From positions 1 to 60,066 of the forward strand of contig DTTI01000079.1 of NCBI GenBank assembly GCA_012964825.1: DNA of 60,066 nucleotides, in the 5' to 3' direction. A program made the position numbers and the translations under genes. This DNA comes from Candidatus Neomarinimicrobiota bacterium (lineage in GTDB: Bacteria; Fidelibacterota; Marinisomatia; Marinisomatales; S15-B10). The notes under the pieces were generated by a model. That model searched no databases. It saw nothing but the letters and a program-made list of their open reading frames with translations, and was not told the DNA's origin. Every line of letters starts with the position of its first letter. Position 1 is the stretch's first letter. This document shows positions 1 through 60,066 of the stretch, in pieces.

Positions 1-2460
1 GGCCTCAATATTCAGGGCACATCCGGTGCTTCTGGTGCTGGCGGTGTTATAAGACTGAGGGGTAATTCAAGTGTGTCCATGAGCAATGCACCTTTGGTTT
101 ATATTGATGGTATTCGTGTAAGATCTGATTCATATCCCAAAAATGTTCCTCCCACCGGGTACTCTGGCAGAGGCCACAACACACTGTCAAGCCCATTAAA
201 CGATATTAATCCAAATGATGTAGAACGAATTGAAATCATTAAAGGTGCGGCCGCTACCACTCTTTATGGAACAGAAGCAGCTGCAGGTGTAATTCAAATT
301 TTCACTAAAAAAGGAACAGCAGGCGGCGGCGCAAAGTGGAATGTACAAGTAGACCAGGGGACAATCTTCTTACCTGAATTTGGTACTGAGGAAAGACCTT
401 ATTTTGGCTTGGGTCCATTTGTAAAAGATGGTAGCAAAGCAAACTATTCCGTCTCTACTGCTGGAGGCGGAGCCGATCTTAGATACTTTATCTCTGCAAA
501 CTGGTCTGACAATACCGGTGTTTTGCCTGATGCACGGGATGATCGATTGAACTTCAGAGGGAATTTTGGATTTAGTCCTGCAAAAAATCTCCAGATCAAC
601 TATAACACAATGGTTTCGAAATCACACACCCAGAATCCACCCCAAGGTAACAATGCCCATGGATTGACTTTGAACGCCTACCGCGGACGAGCCAGTTACT
701 TTGGCACGGAGTGGGGGGATCCAATGTTCAAAGAGGAACTAGATCAATTGATGGTGTATGACATTACATCAGAGTTCACCCGGTACACCACTGGTGGTGA
801 GATGATTTGGAGCCCGATACCCAATTTTACGAACACGTTCAAACTGGGATATGACAGATCTCACGCCGATCATAGAAATTACCGGCCTTACGGTTTCATA
901 CGGGCAAAATATGGAATATTGGCTGATCTTGATTGGACGGGAGAGCTTATAAACAGTGAATACATAGGCAGTTATGATCTGGATATGGGTGACCTGACAT
1001 TAGATATATCTGTTGGAGGCCAAAGAACCGAATCTAGAGATCATCATATTACCGCTCATGCTGAGAACCTACCACCCGGTGACGCGACAGTTACCGGCGG
1101 CGCTTCGCAGCAGGCCAGAGAATATCGCACTAAGATCATTAATGCAGGATACTTTGGGCAAACTTTGATCGGCTTCAAAGACAGGTATTTTGTAACCCTT
1201 GGTATGCGTATTGACGGTTTTAGCGCGTTCGGAGAAGAAGCTGGTTACCAGCAACTGCCTAAAGTCAGTGCGTCTTATATTGTTTCAGATGAGTCATTCT
1301 GGCCTCAGACACCCCTCTTCGGAGCTATGAAATTGCGTGTGGCATGGGGACAGTCTGGACGTGCTCCTGGTGCTTTTGATGCTGTAAGAACTTGGGACCC
1401 TGTTGGCTGGGGTGGATCTGTTGCTTTCTTTCCGGAAAATGTTGGTAACTCATCTCTCGGACCTGAGATAACCTCCGAGATTGAGTTTGGTTTTGATGCA
1501 ACCTTTTTGAATGACAAGGTAACAATGGAATTCACCTCTTATGATCAAACCACGATGAACGCACTCTTTAGTGTAACGCAGATACCATCTCTTGGATTCC
1601 TTGGATCTCAGCTGGAAAATGTGGGTGAACTATCAAATTCCGGCATCGAAGTGGCGCTCCAGGCTGACATAGTGCGCACCAGCAGTTTTGGCCTGAGTGG
1701 AGGATTTACTTTGGCCACTAATAACAGTGAGGTTATCAGTCTGGGTGGTTCCCCTGAATTCGGTGTTGGTGGCGGTGGATGGATTAAGGAAGGTGGGTCA
1801 GTCCCTGGTATTATCGGTAGAAAAATCCTCAATCCCAACGATCTGGCCGATCCAGACTTCGCAAAAGATGAGAATGGGTCAACAGACAGCAGACATATGT
1901 TTGGTCCCAATTTGCCAGTAAATGTGTATGCTGGATTTCTTGAAGTTACTCTTCCCATGGGTATTCGGGTCTCCGCAAGGGGTGAATATATGGGAGGACA
2001 CTACATTTCTGATGGAGCCAGCAGTAATGTTGCTCGTCGTGGTGCTTATACGGTTTGTGATGAAATTGTGAAAGGTGGTAGTACAGCTTATGAATTAGTT
2101 AATGCAGGCACCACTGATCAACTGACCGCTAGAGAGCGCGCCATGTGCACCCGAAGTACTGTGGGTGGTTCTGGCAATATTTTTATTTATCCAGCGGATT
2201 TCTTCAAGATGAGGAATTTCACTGTGACAGTCCCGATTCCTGTTGAATTCAATAATATTAATTCAATGACGCTGAAGTTTTCAGCCAGGAACGCCTACCG
2301 CTGGTTAAATGAGGATTTCCCGCTGTTCGATCCGGAAATGGTTTCAGGTGGTGGCCGAGCTACTGGCAGTAGTACAGCGTACTATCACCAGTCACGTTCT
2401 ATCTCGGAACATATACCTCCAACCGGAAGCTACACCCTGAGCCTCAGGGTGACTTTCTAG
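1..2460 (+). CDS. SusC/RagA-family TonB-dependent outer-membrane receptor, 5' partial
   Basis: Outer-membrane TonB-linked transporter that imports bound oligomers together with a SusD lipoprotein. The frame is open from base 1, so the gene starts upstream. Residues encoded by bases 1-72 belong to the plug domain (GLNIQGTSG, then IRLRGNSS), followed by the typical plug motifs PLVYIDGIRV, DVERIEIIKGAAATTLYG and AAGVIQIFTKKG. The rest alternates aromatic beta strands of a 22-strand barrel and ends in a C-terminal strand finishing YTLSLRVTF. The visible part is 819 residues; the family is usually about 1,000, so roughly the signal peptide, the carboxypeptidase-like domain and part of the plug are missing. 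The SusD partner follows 24 bases later. Substrate cannot be read from the sequence; the neighbouring peptidases suggest peptides (inference). Confidence 0.95.
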   Translation, partial: GLNIQGTSGASGAGGVIRLRGNSSVSMSNAPLVYIDGIRVRSDSYPKNVPPTGYSGRGHNTLSSPLNDINPNDVERIEIIKGAAATTLYGTEAAAGVIQIFTKKGTAGGGAKWNVQVDQGTIFLPEFGTEERPYFGLGPFVKDGSKANYSVSTAGGGADLRYFISANWSDNTGVLPDARDDRLNFRGNFGFSPAKNLQINYNTMVSKSHTQNPPQGNNAHGLTLNAYRGRASYFGTEWGDPMFKEELDQLMVYDITSEFTRYTTGGEMIWSPIPNFTNTFKLGYDRSHADHRNYRPYGFIRAKYGILADLDWTGELINSEYIGSYDLDMGDLTLDISVGGQRTESRDHHITAHAENLPPGDATVTGGASQQAREYRTKIINAGYFGQTLIGFKDRYFVTLGMRIDGFSAFGEEAGYQQLPKVSASYIVSDESFWPQTPLFGAMKLRVAWGQSGRAPGAFDAVRTWDPVGWGGSVAFFPENVGNSSLGPEITSEIEFGFDATFLNDKVTMEFTSYDQTTMNALFSVTQIPSLGFLGSQLENVGELSNSGIEVALQADIVRTSSFGLSGGFTLATNNSEVISLGGSPEFGVGGGGWIKEGGSVPGIIGRKILNPNDLADPDFAKDENGSTDSRHMFGPNLPVNVYAGFLEVTLPMGIRVSARGEYMGGHYISDGASSNVARRGAYTVCDEIVKGGSTAYELVNAGTTDQLTARERAMCTRSTVGGSGNIFIYPADFFKMRNFTVTVPIPVEFNNINSMTLKFSARNAYRWLNEDFPLFDPEMVSGGGRATGSSTAYYHQSRSISEHIPPTGSYTLSLRVTF

Positions 2461-2484
2461 GTGGTTATCATGGAGAAGGAGAAA

Positions 2485-3819
2485 ATGATGAAAAAACTTA
2501 CTTTAATCGTTCTTGCTTTGACATTTGCTGCCTGCGATTTAGAAGTTACCAATCCGGGCCCCGTTCAGGATTCATTTCTTGTAACGGAGGAGGCACAAGT
2601 TGGTGTCGTGAATGGTGCCGGTCGCGCACTATCAGCGGCCATGAACTGGGTGTCCTACACTGGGGGTGCTATATCAAGAGAGGTAACCCCCTCTGGTTCA
2701 ATAGGTAGCTTTGGCATTTCATTAAGGACTCAAGAGGGAAACCTTGACGCTAATGAAACCAGTACTCATTGGAATACGTCTCAGCGTGCAAGATGGATGG
2801 CTGAAAGTGGCGCAACAAAGATGAAAGAAGAAGTATATGATGATTATTCATCCAATGCCAATTACGCCCAAATATTACTGTATGCAGGATATGCCAACCG
2901 TCTTTTGGGAGAAAACTTTTGCTGTGCCGTTGTTGACGGTGGCTCCGCCCAGGATGGAAGCACCTATTTTGACAGAGCTTTGGATAATTTTAACGAAGCA
3001 ATCACTGTAGCCAAGGCCGCAGGCGAGACTGATCTTGCTACCGCTGCGCAAGCAGGAAGAGCGTCTGTAAAGGTCTGGAAAGGTGACTGGTCAGCAGCTG
3101 TATCTGATGCTGATGCTGTTCTAAGCGCTGGTGGGGATAATTTTAAGTATGAAATGCCCTACTACGATGGATATGGTATTGATGTATACAATAGAATCTA
3201 CTACGCAAGCAGCGGTGATGGTCCCTACAGGGCCAACACTGTCTGGCATACCGCCTATGAAGAATATTCTCAGGAGACGGGGGATACCAGAGTAGGCTTT
3301 ATATTTACTGAAAAGGGTGGTGGTCCTGACTGGACAGATTTAGATGGTACCACCTATCAGATTGAATCAGGTGATGCTACCGTGAATGGTAAAATCATCC
3401 CGTGGCTGCCGCAGCAAAAACACGATAAACGGACATCCTCAATCCGCCTCTCAAGCTCACAGGAGATGTATCTCATCAAAGCTGAAAATGCACTTAATAA
3501 CGGCTCTGTGGATGACGCACTGACAAATATTAATGCTGTTCGTACCCTGGCCGGACAGGATGCTGTCACAGCTACAACGGCTGCTGAAGGGTGGACTATG
3601 CTAAAAAGAGAGCGGGGTATCGAATTGTGGCTTGAGGGCAGACGTTTGGGTGATATGCGCAGGTGGGCGGAAGCTTCAGCCGCTGGTAGTTATCATGAAT
3701 ATGAGACAACTAACTGGGAAGGCAGTGCTTATACACCAGCCTATCTGTCATTTCCTATTGGGCAAAGTGAGATTGATACCAATCCGAATGTGACAACCTC
3801 GGATGGTCGTCCGTATTAA
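2485..3819 (+). CDS. SusD/RagB-family surface lipoprotein
   Basis: Substrate-binding surface lipoprotein partner of the upstream SusC receptor. The frame is open from a GTG at 2461, but the ATG at 2485 is preferred: AGAAGGAG lies 5 bases upstream and the protein then starts MMKKLTLIV with a lipoprotein signal ending FAAC (Cys17). The C-terminal part has the usual RagB/SusD signature: helical TPR-like segments, then MYLIKAENALNNG, ALTNINAVRTLAG, the RGIELWLEGRRLGDMRRW block and the closing FPIGQSEIDTNPN. About 444 residues, normal for the family. A strong terminator directly follows, so susC-susD ends as a unit here. Confidence 0.93.
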   Translation: MMKKLTLIVLALTFAACDLEVTNPGPVQDSFLVTEEAQVGVVNGAGRALSAAMNWVSYTGGAISREVTPSGSIGSFGISLRTQEGNLDANETSTHWNTSQRARWMAESGATKMKEEVYDDYSSNANYAQILLYAGYANRLLGENFCCAVVDGGSAQDGSTYFDRALDNFNEAITVAKAAGETDLATAAQAGRASVKVWKGDWSAAVSDADAVLSAGGDNFKYEMPYYDGYGIDVYNRIYYASSGDGPYRANTVWHTAYEEYSQETGDTRVGFIFTEKGGGPDWTDLDGTTYQIESGDATVNGKIIPWLPQQKHDKRTSSIRLSSSQEMYLIKAENALNNGSVDDALTNINAVRTLAGQDAVTATTAAEGWTMLKRERGIELWLEGRRLGDMRRWAEASAAGSYHEYETTNWEGSAYTPAYLSFPIGQSEIDTNPNVTTSDGRPY

Positions 3820-3843
3820 CTTCTAGAGTTTATTGAAATGAGG

Positions 3844-3876
3844 AAAAGGGGTGGCACTAATATGTCACCCCTTTTT
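3844..3876 (+). terminator. Rho-independent terminator after susCD
   Basis: GGGGTG at 3848-3853 pairs with CACCCC at 3866-3871. The stem extends outward through A:T pairs (3844-3847 with 3872-3875) and inward by a few pairs, leaving a short loop. A run of Ts (3872-3876) follows the GC-rich core. Placed 25 bases after the susD stop and before the M14 gene. Confidence 0.85.
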
Positions 3877-3894
3877 AATTAGATAAAGGAGATC

Positions 3895-6540
3895 ATGATG
3901 AATCGTAAATGGACCGTTTATCTTCTTTCAGCTGTTTTTCTTCTGTCGGTTGGGCATTCCCAGAAACCCCCCAGCCCACAGGATGTTTTCGGCTTTCGTA
4001 TTGGCGATGACTACAAGCTTGCTGACCACAGTCAGATGGTGGACTATTACAAGAAACTGGCTGATGCTTCCGATAGAGTTCAACTAACCGAGATCGGAAA
4101 GTCCGCCCTAGGAAGGCCCATGCTTTTGTTATTCATCTCAACACCTGAGAATTTGAAACAGTTAGACAACTGGAAGTCCATCAGCACAAAGCTGGCTCGT
4201 GCCAGGGTGAGTGAGGATGAAGCGAAAAAACTGGTGAAGGAGGGGAAATCAATACTTTGGATCGACGGTGGTATGCATGCTACTGAGCGGGCTCACGGGC
4301 AAATGACTGCTGAACTTGCTTACCGGGTAGCCACTGAAGAGTCTGATGAGATGAAAAAGATTCGTGAGAATGTGATTCTTCTCTTAATGCCCGTTATAAA
4401 CCCCGATGGAATGGATATTGTGGTGGACTGGTACCGTCGCAATCTTGGTACACCGTTTGAGACCACCAGCCCGCCGTGGCTTTATCACCATTACGTAGGG
4501 CATGACAACAACCGGGACTGGTTTATGAACAATATGCCCGAATCGCAGGCTTGCTCCCAGGTCATTTATAATGATTGGTATCCCCAGATCGTTTATAACC
4601 ATCACCAGACGGGACCATCCTGGGCGAGAATCTTTCTTCCCCCATTCTCTGATCCTGTTAACCCGAATATTCATCCAGGTGTAACAACGGGTGTCAGTTT
4701 GGTCGGAACCGCCATGGGGAATCGTTTTGCCATGAAAAAGATGGGCGGTGTTGTTTCCGATTTTCAATACAGCATGTGGTGGAATGGTGGCATGAGGACA
4801 ACACCATACTTCCACAATCAGATCGGTATCCTTACTGAGACCAGTCACTCTACGCCAACGCCTCGTTTCTACGACCCTGACTCCATACCAAAAACTATCG
4901 GCTCTCGCCGAGCCAACCGCATGTCTAATGATGGAACAGATATTTTCCTTCCCCTGCCGTGGGAAGCGGGAGAATCTCACTTCAGGGATGCAGTTGATTA
5001 CATGCTTACAGCCTCCATGGCTGTCATGAGCATTTCGGCCGACCTTAGGGAAAAATGGCTCATGAATATATATACTATGGGTAGAGACGCCATTGAAAGT
5101 GGAGAGGCGGGCGGACCTTACGCCTATGTTATCCCCACAGAGCAGTGGGACGGAGTTGAAGCGACGAATCTTGTTACCCACCTTCGTCGGACCGGGATTG
5201 AAGTTCATCAGGCTACAGGCAACTTCACCGCTGGTGATAAGAAATACGGAAAAGGGTCCTACCTTGTCTATGCGGCACAAGCCTATCGTCCTATGGTTTT
5301 AGATATGATGGAGCCTCAGGATTATCCTGACAGGCGGAGCCCGGATGGAACACCGCAGGTCCCTTACGATCTTGCCGGCTGGACGCTTCCCTTTCAGATG
5401 GGTGTTACAGTTGAACGGATTGATGATTCCTTCAATGCGAAAACTGAAGAAGTGATTGACATTGAAATTGCTCCTAAACCGGGAACAATTTCGGGGAAAG
5501 GCAACTATGGCTATGCTTTGTCCAATAAGACCAATGCGTCGTTTCTTGCCGTCAACCGTCTTCTAGATGCAGGAGCCAAGGTTCATTACAGCGACGGTTC
5601 GTTCAAAATCAAGTCAGCTGAATTCGGCAAAGGGGCCATTGTTGTGGAATCGTCCGGTAAAGAGACTAATTCCGTAATTAATTCTTTGGCGAAAGAACTG
5701 GGTGTCAGTTTCACCAAACTGTCAAAAAAACCGTCAAGTAAACTGGTTGCGGCCAAACCTTTTAAGGTTGGTCTTTACAAATCGTGGGTCTCAAATATGG
5801 ACGAAGGGTGGACCCGCTGGCTGTTGGAAAATTATGAATTTTCAATGGATACGCTCCACGATGCCGATATCAGGGGAGGTCAACTGGATGGTTATAGTGC
5901 AATTGTTATCCCCGATCAGTCGCCTAACCGAATCCTAAACGGCCATGCCATGAACACCATGCCGGAAGAGTATGTGGGCGGTATGGGCGTGGAAGGTGCT
6001 GCCGCTCTCAAAAAGTATGTGGAAGACGGTGGAACACTTGTCATGCTGGATGGTGCCTCTGACTTTGCTATTGAGCAGTTTGGCTTGCCTGTGAAGAATG
6101 TGGTATCAGGAGTATCGTCTCAGAAATTCTTCATCCCCGGTTCACTGGTCCGGATTCACCTTAAAAAGGGACATCCTCTGGCTGCCGGCATGCAGGATCA
6201 AGCGGCTGCCTATTTTGTCCGCAGCCGTGCCTTTAGTGAAGTGAAATTGAGCAGGAAAGGTGAAGGTGGTCGTGAGGACACAAAAGAGGCGCCGAAACCG
6301 CCTGTGGAAGTCATTGCCAGTTACGATAAGGAAGAAATACTCATGAGTGGCTGGGCTCTCGGTGAAAAATCTCACATTGGAGATAAAGCCGCAGCTGTTC
6401 GTGTGAAGTTGGGTGAAGGCGATGTGATCCTTATCGGATTCCGCCCGCAATTTCGCGGGCAGCCGAGGGGGACCTACAAGCTGCTGTTTAATTCGCTCCT
6501 TCTGAGTGGATTGGATGCGTATCCCACCGTTTCTGAGTAG
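3895..6540 (+). CDS. Secreted M14-family zinc carboxypeptidase with C-terminal amidotransferase-like domain
   Basis: Exported metallopeptidase that should trim peptides from the C terminus. N-terminal signal peptide (residues 1-22, VYLLSAVFLLSVG then HSQ). M14 zinc and catalytic residues are visible: HATE at 128-131 (His and Glu ligands), NPDG at 169-172, third zinc His in NHHQTG at 235-240, and the general-base Glu in LTETSH around 315. After about residue 610 comes a second domain with SAIVIPDQSPNRIL and LKKYVEDGGTLVMLDG, resembling the Rossmann-like fold of class I amidotransferase-like proteins. 881 residues is long for M14. AAGGAG at 3886-3891 serves either ATG 3895 or, with better spacing, ATG 3898. 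Lies between SusCD and GGT, consistent with peptide scavenging (inference). Confidence 0.88.
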   Translation: MMNRKWTVYLLSAVFLLSVGHSQKPPSPQDVFGFRIGDDYKLADHSQMVDYYKKLADASDRVQLTEIGKSALGRPMLLLFISTPENLKQLDNWKSISTKLARARVSEDEAKKLVKEGKSILWIDGGMHATERAHGQMTAELAYRVATEESDEMKKIRENVILLLMPVINPDGMDIVVDWYRRNLGTPFETTSPPWLYHHYVGHDNNRDWFMNNMPESQACSQVIYNDWYPQIVYNHHQTGPSWARIFLPPFSDPVNPNIHPGVTTGVSLVGTAMGNRFAMKKMGGVVSDFQYSMWWNGGMRTTPYFHNQIGILTETSHSTPTPRFYDPDSIPKTIGSRRANRMSNDGTDIFLPLPWEAGESHFRDAVDYMLTASMAVMSISADLREKWLMNIYTMGRDAIESGEAGGPYAYVIPTEQWDGVEATNLVTHLRRTGIEVHQATGNFTAGDKKYGKGSYLVYAAQAYRPMVLDMMEPQDYPDRRSPDGTPQVPYDLAGWTLPFQMGVTVERIDDSFNAKTEEVIDIEIAPKPGTISGKGNYGYALSNKTNASFLAVNRLLDAGAKVHYSDGSFKIKSAEFGKGAIVVESSGKETNSVINSLAKELGVSFTKLSKKPSSKLVAAKPFKVGLYKSWVSNMDEGWTRWLLENYEFSMDTLHDADIRGGQLDGYSAIVIPDQSPNRILNGHAMNTMPEEYVGGMGVEGAAALKKYVEDGGTLVMLDGASDFAIEQFGLPVKNVVSGVSSQKFFIPGSLVRIHLKKGHPLAAGMQDQAAAYFVRSRAFSEVKLSRKGEGGREDTKEAPKPPVEVIASYDKEEILMSGWALGEKSHIGDKAAAVRVKLGEGDVILIGFRPQFRGQPRGTYKLLFNSLLLSGLDAYPTVSE

Positions 6541-6616
6541 CTGGAACAGGTAGGCCTCACCCGGTAGTAACTCGGTCTCACAGGGAGTTAGCGGAGTAAG
6601 CGGGAGAGTAGAGACA

Positions 6617-8803
6617 GTGTTGCGCTACAAAATCTATATTGCGCTTCTGGTTGGGATTTTGTCATCTGCCTGGGGAAAAGATGGTGATGAACCTATCTAT
6701 CCCATTAATCCAGATGTTACGCCACGCCCTGTGGCCTACGCCACACCCATAACGGGGAAAATAATCATCGATGGCTTATTAGATGAAATTGAGTGGGACA
6801 GAGCCAAAATCATTGATGGATTTATCCAGGCCAAACTTCAGGAGGGATACCCCGCCACTGAACCGACGGTTGTCAGATTGCTTTATGATGACAACCACCT
6901 CTATGTTGGCGCCGTCTGCTACGATTCAGAGCCCGATAAACTTGTTGTTGAAAGTCTCGTTCAGGATTTTGAGACACACAACAGTGATGTGTTTGCTTTG
7001 ACTTTGGACACATTCTTCGATAGAAGTAATGCCTTCATGTTTCTATTCAATCCTATGGGTGCCATCAAGGATGGTCAGGTTTTCAACGATAGTCGCAATC
7101 CAAACCTGGCCTGGGAAGGTATTATTGATGTAAAAACTTATCATCATGAGGAAGGGTGGAATATTGAATTAGCAATTCCTTTTTCTACTCTCCGTTTCGA
7201 CCCCACATTGAAAGAACAGAAATGGGGTTTAAACTTTCTCAGGCGAGTCCGGAGGAAAAACGAGGATTCTTACTGGGCTCCGCTACCTAGACGCGGACGA
7301 ATCCATAAAATGTCCAAGGCGGGTACGTTGCTTGGTATTGAAGGTATAGAGTCGGGACGTAACTTGACCATTAAACCATTCGCTTCAGTAGGTTCATCAG
7401 AAGGGAGTTCTTCTGTATCAAATGATGGTGGAGCAGATATCAAATGGGGAGTTACACCAAGCCTTACATTAGATCTGACAGCTAACACTGATTTTTCTCA
7501 AGTGGAAGCAGACAGGCTCCAGATTAACCTCGATCGCTTTCCCCTTTTCTTTCCGGAAAAGCGTGATTTTTTTATAGAGAATGCCGGCGCTTTCACTTTT
7601 GGGGATGTGACCGAAAGGAATTACCGCATGGGTTCATCTCTGAGGGAATTCACGTTATTTCATTCTAGACGAATTGGATTGGAAGGTGGTTTTCGCGTAC
7701 CTATCATGGGCGGTGGTCGCCTCACTGGGCGGTTCAAGGATTACGAATTGGGTGTTCTAGCAATCCGAACGGATGATATGACTGATAATCCGGCGGAAGA
7801 CTTTAATGTGTTCCGTTTGAGACGAACGATGGAAGGGAATTCAGATATTGGGGCCATGGTCATCCAAAGGCAAACGCCGAGCCTCAATGACACCTATGAA
7901 AGGAGTTATGGTCTGGATGGCAACTTCAGGTTTTTCAAGAACTTAGTCGTCAATTCTTATCTGGCCGGAACGGCTGAGCCGGGCGTTACTGAAGATAACC
8001 TTGCCGGTCGCGTCTCCGCCGGTTGGCGGGATGGCTTGTGGGATGTCTCAGCTTTTTTTAAGGAAGTAGGTGACCAGTTCAATCCCGGGGTTGGATTCAT
8101 TAAGAGGAAAGGGATCCGTCACACTTACGCAACTTTGGGTGCTCACCCAACCGTGGACACGAAATGGTTCTATAAATTGAATCCTTATAGTGAGATCCAC
8201 TATGTGACCGATCTGAATTCCATGATGGTAACCCGAACCGGTTCAGCTGCCCTGGATTTTCATCTCCGTGATGGTGGTACTCTGGGAGTAAAGGCTGTGA
8301 GCAGATTTGAAAAAGTAGATACCCCTTTTTCCATTGGTGAGGATGTTACTGTTGATGTGGGATCTTACTCATTTGGTGAAGTGATTGGTTTTTTCCGTTC
8401 CAATGCCTCCCTTCCATTGTTTACTTACGTGCGCCTCTATAATGGGACTTATTTTGCCGGGAAGAAAAGAACAGTTTCTTTGAACCTTGCCGGTCGGCTG
8501 GGCTATAAACTGACAGTACAGGTCTCTTCCAGTTTCAATGACATTGCCTACGACAATAAGAATATATCGGCGAATGTATACGGGATTCGTGTCAATTACT
8601 CTCAAACCACAACGATTCACTCCTCAGCTTATGTTCAGTATAATTCCGTTTCCGATGAGATGGTGTCTAACTTTCGTTTTAACTTGATCCATTCACCGCT
8701 AAGCGATTTTTTCATCGTTTATCTGGACCGAAGATATGTTACCAGTGGTGAGTCGATCGATCAAGCTGTAGTTCTGAAGGTGACAAAGCTGTTCAGTCTT
8801 TAG
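6617..8803 (+). CDS. DUF5916 outer-membrane barrel protein with N-terminal CBM9-like domain
   Basis: Predicted outer-membrane protein of unknown function. Signal peptide at 1-20 (IYIALLVGILSSAWG). Residues 45-230 form a carbohydrate-binding-module-9-like domain with the typical opening IIIDGLLDEIEWDRA. The hallmark of DUF5916, RFPLFFPEKRDFFIENAG, sits around residue 310 and is followed by a long beta-strand-rich barrel region to the C terminus. 728 residues, normal for the family. Start is a GTG at 6617 (TTG at 6620 is possible); no strong Shine-Dalgarno. The 76-base gap after the M14 gene holds no recognisable signal. In Bacteroidota-like genomes such proteins often accompany exported peptidases; the actual ligand is unknown. 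Confidence 0.85.
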   Translation: MLRYKIYIALLVGILSSAWGKDGDEPIYPINPDVTPRPVAYATPITGKIIIDGLLDEIEWDRAKIIDGFIQAKLQEGYPATEPTVVRLLYDDNHLYVGAVCYDSEPDKLVVESLVQDFETHNSDVFALTLDTFFDRSNAFMFLFNPMGAIKDGQVFNDSRNPNLAWEGIIDVKTYHHEEGWNIELAIPFSTLRFDPTLKEQKWGLNFLRRVRRKNEDSYWAPLPRRGRIHKMSKAGTLLGIEGIESGRNLTIKPFASVGSSEGSSSVSNDGGADIKWGVTPSLTLDLTANTDFSQVEADRLQINLDRFPLFFPEKRDFFIENAGAFTFGDVTERNYRMGSSLREFTLFHSRRIGLEGGFRVPIMGGGRLTGRFKDYELGVLAIRTDDMTDNPAEDFNVFRLRRTMEGNSDIGAMVIQRQTPSLNDTYERSYGLDGNFRFFKNLVVNSYLAGTAEPGVTEDNLAGRVSAGWRDGLWDVSAFFKEVGDQFNPGVGFIKRKGIRHTYATLGAHPTVDTKWFYKLNPYSEIHYVTDLNSMMVTRTGSAALDFHLRDGGTLGVKAVSRFEKVDTPFSIGEDVTVDVGSYSFGEVIGFFRSNASLPLFTYVRLYNGTYFAGKKRTVSLNLAGRLGYKLTVQVSSSFNDIAYDNKNISANVYGIRVNYSQTTTIHSSAYVQYNSVSDEMVSNFRFNLIHSPLSDFFIVYLDRRYVTSGESIDQAVVLKVTKLFSL

Positions 8804-8845
8804 TGATATTTAATCCACAAGTGTCATTGTAAGTTAGTATTATAT

Positions 8846-8875
8846 TTGACAAACTGACTTTCTTAATGCTATCAG
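8846..8875 (+). promoter_or_regulatory. Weak candidate promoter for ggt
   Basis: A perfect TTGACA at 8846-8851 lies in the AT-rich gap between the DUF5916 gene and ggt. At 18 bases spacing there is only a poor -10 (TATCAG, 8870-8875). Plausible because the region is intergenic and AT rich, but the -10 match is weak and promoter consensus in this lineage is unknown to me. Confidence 0.3.
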
Positions 8876-8900
8876 CTATTAGAAAATCTGTGAGGAATTC

Positions 8901-10634
8901 ATGCAATTGAAAAGAGTTTATTATAGTTTCATCTTCTCGCTCCTACTGATTAACAGTTGTGCCAAGAATAGTTTTGGATTTTATACCTATGAGGGGGTTG
9001 CTGGGGAGAATACTGAGGAGGCCGTTGGAAAGAATGGCGTTGTGTCGTCTGTTCACCCTCTTGCTTCTGAAGTTGGAATCAATATTCTCAAAGCCGGTGG
9101 TAATGCTGTTGATGCAGCCATCGCTACAGGCTTGGCTCTTGGTGTTGTTGATCAGGCGAACTGTGGTTTAGGTGGCGGCGCATTCATTGTTATCCGTCTT
9201 GCTGATGGCACAGTGCACACATTAGATGGTCGAGAAATGGCCCCCTCACGAGCCCATCGTGACATGTATATCAAAGATGGGAAAGTTGATTCGGAATTGA
9301 GCAGGCGCGGCCCATTGGCAGTGGGTGTCCCTGGTGTGCCTGCAGCTTACTTGAAAGCACTTGAACTGGCCGGAACAATGTCTTTGAAAAAAGTGATCGA
9401 ACCTGCCACAGCTATAGCCCGGAACGGATTTGTGCTGGATGAGGCATATGTCAACCGATACAAAGGTGCGGCGGAAAATCTTAAAAAAGATCCAGGGTCA
9501 GCAGAGGTCTATTTTAATGCTGACGGTTCAGAGCTTCAGATGAAACAGCTCTTCAAACAACCTCTTTTGGCTGAGACTTATGACAAATTTGCTGAAAATG
9601 GTCTGGACTATTTTTATAGAGGTGAATTTGCTGAGCAGGTGGGTCAGTTCATGGAAAATAACGGTGGTCTCATAACCGAAGAAGATATGGCGAATTACAG
9701 GGTTGTAGAGAGAGAACCCATCCATGGTACGTACAAAGATTATGAGGTTTTTGGCATGGGACCTCCCAGTTCCGGAGGGATCCATGTGGTCCAGATTTTG
9801 AATATGATTGAAGCTTCCGGCGTGTTGGATAACAAATCTGCATGGGACGAAGAAAGTATTTTCTTGGTTGCAAAGTTCATGGACAAAGCGTTCAAAGATC
9901 GTGCTGAACATCTTGGTGATGCTGACTTCCATCCAGTTCCGATTGACCGGCTTATAAGTAAAGATTATGCTCAGACGCTCGTAAATGAAGTGATGGCTGT
10001 TGCCTCAGTTGAACCTCGGGATGAAAAATATTCATTAGCCTACGGTGAAGGGCATACCACTAATTTTGCCATCATTGATAAATGGGGGAATGCTGTGGCC
10101 ATCAACCACACGGTGAACCTCACTTACGGTGCCCAGGTAACAGTTCCCGGGACGGGTGTCGCTCTCAACTCCGAAATGGATGATTTTAGTGCTCAACCGG
10201 GCGTACCCAACTCTTTTGGACTGATCGGAGCCGAGGCCAATGCTGTTGCTGCGGGTAAGCGGCCTTTATCCAGTATGTCACCCACAATTGTGGTTAAAGA
10301 TGGTAAGCCTGTGATGATTCTCGGTGGCGCCGGAGGCCCCAGAATTATTACAGCTGTGCTCCATACAATTTTAGGCGTGCTGGACTTTGACCTATCTGTG
10401 GGAAAAGCACTATCCTTACCCCGTTTTCATCATCAGTATCGTCCTGATGCTCTCTTTGTGGAAACTCACATGCCAGATGACCACAAGTCTGCCATGACTA
10501 ATAGAGGTTACAAAGTTATGGACAGGGGCGGACTGGGTACGGTCAGAGCCATCGCTTGGAGCGAAAAGCATCAGACTTACGTTGGTGCGGCGGACCCGAG
10601 ATCACGTAATGGTGTTGGGGCGAAAGCCTACTGA
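8901..10634 (+). CDS. ggt: Gamma-glutamyltransferase (lipoprotein)
   Basis: Autoprocessing N-terminal nucleophile hydrolase that cleaves gamma-glutamyl bonds such as those of glutathione and passes the glutamyl group to water or amino acids. Lipoprotein signal ending LLINSC (Cys20) places it in the periplasm or on the outer membrane. The small subunit should begin at Thr386 in GHTTNFA, the autocatalytic cleavage site and nucleophile. Other family motifs: GGNAVDAAIATGLAL, GLGGGAFIV, PSSGGIHVVQ, RPLSSMSPTIV and GGAGGPRIITAV. 577 residues is the usual length. TGAGGAA lies just before ATG 8901. It closes the peptide-scavenging block. Confidence 0.95.
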   Translation: MQLKRVYYSFIFSLLLINSCAKNSFGFYTYEGVAGENTEEAVGKNGVVSSVHPLASEVGINILKAGGNAVDAAIATGLALGVVDQANCGLGGGAFIVIRLADGTVHTLDGREMAPSRAHRDMYIKDGKVDSELSRRGPLAVGVPGVPAAYLKALELAGTMSLKKVIEPATAIARNGFVLDEAYVNRYKGAAENLKKDPGSAEVYFNADGSELQMKQLFKQPLLAETYDKFAENGLDYFYRGEFAEQVGQFMENNGGLITEEDMANYRVVEREPIHGTYKDYEVFGMGPPSSGGIHVVQILNMIEASGVLDNKSAWDEESIFLVAKFMDKAFKDRAEHLGDADFHPVPIDRLISKDYAQTLVNEVMAVASVEPRDEKYSLAYGEGHTTNFAIIDKWGNAVAINHTVNLTYGAQVTVPGTGVALNSEMDDFSAQPGVPNSFGLIGAEANAVAAGKRPLSSMSPTIVVKDGKPVMILGGAGGPRIITAVLHTILGVLDFDLSVGKALSLPRFHHQYRPDALFVETHMPDDHKSAMTNRGYKVMDRGGLGTVRAIAWSEKHQTYVGAADPRSRNGVGAKAY

Positions 10635-10884
10635 ACAGCCATAATACGTGTTAATCCTTTGTTTCTTATAGCAGAAAGGGCATCCTTATAATTCAGGGAT
10701 TAATGAGCTACCCTGACTAACCTATCATTATACTCTTTCACAGTGCTGATTGGTGGAAACGAAGTTGATGCCGATTCCGGCGGAATGGACATCAACACGA
10801 ATTTCATTGTCTCCGAAATATGGTCATAATTACAGTCCCATCTGGCAGTTGGGCAGATCGCGCTTAAACTCCTCGGAACCGCCA

Positions 10885-12675
10885 TCACACCAATACCTGA
10901 TTAGCAATATGCTGCGGTACGAAGATCGTTACTTCCAGGAGCTGCTGGGCATAAGCTTTACCCTGAGGATCGATGCGCAGACTGGCCATTCCACCGCCGC
11001 CCAGGGAATTTTTCAGTAGAAAATTAAGTCCGTTAATTCCGGGAACATCCCAGCGTTGAACAGGTCCTTTAAGCACATGGGAAAAATATTCCGCCACTGT
11101 CTCCGGACTCAATCCGGCACGGATATAAGGGAAAAATTCTGCCTGTCTTGCGATAACTCCAATGTTAGCATGGTCACCCTTATCCCCACTACGGGCATAG
11201 GCCAATTTTACAAGAGGGACCTCTGTAACTGGTTCCTGGATACTATGTTGTACTGTTGTTGCGGGTTCTGTGTCATTAGCATTGTATCCGCCTTTCGTTG
11301 GAATGTCAACCTGTAGACTTTGTCCGTTTAAATCCAGTTGAACAGTGACCATTTTTTTTGGTAGGAGAAATGAAAACAATCGAATGGAAGGGGATACCGA
11401 GGGTCGTCCACCCAAATAATTCATCACACCAGCGGTCATACCTGTTGAAGATTGAGCAATTTCACGAGAGAGCAAAATTAGAGCTTCCTTTACATCATGG
11501 GTGGCCATCAATCGAAGGACAACTTCTCGTGACTGCTTTGTGTTTTGCTGCGGCCCATAAATGGAGTCTGTCCCAAGAACAGAAACACATGTATCTTTAA
11601 ATTCAGGCAAGCCTTGTTCTTTAAACATGCGGCTGGTCTTTTTTAGAATTGCATTTGCAATTAGTTCTGCTTTTTCTGTTGCATCTTTGCCACCAATGAC
11701 AATTGTAGCAGCAACGCGATAACCATCCATATAAGTAGCTGATACTTTATACGTATCTGTAGGTGACAAACCTATTGCTCCATGCACCAGAACGCGATCG
11801 GGGCCAATTTCTTCGATGGTTACACCAGTAAAATCACAGACCACATCTGGAAGGATATAGGCCCCCGGGTCTCCAATCTCATACAAAAATTGTTCAGCCA
11901 CAGATCCAAAAGTGACAAGACCACCGGTCCCTTCCGGTTTGGTGACGATGAAATCACCATTGGCTTGCACTTCCACGATGGGGAAGCCCATGTTGTCAAA
12001 TCCTTCCACCAGATGCCAATCTGTAAAATTGCCACCTGTACACTGGGCACCGCATTCAATAATATGACCGGCTAAACTACCGGCTGCCAACAAGTCATAG
12101 TCCTGCACAGTCCAACCAAATTCATGCATGAGTGGCCCTAGAACTAAGGCACTGTCAACACACCGTCCCGTGATGACCATATCTGCACCTTCAGCCAAGG
12201 CTAGCTGAATGCCTGAGGCTCCGAGGTAGGCATTCATGCTGAGGATGTTTTCTGGCAGGTAATTGTTGCTTTCTAATTCAGTAACTTTCAGCTCACGCAG
12301 TGTCTGCTCCTGATCTGTTAGGTCATCACCGTAAACAAGGGCTATGTTTAGTTTCAAACCAGCTTTCTCAGCCTCAGCCAGTATTGAAGATCGACAGGAT
12401 TTAAGATTGATACCCCCGGCATTACTGATCACTCTAATTTCCTGTTCCTTTATTTCTTTCAAAAGCGGACCAATTTGTTTTATGAAATCCCCGGCATAAC
12501 CCATTTCAGGATTCTTCATTTTTGCGCCAGCCAAAATGGACATGGTTACTTCTGCGAGGAAATCGCATACCAGGTAATCCAGTTTCCCCTTTTCCACCAA
12601 TTGGCTTGCAGCAGTGGCAGTATCGCCCCAAAAGGCAGAAGAGCAGCCAATCCTTACTTTTTTATGATTGCTCAT
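10885..12675 (-). CDS. AtuA family protein (DUF1446, acyclic terpene utilisation-like)
   Basis: Member of the AtuA/DUF1446 family, named from terpene catabolism in Pseudomonas; the biochemical role is not well defined. Residues 1-450 are the DUF1446 domain (RIGCSSAFWGDT, YLVCDFLAEVTMSIL, ISNAGGINLKSC, ADMVITGRCVDSALVLGPL). A second C-terminal domain, often a separate protein in other bacteria, contains AYARSGDKGDHANIGVIAR. ATG 12675 is preferred over the TTG at 12678 because AAAGGAT lies about 9 bases upstream. It starts 14 bases after the FadJ-like stop, so the two form an operon and probably act in the same acyl-CoA pathway (inference). The 250 bases downstream (10635-10884) hold no convincing gene. 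Confidence 0.88.
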   Translation of the reverse strand: MSNHKKVRIGCSSAFWGDTATAASQLVEKGKLDYLVCDFLAEVTMSILAGAKMKNPEMGYAGDFIKQIGPLLKEIKEQEIRVISNAGGINLKSCRSSILAEAEKAGLKLNIALVYGDDLTDQEQTLRELKVTELESNNYLPENILSMNAYLGASGIQLALAEGADMVITGRCVDSALVLGPLMHEFGWTVQDYDLLAAGSLAGHIIECGAQCTGGNFTDWHLVEGFDNMGFPIVEVQANGDFIVTKPEGTGGLVTFGSVAEQFLYEIGDPGAYILPDVVCDFTGVTIEEIGPDRVLVHGAIGLSPTDTYKVSATYMDGYRVAATIVIGGKDATEKAELIANAILKKTSRMFKEQGLPEFKDTCVSVLGTDSIYGPQQNTKQSREVVLRLMATHDVKEALILLSREIAQSSTGMTAGVMNYLGGRPSVSPSIRLFSFLLPKKMVTVQLDLNGQSLQVDIPTKGGYNANDTEPATTVQHSIQEPVTEVPLVKLAYARSGDKGDHANIGVIARQAEFFPYIRAGLSPETVAEYFSHVLKGPVQRWDVPGINGLNFLLKNSLGGGGMASLRIDPQGKAYAQQLLEVTIFVPQHIANQVLV

Positions 12676-12689
12676 CAATTGTTATCCTT

Positions 12690-14819
12690 TTAAAAAGTTT
12701 GTCCTTTTTCCGCCATTTCTAAAAGCAATTTCGGTGGAGCAAAGCGACCACCATATTTTTTTGCCAGTTCCTGAGCTCGATCGCGAAAGGTAGCAACACC
12801 GTAATCATTGACAAACTGCAGGGTACCGCCCTTGAAAGAGGGAAAACCCCAACCAAAAATACTGCCAATATTGGCGTCAGCTACAGAAGTGAGTACACTC
12901 TCCTCATAGCATCGGATAGTTTCCACCACCTGGGAGAAATGAAAACGGTCGATCATTTCTTCCTGAGATAAGGGATTTTTGACAACTGGGAAGTGCTTTT
13001 CCAGGTCCGGCCACAGGAATTTATTGCCATCATCTGGATACTCATAAAAACCGCCGCCGCCAGCCCGACCGGTTCGTCTGGCTTCTTTGGTCATAAAATC
13101 GATTACCTGATCCCAGGGTCCTGTGGGCAATTCCTTGCCCTCTGTTTTCAGGTCTCGCCAAGTCTGGTCACGGATGTGTGCCGCCAGTCCAATATTAATT
13201 TCATCAATGACGGCTAAAGGCCCTACAGGATATCCTGCCTGTCTGCCAGCATCTTCTATTGCCTGGGGATGATTTCCTTCAACCAAAAGTGTCATTCCTT
13301 CACCCGTATAGCGTTCAAAAACGCGGGAGGTATAAAAGCCTCGGCTGTCATTCACTACAATGGGAATTTTCCGGATTTTAAGTGCATAATCAAAAGCCTT
13401 TGCCAGGGTAGCCGGGCTGGTTTTTTCACCCTTAATGATCTCTACCAGTTTCATTTTATGCACTGGTGAAAAGAAGTGTATCCCGATGAAACTTTCCGGT
13501 CTGGAGGATTTTTCAGAAAGACTGGTAATAGGTATGGTGGACGTGTTGGAAGCGAAAACACCAGTATGAGCCATAATACTCTCTGTCTGATTGGTCACCT
13601 TGCCTTTTAGTTCACGATCCTCGAAGACCGCTTCAATAATCAGGTCACAACCATCCAGTTTGTTATAATCATCCGTAGCAGTGATCCGACCCAATACTTC
13701 ATCCATTTTCTCGCTGGTAAGCAGACCTCGTTTTAATCCGCCCTCAAGGATCAATTTTATACGGGTAAATCCTTTTTCGGCATTATCCTGGTTTGCATCG
13801 GTCATGACCACTTCTATGCCAGCCAAGGCAGTAACATAGGCAATTCCATGTCCCATAAGACCGGCACCCAATACACCTACTTTTGATGTAGTTGTGGCCT
13901 TTATCTCGGTAGGCCGGCTGGCACCAGAATTGATCTCATTCAACTGAAACCAAAAAGCATTCATCATATTTTTGGATACTTTGCCAGTGGTTAGCTGTAC
14001 AAAATACTTGGATTCGATTCGGCTGGCTTTTTCAAAGTTAACCAATGAGCCTTCAGATAAAGTACTCAGGATCGCTTCCGGCGCCGGGTAATTACCTCTG
14101 GTTTTATTGCGAAGTATGGCCAACGCTCTGGCAAGCATCTGTGCTACTTTAGGGTTCTGAGCCGTCCCTCCAGGCATTTTATATCCTTTCCGATCCCATG
14201 GTTGTTCGTGTTCCGGGTTAACAAGTATCCATTCCCGAGCTTTGGACATCATTTCCTCAGGATTTCTTGCCAGTTCATCGACGAGACCTGATTCTAATGC
14301 TGCCGAAGGACTAATCTGTTTTCCCTCTACTAAAAAAGGAACCGCTTCTTTTATCCCTATCATCCGGGGCAACCGGGTAACGCCACCACCACCAGGCAGA
14401 ATGCCTAGAGTTACTTCTGGAAAACCAAATTTAGTTTTTGGTTTATCTAAAACAATTCTATGGTGACAGCAGAAAGCAAGTTCAATACCACCGCCCAGGG
14501 CTGTGCCGTTTATAGCGGCAACAACCGGTTTGCCTAGCGTTTCCAGACGGCGTGTGATTGCTTTCCCGCTTTCAACCAGTTCAAAACATACCTGAGGATC
14601 ATCCTGACGGTAAAGCATTCCCAGATCAGCGCCGGCAAGAAATGTTTTTTTACCGGAAGTAACAATGACCCCGGCCAACGATGGTTCCTGCTCCAGTTTT
14701 TTCACCATCTCCAAGAGTGAGAGGGAATATTCCTCGTTGATGAGATTGGCCGAACGGCCCGGCATATCCATGGTCAGGGTTACAATATTGTGCTCATCCT
14801 TGTGATATGTAAATGCCAT
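12690..14819 (-). CDS. Enoyl-CoA hydratase / 3-hydroxyacyl-CoA dehydrogenase fusion (FadJ/FadB-like)
   Basis: Bifunctional beta-oxidation enzyme: hydrates 2-enoyl-CoA, then oxidises the 3-hydroxyacyl-CoA with NAD. The N-terminal crotonase domain shows LAGADLGML (oxyanion hole), GTALGGGIELAFCCHH with Glu113, and FPEVTLGILPGGGG with Glu135, matching the two catalytic glutamates of FadB. The NAD-binding GVLGAGLMGHGIAY follows at about 315-328, then SNTSTIPIT, the catalytic His in IGIHFFSPVHKMKLVEI, and NDSRGFYTSR. 709 residues, complete. GAGGAA lies upstream of ATG 14819. Cotranscribed with the AtuA-like gene. No thiolase or acyl-CoA dehydrogenase is present in the window. Confidence 0.95.
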   Translation of the reverse strand: MAFTYHKDEHNIVTLTMDMPGRSANLINEEYSLSLLEMVKKLEQEPSLAGVIVTSGKKTFLAGADLGMLYRQDDPQVCFELVESGKAITRRLETLGKPVVAAINGTALGGGIELAFCCHHRIVLDKPKTKFGFPEVTLGILPGGGGVTRLPRMIGIKEAVPFLVEGKQISPSAALESGLVDELARNPEEMMSKAREWILVNPEHEQPWDRKGYKMPGGTAQNPKVAQMLARALAILRNKTRGNYPAPEAILSTLSEGSLVNFEKASRIESKYFVQLTTGKVSKNMMNAFWFQLNEINSGASRPTEIKATTTSKVGVLGAGLMGHGIAYVTALAGIEVVMTDANQDNAEKGFTRIKLILEGGLKRGLLTSEKMDEVLGRITATDDYNKLDGCDLIIEAVFEDRELKGKVTNQTESIMAHTGVFASNTSTIPITSLSEKSSRPESFIGIHFFSPVHKMKLVEIIKGEKTSPATLAKAFDYALKIRKIPIVVNDSRGFYTSRVFERYTGEGMTLLVEGNHPQAIEDAGRQAGYPVGPLAVIDEINIGLAAHIRDQTWRDLKTEGKELPTGPWDQVIDFMTKEARRTGRAGGGGFYEYPDDGNKFLWPDLEKHFPVVKNPLSQEEMIDRFHFSQVVETIRCYEESVLTSVADANIGSIFGWGFPSFKGGTLQFVNDYGVATFRDRAQELAKKYGGRFAPPKLLLEMAEKGQTF

Positions 14820-14877
14820 ATTTTATTATTTCCTCTTTTCCATTATAAAATGTGAACCATAATTAATTATTATGGAT

Positions 14878-15084
14878 TTATTCCTTACCGTTTGAAATAA
14901 TTTCCCTGAGCTGGTTTACTCTATAAGAGAATTGATTTCTGTCAGAAACAGCTCTTGCGCCTTGCTCATTGATATCGGAGACCAGTATTGATTTAGCACC
15001 TGCTGAATGAAAAGCGATTGCCTTTGTCCTGCCGATATCACTGGCTGCATCAGTGATGACAATACTCTTACCATTTACATCCAT
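14878..15084 (-). pseudogene. Truncated short-chain dehydrogenase (SDR) remnant
   Basis: 68-residue frame that matches only the first third of an SDR: NGKSIVITDAASDIGRTKA aligns with the NAD-binding GKxxxVTGAASGIGRAIA, followed by FHSAGAKSILVSDIN. The glycine-rich motif TGxxxGIG has become TDxxxDIG, losing two essential glycines, and the catalytic Asn-Ser-Tyr-Lys part is absent; after SDIN the similarity fades. It lies immediately upstream of the FadJ-like gene in the same orientation, so it may be the relic of a dehydrogenase of the same pathway. Confidence 0.7.
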
Positions 15085-15196
15085 AACGCAGTCATCATTG
15101 TTGGTTTTTTTCTGTACTGATAATATAGAATTTAGTGGTTAACCTTAAAAGGTGTTGGCGTCAAAGCTTACTGATGTTTAAGATGTCATCTAGCTC

Positions 15197-15385
15197 ATGG
15201 CAAAGAAAAGAAAGAAGAAAAAAGGTAAAGAAAAAAGTTTTTCTCCAACATCCTTTAAGAAATCGTTGAGACAGTCAACCCACCCAATTCCCTCTAAAAA
15301 AGTTGAAGAAACTGACAAGAAGTACGATAGGAAAAAATCGAGGGATGATGAGGAAAAAGAGATCGAACGTTCTCTGGAAAAATAA
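15197..15385 (+). CDS. Small lysine-rich hypothetical protein
   Basis: 62-residue frame starting MAKKRKKKKGKEKSF, extremely basic and low in complexity, ending in an alternating charged stretch. No domain recognised and no clear Shine-Dalgarno before ATG 15197. It is not antisense to any other gene, which favours it being real; low complexity argues for caution. Could be a small nucleic-acid-binding protein, but that is only a guess from charge. Confidence 0.4.
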   Translation: MAKKRKKKKGKEKSFSPTSFKKSLRQSTHPIPSKKVEETDKKYDRKKSRDDEEKEIERSLEK

Positions 15386-15387
15386 AC

Positions 15388-16449
15388 TCAGTTAGAGATA
15401 AAAAGACGGTCTAACAGATTCGTCAGTGGGTCGTAATCCAGCCCTTGCCCTATATATCGCTCCCCTGCTTGATCCTGAATGATCAGTTCATAGTGAAGAT
15501 GAGCACCTTTCCGATTTCCTTTCGCACCATCACTCGTACCGCTATTGCCCACCTTCCCGATTATCTGGCCACGTTCGACAGTGGTACCCACAGTAATGCC
15601 GTCAGCTATCTCCGACATGTGGGCATAGATCGAAATAAGCCTTTTCCCTTCCACGAGTTCAATGCCGTGATCAAGGAAAACGGCTTGTCCAAAGAGGATA
15701 TGTTCAAAAATGTCAGACGGAGTTCTTCCGATCTTAGCGGCTTTTTCAAGTAATGATTCTCTAAACTCGTTCGTTACCTCGGAATAATTCAGATCAGCGC
15801 GGATGACCACGCCGTCCGCCACCGCTCGGATTTGAGAACTGAAAGGCGCTGGGAAATCGATGCCGCGATGGGTTCCACTTCGGTAAGTGCGGGGAGCGTT
15901 GGGGATAAGGTTGGAACGCTTGGGGTACGAAACTCCGGGACACGGCTCCAAAAGAAGACCATCGGGCAGATAATCAAAACTGTCTTTCGATTCCAGGTCA
16001 GGGTTCACAGCGCCTACAGATGTGAATGAAATTGTGTTGGCATTTGCTGCCAGACTGGTTGCATAAAAGGCTATCCTGTCTCTATCAAGGACAAAAGTGA
16101 GATTTATGACTGACCCTTCATATGTTAACGAGTGGGGACGGTAAGGGAGATTTTCTCCTCTTGAAAAATGGGTGGCTATCTTATCAATAACTGAGTCGTA
16201 TGTGACCTCCGTTAGGAATCTTGAGTAATCAATCCCATTTGCCGCCTCTGTCAAGACATTTGTCATGAGATTTTCATCCATGTTTGCACCGAAGGGAATA
16301 TGGAATGAGACCGTATCAACGTCAGTTGAACGGTGGAAAGCTACCCCGGTTGGTTCTTCACTAGGCCCCGAGGATGGTACTGTCGGGACACACCCGGCCC
16401 ACAGCCCTAGGAGCATCAGGATTGACTGTTTTGAAGAAAGGAGTTTAAT
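15388..16449 (-). CDS. M23-family metallopeptidase lipoprotein
   Basis: Predicted cell-wall endopeptidase anchored as a lipoprotein. The C-terminal LytM domain shows THRGIDFPAP (His and Asp zinc ligands; His183 and Asp187 counted from ATG 16416), IYAHMSEI and GAHLHYEL (HxH). The N-terminal 150 residues are not recognised. The first ATG (16416) gives only MLLGLWAGC, too short and uncharged for a signal peptide. The frame continues upstream to an ATT at 16449-16447, giving (M)KLLSSKQSILMLLGLWAGC, a textbook lipoprotein signal, and this ATT overlaps the aroQ stop by one base (ATTAA). I therefore extend the gene to 16449; the start is uncertain, the peptidase call is not. Confidence 0.85.
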   Translation of the reverse strand: MKLLSSKQSILMLLGLWAGCVPTVPSSGPSEEPTGVAFHRSTDVDTVSFHIPFGANMDENLMTNVLTEAANGIDYSRFLTEVTYDSVIDKIATHFSRGENLPYRPHSLTYEGSVINLTFVLDRDRIAFYATSLAANANTISFTSVGAVNPDLESKDSFDYLPDGLLLEPCPGVSYPKRSNLIPNAPRTYRSGTHRGIDFPAPFSSQIRAVADGVVIRADLNYSEVTNEFRESLLEKAAKIGRTPSDIFEHILFGQAVFLDHGIELVEGKRLISIYAHMSEIADGITVGTTVERGQIIGKVGNSGTSDGAKGNRKGAHLHYELIIQDQAGERYIGQGLDYDPLTNLLDRLFISN

Positions 16450-16882
16450 TGCTCGATAAATGTGCTGTGAGGAGATTCAGCGCCTTGGCGTAAGCTTTAA
16501 TGGGCGGTCCCGTCTCTGTTGAGATACATGACTCTGAAATGATGGATGAGGCACCGAAGTTCGACGGATCATAGTCTGAGCTGAAGTGAACTTCCACAGT
16601 AAGAAACTGGCACAGCTGGATTGTATCAAGAAGATCAAAACCGCTCCGAGCCCAAGCTCCGGGTGAAATGAGACACCCGTCTGCCCAGTTCCTATTTCGC
16701 TGTAAAAAGGTCATAGCTTTAGAAATATCGTGAGTTTGGAAGATTTTTAGTGTCACCTCTTTTTGACATGCCTCACGCCGGAGAGCTGTGTTGATTTTGT
16801 CCAGGGTGACGTGTTCACCTATAGAAGAAGCACGAACACCAATGAGGTTCATATTGGGACCATGGAGGACTAGAATATTCAT
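16445..16882 (-). CDS. Divergent type II 3-dehydroquinate dehydratase-like protein
   Basis: 145 residues, the normal size of AroQ, opening with ILVLHGPNMNLIGVR (family: INGPNLNLLGxR) and keeping SPGAWARSG, VEVHFSS and a C-terminal YAKAL helix. Key positions differ: the catalytic Tyr expected in the REPxxYG segment is missing (RASSIGEH), the Asn of NPGA is Ser73, and the QSNHEG loop reads QTHDIS. His99 is retained. By family knowledge this should abolish or strongly change dehydratase activity, so it may be a paralogue with another role rather than the shikimate enzyme. Upstream of, and overlapping, the M23 gene. Confidence 0.75.
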   Translation of the reverse strand: MNILVLHGPNMNLIGVRASSIGEHVTLDKINTALRREACQKEVTLKIFQTHDISKAMTFLQRNRNWADGCLISPGAWARSGFDLLDTIQLCQFLTVEVHFSSDYDPSNFGASSIISESCISTETGPPIKAYAKALNLLTAHLSSN

Positions 16883-17009
16883 TTTCTCTTCAGCTTTTCG
16901 GTTGCCGCCCTATAAGTGCAAGGGTAAATTCATAAGCCAAATTTAAGCGGTTTGGGGTGAATGAGTTAACAATGAACATAACGGGCGAAGTGTGAGACGG
17001 ATTCCCATT

Positions 17010-17038
17010 TTAATAATCGGAGTCTGTCCTTTTATAAT
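17010..17038 (+). promoter_or_regulatory. Promoter for the carAB leader
   Basis: Perfect -10 TATAAT at 17033-17038 with TTAATA at 17010-17015, spacing 17. It lies in the intergenic region between the divergent aroQ-like gene and carA, and would start a transcript near 17045, about 100 bases before carA. Confidence 0.55.
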
Positions 17039-17075
17039 GGTAAGCTAAACCGTGTTGAGTGTGTTTTGCAACTAT

Positions 17076-17102
17076 GAGCCCCATTGTTGGGGCTCTTTTT
17101 TT
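17076..17102 (+). terminator. Intrinsic terminator in the carAB leader (possible attenuator)
   Basis: Perfect 8-bp stem GAGCCCCA (17076-17083) / TGGGGCTC (17088-17095), 4-base loop TTGT, followed by seven Ts (17096-17102). It is oriented for plus-strand transcription, yet the only upstream gene is on the minus strand. The sole visible source of a transcript is the promoter at 17010-17038, so the hairpin would end a roughly 60-base leader 45 bases before carA. This is the layout of transcription attenuation. Confidence 0.8.
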
Positions 17103-17146
17103 ATGTGGTCCAAATATCACTCAGTTGTAGTTAAGGTAGATTTTCA

Positions 17147-18241
17147 ATGAACAACACCGCCGCTCTGCTCATGCTGAAGGATGGTCGCTTGTTCCGGGGA
17201 TATTCATTTGGAGCCGAAGGGGAGAACACGGGCGAAGTGTGCTTCAACACAGGGATGACCGGCTATCAGGAAATCCTCACCGATCCTTCCTATTGCGGGC
17301 AGATTGTAACCATGACCTATCCTCACATAGGCAACTACGGTGTCAACCGGGATGATGTTGAATCGAGCAAAATTCAGGTTGCGGGCTTTGTGGTGAGAGA
17401 AGAGACTGAAATACCTTCAAACTATCGTTCAGACCAGTCTTTGGGTGAATATCTTCGTAGTGTCCCAATTGTTGGCATTCAGGGGATCGATACCCGAGCA
17501 CTCACCCGGCACTTGCGGGATTGTGGCGCCATGAATGGTATTATAAGCACAACCGATTTTGATGAAGCTTCACTAAAGAAAAAACTTAAGAACATCCCGT
17601 CCATGGCCGGGCTGGATCTGGTACCCAATGTGACCTGTGAACAATCCTACCATTGGAACGGGAATGCATCTTCCCACAGGGTTGTGGCTATGGACTTTGG
17701 GATCAAGCACAGTATCCTGAGGCTTTTAAACAGCCACGGCTGTGACGTAACCGTGGTGCCGGCAACAACGTCAGCTGATGATATACTGGCACTGAAGCCT
17801 GACGGCATCTTTCTCTCTAACGGTCCGGGAGACCCTTCAACGGTTACTTACGGTATACAAACCATCAAAGAATTGTTGGGGAAAAAACCTGTCTTTGGCA
17901 TCTGTCTTGGTCACCAGTTACTATCATTGGCAGTGGGAGGTTCAACCTATAAACTGAAGTTTGGCCATCGGGGTATCAATCACCCTGTTAAGAATGTTGA
18001 AACTTCTGAAGTTGAGATCACCAGCCATAATCATGGTTTTGCTGTTGATCCTGATTCTCTTCCCGACAATTCAGAGATTACACACTGGAATCTTAATGAT
18101 GATACTGTGGAAGGTTTCAGGTGTAAAGATATTCCTGCCTTTTGTGTCCAATACCACCCGGAAGCTGGACCGGGACCACACGACAGCCGTTACCTGTTTC
18201 GACAGTTTATTGAGATGATGGATAATGCCCAAACGAACTGA
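17147..18241 (+). CDS. carA: Carbamoyl-phosphate synthase small subunit
   Basis: Glutaminase subunit that feeds ammonia to CarB for carbamoyl phosphate, the entry to pyrimidine and arginine synthesis. N-terminal CPSase small-chain domain ([20 protein letters not shown]), then a class I amidotransferase domain with LSNGPGDP, nucleophile Cys253 in GICLGHQLL and His337/Glu339 in YHPEAGPGP. 364 residues, complete. AAGG lies about 10 bases before ATG 17147. It overlaps carB by 17 bases. Confidence 0.97.
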
Positions 18242-21200
18242 CATCAATTCCATCCTGATTATTGGCGCCGGGCCTATCGTCATCGGTCAGGCGTGTGAAT
18301 TCGATTACTCTGGAACACAGGCGTGTAAGGCACTGAAGGAGGAAGGGTATCGCATTATCCTGGTGAACTCCAACCCCGCAACTATCATGACAGATCCGGA
18401 TATGGCGGACGCAACCTATATCGAGCCGCTGACAGTGGAGTCGGTTACAGCCATTATTGAAAAAGAGAAACCTGACGCGCTCCTGCCAACGGTGGGAGGT
18501 CAAACAGCACTGAATTTGACAGTTTCGCTTAAAGAAGCGGGAGTGGTTGATGAACACGGCGTGGAACTTATTGGTGCGGACATTGATGCTATTCAAAGGG
18601 CTGAGGACAGAGAGAAATTCAAAAAGACTATGGAAGGTGTGGGCATCGATATTCCTAAAGGGGGCTTCGCACGATCAAGGGATGAAGCGAAACAGATAGT
18701 TGAAGAAATGGAATTCCCCATGATCATCCGTCCTTCCTTTACACTTGGGGGAACAGGCGGTGCCATGGCCTATAACAACGAAGAGTTCCTGGAACTTGCG
18801 AATAAAGGGTTGGAATCAAGTCCCATCACTGAAGTACTCATCGAAGAGTCCCTCCTCGGATGGAAAGAGTTTGAGCTGGAGGTTATACGCGACCGGAAGG
18901 ATAATGTGATTATCATCTGTTCTATCGAGAATGTCGATCCCATGGGTGTCCATACCGGTGATTCCATCACTGTTGCGCCGGCCCAGACACTCACTGACAT
19001 CGAGTATCAGAAAATGCGAGATTGGTCCATTGATTGTATCCGGGCAATAGGCGTCGATACGGGCGGTTCTAATATCCAGTTTGCGGTAGATCCAGGCACC
19101 GGACGCATGGTCATTATTGAAATGAATCCCAGAGTTTCCCGCTCCTCAGCTCTGGCATCCAAAGCGACGGGTTTTCCTATTGCCAAGGTGGCGGCCAAAC
19201 TTGCTGTAGGCTATACGCTAGATGAGCTTCCTAACGATATCACAGGTAAAACTCTGGCGGCTTTTGAGCCTACCATCGATTATGTGGTGACGAAAGTACC
19301 GAGGTGGGACTTCGAGAAGTTTCCTTCCGCCAGTGGACATCTGGGTGTGCAGATGCAGTCGGTGGGCGAGGCCATGGCAATCGGTCGAACGTTCAGAGAA
19401 TCCCTGCAGAAAGCATTTCGTTCTCTGGAGACTGGCTTGGATGGGTTGGAGCCAAAACCCGGTAAGCGACCGCTGGATATGACAAAGCTGAGATTTGCAA
19501 CCTCCTTTCGACTGTTGAAAATCAGACAGGCCTTTTTAGAGGGTAAGACTGTGGATGAGCTCCATCAGGTAACAAAGATCGACCCGTGGTTCCTACGCCA
19601 AATTGAAAGGATCGTGATGAATCATTCCTCTGAAAAAGGAGGTAATGATTCGCTCAAACAGTTGAAACAGGAAGGATTTTCGGACAGCCAGATCGGTAGG
19701 ATGCTGGAGAAAAGTGAAGAAGAAGTCAGGTTCGCCAGAAAAGAAGCTGGAATCACACCAACGTATAAAGTTGTAGACACTTGTGCCGCCGAATTTGAAG
19801 CAGAGACGCCTTACTGTTACTCCACCTATGAAGAAGAAAATGAAGTAAAACCATTGGATGGAAAGAAGGTAATCATTTTGGGTAGTGGTCCTAATCGTAT
19901 CGGGCAGGGGATTGAGTTCGACTATTGTTGTGTGCAGGCGGTGTTTGCTGTAAGGGAATTGGGGTGGAAGGCCATCATGGTAAACTGTAATCCCGAAACA
20001 GTCTCCACAGATTTTGACATAACAGACCGTCTCTATTTCGAGCCGGTGACATTTGAAGACGTGATGAATATTGTTGATCTTGAACAGCCGGACGGCGTTT
20101 TGGTTCAGTTTGGGGGACAGACACCATTGAATATCGCCCAGCGTCTCATGAATGCCGGAGCACCGATCTTGGGCACCTCTCCGAATGCCATTGATCTTGC
20201 CGAAGACAGGAAAAAGTTTGGCACCATTCTTGATAAGCTCGATATTCCTAAGCCGGAATACGGTACAGCACTCTCGGAGGAAGAAGCAGTTAATGTTACG
20301 GCCAAAATTGGTTATCCTGTTCTTGTCCGTCCGTCTTATGTACTGGGTGGCCGAGCCATGGAGATCGTCTATAACGATCAGCAGCTTCTGGAATATGTCC
20401 GTAGGGCGGCTGATGTATCACCTGAACACCCTATCCTCATCGATGTATTTCTGGAGGACGCATTCGAATTTGATGTGGACGCTCTTTGCGACGGAGAGCA
20501 GGTTTATGTGGCCGGTGTGATGCAGCACATCGAGGAGGCGGGCATCCACAGCGGAGATTCATCATGCGTGCTTCCACCATACTGGCTCACGGCCAGTGGT
20601 TTGAAAAAAATAGAGGAATATACCAAGCAGATCACCTTGGAGCTTGGAGTGCAAGGTTTGATCAATATTCAGTTTGCCGAAAAGGGTGGAACTGTTTATG
20701 TACTGGAGGCAAACCCCAGAGCCAGCAGGACGGTGCCGTTCGTCAGTAAGGCGACGGATGTGCCGCTAGCTAAGATTGCCACCGGTATTGCTCTGGGTAA
20801 GACACTTTCGGACTATAAACTTTCAGAATATTCCACCAACGGCCACATTGCCGTTAAGAAACCTGTCTTTCCTTTCAATAAGTTTCCAGAAGAAAACGTG
20901 TTTTTAGGTCCTGAAATGAAGTCCACCGGAGAGGTGATGGGTATAGCCCCAAGTTTTGGTGATGCTTTCGCTAAAGCGATTACAGGTGACGGTCAGTCGC
21001 TTCCCACTTCCGGAAAGGCGTTTGTGTCCGTAAATGATAACGATAAGATGAAAGTGCTTCCCATTGTTCGCGATATTACTGAGCTGGGATTTGAGGTGGT
21101 AGCTACAGAGGGGACAGCCCAAACATGCCGACGAAACGGAATCAAGGCTGAAAAGATTTTCAAAGTAGGTGAAGGACGACCCAACGTTGTAGACGGCATA

Positions 21201-21401
21201 AAAAATGGGGCAATCCAATTGGTCGTAAACACACCGCTGGGAGCTCAGTCCCGCTATGATGAATATGCCATTGGTCGGGCCGCTATCCAGGCAAGAATAC
21301 CCATTGTCACCACACTGTCTGGTGCTCAAGCAGCTGTGCGGGCCATTCGATCAAGGGATCGGAACGAAGTGCGGTCCCTTCAGGAAATCCATGGTAAATA
21401 A
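18225..21401 (+). CDS. carB: Carbamoyl-phosphate synthase large subunit
   Basis: Synthetase subunit: two homologous ATP-grasp halves phosphorylate bicarbonate and carbamate. First half opens [20 protein letters not shown] and carries [13 protein letters not shown]; second half opens [20 protein letters not shown] and carries [12 protein letters not shown]. The C-terminal 130 residues are the allosteric MGS-like domain ([23 protein letters not shown]). 1,058 residues, full length. The start ATG lies inside the end of carA, so translation is coupled. Confidence 0.98.
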
Positions 21402-21465
21402 TAACTTTAGGAAATTGTTTTGATAATGGGGAAACTATATTTTCTAACTTTACCGGAGGCATACA

Positions 21466-22605
21466 TTGATAATGAAAAGATTCCTCAAAACTGTATCTGA
21501 ACCAATCTCCATGGTTTTTCTCGGTTTGCTCTTTTTTCCATTTCTTAGTGCACTAAGTGCAAAAAGTTTACCGCTTCACACATTGAAGCTTCCAGACGGC
21601 TTCTCAATCGAGGTCTATGCAGACAATGTCCCCAACGCACGGTCTATGATTCGCAGTGACAAAGGGACCTTGTTTGTGGGGACGCGCCGCCGGGGTTACG
21701 TTTATGCTCTTCGGGATGAAGACGGTGATTATATTGCTGAAAAAGTGTACACAATTGCTGAAGGGCTAAATATGCCTAACGGTGTAGCTGTTAAAGATGG
21801 TGATCTGTATGTGGCCGAGGTGAATCGTGTCCTTCGATTTGATGATATTGAAAAACACTTAGCCGATCCGCCGAAGCCGGTGGTAGTCTATGACGGTTAT
21901 CCATCAGATAGCCACCATGGATGGAAATTTATTCGTTTCGGCCCTGATGGTCGACTCTACGTACAGGTGGGAGCACCGTGCAATATCTGTGATGAAGAGA
22001 ATGAGGTGTATGGATCCATCACGAGTCTGAAGCCGGACGGGAGTGACATGCAGATCTACGCCCGTGGCGTCCGAAATTCTGTAGGTTTCGACTGGCATCC
22101 CGTAACGGGGGAGCTGTGGTTTACGGATAACGGCAGGGACTGGCTCGGAGACGACCTGCCGCCTGATGAATTAAACAGAGCCAGCGAACCGGGTCAGCAC
22201 TTTGGTTTCCCCTATTGTCACGGCGGCGAGATATTGGATCCTGAATTTGGCGCAGGTCATGATTGTGAGGACTATGAAGCACCTGCAAGGAAACTTGCTC
22301 CGCATGTGGCCGCCATCGGGATGCGCTTTTACACTGGAAATCTGTTTCCGAAGAAGTACAGGAATCAGATATTCATTGCTGAACACGGCTCATGGAACAG
22401 AAGTGTTCCTCTTGGCTACCGTATCATGTTTGTGGAGCTAGACGGAAATGATGTGATAAGCTACAAGGTTTTTGCTGAAGGATGGTTACAGAAGGATAAG
22501 CCTTGGGGCCGCCCGGCTGATGTAGAGGTCCTGCCCGATGGTAGTCTTTTGATTTCGGATGATCATGCCGGTGCCATTTATCGAGTATTTTACTCAGACC
22601 GCTGA
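21466..22605 (+). CDS. Sorbosone dehydrogenase-like PQQ-type beta-propeller protein, exported
   Basis: Soluble-glucose-dehydrogenase/sorbosone-dehydrogenase superfamily beta-propeller. Signal peptide in the first 30 residues. Family signature: LPDGFSIEVYADNVPNARSM, LFVGTRRRGYVYAL, LNMPNGVAV, the FGPDGRLYVQVGAPCN block, YARGVRNSVGFDWHP, LWFTDNGRD and IAEHGSWNRS, ending with GRPADVEVLPDGSLLISDDHAGAIYR quoted only in part: GRPADVEVLPDG. About 380 residues, usual length. GGAGG at 21455-21459 is 6 bases from the TTG at 21466 and 12 from the ATG at 21472, so the TTG start is favoured. Oxidoreductase substrate, and whether PQQ is really used, cannot be told. Confidence 0.85.
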   Translation: MIMKRFLKTVSEPISMVFLGLLFFPFLSALSAKSLPLHTLKLPDGFSIEVYADNVPNARSMIRSDKGTLFVGTRRRGYVYALRDEDGDYIAEKVYTIAEGLNMPNGVAVKDGDLYVAEVNRVLRFDDIEKHLADPPKPVVVYDGYPSDSHHGWKFIRFGPDGRLYVQVGAPCNICDEENEVYGSITSLKPDGSDMQIYARGVRNSVGFDWHPVTGELWFTDNGRDWLGDDLPPDELNRASEPGQHFGFPYCHGGEILDPEFGAGHDCEDYEAPARKLAPHVAAIGMRFYTGNLFPKKYRNQIFIAEHGSWNRSVPLGYRIMFVELDGNDVISYKVFAEGWLQKDKPWGRPADVEVLPDGSLLISDDHAGAIYRVFYSDR

Positions 22606-22664
22606 CCTGGGTTTCTAAAGAATAACCCTGATCAAATAATAATATCAGGCGGGACGTTCCGTTT

Positions 22665-22931
22665 TCAGCGGATCGGAAGCAAGTGTCCCAAAATATACCC
22701 GATCAGTATCCCAATCAGGAGAGCGACGGTCAGCACTCTGGAACGGAGCACTTCTTTGTTATAGCCTTTCCGGATGGCGACCATACTGACGATAGAGGCG
22801 AGGCCATTTATGAGCCAGAAGAAAGGTAGTGTAAAAATATTAACGATTAGGGGGCCAACTACGGGAACCAGGGAAATAATGACGCCCAGTCCGGCAAATG
22901 CTTTGGTGAAAAGTCCAAGCGTTATGGTCAC
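22665..22931 (-). CDS. Small membrane protein, N terminus possibly shifted by an A7 run
   Basis: At least 88 residues with about three hydrophobic segments (AGLGVIISLVPVVGPLIV, the INGLASIVSMVAI stretch, VLTVALLIGILIGYILG) and no recognised domain. The frame begins at GTG 22931, but it stays open upstream to CTG 22943 with no good start. If one A is removed from the run of seven (22944-22950, minus strand), an ATG at 22956 joins in frame and gives MLKKLIAIVTITLGLF, a far more natural N terminus. So either this gene is damaged by a 1-base insertion, expressed by slippage, or starts at GTG. Last gene of the glycosyltransferase operon. Confidence 0.55.
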   Translation of the reverse strand: MTITLGLFTKAFAGLGVIISLVPVVGPLIVNIFTLPFFWLINGLASIVSMVAIRKGYNKEVLRSRVLTVALLIGILIGYILGHLLPIR

Positions 22932-22939
22932 AATAGCGA

Positions 22940-23065
22940 TCAGTTTTTTTCAACATGAAACTGAAGAAGGATAACAATGCCAGTGAGAATGCCGAGCCAG
23001 AGCAGAAGGGTTTGGCCGTATTCCTGAAGGAAGGGCTTTTTTATATCTGAATTTTGGTTAGTCAC
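22940..23065 (-). CDS. Tiny single-span membrane protein (41 aa)
   Basis: 41-residue frame from GTG 23065 to TGA 22940: hydrophilic start (TNQNSDIKKPFLQEYG), one membrane span (LLLWLGILTGIVILLQF) and a short charged end (HVEKN). The GTG overlaps the stop of the upstream DUF3108-like gene by 8 bases, and its own stop lies at the head of the next small membrane gene, so it fills the interval exactly. No family recognised. Too short for standard gene callers; support is topology plus tight packing. Confidence 0.5.
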   Translation of the reverse strand: MTNQNSDIKKPFLQEYGQTLLLWLGILTGIVILLQFHVEKN

Positions 23066-23792
23066 TTTTCAGCTTAGCTGTCAATGTAATTCCACGAACT
23101 GACACTTCAGCACGTAATATCCTCCTGTCACCATTTTTCTCTATCCATAGCTGGCGAACACATCCGTCCAGCACAATCCCCCATGAAAAGACATCTGATA
23201 CTTCAAGAAGCTCTACATTATCACCGTCATCAAGTTCCAAGTCGAGTCGGTAGTGATCAGCAAGAACTTCCTCAGATCCCACTGCAATGTCTTCAGACTC
23301 GACCCAAAGATAACGCCCCCGATACGGTTTACCATCGTGCTCCACGGGCCACCAGACAGTATCGAGTTTTTCCCATGGGAGCTTGCGAGCACGCATGAGA
23401 AGAGAGAAGATATTGTGGCTCCCTTCAGGGCGGCTATATGATTGTTTAGATGTTTCATATTTTCTCGTCTCCGGATTCCAGCTCAGTTTGAAAGAATAGT
23501 CGGCGTTCGGTTGGTTGATGGTGGAAGCATATTGTGTCATCTGGAAAGTCTGTGAGCTGTACCATGTGTTGTACTGATTATCGATGGCAAAGAAGTAGTC
23601 AAAGACGTTTTTTGTCTTAGCACTGAAGTTTAGTCTCATTTGATTTTGCTCAACCGTTTTATTCACCATGGTCACATCGACGCAGGGGATCTTCAATAAA
23701 GTAACGGTATAATGAAGCTTTTCCTCATTGTCATCAGCTTGAAGCAGCACCATCACTAGGCCGCCCACTAACCATCGGTGAATAATGTTCAT
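23058..23792 (-). CDS. DUF3108-like exported protein
   Basis: 244-residue protein with an N-terminal signal (MNIIHRWLVGGLVMVLLQA) and a beta-rich body: LHYTVTLLKIPCVDVTMVN, NVFDYFFAIDNQYNTWYSS, RYLWVESEDIAVGSEE, then a C-terminal sheet. The pattern resembles DUF3108 periplasmic proteins; function unknown. The frame is open 40 codons further upstream inside the glycosyltransferase gene, but ATG 23792 forms an ATGA overlap with that gene's stop and starts the signal peptide, so it is the chosen start. Confidence 0.7.
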   Translation of the reverse strand: MNIIHRWLVGGLVMVLLQADDNEEKLHYTVTLLKIPCVDVTMVNKTVEQNQMRLNFSAKTKNVFDYFFAIDNQYNTWYSSQTFQMTQYASTINQPNADYSFKLSWNPETRKYETSKQSYSRPEGSHNIFSLLMRARKLPWEKLDTVWWPVEHDGKPYRGRYLWVESEDIAVGSEEVLADHYRLDLELDDGDNVELLEVSDVFSWGIVLDGCVRQLWIEKNGDRRILRAEVSVRGITLTAKLKSD

Positions 23793-24913
23793 TCCGATTG
23801 GCGGCCTCCCCATGTTACCGTTTTCCCGGTGAGGGTGGTTAGGCCTATATAGACAACATAAGGCATCTGCAACAGAAACCACGGGACGAAAGCCTTCCTC
23901 AAATCGCGACATTTAAACAGGCTTGTGGCTTTGGCCATCATAAATCCCTCAGCAAGGAATTTAATGGTGAGGCCGTTTGTGAGTGAAGATAGTGAACCTA
24001 AACCGAAAATGAGTCCGATTGCAGAAGCCACCGGGAAGAGGTTTGCCAGAAATGTTGTGACAATGGCAAAAAAGAATAGCGGATTTGCTTCTTTGAAATA
24101 GAGAGCATCTGACGCCCATCGGATGCGCTGCGAAACGAACTCACTTCTGGTTTTGCAGGGGGAAGTTCTGGTAAATGAGTTCGGATCAAGTGCTGACACG
24201 ATCTCCCAGGAAGTTTTTTTTCTAACAGATTGGAGTAGAAAATTGTCATCGCCACCAAGGGCATCAGCGAAAGTTGAAAATCCGTCCACTTCATCAAATC
24301 CGGCTCGACGGTATGCCAGGTTTTGTCCCGTACAGGCGAAAGGGACACCAAACTGGGCCGTACTTCTGGCGGCGGCGGAAAGCATTAGAAAATCGAGGGC
24401 CTCGATTTGCTGATTAAGTCTTTCGTTTGAATTAACCTGAGAATAACCAATTACGAGCCCCACTTCAGGGGCGAAATAGGAAATCATAGTTTCGACCCAG
24501 CGACTGGTAACGCGGCAATCAGCGTCTGTGACCAAAACGATTTCTCCTTTGGATACTCTGATTCCCACATCCAGCGCCCGTTTTTTATTCTTTAAATGAG
24601 GTGATCCTTTCTGTGAGCTCACGAGTTTGACGTTTGGATAACACTGGGAAAAGGCCTGGACCAGATTTGGTGTAATATCGCTGGATTCATCATCCACAAT
24701 GATTATTTCGTAACTATCAACGGGGTAGGTCTGGTGGGTCACATCCTGAAGAATGTTTTCGATATGATCTTTCTCATTCCGAGCCGGAATCACAATGGAT
24801 ACAAACGGCTGATTCTCAGTCCGGGTTTCCCTTGTGGAGAAGAGTCCCAAAAAGAAAAAGAGCAGGATGGCAGCATAGAGGGTGACCGTCAGAGAAAATA
24901 GGGCGGCAAACAT
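23789..24913 (-). CDS. Membrane-associated family 2 glycosyltransferase
   Basis: GT2 enzyme with an N-terminal membrane anchor (residues 2-24) and hydrophobic C-terminal segments. Motifs: SIVIPARNEKDHI at 39-51, IIIVDDESSD (UDP-binding), DAD at 130-132 for metal and sugar nucleotide, GQNLAYRRAGFDEVDGF, GDDNFLL, and QRIRW (QxxRW) near 265. This layout is that of processive or lipid-linked sugar transferases. 374 residues. It sits between mgtE and the DUF3108-like gene, away from the larger polysaccharide cluster. Acceptor unknown. Confidence 0.87.
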   Translation of the reverse strand: MFAALFSLTVTLYAAILLFFFLGLFSTRETRTENQPFVSIVIPARNEKDHIENILQDVTHQTYPVDSYEIIIVDDESSDITPNLVQAFSQCYPNVKLVSSQKGSPHLKNKKRALDVGIRVSKGEIVLVTDADCRVTSRWVETMISYFAPEVGLVIGYSQVNSNERLNQQIEALDFLMLSAAARSTAQFGVPFACTGQNLAYRRAGFDEVDGFSTFADALGGDDNFLLQSVRKKTSWEIVSALDPNSFTRTSPCKTRSEFVSQRIRWASDALYFKEANPLFFFAIVTTFLANLFPVASAIGLIFGLGSLSSLTNGLTIKFLAEGFMMAKATSLFKCRDLRKAFVPWFLLQMPYVVYIGLTTLTGKTVTWGGRQSE

Positions 24914-24922
24914 TCCTACCGC

Positions 24923-26320
24923 TCAGATGGAAGAGATAAAGGAGACAGCGATGAGAAAATAGGCGAGGAGACCGAAAATATCGATAGCTGTAGTGACGAA
25001 CGGTCCGGAGGCAATGGCCGGGTCCACATCCAGCTTTCTCAGGACGATGGGGACCAGTGTGCCGATGGATGTGGCAATAATCATGGACACACAGATGGCC
25101 AGTCCAACTACAAGCCCCAGTTCAGGAGGGGCATCTATGAACTTCAGCATGGCCACCGCGCCCAGAAGAATTCCGTAGAAAATTCCCAGGATTAATCCAA
25201 CCCGCATTTCCTTCCAGATAACAGACCCAATTTTTGAGAGCTGCAATCTTCCTGTGGCAAAGCCACGGACAATGATAGTGGATGATTGTGTTCCCACATT
25301 ACCCCCCATACCGATAATGACAGGAATAAAGGCTGCCAGTACGATGACCGATTCCAATAAAGGTTCAAACGTGCCGATGACATAGGCTGCGATGGTGCCA
25401 CCGATCCAGCTGGCGAAGAGCCAGGGAAGACGCAGCTTGACATTATCAAATGTGGACTTCATAAGTATCTCTCTGTCCTTTCCGATACCTGCCATTTGGA
25501 GGAAGTCTTCAGTGGCCTCTTCGCGAATCACGTCCACAACATCATCTACAGTGACAATACCAAGAAGCGTTGAATTGTTATCTACCACTGGGATGGCCAG
25601 TAGATTGTATTGTGAGACAAGCCGGGCCACTTCCTCTTGGTCTCTATCAGGAGTAACCGATACAACATTTCGCTCCATGATTCCTTTCAATTCAGCACCG
25701 GCGGGTGCTGTTACAAGATCACGCAACGATACAACACCCGTCAGATGAAATTCTTTATCCGTGACATAAAGATAAAAGACCATCTCGGCCTCTTCCGAAC
25801 TCTGAATGGCTGTGATAGCATCCATAGCCTTTGTCGATTCAGGGAGGGAGAAAACATCCAAGGACATAATTCCGCCGGCACTGTCCTCGGCGTAGGCCAT
25901 GAGCTCTTCCAACTCCTCGGATTCCTTTTTCTGTAGTGTTTCAAGGATTGCTTGGGCTTTCTCATCCTCCAGAAGATTAAGTATATCAGCCACATCATCG
26001 GAACCTATGTCGCTCAGCATGGCTGCTACATCGGCTGGCTCTAGCGGAGACAACAATTCAGAGATGATGGACTCATCTAGTTCGCTGAGCAGTTCTCCCG
26101 TTACTTCCTCGCTCTCTCGGATGAGGGCGAAGACAAAACTTTTCTCTGGTTCATTGAAATAACGGAAAAGCAGTGCCAGGTCGGCCGCATGAATTTTTTC
26201 GATGAGCCGTCGCAGATTGGCATTGGCCTTCCGGCGTATAAATCGGCGGAAAGTGTCGAGGAGAACAGCCACTTCCGTGCCGAGCATGGATGATGACCCC
26301 ATTGGATGTGTTGACATCAT
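24923..26320 (-). CDS. mgtE: MgtE-type magnesium transporter
   Basis: Inner-membrane Mg2+ channel/transporter. Cytosolic MgtE N domain (about 40-145, with LLSELDESIISELLSPLEPADVA in part: LLSPLEPADVAAML), a CBS pair (about 150-270, with GIVTVDDVVDVIREEATED in part: VTVDDVVDVI), then five membrane helices containing the conserved pore motif GMGGNVGTQSSTIIVRG and SGPFVTTAIDIFGLL. 465 residues, typical. Starts 1 base after the CPBP protease stop and ends 9 bases before the glycosyltransferase start. MgtE N and CBS domains usually gate the pore by intracellular Mg2+. Confidence 0.95.
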   Translation of the reverse strand: MMSTHPMGSSSMLGTEVAVLLDTFRRFIRRKANANLRRLIEKIHAADLALLFRYFNEPEKSFVFALIRESEEVTGELLSELDESIISELLSPLEPADVAAMLSDIGSDDVADILNLLEDEKAQAILETLQKKESEELEELMAYAEDSAGGIMSLDVFSLPESTKAMDAITAIQSSEEAEMVFYLYVTDKEFHLTGVVSLRDLVTAPAGAELKGIMERNVVSVTPDRDQEEVARLVSQYNLLAIPVVDNNSTLLGIVTVDDVVDVIREEATEDFLQMAGIGKDREILMKSTFDNVKLRLPWLFASWIGGTIAAYVIGTFEPLLESVIVLAAFIPVIIGMGGNVGTQSSTIIVRGFATGRLQLSKIGSVIWKEMRVGLILGIFYGILLGAVAMLKFIDAPPELGLVVGLAICVSMIIATSIGTLVPIVLRKLDVDPAIASGPFVTTAIDIFGLLAYFLIAVSFISSI

Positions 26321-26321
26321 C

Positions 26322-27116
26322 TTAACTGTCCTCTACCGGTGTTAAATCCCTGTTAAGTTGCCTGAAACCAAAAATTGTCATGGTGGTGCCAATTGCAAGA
26401 ATTAGTGGAGAAACATGACCATTCCAGTCGTACCAACCCTCGAAAAAGTCCCCCCAGTTCGCAAAACTGAATGCGATACCGTTATTGATTCCATGAAGGA
26501 CCATACTGGGAAAGATGGAGTTTGTAATCCATGCCAGGTAACCCATGACAAGGCCTAGGAGATAAATCTGAACAGCCCAGTAAGGAATGAGGTGGATAAC
26601 AGCAAAAAATAGGCTTCCCACAAGAACTGCCCGTGTGACATCCTGCCATTGTTTTTCAAGGACCTGCTGGAGAAAACCGCGAAAAAGAACCTCCTCTGAG
26701 AAAGCAGCCAGGGGCACAGCACCAATAAAAATAAGTGTCAGTGATAGCGGGTTATCCACTGCCAGGAATTGTCCCAATTGGTCCAGCCACTGAGGTGGCG
26801 GGATAATTAGTGCAATAATCCGCTCCAGTTCATCGGCCCAGACCACAATCCCACAAGATATCAAGGCTGACAACAGTAATGTTCTCTTTGAGACGGGATT
26901 GATTCTTAATGTTTCCCCCAGATTTACCTTACTCCGGGTGAGGATTATGATGAGAGGGACAACGAGCAAAAGTTCGCCTACGATGAGTGTGGTTGGAAGA
27001 AATGTTTGACCGGCCGGATCAACCAGCAGAATGAGCGCAGAAGTGAGAAAGCCGGAAAAAAGCAAAGAAAGTGTGACGAGGATGAATGCTCCTCTTACTG
27101 TAAATATTACACTCAT
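26322..27116 (-). CDS. CPBP-family intramembrane glutamic endopeptidase
   Basis: Integral-membrane protease of the CAAX prenyl endopeptidase 2/Abi family. About eight membrane spans. Catalytic motifs in order: EEVLFRG with Glu141, Glu142 and Arg146; FAVIH at 171-175; HGINN at 208-212. 264 residues. The ATG overlaps the stop of the small upstream ORF by 4 bases and mgtE follows directly, so all three are one transcript. Substrate unknown. Confidence 0.9.
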   Translation of the reverse strand: MSVIFTVRGAFILVTLSLLFSGFLTSALILLVDPAGQTFLPTTLIVGELLLVVPLIIILTRSKVNLGETLRINPVSKRTLLLSALISCGIVVWADELERIIALIIPPPQWLDQLGQFLAVDNPLSLTLIFIGAVPLAAFSEEVLFRGFLQQVLEKQWQDVTRAVLVGSLFFAVIHLIPYWAVQIYLLGLVMGYLAWITNSIFPSMVLHGINNGIAFSFANWGDFFEGWYDWNGHVSPLILAIGTTMTIFGFRQLNRDLTPVEDS

Positions 27117-27319
27117 GGGGTTCCGGTTCCTTGCTCATCTCTGGAGATGCTTCCATCACGGTCAAGGTAACTTAAAGAATTGGTTAGGGAAAACCAAGGT
27201 GACGGTATAAACGCCTGAGTCACTTTAAGGGGAGGTGATTCTTTAATAAATTGACTGGCTTTATCAAGGGGGGGAGTAGAATCGAAAGTCGTCACCAAAG
27301 CGATGAAAGATTTGGACAT
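27113..27319 (-). CDS. Small hypothetical protein coupled to the CPBP gene
   Basis: 68-residue frame starting MSKSFIALVTTFDSTPP at ATG 27319 and ending with an ATGA overlap with the CPBP protease start. No family, signal peptide or membrane span seen; composition is unremarkable. The 4-base overlap and co-orientation are the only support. No clear Shine-Dalgarno. Confidence 0.4.
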   Translation of the reverse strand: MSKSFIALVTTFDSTPPLDKASQFIKESPPLKVTQAFIPSPWFSLTNSLSYLDRDGSISRDEQGTGTP

Positions 27320-27328
27320 GGGCCCTGC

Positions 27329-27345
27329 AAAACCGATCCGGTTTT
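27329..27345. repeat. Short inverted repeat between trmH-like gene and small ORF
   Basis: AAAACCG (27329-27335) and CGGTTTT (27339-27345) form a perfect 7-bp inverted repeat with a 3-base centre. It lies in the 48-base gap after the methyltransferase stop. It could be a weak terminator or an operator; no separate T run follows, so the role is open. Confidence 0.4.
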
Positions 27346-27367
27346 AGCGTAATACCAGAACGTTACA

Positions 27368-28132
27368 TCAGCTTGAATTAGTGAGTTGATATAACAGTAT
27401 TCCTGCTGCCACCGCGACATTCAGTGAGTCGCCCTCTCCGGTTCCCGGTATAGAGACAAATTGATCTGCCAAGTTTCGATTCTCCTTTGAAATACCGTCT
27501 GCTTCACTTCCTATTACCAAACACCACTCCTCAGATTCTTTTACATTAAATTTCAAGATATGTTCACTGTCCTGATCAGCGGCAATGATTTTGCGGCCAG
27601 ATTTCTTGAGATCACTTAGCGGCCAATCAGTGTGAATATTCAGATGAAAATGTGCTCCCATGCCTCCGCGGACCGCCTTCGGGTTGTAGGGATCGGCAGT
27701 GGCAGGTGAAAGAGCGATATTCTTGAGATGGAACCAGTCAGCCGTTCTCAGTATAGTACCGAGGTTGCCCGGATTTCTAATTTGGTCAAGATAGAGCCAA
27801 TTGCCGTTGATTTGAGCAGGCTGTGAATCATTGTGTTCCGGGATGGTGGAAAGAGCCACCACACCTTGGTTCTGGACTGTGTCGGAGAGACTGTTCAAGT
27901 CTTTTTCCTCAATCTCCATAACTGGAATGTCCCTTTTTTTCAATTCAGTCATGAGGGTTGCTAATCGCTCGGACGAAACGGCATCAGGGAAGTGGAAAAC
28001 AGATTCAACCCTTCCAGCTCTTGTCGCTTCCTCTACCAGCCTGACACCCTCGACGATAAAGCGATTCCGCTTGAGACGGTTTTTCTTTTGGCTGAGACTC
28101 CTCAGCTGCTTTAGTTTATTCTCGGAAACCAC
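27368..28132 (-). CDS. TrmH/SpoU-family RNA 2'-O-methyltransferase
   Basis: SAM-dependent ribose methyltransferase with the alpha/beta-knot fold. N-terminal substrate-binding part (RFIVEGVRLVEEATRAG) followed by the three SpoU motifs: NPGNLGTILRTADWF, VIGSEADGIS and SLNVAVAAGILLYQL. 254 residues. Starts at GTG 28132; no ATG is available in frame. The rRNA or tRNA target cannot be told from sequence; RlmB or TrmH-like proteins have the same motifs. Confidence 0.9.
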   Translation of the reverse strand: MVSENKLKQLRSLSQKKNRLKRNRFIVEGVRLVEEATRAGRVESVFHFPDAVSSERLATLMTELKKRDIPVMEIEEKDLNSLSDTVQNQGVVALSTIPEHNDSQPAQINGNWLYLDQIRNPGNLGTILRTADWFHLKNIALSPATADPYNPKAVRGGMGAHFHLNIHTDWPLSDLKKSGRKIIAADQDSEHILKFNVKESEEWCLVIGSEADGISKENRNLADQFVSIPGTGEGDSLNVAVAAGILLYQLTNSS

Positions 28133-28225
28133 TGGCTGAATGTACAGTCAGGCACCAACAATTTCATTGAAAAGCCAGAGGGGCGACATCTAAATTCACG
28201 CCTTTCCAACTAAGGTGAAATATTG

Positions 28226-29266
28226 ATGGAAATAGTTGATCTTCGCAGCGATACAGTAACACTCCCCACCGAATCCATGCGCCAAACCATCGCCGCGGCT
28301 GAGCTGGGCGATGATGTGTTTGAAGAGGATCCAACCATCAACGCTCTCGAAAATAAGGCGGCTGACATTTTCGGAAAGGAGAAAGCACTTCTTGTACCCA
28401 GTGGCACCATGGCAAATCTGGTGTCGGTACTCGCTCATTGTGAAAGGGGGACGGAGGTGATCCTCGGTGATAAGGCACACACCTACATGTATGAGGCTGG
28501 CGGTATCGCCGCTTTCGGTGGTGTCCACCCTCGGACCCTTAAGAATCACGATGATGGCACTATTGACCTGGACGAAATAAAAGGAGCCATCAGACCAGAC
28601 AATGTGCATTTCCCGAAGACGAAACTCATTGGTCTTGAGAATAGCCACAATGTCTGTTATGGTGCTCCTCTCAGCAAGGATTACATAGATACCGTTTCTT
28701 GTGTTGCCAGAGAACACAAACTTCCCATCCACATAGATGGTGCCCGGATTTTTAATGCAGCTGTCGCTCTGGGGACCACCGTTAAATTACTGACAGAAAA
28801 TGTCGATTCAGTTTCATTCTGCATGTCCAAGGGTCTTTCCTGTCCCGTCGGCTCGGTGATTTGTGGTCCTTCTGACTTTATCGTGAAGGCCAGGCGCCTC
28901 CGGAAAGGTCTTGGTGGCGGAATGCGGCAGGCGGGAATTATCGCCGCAGCGGGCATGGTGGCGCTTGATGAAATGGTGGAAAGGTTGAAGGATGATCACG
29001 CCAACGCCCGCCGCCTCGCTGAGGGAATTTCCGATATTGACGGACTATCCGTTGATCTTGACTATGTCAAAACCAATATTGTTTACGCTGTGCTCACGGA
29101 TAACAGCAAGACCCTGGAAGAAGTGGTTTCTGCCATGGGTGACGTGGGTGTGAAATTTTTCGCTGTGGGGCCAGCTCGCTTTAGAATGGTGACAAACCGC
29201 AGCGTTGACTGTGACGGTATTGAAAAAGCTCTCAAGGAATTCTCTTCTTACTTCGGTTGCTCCTGA
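28226..29266 (+). CDS. ltaE: Low-specificity L-threonine aldolase
   Basis: PLP enzyme cleaving L-threonine or allo-threonine to glycine and acetaldehyde. DLRSDTVTLPTESMRQ at the start, VPSGTMANLVS (phosphate-binding), HIDGARIFNAAVALG with Asp171 holding the pyridine nitrogen, and FCMSKGLSCPVGS with Lys202 as Schiff-base lysine. 346 residues, complete. AAGGTG lies 8 bases before ATG 28226, preferred over the TTG at 28223. Divergent from the methyltransferase gene. Confidence 0.93.
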   Translation: MEIVDLRSDTVTLPTESMRQTIAAAELGDDVFEEDPTINALENKAADIFGKEKALLVPSGTMANLVSVLAHCERGTEVILGDKAHTYMYEAGGIAAFGGVHPRTLKNHDDGTIDLDEIKGAIRPDNVHFPKTKLIGLENSHNVCYGAPLSKDYIDTVSCVAREHKLPIHIDGARIFNAAVALGTTVKLLTENVDSVSFCMSKGLSCPVGSVICGPSDFIVKARRLRKGLGGGMRQAGIIAAAGMVALDEMVERLKDDHANARRLAEGISDIDGLSVDLDYVKTNIVYAVLTDNSKTLEEVVSAMGDVGVKFFAVGPARFRMVTNRSVDCDGIEKALKEFSSYFGCS

Positions 29267-29333
29267 CAGGCCTACGTTCAGATAATTCTCTCTGTCGAGG
29301 TATATTCTAATCGTTTTCTAACCCGAGATTCGA

Positions 29334-30809
29334 ATGTCTAAAGGTGTAACAGCAAAGAGTGAAGATTATGCCCGGTGGTATACCGATGTGGTTACTAAGG
29401 CGCATCTGGCAGACTACGGCCCCGTTAAGGGGACCATGGTCATTCGGCCATATGGTTTCTCTCTTTGGGAATTGGTGAAGAGTGCCTTTGACAATCGATT
29501 TAAGGCTACGGGTCATGTGAATGCTTACTTCCCATTATTCATACCTAAATCTTTTCTCAGTAAGGAAGCAGAACACGTGGCCGGTTTTGCAAAAGAATGT
29601 GCTGTGGTTACTCATCACCGCCTCATGGCTAATCCTGATGGGGACGGTCTTGTGGTGGATCCGGAGTCGGCTTTGGAGGAAGAAGTTATCATCCGGCCCA
29701 CTTCCGAAACGGTCGTCTGGGCCATGTACAAGAAGTGGATTCAGTCTTACCGTGATCTCCCGATTCTGATTAACCAGTGGGTCAATGTGGTTCGTTGGGA
29801 GATGAGGACGCGGCTCTTTCTCCGCACCACTGAATTTCTCTGGCAGGAGGGACACACCGCTCATGCCACCGCTTCAGAAGCTGAAGAAGAAGCAAAGAAG
29901 ATTCTAGAGATTTACCGTGAAGTGGCGGAAGATGTCATGGCCATTCCTGTCTTCACGGGGCTGAAAACAGATATGGAAAAATTTGCCGGTGCCGAGCATA
30001 CCTATTGTATCGAGGCGATGATGGGTGATTGTCGGGCACTTCAAGCCGGGACTTCACACAACCTCGGGCAAAATTTTGCCAAAGCTTTCGATGTCACTTT
30101 TCAGACAGAAGACAATCGGGAGGAATATGTTTATGCCACCAGCTGGGGCGTTTCCACACGTCTCATTGGTGCCATTGTCATGGTTCATGGCGATGATAAG
30201 GGGTTACGCCTGCCGCCTCGCATTGCACCGCACCAGGTGGTGGTGGTCCCCATCGGCAAGAGTGAGGAAGATATGAACGCCGTCTTGGAATATCTCTCCG
30301 GGCCGCTTGAAGCAGTTCAGGCTGAAGGTGTCAGGTGTTACGTTGATGACCGCGATGGTGTCACACCCGGATTCAAGTTCAATGAGTGGGAGATGAAAGG
30401 GGCGCCGGTACGGCTTGAAGTGGGCAGCCGCGACATGGAAAAAAATGTGGTGACACTGGTGAGACGTGACAGCGGGGAAAAAGTTGCAGTCCCTAAAGAT
30501 AAATTGGGAGAAGAAATCCCACGATTGCTGGATGAAATTCAGAAATCGCTCTACAATCAGGCAAAAGCATTCCGTGATAAGCACACCTTTACAGTAGAAT
30601 CATATGATGAATTCAAATCCATCATTGAAGAAATATCGGGATTTGTAAAGTGTGGCTGGGACGGAGATCCCAAAACAGAAGCGGCCATTCAGAAAGAGAC
30701 CAAGGCTACCATCCGGTGCATTCCATTCGAGCAAAAAGTGGGTGGTCTCAACTGTGTTTATAGTGGCAAGCCTGCAAAATATCAGGTTCTGTTCGGTAAG
30801 GCATACTGA
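29334..30809 (+). CDS. proS: Prolyl-tRNA synthetase, type 3 (archaeal/eukaryal-like)
   Basis: Charges tRNA-Pro. Starts AKSEDYARWYTDVVTKA and GTMVIRPYGFSLWELV, the type 3 form without the bacterial editing insertion. Class II motif 2 reads RTRLFLRTTEFLWQEGHTAH in part (RLFLRTTEFLWQEGHTA), TxE/HT binding of proline is present, and RPTSETVVWAMYKKW carries the PTSE signature. C-terminal anticodon-binding domain (VVVVPIGKSEED) and the extra zinc-binding-like tail CGWDGDP...CIPF follow. 491 residues. No strong Shine-Dalgarno. Shares its strand and spacing with recO 9 bases downstream. Confidence 0.96.
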   Translation: MSKGVTAKSEDYARWYTDVVTKAHLADYGPVKGTMVIRPYGFSLWELVKSAFDNRFKATGHVNAYFPLFIPKSFLSKEAEHVAGFAKECAVVTHHRLMANPDGDGLVVDPESALEEEVIIRPTSETVVWAMYKKWIQSYRDLPILINQWVNVVRWEMRTRLFLRTTEFLWQEGHTAHATASEAEEEAKKILEIYREVAEDVMAIPVFTGLKTDMEKFAGAEHTYCIEAMMGDCRALQAGTSHNLGQNFAKAFDVTFQTEDNREEYVYATSWGVSTRLIGAIVMVHGDDKGLRLPPRIAPHQVVVVPIGKSEEDMNAVLEYLSGPLEAVQAEGVRCYVDDRDGVTPGFKFNEWEMKGAPVRLEVGSRDMEKNVVTLVRRDSGEKVAVPKDKLGEEIPRLLDEIQKSLYNQAKAFRDKHTFTVESYDEFKSIIEEISGFVKCGWDGDPKTEAAIQKETKATIRCIPFEQKVGGLNCVYSGKPAKYQVLFGKAY

Positions 30810-30818
30810 TTCAAGGAG

Positions 30819-31568
30819 ATGGCGCTTGAATCCACTCTCGCAATCGTCCTGAAGAGTTTTCCTTATGGAGATACCAGCAAAATCGCCCGGTGCTATACCC
30901 GCGATTTCGGGAAACTCTCTATCATTGCTAAGGGGATCAAGACTTCAAAGACTCTTCAGAGTGGTTACCTGGAGCCCATGAACTGTCTCTCTCTCAATTT
31001 TTACTACAATCCAAAACGGCAGCTTCAGATTTTCTCCAAAGCAGAGTTTAGCCACCCATTACTCTCTTTAAAGCATGATGTGAAAAAACTCAGTTACGGC
31101 TTTGCCGTTGTGGAGTTAGTGGACCGGACAGTTACCGGTGAAGAACCCCACGCTGAACTGTTCCATTTTACAGAAGATGTCCTTGATGCCATGGACAAAA
31201 GTGAAGGGCACCTCAACAGACTTTTCTGGTTTTTCGAAATGGAACTACTTTCATTGCTCGGTTTTCGACCGCACCTTTCTAAATGTCCCCATTGTCAGGG
31301 TGCAATTGAGAGCGCATTCTTTTCTTTGGGATACGGTGAACTGTTGTGTGGGAACTGCAGCTCCGGCACCGGAACGCAACTGTCTCAACAGTCAGTGACG
31401 ATCCTGAAAGCGTTGAAAAGTGGGAGTCTTGATAATGTGGGTGATATTAGTTTTGGAGCATCAGAGAGACGGGAAGTGGGCGGCTTTTTGCAACAATATT
31501 TCAGTTTCCACATAGAAGGGCTAAGTGAGGTCCGCTCTCTACGGGTGATGGAGAGTATTCTGTCATGA
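30819..31568 (+). CDS. recO: DNA repair protein RecO
   Basis: Mediator that helps load RecA on SSB-coated DNA with RecR. OB fold at the N terminus (AIVLKSFPYGDTSKI, FGKLSIIAKGIKTSKT), then helical domain and a zinc finger CPHC...CGNC around 153-180. 249 residues. AAGGAG (30813-30818) abuts ATG 30819 with no spacer; the proS stop lies in the same frame 4 codons upstream, so no earlier start is possible. Overlaps the hydrolase start by 4 bases (ATGA). Confidence 0.92.
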   Translation: MALESTLAIVLKSFPYGDTSKIARCYTRDFGKLSIIAKGIKTSKTLQSGYLEPMNCLSLNFYYNPKRQLQIFSKAEFSHPLLSLKHDVKKLSYGFAVVELVDRTVTGEEPHAELFHFTEDVLDAMDKSEGHLNRLFWFFEMELLSLLGFRPHLSKCPHCQGAIESAFFSLGYGELLCGNCSSGTGTQLSQQSVTILKALKSGSLDNVGDISFGASERREVGGFLQQYFSFHIEGLSEVRSLRVMESILS

Positions 31569-32353
31569 ACGATCTGTTGACATCAAGAATTTCATCTGAG
31601 CCTTTCAGGTATGATGGCGCCAGTAACTCGGCGTGTTATATCATCCACGGTTACACCGGCAGCACCTTCGAAATGCACGGCCTTGGCAAATTCCTGGCGT
31701 CCAACGGTTTCACAGCCGTGGGAGAACTGCTGCCGGGACATGGGACATCTGTGAAGGACTGTAATTCAAAATCTTATCGCGACTGGATAGATGCCGTTGA
31801 AAAAGGTTATGATCAACTTGCTCGCGAATTTCAAGAAGTATTCGTTATCGGCTTTAGTATGGGTTGCACACTGGCTTTTCATCTTGCCCTAACTAGGAAT
31901 GTGCCCGGTTTGGTCATCATGGCACCCGCTATGTATAAATTCAAGAGCCGAAAAGTATATTTTTCACCTATTGTGTGTCATTTTAAAGAGTATGAAGTCA
32001 AACGTTTTAAAACAACTAGTGATGACCAGTTACCAAAATTTGGTTATTCTGTTTATCCTCTCAAAGCGGGACGAGAAGTTCTGAAATTGACCTTCAGAAT
32101 ACGCCGTCAACTCCATAAAGTGATGGCCCCGGCTATAATCATGCATTCTACTGAGGACATTTCCGCGCCCTATGAGAACGGCCCTCGGGTCTACGACGCT
32201 ATCAGTTCTGAAGATAAACAGTTCATCACATTCAACCGTTCCACACACATGCTCATGTACGACCGTGACAAGGAGGCGGTGTGGGATGCCACTTTGCAAT
32301 TTGTACAGGATCATTCAAAAGTTTTAACAGATGCGGTACCAGTACCAGAGTAG
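31565..32353 (+). CDS. Alpha/beta-hydrolase, carboxylesterase/monoglyceride-lipase-like
   Basis: Serine hydrolase of the Est30/monoacylglycerol lipase type. HGYTGS at 28-33 forms the oxyanion site, nucleophile Ser98 sits in GFSMG, followed by LLPGHGTSVKD upstream and the Asp/His pair suggested by STEDISAPYENG and RSTHMLMYDRD. 262 residues, cytoplasmic. Translationally coupled to recO; its last 23 bases overlap the rhomboid start. Natural substrate unknown. Confidence 0.87.
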   Translation: MNDLLTSRISSEPFRYDGASNSACYIIHGYTGSTFEMHGLGKFLASNGFTAVGELLPGHGTSVKDCNSKSYRDWIDAVEKGYDQLAREFQEVFVIGFSMGCTLAFHLALTRNVPGLVIMAPAMYKFKSRKVYFSPIVCHFKEYEVKRFKTTSDDQLPKFGYSVYPLKAGREVLKLTFRIRRQLHKVMAPAIIMHSTEDISAPYENGPRVYDAISSEDKQFITFNRSTHMLMYDRDKEAVWDATLQFVQDHSKVLTDAVPVPE

Positions 32354-33164
32354 TTTTTCCCGGGGCAACTATTTCGGTCCGAGGCTCTTCACTGATGCCA
32401 TCAAGTTGCTGGTATCCATCAATTTTGTCATTTTTGTGCTTCAGACCATCTCGGGTCAAGAGCGAATCCTTTTTCAACTTTTCGGCATAGTTCCCAGGAA
32501 TACCTGGTCTCAGCTGATGATCTGGCAGCCGTTCACTTACCTTTTTTTTCACGGAGGAATCTGGCATGTTCTCATCAACATGTTTGTACTTTGGATGTTT
32601 GGTTCAGAACTGGAAACACTGTGGGGACGGAAAGAATTCCTAAAATACTACTTCATTACCGGTGTGGGTTCAGGGCTTGTGACAGTATTATTCAGTCTCA
32701 ATTCTCCTGTTCCGGTGGTGGGTGCGAGCGGTGCTGTCTACGGGATATTGCTTGCTTACGGTCTTATCTTTCCCAATAGATATGTCTATCTCTACTTCTT
32801 TATTCCCGTAAGGGTAAAGTATTTTGTTATATTTATCGGCGGCCTCGCTTTCTTTTCATCACTGGGCACAAGTGCATCCAACGTAAGTCATTTAACGCAC
32901 TTGTCCGGCATGATCATTGGTTTTGCCTACTTGAAGTCTAACGTGCAGCTGGATATGCTAAAGAATGTACTGGTGCAGCAAAAGAACAGCATCCGGAAGC
33001 GCTACATTAGGAAGAAGCGACAACAGGATGAAGATTTGCGTTTGGAAGTAGATAGACTACTGGACAAGATCAATGAAATCGGGTACGATGGTCTCTCAGA
33101 AAACGAGAAAAAGCTCCTCTACGAAGCGAGCCAGAAGCTTGCTAAGGGTGAAGATAGAAACTGA
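32331..33164 (+). CDS. Rhomboid-family intramembrane serine protease
   Basis: Six-span membrane protease. HGGIWHVLINMFVLWMFG carries the conserved His79 and Asn83, nucleophile Ser133 lies in GASGAVYG, and the catalytic His190 in HLTHLSGMIIG. A positively charged, coiled C-terminal tail (about 205-277) is cytosolic. 277 residues. Start ATG 32331 lies inside the hydrolase gene; no good Shine-Dalgarno, so coupling is likely. Convergent with the Ppx/GppA gene, 3 bases apart. Confidence 0.92.
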   Translation: MRYQYQSSFSRGNYFGPRLFTDAIKLLVSINFVIFVLQTISGQERILFQLFGIVPRNTWSQLMIWQPFTYLFFHGGIWHVLINMFVLWMFGSELETLWGRKEFLKYYFITGVGSGLVTVLFSLNSPVPVVGASGAVYGILLAYGLIFPNRYVYLYFFIPVRVKYFVIFIGGLAFFSSLGTSASNVSHLTHLSGMIIGFAYLKSNVQLDMLKNVLVQQKNSIRKRYIRKKRQQDEDLRLEVDRLLDKINEIGYDGLSENEKKLLYEASQKLAKGEDRN

Positions 33165-33167
33165 TTG

Positions 33168-34082
33168 TCAGCCGTTTTTCTCAATCCAGTCGTAAAGTAA
33201 TCCCCACCTCAACCCTCGATCACTAACGTAGACCGATTCCAGGTTTAATTCTTCCATGAGGGTCTCCAAAATGGTGGCGCCCATGGGGATAATATCAGCA
33301 CGCATCGGTGGGAGCCCTTTTATTTTTACCCGTTGTTTTGTGGGCATGCTCCTAAAAAGCTTACCAAGACGCACAACGTCGTCTTTATTCAATTGACTCC
33401 GATGGACAGCACATGGGTCATATTCATCCATCTCCACGTCCACTGCCTTCAATGTTGTTACTGTTCCGGCCACTCCTACGGCCATGCTTGAGGTAGAACC
33501 GGCGGGAAACTGATGCATCAGTTCAGCAATGACTGATGAAGCTGCATTGAGCTCATCAATGGCGGGTGGATCATGCTGAACAAACCGTTCCGTGAAAGAA
33601 ACTGTGCCTACTTCAAGGCTGGTTTTCGATAAAATTATGTCACCATCGCCAACCACCAGCTCACTGCTTCCGCCGCCAATATCAATCATAATGAATTGTT
33701 GGGCTAGGTCGGCAAACTCATGCTGAATTGCTTTGAAAGTGAGGCTCGCTTCTTCATCTCCTGAAATGATCCTGAAGCTAAACCCTAATTGATCTTCAAT
33801 TTCTTGCACAAACTGAACGCCGTCGCCAGCGTTTCTGAGGGCGGCGGTACCCGCCGCCAAAACATTTTCTATCTCAAACTGGGCTATTTTTTCTGAGAAG
33901 TTTTGGAGCTCTTTCAAGCAACGCTTTTTGGCCTCAGGGTGGAGAGAACCCCGTTTTGCAAGATCCTGGCCCAGCCGGACCACCTGAACATCCTCAAAGA
34001 GCGGCGTAAATGCGGTACCGTTCCACTCTGCCACAGTCAATATGAGTGAATTGGTGCCGAGATCAAGAGAGGCGATTTTCAT
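33168..34082 (-). CDS. Ppx/GppA-family phosphatase
   Basis: Exopolyphosphatase/guanosine pentaphosphate phosphatase of the actin-like ATPase fold. SLDLGTNSLILTVAE (phosphate 1), GTAALRNAGDG, ISGDEEASLTF, IDIGGGSSELVVG (phosphate 2) and VGVAGTVTTLKA. 304 residues, the short form lacking the C-terminal HD-like domain of E. coli Ppx. Same orientation as the polysaccharide cluster upstream, 15 bases after the glycosyltransferase stop. PolyP versus pppGpp preference cannot be told. Confidence 0.93.
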   Translation of the reverse strand: MKIASLDLGTNSLILTVAEWNGTAFTPLFEDVQVVRLGQDLAKRGSLHPEAKKRCLKELQNFSEKIAQFEIENVLAAGTAALRNAGDGVQFVQEIEDQLGFSFRIISGDEEASLTFKAIQHEFADLAQQFIMIDIGGGSSELVVGDGDIILSKTSLEVGTVSFTERFVQHDPPAIDELNAASSVIAELMHQFPAGSTSSMAVGVAGTVTTLKAVDVEMDEYDPCAVHRSQLNKDDVVRLGKLFRSMPTKQRVKIKGLPPMRADIIPMGATILETLMEELNLESVYVSDRGLRWGLLYDWIEKNG

Positions 34083-34097
34083 AAGAGGAGTGGCCCA

Positions 34098-35015
34098 TTA
34101 TGATTTCAAGGAAAGCCTGTATCCCGTCACAACAGCGTCAACCATGAAGTATCGGATGAAAGGATTGCAAAGGGGGGACGGAAAAAGGGACAGTAAAAGC
34201 CGCCCCATTCCCCGAGTTAAGGGGTTAAATAGCAAGGCCCCGGCGCAACGCTTTAAACTATTTGAGCCGTTTACGAAATCGATGCCCATATTCTTCCCCA
34301 GTTCAGGAAATTCATCCAATATAATGGGGAGATTGGTTTTGCCGTAGTCCCCAAAGTCAGATAAGGCTAGAGGAAAAGTTTTAAGTTTGTGCTGTTTCAC
34401 AACAATATTGGGCTCATAGAAAAGATTTTCGGGAAAGTTCTTCCAAAGGCGGTAAGCGTAGTGAAGATCGATGCCGTAGCCCGTTAGTTCTTGCTTGAAC
34501 TCTCCTGTTTCCTCCAGTGCTGATAGCTGTACAGATGTTGCGGTGAGGATGAAATAGCGGTAGGGGAGAGGCTGGTCTCTGCCCACCGTTTTCGCGCCGC
34601 GCCGGCCGTGAAAGAGATAGCGGTGATACTTTTGCCGCAAGGGGGACATAGCAGGCTGAAGATTAGATACCAGACCTGTCACCTGCGGGTCGGCGTGCCG
34701 CTCAACATGGCGTGACACAAAATCATCCGCCACTTCAATGTCGCAATCGATAAATATGACCAGGTCACCGGTGGCGGCGTGAAGGCCTGAATTTCGTGTG
34801 GCGCAGCGGCCCCGGTTTGTTTCATGGTGAATGATCTCGCATCTGTCCGTCCATTCGGGAGAAGCTAGTAAAGCGGCTGTCTCATCTGTTGATGCATCGT
34901 TCACAACAATGATCTGAAGTTTCTCTGAACTGTAGTCCTGACTGAGGAGGGGAGGGAGGGTTGTGCCCAGGACATCGGCAACGTTGTAGGCGGAGACAAT
35001 GATGGAGACGTTCAT
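34098..35015 (-). CDS. Family 2 glycosyltransferase
   Basis: GT-A fold transferase: NVSIIVSAYNVADVLGTTL, IIVVNDASTDETAALL, CATRNSGLHAATGD and the DxD-like IFIDCDIEV. 305 residues; a hydrophobic stretch near the C terminus could touch the membrane. First enzyme upstream of Ppx/GppA, and last of the polysaccharide cluster. Sugar and acceptor unknown. Confidence 0.9.
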   Translation of the reverse strand: MNVSIIVSAYNVADVLGTTLPPLLSQDYSSEKLQIIVVNDASTDETAALLASPEWTDRCEIIHHETNRGRCATRNSGLHAATGDLVIFIDCDIEVADDFVSRHVERHADPQVTGLVSNLQPAMSPLRQKYHRYLFHGRRGAKTVGRDQPLPYRYFILTATSVQLSALEETGEFKQELTGYGIDLHYAYRLWKNFPENLFYEPNIVVKQHKLKTFPLALSDFGDYGKTNLPIILDEFPELGKNMGIDFVNGSNSLKRCAGALLFNPLTRGMGRLLLSLFPSPLCNPFIRYFMVDAVVTGYRLSLKS

Positions 35016-35034
35016 TAACTGATGAGGTGATGCA

Positions 35035-36072
35035 TTACTGATTTAGAACGGATTGGTATACATTAGCTGTCATTTCAGTCACACGCTGCCAGAGAAAGTT
35101 ACTTTGGACATGTTTTTTCAGTTTGTCATCTGGGGGAGCATTGAGGGCCCGTTCAAGTCCCGCTCTGATATCATTGACAGAGTAAGGATCCACATAGATA
35201 GCCATCTCCCGGAAGTAATCTTGGGTGCCGCCGTGAGGAGTGATCACAATGTTTGCTCCTGCCAGTGCCGCCTCCAAAGCGGCGATGCCCGGCGTTTCGT
35301 ACCTGGCAGGGAGAGCGAACACCTTTGCCGCAGCATAGGCAGATGCCAAAAGGTCTGAATCGTGATCGAGCCCCTTGATGATGGTCAAATTCCTATTTTT
35401 TTTCGTTTCCGCCAGGCAAGCTTGCCCTTCTTCAGTGTCAGTCACTTTTCCGATGATGACTGCGGGGTGATCAATTGTCTCAAGAGCGCGAATGAGGGAA
35501 AGAGTATTCTTTCGCTCCACACCGATATGACCCACATTCAGAATGAAATCTTGGACTTCGTACTTCTCCAAAAACGGTTCAGGATCACCGTGAAGAAACC
35601 GCTCTTCCACTCCGTTGGGGATCACTTCTGTTTTCTCGGCAGGGATACCCAATCCATCAATTATCAGAGATTGCTCTGATTCGGTGTTGGGAAGGACTGC
35701 AGACGACCAATGGCAGATGTCCCGTGTGAACCCGTAGTCGGACCAGATCCCAGGTGCCAGTTTTCTCACAAGGGTGTCTACCCTAAGGACCCACCTGATC
35801 ACTCGGGGGGAGCGCCGTGTAAAGAAAATAGGACTGGTAACAAAGGGCATTCCTTCAATATGGAGAAACCGGGCTAGATCGTAGACAGCGAAGTTGGAGG
35901 CGAAAAGATGGAAAAGATCGGATGATTTCAGATCAGGTTTCCCGTTCCACGTTTCATGCAGCTTTACATGGTGGCCCAAATCTTCAAGATGTTGTTTGGT
36001 CTGAAGGATTTGAGTGCGGGGGCCACCGTGTTTAACGTTGACGGTGTGGTAACTAGCAAGGGTGATCTTCAC
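35035..36072 (-). CDS. Family 4 (group 1) glycosyltransferase
   Basis: GT-B fold transferase: N-terminal KHGGPRTQILQTKQHLEDLG, nucleotide-sugar domain with VIPNGVEERF, LNVGHIGVERKN and the EX7E region PARYETPGIAALEAALAG followed by ITPHGGTQDYF. 345 residues, complete. ATG overlaps the deacetylase stop by 4 bases. Cytoplasmic, builds the glycan on a lipid carrier (inference from cluster context). Confidence 0.9.
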   Translation of the reverse strand: MKITLASYHTVNVKHGGPRTQILQTKQHLEDLGHHVKLHETWNGKPDLKSSDLFHLFASNFAVYDLARFLHIEGMPFVTSPIFFTRRSPRVIRWVLRVDTLVRKLAPGIWSDYGFTRDICHWSSAVLPNTESEQSLIIDGLGIPAEKTEVIPNGVEERFLHGDPEPFLEKYEVQDFILNVGHIGVERKNTLSLIRALETIDHPAVIIGKVTDTEEGQACLAETKKNRNLTIIKGLDHDSDLLASAYAAAKVFALPARYETPGIAALEAALAGANIVITPHGGTQDYFREMAIYVDPYSVNDIRAGLERALNAPPDDKLKKHVQSNFLWQRVTEMTANVYQSVLNQ

Positions 36073-37622
36073 AATTTGTACTTCCAGTAAGTATGGAGAA
36101 TATCGTTGAAAATCATCTTACGGTTCAATCGATGTAGGACAGATATATGCGGCTGTCTGTTTGTCTTTGGTTGTGTCGTGAGCCAGGCTGTTTCAGTCAA
36201 CTTGAGATCAGTGTTTTTCCCAACCATCATGTTTCGGTTGCTTGACTGAGACACCTCAACCTTCACAGAGTCGTCCCAATCACTGCTGGAGAGTTGGAGA
36301 AGCCCGCCTTTCAGTTGGGCTGACCAATGGGTCCCTGCGCGGACTTTCCACCAATCTGCATATTGGCCCATGGTCAGGGCGGATATCTTTCTCTCCTTAA
36401 CTGTCTGGAAAAGCCAATCCAGAGCTTCGTGATCAGGGTTAGCGGGGTGATCATAAATGAATAGCGGCAACCGGTTTGCGAGGTGATCTTCCATATTTGT
36501 CTCAAAGTAATCTTTCATCTCTTCAGTTGAGTGGCGGGCATTACGCAATGTGCTGGTGGAGATGGGATGGACGGGAACCTGTAAAACAAATGATGACCGT
36601 TCACCTAGGAACGGATAGAAAGGAAGGTCATCATAGTTTAAGGCAAATTCTGAGGAATATTCGAAACCGCGGTGTTCCAGGGCCTTTGCCAATGCTCTGT
36701 TCCATTCGCCGAATGGTGCGGCGTAGCCCCGGGGGGTGATGCCATTTTTTCGAAGAATGGATGTCCCTTTTCGCATGTCCAGCTCGTTTTTTGTATAGTC
36801 ATTGGAAATCCTGTGTTTGAAGCAATGTAGGCCAATTTCGTGACCTTCCATCTTGCCGTATCGGTCAACCCACTCTTGGCAACTACCTGTCTCAACGAAC
36901 CAAGTGGCGGGAACGTCATGTTTGTTGCAGAGCTTATAAAGTGTTTCAACTGCTTCCTGTGAGGCAAAATCGGTATCGACGCGAAAATTGAAGACCGAGT
37001 TTTCACCATTTGGGAAAGGCGAGAGGGATACGAAGGGGAGATCTCGTCGCCAAAACAGTTCTTGCAGTGATCGGTGAACTATATCACGAACGGTCCGCTT
37101 GGAAACTTTTGCCACCCGTTCTGAGGGCATCCACGGCCCGTGGGAAGGAAAGTTTCTACGGACGCGCCCCCATGACAATACGGAATTTATCAGTCCGCCT
37201 GGGAGTATGATGACTTTTCCTTTTCCCACAGCGGTTTCCTCAATCAAATGTCTGCCGTGCCTCTCTTTGAGCTGTGTAGCTTTGGAAGGGAGGTTCATTT
37301 TTTGCCCAATAAATCCAGATGCCAGAGAGCTGAAAAGCGGGTCATCAGTGGTATCTATGTAATCCACAAATGCGGGTTTGCTTTTAGTCCCAAGCATCTG
37401 CTCAGCACCTTCAGTTTCCAACAAAAGAGAACCGCCATCAATCAGAAAATGCATGAGCTTTTCTTTTGCCGCGCCGCTGATGGTGGAGGAGACAATGATA
37501 CATCCATAGTTTTCAGTGGACCAGTCAGTTGCACTAGTGAGTTCTTCACAAAGGGGTGCGATCTGCTCCAGTAAAATTTTCCAGGCAGGCGAAAGGTGTG
37601 TAATACCGACAGAGAGTCTCAT
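36069..37622 (-). CDS. Polysaccharide deacetylase (NodB-like) with N-terminal amidotransferase-like domain
   Basis: 517 residues in two parts. Residues 1-190 look like the Rossmann-type domain seen in ThuA/amidotransferase-like proteins (GCIIVSSTISG, LIDGGSLLLETEGAE, GKVIILPGGLINSVLS). Residues 205-430 are NodB homology: FRVDTD with Asp216/Asp218, HEIGLHCFKH with His266/His270 (metal His-x3-His), RGYAAPFGEW and FIYDHPAN. Removes acetyl groups from a surface glycan (inferred from family). No signal peptide seen. The ATG is in a 4-base overlap with the flippase stop. Confidence 0.85.
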   Translation of the reverse strand: MRLSVGITHLSPAWKILLEQIAPLCEELTSATDWSTENYGCIIVSSTISGAAKEKLMHFLIDGGSLLLETEGAEQMLGTKSKPAFVDYIDTTDDPLFSSLASGFIGQKMNLPSKATQLKERHGRHLIEETAVGKGKVIILPGGLINSVLSWGRVRRNFPSHGPWMPSERVAKVSKRTVRDIVHRSLQELFWRRDLPFVSLSPFPNGENSVFNFRVDTDFASQEAVETLYKLCNKHDVPATWFVETGSCQEWVDRYGKMEGHEIGLHCFKHRISNDYTKNELDMRKGTSILRKNGITPRGYAAPFGEWNRALAKALEHRGFEYSSEFALNYDDLPFYPFLGERSSFVLQVPVHPISTSTLRNARHSTEEMKDYFETNMEDHLANRLPLFIYDHPANPDHEALDWLFQTVKERKISALTMGQYADWWKVRAGTHWSAQLKGGLLQLSSSDWDDSVKVEVSQSSNRNMMVGKNTDLKLTETAWLTTQPKTNRQPHISVLHRLNRKMIFNDILHTYWKYKL

Positions 37623-39004
37623 AAGATTGATTTAATGTAGTACGATTTTTCTTCTGATGTAATTCCGACTGATTTATAAAGAACGACTGGTGTTATTACC
37701 AAACAGGCTAGAAATGTAAGCACAGGTGATGAGGGGTAAGTGAGCGAAAAAATCCCCATGAGAAAACCACTGACAATAATAGGCAGAAGAAGAGACCTGA
37801 TCATTGGGAAAGAAATGAAGCTCTGTACTTCCCGCATCATCACAAGGAGAGAGATGACTTGAAAGAGAACTAGGCCCATGGCAGCAAAATGTGATGATGG
37901 CAAAGGGCCCGGAAGTAGCATGATACCAAAGAAACCAGCCCCACCCAGAAGAAGAGAGTTTAGATAGACCTTCTCTTTTTCGGCACCGATAAGCGTAAAC
38001 GTAAATACACTGTTGATAGCGGTGCAGACAAAATAGAGAGTCAATATCTGGAAAATAAGGGCTGACTGATTAAACTCACTGCCGAAAATGGCGGGGAATA
38101 TTTGCCTACTTCCCATGACTGCTACAATGGCTATGTATAAAGTAACTGGAGTCACCAATTTCAGAGTTCGATTGAAACGTGTGAAGAGATCTTCTCCACC
38201 GATCTTCAGATATTTTGTAATTGATGGAAAAAAGATTGTGTAGAATACTCGGTCCACCACTAGAAGCAGTACAATGACCCGGAAAGCGACACTGAAAAGC
38301 CCACCCTCACGGGGATCGGTTATGCCCAGATAGATGACCGGGAAATAAGTGATCACCTGTGCCACCAGTCCGGCCACAGCCAGAGGGAGGGCGGTCTTGA
38401 TGAGGTTCAATGCCGGAGAGACATCTGTTGATTCAGTTTCATTTACGCCGCCGTACTGTTTCCAAAGGTAGATGCTTTGAGCCACCACACCGGCTACCCA
38501 TCCCACCGGAATCCAAATAATGGATGACTCACTCCTCACAAAAAGAAGCAACCAAATAAGATAACACACCGCCGCCAAGATCCTACCTGTAGCGAGGACG
38601 GTCATTTTTCTCAATCCCTGAAAGACCCATTCTAGGACAAGGGCTGACGGCAAAAGTGCGAAAAGATAGATAAGAGTAATGTTGCGCAGTCGTGATGTGT
38701 CCAGCGTTAGGAAAAGAACTGTAGAAAATAAAATGAGTATCCCCAGTGATAGAGTCAGACGTATAGTGATAAACCTGCGTACAAGATTCGTGGGTGCCAC
38801 GTTTGAAGTTGCCACAGTTCTTGTGCCCAGCATGGGCAAACCTGCCTCGGCTAGGATGGTTCCCCAGGTCAATATTCCCATGCCGGCTGCTAGGAGTCCC
38901 ATTCCCTCTGGACCCACGGTTCTTGCCAGATAGGCCACGGCGAGAAAACCGAGGAGCCGGCTAGCGGTGTCGGCGCTTGTGAGAGAAAGAATATTTGACC
39001 CCAT
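37619..39004 (-). CDS. Lipid-linked oligosaccharide flippase (Wzx-like), first copy
   Basis: Integral membrane protein with about 12-14 spans, of the polysaccharide biosynthesis/MATE-like family: SADTASRLLGFLAVAYLART, GPEGMGLLAAGMGILTWG, LAEAGLPMLGTRTVA. The frame is open to 39085 inside the upstream gene, but ATG 39004, five bases after that gene's stop and directly at the first helix (MGSNILSLTSAD), is preferred; the upstream ATG would add an unlikely 27-residue hydrophilic tail. About 461 residues. Confidence 0.87.
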   Translation of the reverse strand: MGSNILSLTSADTASRLLGFLAVAYLARTVGPEGMGLLAAGMGILTWGTILAEAGLPMLGTRTVATSNVAPTNLVRRFITIRLTLSLGILILFSTVLFLTLDTSRLRNITLIYLFALLPSALVLEWVFQGLRKMTVLATGRILAAVCYLIWLLLFVRSESSIIWIPVGWVAGVVAQSIYLWKQYGGVNETESTDVSPALNLIKTALPLAVAGLVAQVITYFPVIYLGITDPREGGLFSVAFRVIVLLLVVDRVFYTIFFPSITKYLKIGGEDLFTRFNRTLKLVTPVTLYIAIVAVMGSRQIFPAIFGSEFNQSALIFQILTLYFVCTAINSVFTFTLIGAEKEKVYLNSLLLGGAGFFGIMLLPGPLPSSHFAAMGLVLFQVISLLVMMREVQSFISFPMIRSLLLPIIVSGFLMGIFSLTYPSSPVLTFLACLVITPVVLYKSVGITSEEKSYYIKSIL

Positions 39005-39009
39005 TCGGT

Positions 39010-39996
39010 TCAAGAAAGCACCATTGCTTTGAGAGATTCCTTTCTCTGTTCCACAGTGAATTTTTTGGTGGCACGATTTCGACATTTTTCACCATTAGAA
39101 CTGTCTGCCTCCTTCAAAGCTTTTTGAATAGCCTCTGAGGCGGCATTTACATTTTCCGGTGGGACAGTGTGGCCGGCGTCGCCTATAGTTTCCGGCAAAC
39201 CTCCCACATCGGTGACTACTGGGATGCACCCGCACAGCATGGCCTCAGCTGTAGCAATTCCAAAGGATTCTACCCTGCTCAACTGGCAGTATACAGCACT
39301 CCGCTGGTAGTAACTGAGTAACTGCTCTTGAGTCATGGGGGGAGAAACAATAACATTCTCCGGCACGACAAAGCTGTTTCTGGAGAGCAAAGTCTCCTCA
39401 ACACCGATGATCTGAAAGGAGATGTTGCTCATCTTTTCCGCCACCTGAAGCAGCAGATCGACCCCCTTGATTTGGATGCGGTCCGCTGTGGTGCATTGGG
39501 CCACTGTTAAGACCATATTCTCTTTTTGGTTGCCGGGTTGCCAAAAGTTGCTATCGAGACCGGGAGGTACTTTCGATAGATTATGACCTTTATACTCTCC
39601 CACTTTTAAGGCCGTTTGTCTCAAATATTCCGAAGTGGGTAGAACATGTGTCGCCTTTCTCAAAGCATACCGGATGAAAGGCCGCTTCCAGGGTGAAAGA
39701 AGAAGACCATAGCCGAGATGTAAATCTGTAATTAGGTCCGCACCCCCCACAATAATGATGGATGTTTTCCGCAAGAAATGTGCCGTGAAAACCAGGAAGG
39801 CGCTGTAAACAGAGGCAAACCACGCAATCCCCACGTTGCTAAACAGCATGGACCACATAATCCGTGCTGCAGTGAAAAGGCCGTGTGCACAGATCCATTT
39901 CACATCACTGAATTCCTCCAGCAACCTGACATCATCTTCTATAAACGACTTTTTCAGTGTGGAAAAGAGGAGAACCTTGGGTCTGTAACCGGTCAT
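39010..39996 (-). CDS. Family 4 (group 1) glycosyltransferase
   Basis: GT-B transferase. N-terminal half with a long hydrophobic segment (IMWSMLFSNVGIAWFASVYS) then IIIVGGADLI; C-terminal half with KVPPGLDSNFWQPG, LTVAQCT, RVESFGIATAEAMLCGCIPV and VTDVGGLPETIGDAG, the EX7E nucleotide-sugar region. 328 residues. ATGA overlap with the upstream flippase. Confidence 0.88.
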   Translation of the reverse strand: MTGYRPKVLLFSTLKKSFIEDDVRLLEEFSDVKWICAHGLFTAARIMWSMLFSNVGIAWFASVYSAFLVFTAHFLRKTSIIIVGGADLITDLHLGYGLLLSPWKRPFIRYALRKATHVLPTSEYLRQTALKVGEYKGHNLSKVPPGLDSNFWQPGNQKENMVLTVAQCTTADRIQIKGVDLLLQVAEKMSNISFQIIGVEETLLSRNSFVVPENVIVSPPMTQEQLLSYYQRSAVYCQLSRVESFGIATAEAMLCGCIPVVTDVGGLPETIGDAGHTVPPENVNAASEAIQKALKEADSSNGEKCRNRATKKFTVEQRKESLKAMVLS

Positions 39997-41456
39997 TTAG
40001 TTTCCTTGGCGAATGGCATAAAAATGGATACGATGTTCTTCAGCTGTCCGAGAGTGATCACCTTTAGCAGAAAGAGAGCACCTATGAAAGCTGCGGCTCC
40101 CGCAATCCGACCGGGGAGCGTGTAATCGAGAAGGTGAGCTGTGCCCAGGGCTATGACTACAGCGATGACTGCTCTGAAAAGCCTGAACCAGTCGTAAGGG
40201 ATAGGGAATAGTTTTTTCGAGGTGAAATAGGTTGTGATGGCCATGGTACCGTGACCCGCCAGTGTGGCGTAGGCGGCGCCTGTCATGCCGAAGCTTGGAA
40301 TTAGAGTAAAGTTGACCACAATATTTACAGCAGCACTAAGGCCTGTAATGGCAGCAATATATTTTGTTTTTTCCTCAAAGTAGATGCCGGGGAGAAAGTT
40401 CAGATAAGCCCCTTGAAAAACATAGGCTAAAAGAATAATGGGAACAATGGACTGGGCCTCAACAAAGGCAGGTCCGATGAGTGATACTCCAGCCACATTC
40501 AGCTGGAAAATCTCAGAAATAAACAGAGTGAGCAGTGTCCAGACAAAAAATGTAATCACCATAAAGTAGTTGAAGACACGGGCGAAAAGTGCTTTTGATT
40601 CGGAATTATTACCGGCCTTTAGAAAAAATGGCTGCCAGGCATACTGAAATGCAGTGGTGATGAGAAGCATGAAAATTCCCAGCTTGTAGCCAGCAGTGTA
40701 AATGCCCACCGTGGCTGTATCGGTTAGTCCGGAAAGAATGTATCGGTCTATTGATTCCATAGTGATGGAAGCGAGGCCTGCCGGCAGAAAAGGAAAACCA
40801 AACCTTAAAAGAGAGTTGACACTCGTGCGATTGAAAGTCAGCTGGAGTGACTCGCCACTTGCCGCCAGGACGGAAAGGGTGGTCACTGCCGAAGCTGCGG
40901 CAACACTCAGGAAAATTCCATCAAGTCCCATTCCTTTTATGACCACAAGATAAATGTTCATCCCGAGAGTGGTAACCACATTCAAAAGCTTGATTGAGAC
41001 GAAAAAAGTTGCCCGCCCTTTCAATCTCAATAGAGAAAAAGGGACATGACTGACAGCATCAAAAAGAAGAATCCCCGCAGCTAACTGTAATAGATGTCCA
41101 TATTGCCCGTTTCCCAAAAGAAGGGATGCTAGGCCGGATGAACCTGATAAAATCAGAAAGGATAGAACACAACTCGTCCCCAAACTGAGCCAAAGCGCTG
41201 TTGAAAAAAGTGATTGCCGGGCGTCTGAATCATCGGCCTCGTTATAGTAACGCATAAACGCAGCATCCAGCCCGTAGTGATAGATAATATTCATGAAGCC
41301 GAGGAATACATAAAGTAGTGTGGTGAGACCGTACTCCCTCGGGGTGAGCACATTAGTAAAGATAGGCAGTAGGAGAAAGGTAACCAGCCGGGTTAGCACA
41401 TTGCCGGCGCCGTAGACCAAAGTTTGTCGAGTGAGTTGTCTGAGAGGCGGTGTCAC
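39993..41456 (-). CDS. Lipid-linked oligosaccharide flippase (Wzx-like), second copy
   Basis: About 487 residues, 14 predicted spans, family of polysaccharide biosynthesis proteins: QTLVYGAGNVLTRLVTFLL, REYGLTTLLYVFLGFMNII, LRFGFPFLPAGLASITMES and the YILSGLTDTATVGIYTAGYK block. First gene of the cluster. GTG 41456 is the only reasonable start; GAGGAT lies 18 bases upstream, too far for a normal Shine-Dalgarno, so a non-standard start slightly upstream is possible. Confidence 0.88.
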   Translation of the reverse strand: MTPPLRQLTRQTLVYGAGNVLTRLVTFLLLPIFTNVLTPREYGLTTLLYVFLGFMNIIYHYGLDAAFMRYYNEADDSDARQSLFSTALWLSLGTSCVLSFLILSGSSGLASLLLGNGQYGHLLQLAAGILLFDAVSHVPFSLLRLKGRATFFVSIKLLNVVTTLGMNIYLVVIKGMGLDGIFLSVAAASAVTTLSVLAASGESLQLTFNRTSVNSLLRFGFPFLPAGLASITMESIDRYILSGLTDTATVGIYTAGYKLGIFMLLITTAFQYAWQPFFLKAGNNSESKALFARVFNYFMVITFFVWTLLTLFISEIFQLNVAGVSLIGPAFVEAQSIVPIILLAYVFQGAYLNFLPGIYFEEKTKYIAAITGLSAAVNIVVNFTLIPSFGMTGAAYATLAGHGTMAITTYFTSKKLFPIPYDWFRLFRAVIAVVIALGTAHLLDYTLPGRIAGAAAFIGALFLLKVITLGQLKNIVSIFMPFAKETK

Positions 41457-41670
41457 GTGAGAATTAAGAAACGAGATCCTCTATTTTCAGTAGAGTTGGT
41501 CTGATACGTTTTCTCTTTGCAGGTAGTTCCAGATGGCGAATATACAGGGGGATCGCTATTCGCACAACCTACTCCCTTCCTCTGAACCATCTATTTTTCC
41601 GGATGTCTGTGGGGCAGGAAAGTGCTATTTTTGGACAGGTTTCTGTAAACTGGAAGGTCGAAAAAAAGAA

Positions 41671-42969
41671 ATGAGTAACATTTCGCAAGTCAAAGCGAGA
41701 CAAATTCTCGATTCCCGTGGTAATCCCACTGTGGAAGTTGACGTTTTGCTTTCAGACGGAAGTTTCGGTCGTGCGGCTGTACCATCAGGTGCCTCCACCG
41801 GAACTCATGAAGCGGTAGAACTCCGGGACGGCGATAAAAACTTTTATCTTGGGAAGGGTGTAATGAAGGCTGTTCACAAGGTTACAGGTGTGTTAGGCCA
41901 AGCAGTTGCAGGCCACAATGCCCTAGATCAGCAGGGCGTAGATGAACTTCTCATCTCATGTGACGGGACAGAAAACAAAAGTGAAGTAGGTGCCAACGCT
42001 ATTCTGGGTGTCTCCATGGCGGTGGCCCACGCAGCGGCTGCTTACAAGGGGTTGCCACTCTTTAGTTATCTCTCAAATGGAGAAGCAACCCTTCTTCCTA
42101 TCCCTATGATGAATATTCTGAACGGCGGCTGCCATGCCGATAACAAGGTAGACATTCAAGAATTCATGGTTTTTCCAATCGGTGCTTCCTGCATTTCAGA
42201 GGCGCTCCAGATGGGGACGGAGACTTTCCACCATCTCAAGTCAGTTCTTGGTGAAAAGGGCCTCAATACAGCTGTGGGGGACGAAGGCGGTTTCGCCCCT
42301 GATCTCCGTTCAAATGAAGAGGCTATCGAAGTTATTTTGGAGGCTGTATCCCGTACGGGCTACGAAACAGGGAGCCAAATCTATCTCGCCCTGGATGTGG
42401 CCGCTTCAGAGCTCTATGATGCCGGTCGCAATATTTACCGCCTTGCTTCAGAAGATAGAGAGCTGACAAGTAGTGAAATGATAGAGTTCTACTGCGAACT
42501 GACGCAGAAGTATCCTATTGTTTCCATCGAGGACGGGCTGTCAGAAGATGACTGGGAAGGGTGGACGGAGCTCCACAAAACGCTGGGAAAAAAAATCCAG
42601 ATCGTTGGAGATGACCTTACTGTCACAAATATGACTCGCCTGAAAAAAGCTATCGATATGTCCGCCATGAATGCCATTCTTATTAAGCTGAGTCAGGTGG
42701 GCAGTGTAACGGAAACTGTGGAGACCATGACGCTGGCAAGAGAGAGCGGCATGGCGGCTGTGGTGTCTCACCGCTCTGGTGAGACTGAAGACACCACTAT
42801 CGCTGATTTTTCGGTAGCCATGGGGATGGGCCAGATAAAGACGGGCTCAGCTTCCCGGACTGACCGTATCTGTAAGTATAATCAGTTGCTAAGGATAGAG
42901 GAGACACTCGGCAGTTCAGCCACCTTTCCCGGAATGGAAGTGTTGGGGCATCTTTCCGAAGAAGGGTAG
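41671..42969 (+). CDS. eno: Enolase
   Basis: Glycolytic dehydration of 2-phosphoglycerate to phosphoenolpyruvate. The frame is open from 41533, but family alignment starts at ATG 41671 ([19 protein letters not shown]), giving 432 residues. Magnesium ligands: Asp in LALDVAASE, Glu in [12 protein letters not shown], Asp in [10 protein letters not shown]. Catalytic Lys lies in [13 protein letters not shown] (family usually IKxNQIG, so the Asn is Ser here); [11 protein letters not shown] and [11 protein letters not shown] follow. The 214 bases before it carry no clear promoter. Six bases before the ftsB start. Confidence 0.97.
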
Positions 42970-42974
42970 AACAG

Positions 42975-43334
42975 ATGGCACGAAAAAGACTAGCTCTCTT
43001 TTCTAAGCGCCGGTATCACCCCGTCCGGCGAATCGGCGCCCCGTCAAAGAGCAAGAATCTTCTCCCTAAAATTCTTATTCTGGGAGCTCTCATTTTGGTG
43101 GTCATATTTTTCTTCGGAGATCACGGTGTGTACCGACTCTATTCAATCAAGAGAGAGAAGGCTTACCTGATGGAGAGTATTGATAGTTTGCGCGCTGAGC
43201 AGGAGGAATTAATTAGTGAGAAGAGCAAGCTTGAAAATGATCTGGAGTATATTGAGCGACTTGCCCGGGAACGTCACAGGATGGCAAAACCGGGAGAAAA
43301 AGTCTTTAAGGTGCTGGAAAAGGAGAAACGGTAA
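42975..43334 (+). CDS. ftsB: FtsB/DivIC-like septum formation initiator
   Basis: 119-residue bitopic division protein: basic cytosolic N terminus, one membrane span (ILILGALILVVIFFF), then a periplasmic coiled coil (LMESIDSLRAEQEELISEK) ending in ARERHRMAKPGEKVFKV, the typical FtsB/DivIC tail. eno-ftsB adjacency is common in bacteria. Its last 29 bases overlap the end of motB on the other strand. Confidence 0.85.
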   Translation: MARKRLALFSKRRYHPVRRIGAPSKSKNLLPKILILGALILVVIFFFGDHGVYRLYSIKREKAYLMESIDSLRAEQEELISEKSKLENDLEYIERLARERHRMAKPGEKVFKVLEKEKR

Positions 43335-44034
43335 TAACTTCTTCCATCGTCACAAAGGCGTCCAGATAGATTTCCACTCGACGGTTCCTGGCACGTCCTT
43401 CCGGAGTGTCGTTTTTGCCAACGGGCCTGAATTCACCGTAGCCCATGGCCGAAAACTTATCTTCAGATAGTTCAGAGAATTCAGACAAAAGCTCCACAAC
43501 ATTCAATGCCCGAGCGGTTGACAATTCCCAGTTGGATTTCCATTTTGATGTAAGCTCTTTTGGCAAGGGTAGATTATCTGTATGTCCCTCTGTCCTGATT
43601 TCAATATTAAGTTTTTGTTTGCTCCTTTCGATGGCATCCAGGAATTGTTTAAACTCAGGATCCTCTCGAATGCTGACGATCCTCGAATTCTTGATGAATG
43701 TGGTGATCTGATTAAGGACAGGTAACACCTCACGGCGGAGTTCAGCGTCACCAGACGAAAACAGCTGACCGCTTGCCATGGTAATTTTTACACCCTTTGT
43801 AACGCGATCTACCTGGACATTGTCTGATTCAAGTTCGGTGCTTAGTTCTTTGTAGGTCTCGTTTAGTAACATATTAACGATTTGATCCAAATGTTTTTCT
43901 GCTTCATTCATGATGACAATAACGAGTATAAAAAATGTCAGCAGCAGAGTTACCATATCCCCAAAGGTAACTGCCCAGGCTGTACTTCTGGCCTTTGCTT
44001 CGCTGAACGATACACCTGAAACTTTACGGGCCAA
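43306..44034 (-). CDS. motB: MotB-like stator/OmpA-domain protein
   Basis: Stator subunit that couples ion flow to torque. Single N-terminal span with the ion-channel Asp26 in FGDMVTLLLTFFILVIVI, then a periplasmic OmpA/MotB peptidoglycan-binding domain (RTEGHTDNLPLP, WELSTARALNVVELL, RARNRRVEIYLDA). 242 residues, all motifs intact. Starts at TTG 44034, 3 bases after the motA stop. No flagellar genes are in the window and the partner motA is broken, so function is uncertain. Confidence 0.88.
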   Translation of the reverse strand: MARKVSGVSFSEAKARSTAWAVTFGDMVTLLLTFFILVIVIMNEAEKHLDQIVNMLLNETYKELSTELESDNVQVDRVTKGVKITMASGQLFSSGDAELRREVLPVLNQITTFIKNSRIVSIREDPEFKQFLDAIERSKQKLNIEIRTEGHTDNLPLPKELTSKWKSNWELSTARALNVVELLSEFSELSEDKFSAMGYGEFRPVGKNDTPEGRARNRRVEIYLDAFVTMEEVITVSPFPAP

Positions 44035-44037
44035 ACC

Positions 44038-44849
44038 CTATTCCTTTCTTGGTCGCTTACTCTGAGGAACGAAGGTCATAAGTTTTTCACGAAGAATGAT
44101 GGGGTGATCCTTGGCATGAATTCCAATGACGCCTTCAACCATGATGTCCATTACCATCAATTCTTCTTCAGATTTGCGCTTTAGTTTTCCGGCCAGTGGA
44201 AGGAAGACTAGATTGGACAGCTATACCCCGTAAAATGTTGTAATAAGAGCAAGTCCCATGCCACCAAGCAGATCTGCGAATCTTTCCGCTATGTTGAATT
44301 CAATACCTCTCATTTCACTGCTCTGAGTTACAGCGAAATTCTTCATCATGATGATAAGTCCCAAAACTGTTCCCAGCATACCGAACGCAGGTGCATAGGC
44401 TCCCATGTAGAGAAAAATTTCCTGTCCAAGGCTGTTGCGCCGTTCTGTGTTTTACAGGTCCAGTTCAAGGTAATTTCTCAGCCTTGCGGATCCCGCTCGT
44501 TGATGGCCAGATTGAGCCCGTCTCGTAAAAACTTGTCCTTCACTTTCGGGAGCTCCTGTTCCAGGGAAAGAACACCTTTTTTCAGTGATATTTCTGCTTT
44601 TTCCACCAACTCATCGATGACACCATCGTGATCGATGTCTTGTCGGGTAAATGCTGCCGAGGCAATGTTCAGAAGACCTTGAATATTTCTTAAAGGATAG
44701 TTGACCAGTGTTGCTGCGAAAGTGCCGCCAATTACGATCAAGAGTGAATCCCAGTCCAAAAACCACATCAGATTACCGTTGTTAGAAACAATCCCGATGG
44801 AAATGAGCCCTATACCTAATAATAGACCAAATGCTGTGCCAAGATCCAT
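44038..44849 (-). pseudogene. motA: motA stator gene with one frameshift and two in-frame stops
   Basis: The complete MotA sequence can be read in pieces. From ATG 44849 (AGAGGAGGT upstream) the frame gives MDLGTAFGLLLGIGLISIG, VIGGTFAATLVNYPL and LNLAINERDPQG, then stops at 44478. A one-base shift near 44494 (GATCCG for an expected GATCCCG) restores the frame as ARLRNYLELDL, a TAA at 44454-44452, then NTERRNSLGQEIFLYMG and YAPAFGMLGTVLGLI, a TAG at 44223-44221, and finally LSNLVFLPLAGKLKRKSEEE to TAG 44038. Sum about 270 residues, normal for MotA. Three lesions make sequencing error unlikely but not impossible. Confidence 0.88.
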
Positions 44850-44881
44850 GTAACCCTTACCTCCTCTAAATAGGCGAGTAT

Positions 44882-45328
44882 CTAACTGATTTTACTATCC
44901 AACACAAAAGTAGCGGGGCCATCGTTGACAAGGTGCACTTCCATCATGGCACCGAAAATCCCCGTGGCAACAGAAAGACCTCTTTCTTTGAGAGCTTGGA
45001 TAAAATTTTTGTAGAGTTCTTCACCCAGCCCAGGTCGAGCTGCTTTGATGAAGCTTGGCCTCCGTCCTTTTTTGGTGTCTGCACACAGTGTGAATTGGCT
45101 TACCACCAAAACGGCACCTGTAATATCCAAAATCGACTTGTTCATTTTCCCGTTCCCATCATTGAAAATGCGGAGGTTAACAATTTTATTCGTCAGAAAT
45201 TTTATATCTTCCCGTGAATCTTTCTGGAAAACACCTAGAAAAATGAGGAGACCCAGGCCGATGTCTCCGGTGGTTTTATCGTTGATGGTGACTTCTGCTT
45301 TCGATACACGCTGGAGCAGAGCAATCAT
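44882..45328 (-). CDS. dtd: D-aminoacyl-tRNA deacylase
   Basis: Removes D-amino acids (and Gly from tRNA-Ala) from tRNA. MIALLQRVSKAEVTI opening, SQFTLCADTKKGRRPSF (the SQFTL active-site motif), and VNDGPATFVLD (NxGPxT). 148 residues. ATG 45328 shares one base with the dnaE stop (TGATG); a GTG at 45331 is the alternative. Coupled to dnaE. Confidence 0.95.
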   Translation of the reverse strand: MIALLQRVSKAEVTINDKTTGDIGLGLLIFLGVFQKDSREDIKFLTNKIVNLRIFNDGNGKMNKSILDITGAVLVVSQFTLCADTKKGRRPSFIKAARPGLGEELYKNFIQALKERGLSVATGIFGAMMEVHLVNDGPATFVLDSKIS

Positions 45329-48300
45329 CACTCCACCCAGACATTTTGATCACCATAAAGCCCCTTGAGCTTTAAGATAAATGTTTCGTCTGGAGTGACC
45401 TTTACAGTTTTGGCGTAAAACTTTTTGCCGTTGCCCTCATCATTGTAAAGATGAAAAAAGACAGGTGAATTTCCGGCGTGACTTTTGGTTAACTGATAGA
45501 GTGCGTCTACATCTGTCTCTTTCATTTTGTCGACCTCTACCACAATATTTACCGTGGACTGATTTCTTCCCTGGACTTCATCAAGTGACTCAATGGATTC
45601 AGCAATCATTTTTGGTGTATCATCCGACAGGCGTGAAGTAGAGCGACCTTTGACAAAGATGAGACCACCGTCACTTATGAGCTGTTTGAAATTATTGAAT
45701 GCCTTGTGAAAAACAAGTACATCAACAGAACCGCCTAGGCATTCCAGATTAAAGAAAGCCATCTGCTGATTCTTTTTGTCGAAGTGATGGCGAATGTCCC
45801 GTATAATTCCCCCAACCCGGATCTGTTCAATTTCGATATCGTCAGGAGCATCTGAAAAATCGAAATTAGAATATTTCTCCAGTGTATCAGCATATTCGAG
45901 CAGTGGATGGCCTGTTAGATAAAAGCCCATCAACTCTTTCTCACGATTTAGCTTTTCAGTCTCACTCCAGTCGGATACCTCTGGGAGAGTAGGTTTTACA
46001 ATTATCTGAGATTCTGAGGTCTCACTCCCAAACATTGAAAATTGATTATCATTGGCGTTAGCCTGCATCTGTTGGGTGAACTTAAGCGCTGATTCAACGG
46101 CAGCGTATTGTTGTGCTCGATTCCCCTCTAGTGAGTCCATGGCGCCGGCGGCCACTAGACTTTCCAGTACTTTCTTGTTTACAATCCGTAAGTCGAGATG
46201 CTCGCAAAAGTCGAAGAGTGTGTTAAAGTGGTCTTGCTCATCTCTCACAGACAGGATGTTCTTAAGAGCTTTTGAACCGACATTCTTGATCGCATTCAGT
46301 CCGAAAGAGATAGTTTTTTCATCCACAGCTTTAAAGTTGATGTCTGATTCATTTACATCGGACGGGTGAATTGTGATTTTCAGTTTCTGGCATTCATTTA
46401 GAAGAGTCACCACACGAGTTGTGTTGGTCATTTCACTAGTTAGGTTTGCCGCCATGAATTCGGCGGGGTGATGCGTTTTCAGATAGGCTGTCCGGTAGGA
46501 GATACAGGCGTAAGCGGTAGAGTGACTTTTATTGAAACCGTATTGAGCAAACTTTTCAATTAGATCATAGATCTCCTTCGCCTTCTTCTTGTCCGTTCCT
46601 TGGCCAATCGCACCTTCGATGAAAGCCTCTCTTTGGTCTGTCATGAGCTTTTTTTGTTTTTTCCCCATGGCCCGGCGCATCATATCCGCCTGTGCCAATG
46701 AAAAACCTGCGATGCTGTTGGCGATCTGCATCACTTGTTCCTGGTAGACGATAATCCCGTAAGTCTCTTCAAGAATCGGTTTCAGATCGGGATGAATGTG
46801 TTTAATCTTCTTTTTACCATGTTTTCTTTTGATGAATTCATCAATGTTCTCCATGGGGCCAGGGCGGTATAGAGCGTTCATGGCAATAAGATCCTGCAGT
46901 GAGGTCGGCTTTAGCTTTTTCAGATATTCCCTCATACCGGCAGACTCAAACTGAAATACACCAACGGTCTTGCCCTGGGAAAACAGTTTAAACACAGCCT
47001 CATCGTCCAACGGCAGTTTTTCAATATCAAGTTTGATTCCTTTTGTCTTGAGAAGAGAAATTGTTTGATCGATGACTGTCAAATTCCTCAGGCCAAGGAA
47101 GTCCATTTTCAGAAGACCCAGATCTTCCAGATCCTTCATGTCGTACTGGGAGGTAATATCGCCTTGGGGCGATTTATAGAGGGGGATATAGTCGGTGAGA
47201 TCGCCTGGTGCAATTACCACACCAGCCGCGTGGGTTGACACGTGTCGATTCATCCCTTCCAGTGTCCTTGAATAATTGATCAGATCTTTGTGTTGATCGT
47301 CTTTTTCAGTGTATTCCTGAAGTTCGTTACTAATCTCCAGGGCTGAGTCCAGAGAAACACCGGGACCGGCAGGGATGGATTTGGCTATTTTGTCAACTTC
47401 ACCGAAGTTCATTCCCAGCACACGTCCTACATCACGAACAACCTGGCGGGCTTTCAATTTGCCGAACGTTATAATTTGAGTCACCGAATCTTCACCATAT
47501 CGCTCCTTGATATAATCGATGACCTGGGGCCGCTGTTCGTAACAAAAATCGATGTCAATGTCTGGCATGGAAATCCGTTCGGGATTGAGGAATCGCTCAA
47601 AAATCAGATTGTATTTAATGGGGTCAATGGTAGTAATACCGAGACAAAAGGCCACCAGACTCCCCGCCACTGAACCCCGGCCGGGCCCCACAGGAATTTT
47701 GTTATCTTTGGCATATTTGACAAAATCCATGACGATAAGGAAATAACCGGCAAAACCCATTTTTTGGATAACGTCTAGTTCATAGTCAAGGCGAGATTTG
47801 AGTTCAGGGGTGACTGACGGATAGAGATTTTCCAGTCCTTTTTGGCAGGAAAGTGAGAGGAAATCGTCGGGTGTGGTTGCTCCAGCGTCCTCAGGTATGG
47901 GAAATGTGGGCAAGAGGTATTCCCCCAGCGGTATCTCCAGATCACATGAATCGGCAATCAATCGAGTGTTTTCCATTGCGCCAGGATAATCTTTGAAAAG
48001 TTTCCACATCTCATCTTGAGATTTACAATAGAATTCTGAAGTGGCGTATCGCTGGCGCTTAGGGTCATTCCTATCCTTGCCTGTTCCAAGGCAGAACATG
48101 ATGTCGTGTGCTTCCCAGTGCTCCTGGAGAGCGTAGTGGCAGTCGTTGGTGGCAACCAGAGGGATGTCCAGTTCTTTTGCCAGTTTACTGATGGCGGTGC
48201 GGGAGATATCTTCTTCCGGGATGTTGTGATTCTGAAGTTCCAGATAAAACCGCCCGGGAAAGATTTCCGCATATTCTATAGCAGTCCGCTTGGCACCATT

Positions 48301-48765
48301 CAGATCGTCCTTAACAGCGCATTCCTGTATCTCTCCTTTCAAACATGCCGATAGACAAATGATCCCTTCGCTGTATTCTTTCAGGAGATGTTTGTCAACC
48401 CTGGGCCTGTAATAAAATCCTTCAAGATATCCGGCGGTGGTGAGTTTCATGAGGTTCTTGTAGCCAGTGTAGTTCTGTGCCAGCAGTACAAGATGGTTAT
48501 TACCCCATCCGCCGTCTCGTTTGGGTGTTTTGTCGAACCGATCACCCTGTGCCACGTACGCTTCACAGCCGATAATAGGTTTGACGCCTGCTTTTCTTGC
48601 CGCTTTGTAAAAAGCGATGGCGGAAAACATATTACCGTGTTCTGTGACACCTACGGCATCCATGTTCAGATCAGTAACTGTATCTAAAAGTGTGGGTACT
48701 TTCTGAGCACCATCAAGAAGGCTATAGTCTGTATGGTTGTGGAGGTGTACGAATTCTGAAGCCAT
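45328..48765 (-). CDS. dnaE: DNA polymerase III subunit alpha
   Basis: Replicative polymerase, DnaE1 type. PHP domain at the N terminus (HLHNHTDYSLLDG at 7-19), fingers/palm with GPGRGSVAGSL at 360-370 and the catalytic PDIDIDF at 401-407, helix-hairpin-helix region, and a C-terminal OB fold (IRVGGIIRDIRHHFDKK). 1,145 residues. The frame is open 11 codons further, but ATG 48765 lies 4 bases after the prenyltransferase stop and starts MASEFVHLHNHTDYS as in homologues. Confidence 0.97.
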   Translation of the reverse strand: MASEFVHLHNHTDYSLLDGAQKVPTLLDTVTDLNMDAVGVTEHGNMFSAIAFYKAARKAGVKPIIGCEAYVAQGDRFDKTPKRDGGWGNNHLVLLAQNYTGYKNLMKLTTAGYLEGFYYRPRVDKHLLKEYSEGIICLSACLKGEIQECAVKDDLNGAKRTAIEYAEIFPGRFYLELQNHNIPEEDISRTAISKLAKELDIPLVATNDCHYALQEHWEAHDIMFCLGTGKDRNDPKRQRYATSEFYCKSQDEMWKLFKDYPGAMENTRLIADSCDLEIPLGEYLLPTFPIPEDAGATTPDDFLSLSCQKGLENLYPSVTPELKSRLDYELDVIQKMGFAGYFLIVMDFVKYAKDNKIPVGPGRGSVAGSLVAFCLGITTIDPIKYNLIFERFLNPERISMPDIDIDFCYEQRPQVIDYIKERYGEDSVTQIITFGKLKARQVVRDVGRVLGMNFGEVDKIAKSIPAGPGVSLDSALEISNELQEYTEKDDQHKDLINYSRTLEGMNRHVSTHAAGVVIAPGDLTDYIPLYKSPQGDITSQYDMKDLEDLGLLKMDFLGLRNLTVIDQTISLLKTKGIKLDIEKLPLDDEAVFKLFSQGKTVGVFQFESAGMREYLKKLKPTSLQDLIAMNALYRPGPMENIDEFIKRKHGKKKIKHIHPDLKPILEETYGIIVYQEQVMQIANSIAGFSLAQADMMRRAMGKKQKKLMTDQREAFIEGAIGQGTDKKKAKEIYDLIEKFAQYGFNKSHSTAYACISYRTAYLKTHHPAEFMAANLTSEMTNTTRVVTLLNECQKLKITIHPSDVNESDINFKAVDEKTISFGLNAIKNVGSKALKNILSVRDEQDHFNTLFDFCEHLDLRIVNKKVLESLVAAGAMDSLEGNRAQQYAAVESALKFTQQMQANANDNQFSMFGSETSESQIIVKPTLPEVSDWSETEKLNREKELMGFYLTGHPLLEYADTLEKYSNFDFSDAPDDIEIEQIRVGGIIRDIRHHFDKKNQQMAFFNLECLGGSVDVLVFHKAFNNFKQLISDGGLIFVKGRSTSRLSDDTPKMIAESIESLDEVQGRNQSTVNIVVEVDKMKETDVDALYQLTKSHAGNSPVFFHLYNDEGNGKKFYAKTVKVTPDETFILKLKGLYGDQNVWVE

Positions 48766-48769
48766 AGCC

Positions 48770-49603
48770 TCAGCCGAGATAAATAGCCAGCAGACCAAGA
48801 AAAACGGAAAGTTTCAGTATCTGCGAAGCGGTATGACAGTTGTTTGAGGAGGGAGATTTCACAAGCAAACTTATGATATATGCGAGTGGAATGCCAATTC
48901 CCAGGATTGCCGCCACAAGATATTTTTCACTGTAGATGTTCATTAAATACGGAACGGCTAAGAGGGCCATGAAAAGAGTAGTTATCACGATAGCAACCCT
49001 TGCCGATGTTTCTAAACCAAATTTCACGGGGAAGGTAGTTAGCCCAGCGGCGCGGTCCCCTTCTGCGTCAGCCATATCTTTGATGAATTCTCTTACCACT
49101 GTAAACCCAAATGCCAGCAGTGACGGCGTTATCATCCGGTTCAATTCACTGAACAGTGCTCCCACAAATAGAAATGCCAGTCCGATGATTGCTGCCACAA
49201 TAATGTTACCGATTAAAACTGACCCTTTCAGCCATAAACTGTAGACCACCATGAGTGGAAGAGCAACAACTGCGGCAATGATGAAAGATTCGGTGTTCAT
49301 GGTAAATGAGATTCCCGCGCCCATCAGGAAAAGTAGGATGGAGAGTATCAATGCAGTTTTTGGAGAAAGGTCACCCTTTGGCAATGGTCTGTTCGTTTGG
49401 TTTATCCTGTCAGCCTCCAGATCGTGATAATCGTTAAATGCGTTGGCTGCGGCTATGAGAGACACCACCACAAGGATCCCTTTTATGAGGAGAACGACCT
49501 GGTCCAGGGCGTCAACTAGCGCCGCAGAAACGGCGACCGCCAGCGCACCCAGTAGAAGGTTCACGGGTCTAAAGAGCCTGATTGCAGCCAGGACGCTATT
49601 CAT
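48770..49603 (-). CDS. UbiA-family prenyltransferase
   Basis: Membrane enzyme with about nine spans that moves a prenyl group to an acceptor. First Asp-rich motif NDYHDLEADRINQTNRPLP (Asn57, Asp58, Asp61, Asp65), second motif DMADAEGDRAAG. 277 residues. This subfamily is often annotated as geranylgeranylglycerol-phosphate geranylgeranyltransferase (archaeal-type lipid synthesis) in FCB bacteria; the alternatives are quinone or heme O synthesis. Coupled to prmC by ATGA overlap. Confidence 0.88.
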   Translation of the reverse strand: MNSVLAAIRLFRPVNLLLGALAVAVSAALVDALDQVVLLIKGILVVVSLIAAANAFNDYHDLEADRINQTNRPLPKGDLSPKTALILSILLFLMGAGISFTMNTESFIIAAVVALPLMVVYSLWLKGSVLIGNIIVAAIIGLAFLFVGALFSELNRMITPSLLAFGFTVVREFIKDMADAEGDRAAGLTTFPVKFGLETSARVAIVITTLFMALLAVPYLMNIYSEKYLVAAILGIGIPLAYIISLLVKSPSSNNCHTASQILKLSVFLGLLAIYLG

Positions 49604-50490
49604 GGCCGTTTCGCTTTCAGCACTCTCGGATCTCCGTTGTAGTCTTTTAGCAGTTCAACCTTAGCCCACCCCGCTGACTCAAACAGTTCCTTAGTGCGAA
49701 ATGGGTGTTCACCACGGCCCACCTCTAAAATCATCGTGCCACCTTCCCGGAGCCAGTTTTTCCCTTCGCTGGCGAATTTTCTGTAAAAAGTTAGACCGTC
49801 AGCGTCATCCGTCAATGCCTCTCTCGGTTCAAAACACCGGACATTATCCTGAAGTGTTTTATACTCTTTCAGCGGCACGTAAGGCGGATTGCTGAGGATG
49901 ATATCAAAACAAATTTCTATATGATCGTTCAGAATGTCATGATCAAAGAACTCAATCCTTAAAGCGACGCCGTTTTTTTCAGCATTCAGATGCGCCACCT
50001 TCAGAGCACTTCGATTATTGTCAGTTGCCGCAACAGAAATCTCTTTAAGTGAGCGGGCGAGACTGATGGCAACAGCGCCGGAACCCGTACCGATATCCAA
50101 TATGGAAGATGCCTTACTTGTATTTGCTTCATCAATTGCAATTTCAACCAGCCGCTCTGTTTCAGGCCGCGGTATGAGGACATTTTCAGTGAGAGTGAAC
50201 GGCAGGCCAAAAAATTCCGTTTCACCTGTTATGTACTGAACCGGTTCGCCGGCAGCAGAGCGCCTCAGCCAGGCTCTAAAGGTGTTTTTTTGTTGGTGGG
50301 TGAGGCGGTGGCGGTCCGCTTCCATGTGGAGTTGAGATCTGGAAAGTTTGAGGAGGGAGGAGAGGAGCCATTCTGCCCGAGCCTTCGGTGCATCAGTTCT
50401 TGTATCAGTCAGCAATTTTACACCTGCATCCAAAACCCGTCGAACCGTGACGTTTTCCTGAACTGTGGCAAGTGGAGCCAGGTATGTCAA
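49600..50490 (-). CDS. prmC: Release factor glutamine methyltransferase
   Basis: Methylates the Gln of the GGQ motif in release factors. N-terminal helical domain ([19 protein letters not shown]), then SAM fold with [15 protein letters not shown] at 131-145 and the substrate motif NPPY at 201-204. 296 residues. Starts at TTG 50490, overlapping the prfA stop as TTGA. The prfA-prmC pairing is the common bacterial arrangement. Confidence 0.95.
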
Positions 50491-51557
50491 CTGAGATTTT
50501 CCGCTTTTAACTGTTCCAGCTGATCAGCAATCTTTAGTTGTTCGATGAGCTCGGTGAGATCACCGTTCATAATTTCCTCAAGCCTGTAAAGGGTCAATTC
50601 TATGCGGTGGTCTGTCACCCGTCCTTGAGGAAAATTGTAAGTACGGATCTTTGCACTCCGGTCTCCAGTGGACACCATGGTTTTTCTCGCCTCCGCCCGC
50701 TTTGACTGCTGTTTTTCCCGCTCGCGAGCCAGAAGACGGGATCTTAAAACTTTCATTGCCGCCACACGATTTTTGTGCTGCGATTTTTCATCTTGACAGG
50801 TGACCACAGTATCGGTGGGAATGTGAGTGATCCTGATAGCCGACTCTGTCTTATTCACATGCTGACCACCGGCTCCTGACGCTCGAAAGGTGTCAATACG
50901 CAAATCTTGGGGATTGATCTTAATATCAACCTCATCAGCTTCTGGCAGGACGGCGACCGTGGCGGCTGATGTGTGGATGCGCCCGCTGGTCTCTGTAGCG
51001 GGGACACGCTGCACCCGATGAACGCCCCCCTCGTATTTTAGTTTACCGAAAATAGTGTCACCTTGAAAGGAGCAGATCACCTCTTTGTAGCCGCCGTTAC
51101 CTGTTACATTTGCTGCAATCAGTTTGATGTTCCACCCGTTTTGCTCCGCAAAATGGCCGTACATGCGATAAAGGTCAGCGGCAAAAAGGGCTGCTTCTTC
51201 ACCACCCGTCCCAGCCCGGATCTCCATGATGGTATTTTTTTCATCCAGCGGATCTTTAGATAGCAGAAGAACCTTCAGCTCCTCTTCCAGCTTTAGGGCT
51301 TCGTCCCTTAATCCTTCAATCTCCTCCTGCACCAGATCTTTCAGCTCTTCATCGTCACCTTGCAGAATAGCTTCATCTTCATCAATTTGATCCGTGACAC
51401 TGATATACTCGCCCCCTTTTTTGGATACTGGCCCCAGGTCGTGGTGTTCTTTCGCCAGTTCGCGGTATCTACCCGGGTCAGACGCAATTTCAGGTTCGGC
51501 CAGCTGTGCAGTAACAGCTTCGTATCTTTTAATGATCTGTTTGACTTTATCTCTCAC
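50487..51557 (-). CDS. prfA: Peptide chain release factor 1
   Basis: Terminates translation at UAA and UAG. PAT at 186-188 in VPATETSGR is the stop-codon recognition tripeptide of RF1 (RF2 has SPF), and GGQ at 230-232 in [14 protein letters not shown] is the catalytic loop. 356 residues, full length. Starts at GTG 51557; no strong Shine-Dalgarno. First gene of the prfA-prmC-ubiA-dnaE-dtd-motAB run, preceded by the rpmE terminator. Confidence 0.96.
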
Positions 51558-51573
51558 AGAAGTTTCTGGGCAT

Positions 51574-51621
51574 AAAAAAACGGTTCCCGGCCATCTCTAT
51601 CCGATGACATCAGAAACCGTT
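51574..51621 (-). terminator. Rho-independent terminator after rpmE
   Basis: On the minus strand AACGGTT (51621-51615) pairs with AACCGTT (51585-51579), followed by a run of seven Ts (51580-51574). The 29-base middle part can fold further. It lies 13 bases after the rpmE stop and just upstream of prfA. Confidence 0.65.
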
Positions 51622-51633
51622 GTGTTTGTCTGG

Positions 51634-51852
51634 TTACTGTTCGCCTTTGGCGTTCAGCTTTGCGTATTTTTTCTTGAACTTTTCGATACGGCCGGCGGTG
51701 TCAACCAGTTTTTGCTGACCGGAGAAAAACGGGTGGCATGCGGAGCAGATTTCCACTCGCATATCGCCCACGGTGCTTCGCACTTGGAACCTGTTGCCAC
51801 ATGCGCAGGTCACTGTACCGAGCGTGTATTCAGGATGAATCTCAGTTTTCAT
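51634..51852 (-). CDS. rpmE: 50S ribosomal protein L31
   Basis: 72-residue zinc-type L31: [16 protein letters not shown], then [20 protein letters not shown] with the second CxxC. Ends in a basic tail. Starts at ATG 51852, 9 bases after the aspartate aminotransferase stop, and is followed by a terminator, so it closes the rho operon. Confidence 0.97.
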
Positions 51853-51861
51853 TTCTTTCCT

Positions 51862-53046
51862 CTAATTCAGATCACTCAACGCCTTTTCAAGCATGTCGAT
51901 GCCTTCCAAAAAAACTGCCTCATCGGTGGCGTAAGAGAGCCTGATGTAGCCCTCTGACCCGAAGCCGGAACCGGCGACAGTCACCGTCTTTGCGCTGTCC
52001 AAAATATAATCACTTAGGGCAAAAGAACTGTTGATTATCTTCCCATCTGCGGCTAGGCCGATGTACTGACTCACATCGGGGAATGCATAGAATGCGCCCC
52101 CCGGTTTGGCGCAGGAGAAATTGGGAATGGAGTTGAGGCGGTTAATCATTGCATCACGACGTTTCGCAAAAATTTTGCACATAGTTTCAACTTCAGTCTG
52201 ATCACCGGTGAGTGCCTCCACGGCAGCTTTTTGTGCAATGGAGTTGGGGCAAGATGTCGCCTGTCCCTGTATTTTCGCCATAGCGCTGACGATTGTAGCA
52301 TCTCCGGCCGCATATCCGATCCGCCATCCAGTCATGGCATAAGTTTTGGATAAGCTCTGAATTGTTACCACATTGGCTCCCACGTCATTCAGGGCCTCCG
52401 TGCTGGTGAAGGGGGCATCATAGACGAGGCGTTCGTAGCATTCGTCAGAAATCACCAGCCAATTGTGTTTGGCGGCAAGTTCAAGAAGTCTTGTAACTGT
52501 CTCTTTGTCCCAGACTGCTCCCGTCGGATTGGAAGGCGAGTTAATGATAATTGCGGAAATTTTAGATGTGACTTTTGACTCAAGATCATTCCAGTCAGGA
52601 GAAAAATTGTTCTCGGTCATAGTTTGTACAATGATAGGTTCACCATCCGCCAGCCGGATAAATTCGGGAAATGAAACCCAGTAGGGTGCAAAGACAATGA
52701 CTTTATCCCCGGGGTTTAGTACAGCTTGGCAGAGTGTGCTGAGGGAATGCTTGGCGCCGTTTGAAACAATGATCTGATTCGGGGTGTAATCCAGATTATT
52801 GTCGCGCTTCAGTTTTTTGCAGATCGCTTCGCGAAGTTCCATTGTTCCTCTTCCGGGTGTGTACTTTGTATGACCGCCAGCCATTGCGCGAATGGCCGCC
52901 TGGCGGATATTTTCAGGTGTGTTGAAATCGGGTTCACCGACGCCAAGGTCAATTACATCTACACCGTTATTCCTTAAATCAGCAGCCCGCGCTGTCATCT
53001 CCAGAGTGAAAGATGGTTGGATCCGCTGGACTCTTTCAGCGATCAT
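51862..53046 (-). CDS. aspC: Class I aminotransferase, aspartate aminotransferase type
   Basis: PLP transaminase moving amino groups between aspartate/glutamate and keto acids. GVGEPDFNTPENI, SNPTGAVWDKETV at 172-184, ISDECYERLVYD, and the Schiff-base Lys234 in QSLSKTYAMTGWRIGY. 394 residues, the Ib subgroup type. Preceded by the Cas6-like gene (15-base gap). Exact substrate range is not readable. Confidence 0.93.
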   Translation of the reverse strand: MIAERVQRIQPSFTLEMTARAADLRNNGVDVIDLGVGEPDFNTPENIRQAAIRAMAGGHTKYTPGRGTMELREAICKKLKRDNNLDYTPNQIIVSNGAKHSLSTLCQAVLNPGDKVIVFAPYWVSFPEFIRLADGEPIIVQTMTENNFSPDWNDLESKVTSKISAIIINSPSNPTGAVWDKETVTRLLELAAKHNWLVISDECYERLVYDAPFTSTEALNDVGANVVTIQSLSKTYAMTGWRIGYAAGDATIVSAMAKIQGQATSCPNSIAQKAAVEALTGDQTEVETMCKIFAKRRDAMINRLNSIPNFSCAKPGGAFYAFPDVSQYIGLAADGKIINSSFALSDYILDSAKTVTVAGSGFGSEGYIRLSYATDEAVFLEGIDMLEKALSDLN

Positions 53047-53061
53047 AAGGATTATTCGGGA

Positions 53062-53946
53062 TCAATGCGTCTTGGAATGATATTTGGAAGTGTTGAAGTT
53101 AGGCTCTTTCGTCCCTTTCCCTTTTTCGGAGTTCTTGAGCCGCTTACTTTGAGGGATGTCATTTGGATCGATGGCTTCATCCTCCCAACCCTCGGGCAAT
53201 TCTCCTACTGGTTCGTCATCATCAGACTGGTTGTTTGCCAGCTCCAGTTCTTCTAAGGAAAAGTCTATCGGATTGAATTGACTGAATAGTACACCATAAC
53301 CTTTGGTGATCCCGTTCCCCAGGCCGATAAAGTTCGGCAAAATAAAGTTAGTTCTGAATTTACCATCAAAGCTGCCCATTTTTCCTTCATCCATCAAATT
53401 GGTCTGGAGCGATTCCAGAGAAAGATCTACGAAAATTCTTTTTTCAAGTGTAAGACCGACCTCCTTTCCAACGAAAGCAATATTCTGACTCAGCAGACGT
53501 CTCAGCAGTATTAAACGATCTTTATCTGTTAATGCTTTATAGCGTTTCAGGTTAATCTGGTTGAGAGCGATCCACGGAGTGAGAAATTTGTACTGGATTG
53601 TTTTATCGGTCGATCCTAAACCATCATCACAAACTTCAGTGTCGACACTCTCGACCTTGAAAGTGATGTTGCCGAAATTCAAAATGTCGAGTTTTTCAAC
53701 CATGGACTCAATGGACTCCACTCCTTCCTTGACTCCAATAAAATATATTTGTTCATTTAGTATCTTGACCTGTACACGGGGATACAGAAAGTCATTGCGG
53801 TAAGAGCCGTTGATAAAAGGGACGATGGGGTCATCCGGGAATTCTCTCATGAGAACGCCCTTAACCTGATAAGACGTCTTTCTAACCGGTTTATCGGTGG
53901 AGAGGCGGGCGACGACTGATTTTATATAAGATTGATCCTTAGACAC
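53062..53946 (-). CDS. Orphan Cas6-like RNA-binding protein
   Basis: 294 residues. N-terminal part KTSYQVKGVLMREFPDDPI, FINGSYRNDFLYPRVQVKI and a middle FLTPWIALNQINLKRY resemble the Cas6b-type N and C domains as I recall them. The decisive feature is GLGNGITKGYG at 208-218 after FRTNFILPNFI: it fits the glycine-rich loop GxGxxxxxGxG near the C terminus of Cas6 and other RAMP proteins. No His occurs before residue 290, so the usual Cas6 catalytic His is missing. Residues 228-294 are an added acidic then basic tail. It starts at GTG 53946 and sits between rho and aspC with no cas genes or repeats. A non-CRISPR RNA-binding role is inferred. Confidence 0.6.
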   Translation of the reverse strand: MSKDQSYIKSVVARLSTDKPVRKTSYQVKGVLMREFPDDPIVPFINGSYRNDFLYPRVQVKILNEQIYFIGVKEGVESIESMVEKLDILNFGNITFKVESVDTEVCDDGLGSTDKTIQYKFLTPWIALNQINLKRYKALTDKDRLILLRRLLSQNIAFVGKEVGLTLEKRIFVDLSLESLQTNLMDEGKMGSFDGKFRTNFILPNFIGLGNGITKGYGVLFSQFNPIDFSLEELELANNQSDDDEPVGELPEGWEDEAIDPNDIPQSKRLKNSEKGKGTKEPNFNTSKYHSKTH

Positions 53947-53971
53947 AAGAGGATATAAAGACAGACATTGA

Positions 53972-55219
53972 TTAGTTATTCATTGTATCCAAAAATTCTT
54001 TGTTATTTTCTGTTCGCCTCATTCTGTCGAGGAGAAATTCCATTGCTTCTATTGGAGTCATGTCGCTCAAAATCTTTCTTAGAATCCAAACTCTTGAAAG
54101 TTCTTTTTTGGAAAGTAAAAGTTCTTCTTTCCGTGTCCCTGAACGTATAAGGTCAAAGGATGGGAACAACCGACGGTCACTGAGGCGGCGATCGAGAACG
54201 AGCTCCATATTGCCGGTACCCTTAAACTCTTCAAAGATTACATCATCCATTCTGCTGCCTGTATCAATGAGCGCTGTTGCAATAATTGTGAGGCTTCCTC
54301 CTTCCTCTGTGTTCCGGGCTGCGCCGAAAAAGCGCCTGGGGCGATGAAGAGCATTGGCATCTACACCGCCTGAAAGGATTTTTCCACTGTGCGGAATCAC
54401 CGCGTTGTGGGCGCGGCCGAGGCGGGTAACACTATCAAGAAGTATCATCACATCGTGGCCGCTCTCTACCATCCGCTTGGCCTTTTCTAGGGCCATGTCC
54501 GCCACCTGAACGTGCCGTTCAGGCGGCTCATCAAAAGTAGAACTCACCACTTCGGTTTCAACGCTCCGCTCCATGTCTGTCACTTCTTCCGGCCGCTCCG
54601 CAACGAGTAGGATAATAATCTTAATTTCAGGATGGTTCTTAAGTGTGGTATTGGCGATTTTTTGCAGAAGCATTGTTTTTCCCGTCTTCGGCTGGGCGAC
54701 GATTAGTCCTCTCTGACCTTTGCCGATAGGCGCCATGAGATCAAGGATTCGCATCGAAAATTCCTTCGATTCCCCTTCAAGGTTGATCCGTTCTTCAGGG
54801 TAAAGTGGCTTGAGGCTATCAAACAGAATAGTTTTTTTGACCTGATCCGGTGCCTCGCCGTTCACTGTTTCAACTTTTAGTAGGGCGTAGAAACGTTCGT
54901 TATCCTTGGGATTGCGGATCTGTCCGGCCACCAGATGACCGGTGCGGAGATTGAATCTTTTTATCTGGGAAGGGGAGACATAGATGTCATCAGGCCCTGG
55001 GAGGTAGTTATAATCCTGCGATCGCAAGAAGCCGTATCCCTCCTTCATCACCTCGATAACGCCAGAAGAAAACAGTTTCCCTTCTTTCTCGGCACTGGTT
55101 TCGAGAATGCGCATGATCAATTGTTGTTTCTTCAGACCGGAATAACCGGAAACTTCCATCTCCTGAGCGAGCTTGGTTAATTCCTTGATCTTCTGGCCCT
55201 GTAACTGGGTTACATCCAT
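53972..55219 (-). CDS. rho: Transcription termination factor Rho
   Basis: Hexameric RNA helicase that ends transcription. Rho N domain ([19 protein letters not shown]), RNA-binding cold-shock-like fold ([20 protein letters not shown]), and ATPase with Walker A QPKTGKT at 176-182, [32 protein letters not shown] and the RNA-loop SRTEEGGSL-type segment [18 protein letters not shown]. 415 residues. Leads the rho-cas6-like-aspC-rpmE unit. Confidence 0.97.
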
Positions 55220-55288
55220 GAGATAAAATCCACTAATTAATTTATTGAGTTACTGGAATTCTATGAAATCGGCAGTGATAAAAACCTT

Positions 55289-55318
55289 AAAAAGGCAGCC
55301 TCTAATTTAATTTAGGCT
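55289..55318 (-). terminator. Weak candidate terminator after folC
   Basis: On the minus strand AGCCT (55318-55314, overlapping the folC stop) pairs with AGGCT (55301-55297), with an AT-rich loop, then GCC and five Ts (55293-55289). Stem is only 5 bp, so support is modest. Lies between folC and rho. Confidence 0.35.
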
Positions 55319-56591
55319 AAATCTCGCCTTTGTCAAAGGGAAAATGAAAGACGCTGAATACGTCCTCCGCTATATAATGTGTACCAAATATAAACCACAG
55401 GTCCACGCTCCTATTTCCCGACTTGCACCGCTCTAGACCTTCAGTCACAGATTGACACGCTTCAGCAGGAATATCCGCTTTTTTCAAAGAAGCGGCCACT
55501 ATTTCGGCAGAGTGAAATTCGCCGTGGTCGGGCTGAACGGTTATGATCTGATTGAAGTATTTTTTAAGAACAGTTGTGATGCCGTCGAGGTCCTTGTTTT
55601 TCTTGAATCCGCAAATTGCACCAAAGTTGGCTTTGGGGAAAATTTCTCTCAGAGATCCGGCTGCGGCACTGATACCGTGAGGGTTGTGCCCCACATCATA
55701 ATAAGCCAATGGATTTTCGCTCAATTTTTGAAGTCTTCCTGGCCATACAATTTTTGTCAGTCCTATTTTCACAACATCATCGCCGAGTTTGGGATCAAAG
55801 AGACTACACGCCGCTATGGCGGTCTGTGCATTTATCACCTGATATTTCCCAAATAGAGGTAGATCTATTGATGTTTCACCGATAGCAAAACGACTGCCAT
55901 TGGGGCTTTGAACAGCTGCGGCAACTGGACATACCTCTGATGTCAAAAAGAGAGGACACTCCTTGTCTTTCGAGGATGATTCGATGACAGACATCACTTT
56001 CTCGTGTTGAGGAGCCGTTACCACTGGCACATCTTTTCTTAATATCCCGCACTTCTCCCTTGCAATGGATGGGAGATCACCACCGAGAAATTCCATGTGG
56101 TCAAAATCTATGGGAGTAAGTACCGAAACAATAGATTCAGAAACGTTACTGGAATCGAGCCGCCCGCCCAGGCCAACTTCTACCACCGCAATATCCACCG
56201 CCTCATCAGCGAAGTAGCTGAACATCATGGCGGTGGTGGTTTCAAAGAAGGTGGAGCCGAGGGTGTCAATCTCACCACGATATTTCTTCAGAAATGAGAC
56301 AATCCACTCATCGGGGATGGGGATTCCTCCGACTCGAATTCTTTCATTGAACCTCACCAGGTGAGGAGATGTGTAGAGTCCCACTTTCCGGCCCGTTGAT
56401 CTGAGAATGGAAGAGGTCATGGCGGCAGTGGACCCTTTTCCATTGGTCCCCGCAATATGAATGACAGGGAGGCCGTGATGAGGGTTTTTGCACCGTTTCA
56501 GCAACATCTCTGTGCGGTGGAGCCCTATCTTGATTCCCCTGCGCCGAAGAGAATAGAGATAGTCTAACGTAGCTTTATCGAGGGAAGACAA
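55317..56591 (-). CDS. folC: Folylpolyglutamate synthase / dihydrofolate synthase
   Basis: Mur-ligase-family enzyme that adds glutamate to dihydropteroate and folates. P-loop HIAGTNGKGSTAAM at 45-58, TSPHLVRFNERIRV, GLGGRLDSSN, DFDHMEFLG and KCGILRKDVPVV. 424 residues. Starts at TTG 56591, 35 bases after the amidase stop; no ATG is available near the conserved N terminus. FolC homologues begin about here. Confidence 0.94.
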   Translation of the reverse strand: MSSLDKATLDYLYSLRRRGIKIGLHRTEMLLKRCKNPHHGLPVIHIAGTNGKGSTAAMTSSILRSTGRKVGLYTSPHLVRFNERIRVGGIPIPDEWIVSFLKKYRGEIDTLGSTFFETTTAMMFSYFADEAVDIAVVEVGLGGRLDSSNVSESIVSVLTPIDFDHMEFLGGDLPSIAREKCGILRKDVPVVTAPQHEKVMSVIESSSKDKECPLFLTSEVCPVAAAVQSPNGSRFAIGETSIDLPLFGKYQVINAQTAIAACSLFDPKLGDDVVKIGLTKIVWPGRLQKLSENPLAYYDVGHNPHGISAAAGSLREIFPKANFGAICGFKKNKDLDGITTVLKKYFNQIITVQPDHGEFHSAEIVAASLKKADIPAEACQSVTEGLERCKSGNRSVDLWFIFGTHYIAEDVFSVFHFPFDKGEI

Positions 56592-56626
56592 GATGAGGCT
56601 TGGGTGACGAGACGCCTGAAAAGGTC

Positions 56627-58117
56627 TTAGCCTTCGTCTGCCAGGACGCGCTCATATTTGTCTTTGAAGCTGCGGACGCCGTTGAAAACGGCTTGTGCGA
56701 TACTTTGCCGGTAACCGGGCTTGCGGAGTTGCTTTTCTTCAAGGGGATTTGAAAGGAACCCTATTTCTAGGTACGCATGAGGCATTGAAGCGCCGATAAG
56801 AACATAAAATCCAGCCTGTTTCACACCACGATCGGGTGAGGGAATACTCTTCCGCAATTCCGATTGAACCATAGCGGCCAGATCTTCACTTTCTTTCATG
56901 AAGGCATTTTGCATCAGAGATGCAATGATAAAGCTGTCTTCCGTCAGGTGATCGTACCGGGATGCTTCCTCCTCAAGTTTGATGGCACTGTTTTCACGCT
57001 CAGCCACTTCCACAGCGTCAGCTGTTTTCCCTGGTCTCAGAATAAATGTTTCAAATCCTTTAATACGCCTATTATTGTTGGCGTTGGCATGAATACTGAT
57101 AAAGAGCTTGCCGTTACTTTCATTGGCGACCTTGGTCCGCTCCCATAAAGGGACAAACACGTCCTCGTCTCTGGTGTAGACCACTTTTGCATTTGTGTTT
57201 TTCTCAATAAGCTTCCCAAGACGCTTGGCAATGTCCAGTGTGACGAATTTTTCTCTCAGACCGTACTTGCCCGTAGTTCCGGGGTCTTTTCCGCCGTGAC
57301 CTGCATCTATGACAATTGTGTCAATGTACCAGGCGTCTCTCAGTTTTTTGATCTTTTCGGCGCTGTAGTTTAAGGGAGTTCTCAGTGTCAGAACAATCTC
57401 GTTGGGGGCCTTATTTTGATAGATTTCAAAATTTTCGATTTCAGTTCTAAGCTGAAAAGCAACTTGAACTGAACGACCTGTCTGATCAACGGTTATGCCT
57501 TGGACGACACCGCCCAATTTTGCCTTCCGAAGTGCGACGGAATCAGCAATGCCGCCTGATACAGTGAGATAAAACCATCTGTTTCGCGCTGACCAACCGG
57601 TAAGGGAGCCCTCCTCAAACTGGCGAGTCGACTCCAGGCGGATGACTGTTCCGTTGGCTTTTTCCTCAATGCTCAAACCCTTAATATTGTGTGTAATCAG
57701 CTCAACCACCACACTGTTACGCCCGATATCGTAACTCAATCCAGGTGCGGCGTGGCGATGTAGGATAGCTATGAACGGCCGCATGGGAAGGTAAATGTCC
57801 GAACCGTCGGAGAGGGCGTAGGACGGCATCTGGTAAACCTGATCATCAATCACCACGAAACTGCTGTGGGCAGAGACTTTGATCCTGTGACCACCGAAGT
57901 AAATGACAATCTTTCCCCTTGCAACATTACTAAAGACACTGGCATTGAGCACACGCACAAGATCTGCACCAGAAATGTAGGTTGTGTTGCCTGTAGCAAA
58001 AGTCTCGATAGATTCCCGCTTATTGGGATCGTTGGGGTAATAGACGGATACATAACTTGCATTCAACACGCCCGTAAGCATCACGCCTAACGTGAAGATT
58101 AGTTTACCTCGGATCAC
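56627..58117 (-). CDS. N-acetylmuramoyl-L-alanine amidase (Amidase_3)
   Basis: Exported zinc amidase that splits the septal cell wall. Signal peptide at 1-20 (LIFTLGVMLTGVLNA). Residues 30-245 hold a copper-amine-oxidase-N-like and an AMIN-like beta domain. The catalytic domain shows DAGHGGKDPG with His274, LREKFVTL with Glu289, SIHANA with His343 and YLEIGFLSN with the last Glu. 496 residues. Starts at GTG 58117. Cotranscribed with folC. Confidence 0.94.
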   Translation of the reverse strand: MIRGKLIFTLGVMLTGVLNASYVSVYYPNDPNKRESIETFATGNTTYISGADLVRVLNASVFSNVARGKIVIYFGGHRIKVSAHSSFVVIDDQVYQMPSYALSDGSDIYLPMRPFIAILHRHAAPGLSYDIGRNSVVVELITHNIKGLSIEEKANGTVIRLESTRQFEEGSLTGWSARNRWFYLTVSGGIADSVALRKAKLGGVVQGITVDQTGRSVQVAFQLRTEIENFEIYQNKAPNEIVLTLRTPLNYSAEKIKKLRDAWYIDTIVIDAGHGGKDPGTTGKYGLREKFVTLDIAKRLGKLIEKNTNAKVVYTRDEDVFVPLWERTKVANESNGKLFISIHANANNNRRIKGFETFILRPGKTADAVEVAERENSAIKLEEEASRYDHLTEDSFIIASLMQNAFMKESEDLAAMVQSELRKSIPSPDRGVKQAGFYVLIGASMPHAYLEIGFLSNPLEEKQLRKPGYRQSIAQAVFNGVRSFKDKYERVLADEG

Positions 58118-58465
58118 GAATGGAATTTATTGTTGGAAACGGTTACCGTGCAAATATGTCTGTGCTCAGAATGATATGTCCATTTGGAACCCTCCTTCCC
58201 ACCGGGGAGTGCTCAATTTACCATTTTCATTCTCTCAGGAGCTTCGTACGGTTTTTTGAAGGGGGAAAAGGGGTTGGTGATCGAATGCACCAAAACAAAA
58301 AGAAAAAAATTAATAATCTTCCTATTACCCTCATGGCACGAATGTATTTTTGTGTTAATAGAATCAGAAGGGGTGTTGGTGATTTCCCTTCTGATTTTGT
58401 GGAGACGTTGCGAAATTGCTCTCAGGCAAGAATGATCTAATCTTTTACAAGACTTTATCAGTTCC
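58118..58465. other. 348-base divergent intergenic region
   Basis: Lies between the amidase (minus) and the B12-binding gene (plus), so it should hold both promoters. It is AT rich in its second half. Apart from the hairpin at 58362-58396 I see no clear -35/-10 pair, no cobalamin riboswitch boxes and no convincing gene; a 106-codon frame here (58120-58440) has no recognisable protein features. Confidence 0.6.
58362..58396 (+). other. Perfect 11-bp hairpin upstream of the B12-binding gene
   Basis: AATCAGAAGGG (58362-58372) pairs perfectly with CCCTTCTGATT (58386-58396), with a 13-base loop. Two further Ts and then GTGG follow, so it is only a moderate intrinsic terminator for plus transcription. 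It lies 69 bases before the B12-binding gene start and may be a leader control element, or mark the end of an unseen small RNA. Confidence 0.65.
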
Positions 58466-58876
58466 GTGGAAAGAAAGATACGCATAGTAATGGCCAAGCC
58501 CGGTCTGGACGGACACGACCGGGGCGTTAAGGTTTTGGCCAGGGCCTATCGTGACGCCGGCATGGAAGTAATCTATTTGGGACTGAGGCAAACACCTGAG
58601 ATGATTGTCAATGCGGCACTGCAGGAAGATGCGGACGTCATTGCGCTTTCAATTCTTTCTGGCGCTCACATGACTATCTTCCCGAGAGTCAAAGAATTGA
58701 TGACGGATAATAGTATGAATGACGTTTTGCTAACTGGTGGCGGGATCATTCCTGACAAAGATATGGGAGAGCTGTCTGAACAGGGTGTAGGGAAACTTTT
58801 CGGCCCCGGTACGCCGATCCAGGAAACCGTTGACTACATTACCGATTGGGTACAATCAAACCGTTGGAAAGAGTGA
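58466..58876 (+). CDS. Cobalamin-binding subunit of methylmalonyl-CoA mutase type
   Basis: 136-residue B12-binding domain: [11 protein letters not shown] with the Asp15-x-His17-xx-Gly20 motif whose His ligates cobalt, [28 protein letters not shown] and [10 protein letters not shown]. Length fits the separate small C-terminal subunit of methylmalonyl- or related acyl-CoA mutases. The catalytic large subunit is not in the window. Starts at GTG 58466, the only candidate upstream of the conserved IRIVMAKPG; no clear Shine-Dalgarno. Confidence 0.92.
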
Positions 58877-58884
58877 AATAAACT

Positions 58885-59640
58885 GTGGATTTAACAAACC
58901 TTGAACATCTGGAATTCTATTTCGCCAATAATTTCGATACCACCTTGTTTCCTGTTTTGTCTGAGCACTATCTGCTGAGTGAAGATCTGGATCGGGCCGG
59001 CCAGGTCTGTGAAATAGGGCTTGGTTATAATGAAGATTCTTTGTCAGGACTTTTTCTCCAGGCTCGCGTCCTCATGGCCAGGAAAGATTTGCAACACGCC
59101 GAACCTTTCTTGAAAAAAGTTATCGCCCTTGACCCCAGTTTTTTCAATGCTTATCTATTACTGGCTGAAGTTCAATCAGGCCTCAAACGGTCTCAAGCGA
59201 TACTGATGAAGTGTTACAGCGCCATTCTGGAAATGGATCCCGGCAATGAACTGGCACTTCAAGCGATAGGGAAACTGAAAAAAAAGAGACCTCGCAAGTC
59301 CCGCAAAAAGCAGAAAGCAGCAAAAGCCATCAAACCAAAGCCAAAGAAGCGCGTAAAAAAAACACTGCAAAAAAAACAGGTGGCCAAGAAATCTCCACCG
59401 AAAAAACGGGCGATGAAAAAAAAGTCGGCAACAGCCGAGGCGGTGGCGTTGTCTGAACTGGAAATTTCCCCCAAACTGGCTACCTTCACACTGGTGTCGG
59501 TGCTGAAAAGTCAAAAGCTCTATGAGCAGGCGCTGGAAGTGCTGGCCAAAATGTCCCGTAAACAGGGCGTGGACAAAAAACGCATTGCGAAGGAGAAGAA
59601 AATTATCGTGGATCTTCTCAAGTCCAGTGGGAGCGCCTGA
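58885..59640 (+). CDS. TPR-repeat protein with lysine-rich linker
   Basis: 251 residues. Residues 22-125 form TPR-like helical pairs (YLLSEDLDRAGQVCEIGLG, ALFLQARVLMARKDLQHAEP-type spacing, VIALDPSFFNAYLLLAEVQ). Residues 130-181 are almost entirely Lys, Arg, Ala and Pro, reminiscent of histone H1-like tails. A last helical repeat follows (ATFTLVSVLKSQKLYEQAL). Starts at GTG 58885, 8 bases after the B12-binding gene stop. Function unknown; the basic linker suggests nucleic acid binding (inference). Confidence 0.75.
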   Translation: MDLTNLEHLEFYFANNFDTTLFPVLSEHYLLSEDLDRAGQVCEIGLGYNEDSLSGLFLQARVLMARKDLQHAEPFLKKVIALDPSFFNAYLLLAEVQSGLKRSQAILMKCYSAILEMDPGNELALQAIGKLKKKRPRKSRKKQKAAKAIKPKPKKRVKKTLQKKQVAKKSPPKKRAMKKKSATAEAVALSELEISPKLATFTLVSVLKSQKLYEQALEVLAKMSRKQGVDKKRIAKEKKIIVDLLKSSGSA

Positions 59641-60066
59641 TTGTCTCTTACAGAACTCCGGGTTGAAGAACTGAGATCCCGTCTCGTTGAGGAAGGGTTT
59701 GATGGGATGTACGTTACCTACATCACCAACGTCAGGTACCTATCAGGTTTTACAGGTTCAGCCGGGAGTTGCCTCATTCTGGAAGATACGACCTGGTTTG
59801 TTTCAGACGGCCGATACGACACTCAGTCAAAACAGCAAGTGAAAGGAATGGAGATCCTCATCGGTAGCGACCCGCATATTCAGATTCTTCATAAGCATAA
59901 TGTTTTCAAAGGTAAGCAAAAAATTGCCTTTGAAGGGGACCACGTCAGCGTCAGTGATATGGAAAAATTAAGGATCACTTTTCCGGAGTGTGACTGGACA
60001 GCTACCAGCGAAATTGTTGAAAGGATTGCCATGGTTAAGGATGAGTCTGAGATCCGCGCCACGCGA
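59641..60066 (+). CDS. M24 Xaa-Pro aminopeptidase, 3' partial
   Basis: Open frame from TTG 59641, directly after the previous stop (TGATTG), to the window edge: 142 residues. GGGAG lies 7 bases upstream. The N-terminal creatinase/prolidase domain is clear: VEELRSRLVEEGFDGMYVT, NVRYLSGFTGSAGSCLI, TWFVSDGRYDTQSKQQV and the final IVERIAMVKDESEI, which precedes the metal-binding catalytic domain in the family. The catalytic domain lies outside the window. Confidence 0.88.
   Translation, partial: MSLTELRVEELRSRLVEEGFDGMYVTYITNVRYLSGFTGSAGSCLILEDTTWFVSDGRYDTQSKQQVKGMEILIGSDPHIQILHKHNVFKGKQKIAFEGDHVSVSDMEKLRITFPECDWTATSEIVERIAMVKDESEIRATR

Follow-up and report, generated by a model that had tools for sequence, protein, structure and literature searches.

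A rho-linked Cas6b-family protein apart from CRISPR loci in Fidelibacterota

Gene order at the rho locus and its conservation

The window (the whole stretch of DNA analysed here, 60,066 nucleotides) contains a run of genes, all on the minus strand, in the order folC, rho, cas6L, aspC, rpmE, prfA and prmC. We have used the name cas6L for the gene at 53062..53946, which has a GTG start and encodes a rho-linked Cas6b-fold protein of 294 aa. Upstream of it are rho (53972..55219, 415 aa, with the Pfam domains Rho_N, Rho_RNA_bind and ATP-synt_ab) and folC (55317..56591, assigned by Mur_ligase_M, Mur_ligase_C and its sequence). Downstream are an aspC-type aminotransferase (51862..53046, Aminotran_1_2), rpmE for bL31 (51634..51852, recognized by sequence), prfA for release factor 1 (50487..51557, PCRF and RF-1) and prmC (49600..50490, PrmC_N and MTS). 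The packing of cas6L is as tight as the initial annotation had described, with gaps of 25 nt to rho and 15 nt to aspC. A putative promoter for rho and cas6L (TTGACA-16-TAAATT, 55309..55336, minus strand), read from the leaders, overlaps the 3' end of folC. It is sigma-70-like, and many members of the order have similar sites.

The relatives that bear a name are Candidatus Marinimicrobia/Neomarinimicrobiota; in the taxonomy of the tree the phylum is called Fidelibacterota (formerly Marinimicrobia/SAR406). Within a set of 101 genomes, mainly from the order of the present genome, 77 have cas6L, and the genomes of the set that lack it belong nearly all to one small-genome family (0.4-1.0 Mb). Throughout the phylum a Cas6b_C match was found in 130 of 245 genomes, and all 130 were resolved: in 126 of them, the carriers, cas6L comes immediately after rho and is read from the same strand (104 established from fetched loci, 22 from coordinates), while the remaining four genomes (G121, G123, G209 and G218) have Cas6b solely away from rho. 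Since it recurs in 126 genomes, this order of rho and cas6L is far beyond what chance would produce. Outside the phylum, 8 of about 147 sampled genomes contain Cas6b, none of them near rho; the protein scan of genome contigs for cas6L reaches close relatives only, so further phyla may have rho-linked copies too.

The usual arrangement, in the order and in most other carriers, is rho-cas6L-aspC-(rpmE)-prfA. In families f22 and f23 the rho-cas6L pair is intact and other genes follow downstream, so the association is with rho. The gene had been placed initially in a rho-aspC-rpmE operon; the connection to rho stands, and aspC falls outside it. The position beside rho is conserved across the phylum whether or not CRISPR is present. 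Most lineages without cas6L have a clean, direct rho-aspC or rho-rpmE junction. In family f15 (small genomes; L179, L180, L182 and L183) and in f16 (L159-L161) rho comes directly before aspC, with no cas6L. Two rho-cas6L loci (L041 and L068) were seen in genome G087, which has 5% contamination and is probably a mixed genome bin, and in L004/L007 the rho gene (8733-9967 of L004) is broken into two frames, probably by a sequencing frameshift.

Alternatively, cas6L may do no more than autoregulate its own operon, by binding the rho mRNA and repressing transcription or translation, and take no direct part in termination. The short intergenic gaps, the putative shared promoter and the strict linkage to rho are all consistent with this, as is the capacity of some Cas6 proteins to bind unstructured RNA (PMC3652601). 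However, the features shared by the rho leaders are only the promoter -10 region, the one clear case, and the ribosome-binding sites. Inspection by eye, k-mer counts and alignment revealed no common motif or structure in the leaders and no conserved RNA element there or in the rho-cas6L gap, and an Rfam search of the window had zero matches. Autoregulation would also leave the conserved C-terminal motif of the protein (see below) unexplained, and we regard it as a rather improbable account of the gene.

A Cas6b fold with an altered active site

The initial annotation had compared the N-terminal blocks of the protein to Cas6b domains, and both Cas6b_N (4.6e-10, residues 8-100) and Cas6b_C (2.5e-27, residues 112-220) exceed the curated Pfam cut-offs. 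Together they define a double-RAMP core at residues 8-222 (53281..53925, minus strand; PF17955 and PF17262), with pLDDT mostly >92. The Cas6 and Cas6b models of PADLOC match as well, and neither they nor Pfam place the protein in an unrelated family. The closest solved structure by sequence is that of a Cas6b, 4z7k (7e-25). The AlphaFold model, built from 86 aligned sequences (pLDDT 88.4, pTM 0.84), is predicted to have the Cas6b double-RAMP fold. Its top PDB matches in Foldseek are 4z7k and 4z7l (E 1e-13 to 1e-17; TM 0.76-0.81, normalised to target), and the remaining significant ones are mostly Cas6 proteins. cas6L thus belongs to the Cas6b structural family. Its four plasmid relatives are each annotated as Cas6, and the one that we inspected lies inside a type III-B cas cluster.

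Among the known systems, one of the closest is the type I-B Cas6b of M. maripaludis (4z7k/4z7l). Both proteins have the Cas6b domains, a glycine-rich loop and a core of about 220 aa with the same double-RAMP fold (Foldseek 1.1e-17). Unlike it, cas6L has no H-x-H and no CRISPR locus, has Asn for Lys/Arg after G-x-G, is fixed beside rho and carries an order-specific tail. The loop, GLGNGITKGYG at residues 208-218 (53293..53325, minus strand), had been recognized from the start as the glycine-rich loop of Cas6, and it fits the consensus GhGxxxxxGhG with K/R (PMC3936711). The Asn that replaces the Lys/Arg of CRISPR Cas6b is found in 97 of 103 rho-linked proteins, which retain the loop itself.

At the position of the catalytic H-x-H, as aligned with 4z7k and the CRISPR-type Cas6b proteins, cas6L reads P-F-(gap)-I-N (residues 43-46; 53809..53820, minus strand), and most rho-linked proteins read P-[FMLY]-(gap). 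In none of the 103 is the first or the third residue of the motif a His, whereas in the other Cas6b proteins of the phylum the first position is His in seven and Asn in one, and the third is His in 8/8. The statement that there is no His before residue 290 is exact: the only histidines of cas6L are residues 290 and 294. Two His residues are implicated in catalysis by the M. maripaludis Cas6b, yet the Cas6 of S. solfataricus lacks the catalytic His and cleaves via a network of basic residues (PMC3652601). Because a Cas6 without this His can still cleave, the loss of catalysis in cas6L is likely from its sequence, not proven. The S. solfataricus protein Sso1437 resembles cas6L in having a Cas6 fold without the catalytic His, and differs in that it serves CRISPR arrays, cleaves, and is not linked to rho.

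This precedent gives some weight to the idea that cas6L has remained a ribonuclease, whose unusual His-free active site would cut one particular cellular RNA, such as the mRNA of the rho operon. Most rho-linked members retain four basic residues (K29, R50, K61 and K/R215), which speaks for such a site. Against this, the H-x-H and the Lys after G-x-G have been consistently lost in the rho-linked clade and are present in the other Cas6b proteins of the phylum. The core has also become less positive, with a mean net charge of about +3 in rho-linked proteins vs +8 in CRISPR Cas6b (the core of cas6L has a pI of about 8.2). A surviving ribonuclease activity seems to us unlikely, without being far-fetched.

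Independence from CRISPR and evolutionary history

The absence of a CRISPR locus, remarked upon in the initial annotation, extends beyond the vicinity of the gene. There is no array in the 60 kb window, and family searches of its own 2.2 Mb assembly (97.6% complete) found no Cas1 and no type III RAMP gene. Cas1 was detected in 31 of the 245 phylum genomes and in 12 of the 126 cas6L carriers, and among the 101 relatives Cas1 was found in 5 and type III RAMP genes in 1; these counts are lower bounds, many assemblies being incomplete. Three of the Cas1 genomes of the order could be typed: G021 has a type III system with a Csm4 gene and a Cas6b-like gene of its own, G045 a type V system with Cas12a, and G034 a type II system with Cas9, so that cas6L is not needed by the CRISPR of any of them. 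G024 contains a separate Cas6b with H-x-H, together with a fragmentary Cas1 match. At locus L157 (genome G091) Cas1 is found at the contig edge and the scanned neighbouring proteins match no cas family.

Elsewhere in the phylum Cas6b was confirmed beside Cas8 (TM1802), Cas7 and Cas5 at L148, beside Cas3 and an array at L147 and beside an array at L153. The proteins of L039, L040 and L149 were classed as CRISPR-type by sequence (H-x-H and tree position), their scanned neighbours not being cas genes. That cas6L could be an ordinary Cas6 processing CRISPR RNA in trans is suggested by its family. This is contradicted by the lack of Cas1 in most carriers, by typed loci that have their own Cas6b or are type II or V, and by the loss of the catalytic His in 103/103 proteins, and we give it practically no credence. 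cas6L is no CRISPR component, and the earlier proposal that it was domesticated away from CRISPR is well supported by its position at rho in 126/126 carriers, by Cas1 in 12/126 and by the lost His. In practical terms, a Cas6 annotation by itself is no evidence of CRISPR in a Fidelibacterota genome.

When 74 Cas6b proteins were placed on a tree, a single branch (support 98/91) separated the 57 rho-linked from the 17 CRISPR-type sequences. Mapped on the Rho tree, the presence of cas6L requires 8 changes, and it is therefore dispensable in several lineages. With a single clade and a single position, these changes read as one early gain followed by several losses, and the rho-cas6L block may also have been transferred. 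A single domestication, early in the history of the phylum, is the most likely origin of cas6L. Purifying selection acts on its core, for which two comparisons gave dN/dS values of 0.105-0.118; the tail is looser (0.34-0.50). The reading frame is open in nearly all genomes. The losses in several lineages would be expected if cas6L were carried along neutrally in a conserved operon and had no function today, but this is contradicted by the purifying selection on the core (dN/dS about 0.11), by the frame open nearly everywhere and by persistence throughout the phylum; we consider it extremely unlikely.

Rho is attacked by some phages, for example through the Psu protein of P4. A protein with ancestry in defence might thus monitor or protect Rho, or turn it on phage transcripts. 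However, the fixed housekeeping position in the chromosome and the largely vertical pattern of cas6L are unlike those of mobile defence genes, and a search for its viral relatives found none, which makes a defence device very improbable.

Proposed role at Rho and the C-terminal tail

The reading that we favour, by a little, is that cas6L is a captured Cas6b paralogue acting as a non-cleaving RNA binder and as a partner or regulator of Rho. The paralogue would have been captured once, early in Fidelibacterota, into the rho transcription unit, losing its CRISPR job and the H-x-H centre and keeping the double-RAMP RNA-binding platform with its glycine-rich loop. With the platform kept and the H-x-H lost, the protein most likely binds RNA that is single-stranded and leaves it uncut. 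This could be nascent RNA, the RNA on which Rho loads or the rho mRNA itself, and the binding would modulate Rho-dependent termination or the levels of Rho. We infer the binding or processing of RNA and the functional tie to Rho from the fold, the conservation of the loop and the gene order. Among possible roles, that of Rho partner or regulator is the best supported because of the apparent co-transcription with rho and because the pair is kept when the neighbours change. Gene adjacency alone is insufficient to prove a function shared with Rho, and the proposed role is limited by the less basic core, by the leaders, where no RNA target was seen, and by Rho itself, in which no residues track the presence of cas6L.

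The known cofactors and inhibitors of Rho, such as NusG, YaeO/Rof and Psu, have folds unrelated to that of cas6L. The analogy with them that we propose, that of a small Rho modulator, is functional only. Like solo-Cas4 and other stray Cas proteins, cas6L is a Cas-family gene outside CRISPR-cas loci; unlike solo-Cas4, it occupies one fixed housekeeping position across a phylum. The reuse of CRISPR parts has been reported mostly in mobile elements, in defence and in the regulation by whole systems (PMC8730458). Our search, which covered the open-access literature, turned up no account of a Cas6 linked to rho. As a protein cas6L is a member of the known Cas6b family, and as a system it is new and independent of CRISPR. 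One protein of a Cas family has here acquired a fixed place beside an almost universal transcription factor, and this throughout a phylum that is common in ocean waters. The arrangement points to a former defence protein that has taken up a housekeeping job as an RNA-binding partner of Rho. It raises the testable question of whether Rho has an RNA-binding partner of its own in Fidelibacterota.

The protein ends in a tail of 72 aa (53065..53280, minus strand), acidic then basic as the initial annotation had it (with a length of about 65 residues), predicted to be mostly disordered by its sequence and by AlphaFold. Its net charge is -9, with a basic/His motif at the end. The tail is absent from other classes and thus characterizes one order and not the family, so it is an addition and not the founding function. 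Within the order the tails are variable, of about 70-164 aa, and terminate in FNxxxYHKKQH or close variants. In cas6L this short motif, FNxxxYHxKxH (here FNTSKYHSKTH; 53065..53097, minus strand), forms a short helix in the model, and in 60 aligned order members its Asn and first His are invariant. The genome has no second exact copy of the motif; matches with 2 mismatches were about as frequent as in the reversed-pattern control, and none of the five that were translated had a convincing C-terminus. Residues 247-265 (...DPNDIPQSKR; 53152..53208, minus strand), a segment covered by the motif alignment, are predicted with pLDDT 78-94, and the equivalent segment is confidently predicted in the model of a second family member too. 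To judge from these models, this DVP-type segment probably packs on the core.

In this one order the flexible tail would probably recruit a protein partner through its FNxxxYHKKQH end. Along these lines, a more specific version of the favoured reading can be put forward tentatively, as possible but somewhat doubtful: cas6L would be a dedicated non-cleaving cofactor of Rho, selecting RNA for termination or shielding it from termination, with a partner-recruiting tail motif and an origin in a single early conversion. If true, a Cas protein would here have gained a second life, as a part of core transcription. The tails of the order members show the conserved FNxxxYHKKQH end behind a hypervariable linker, together with DVPKPxR and KKVLSEEFDIEE segments, and all three have the appearance of probable short binding motifs.
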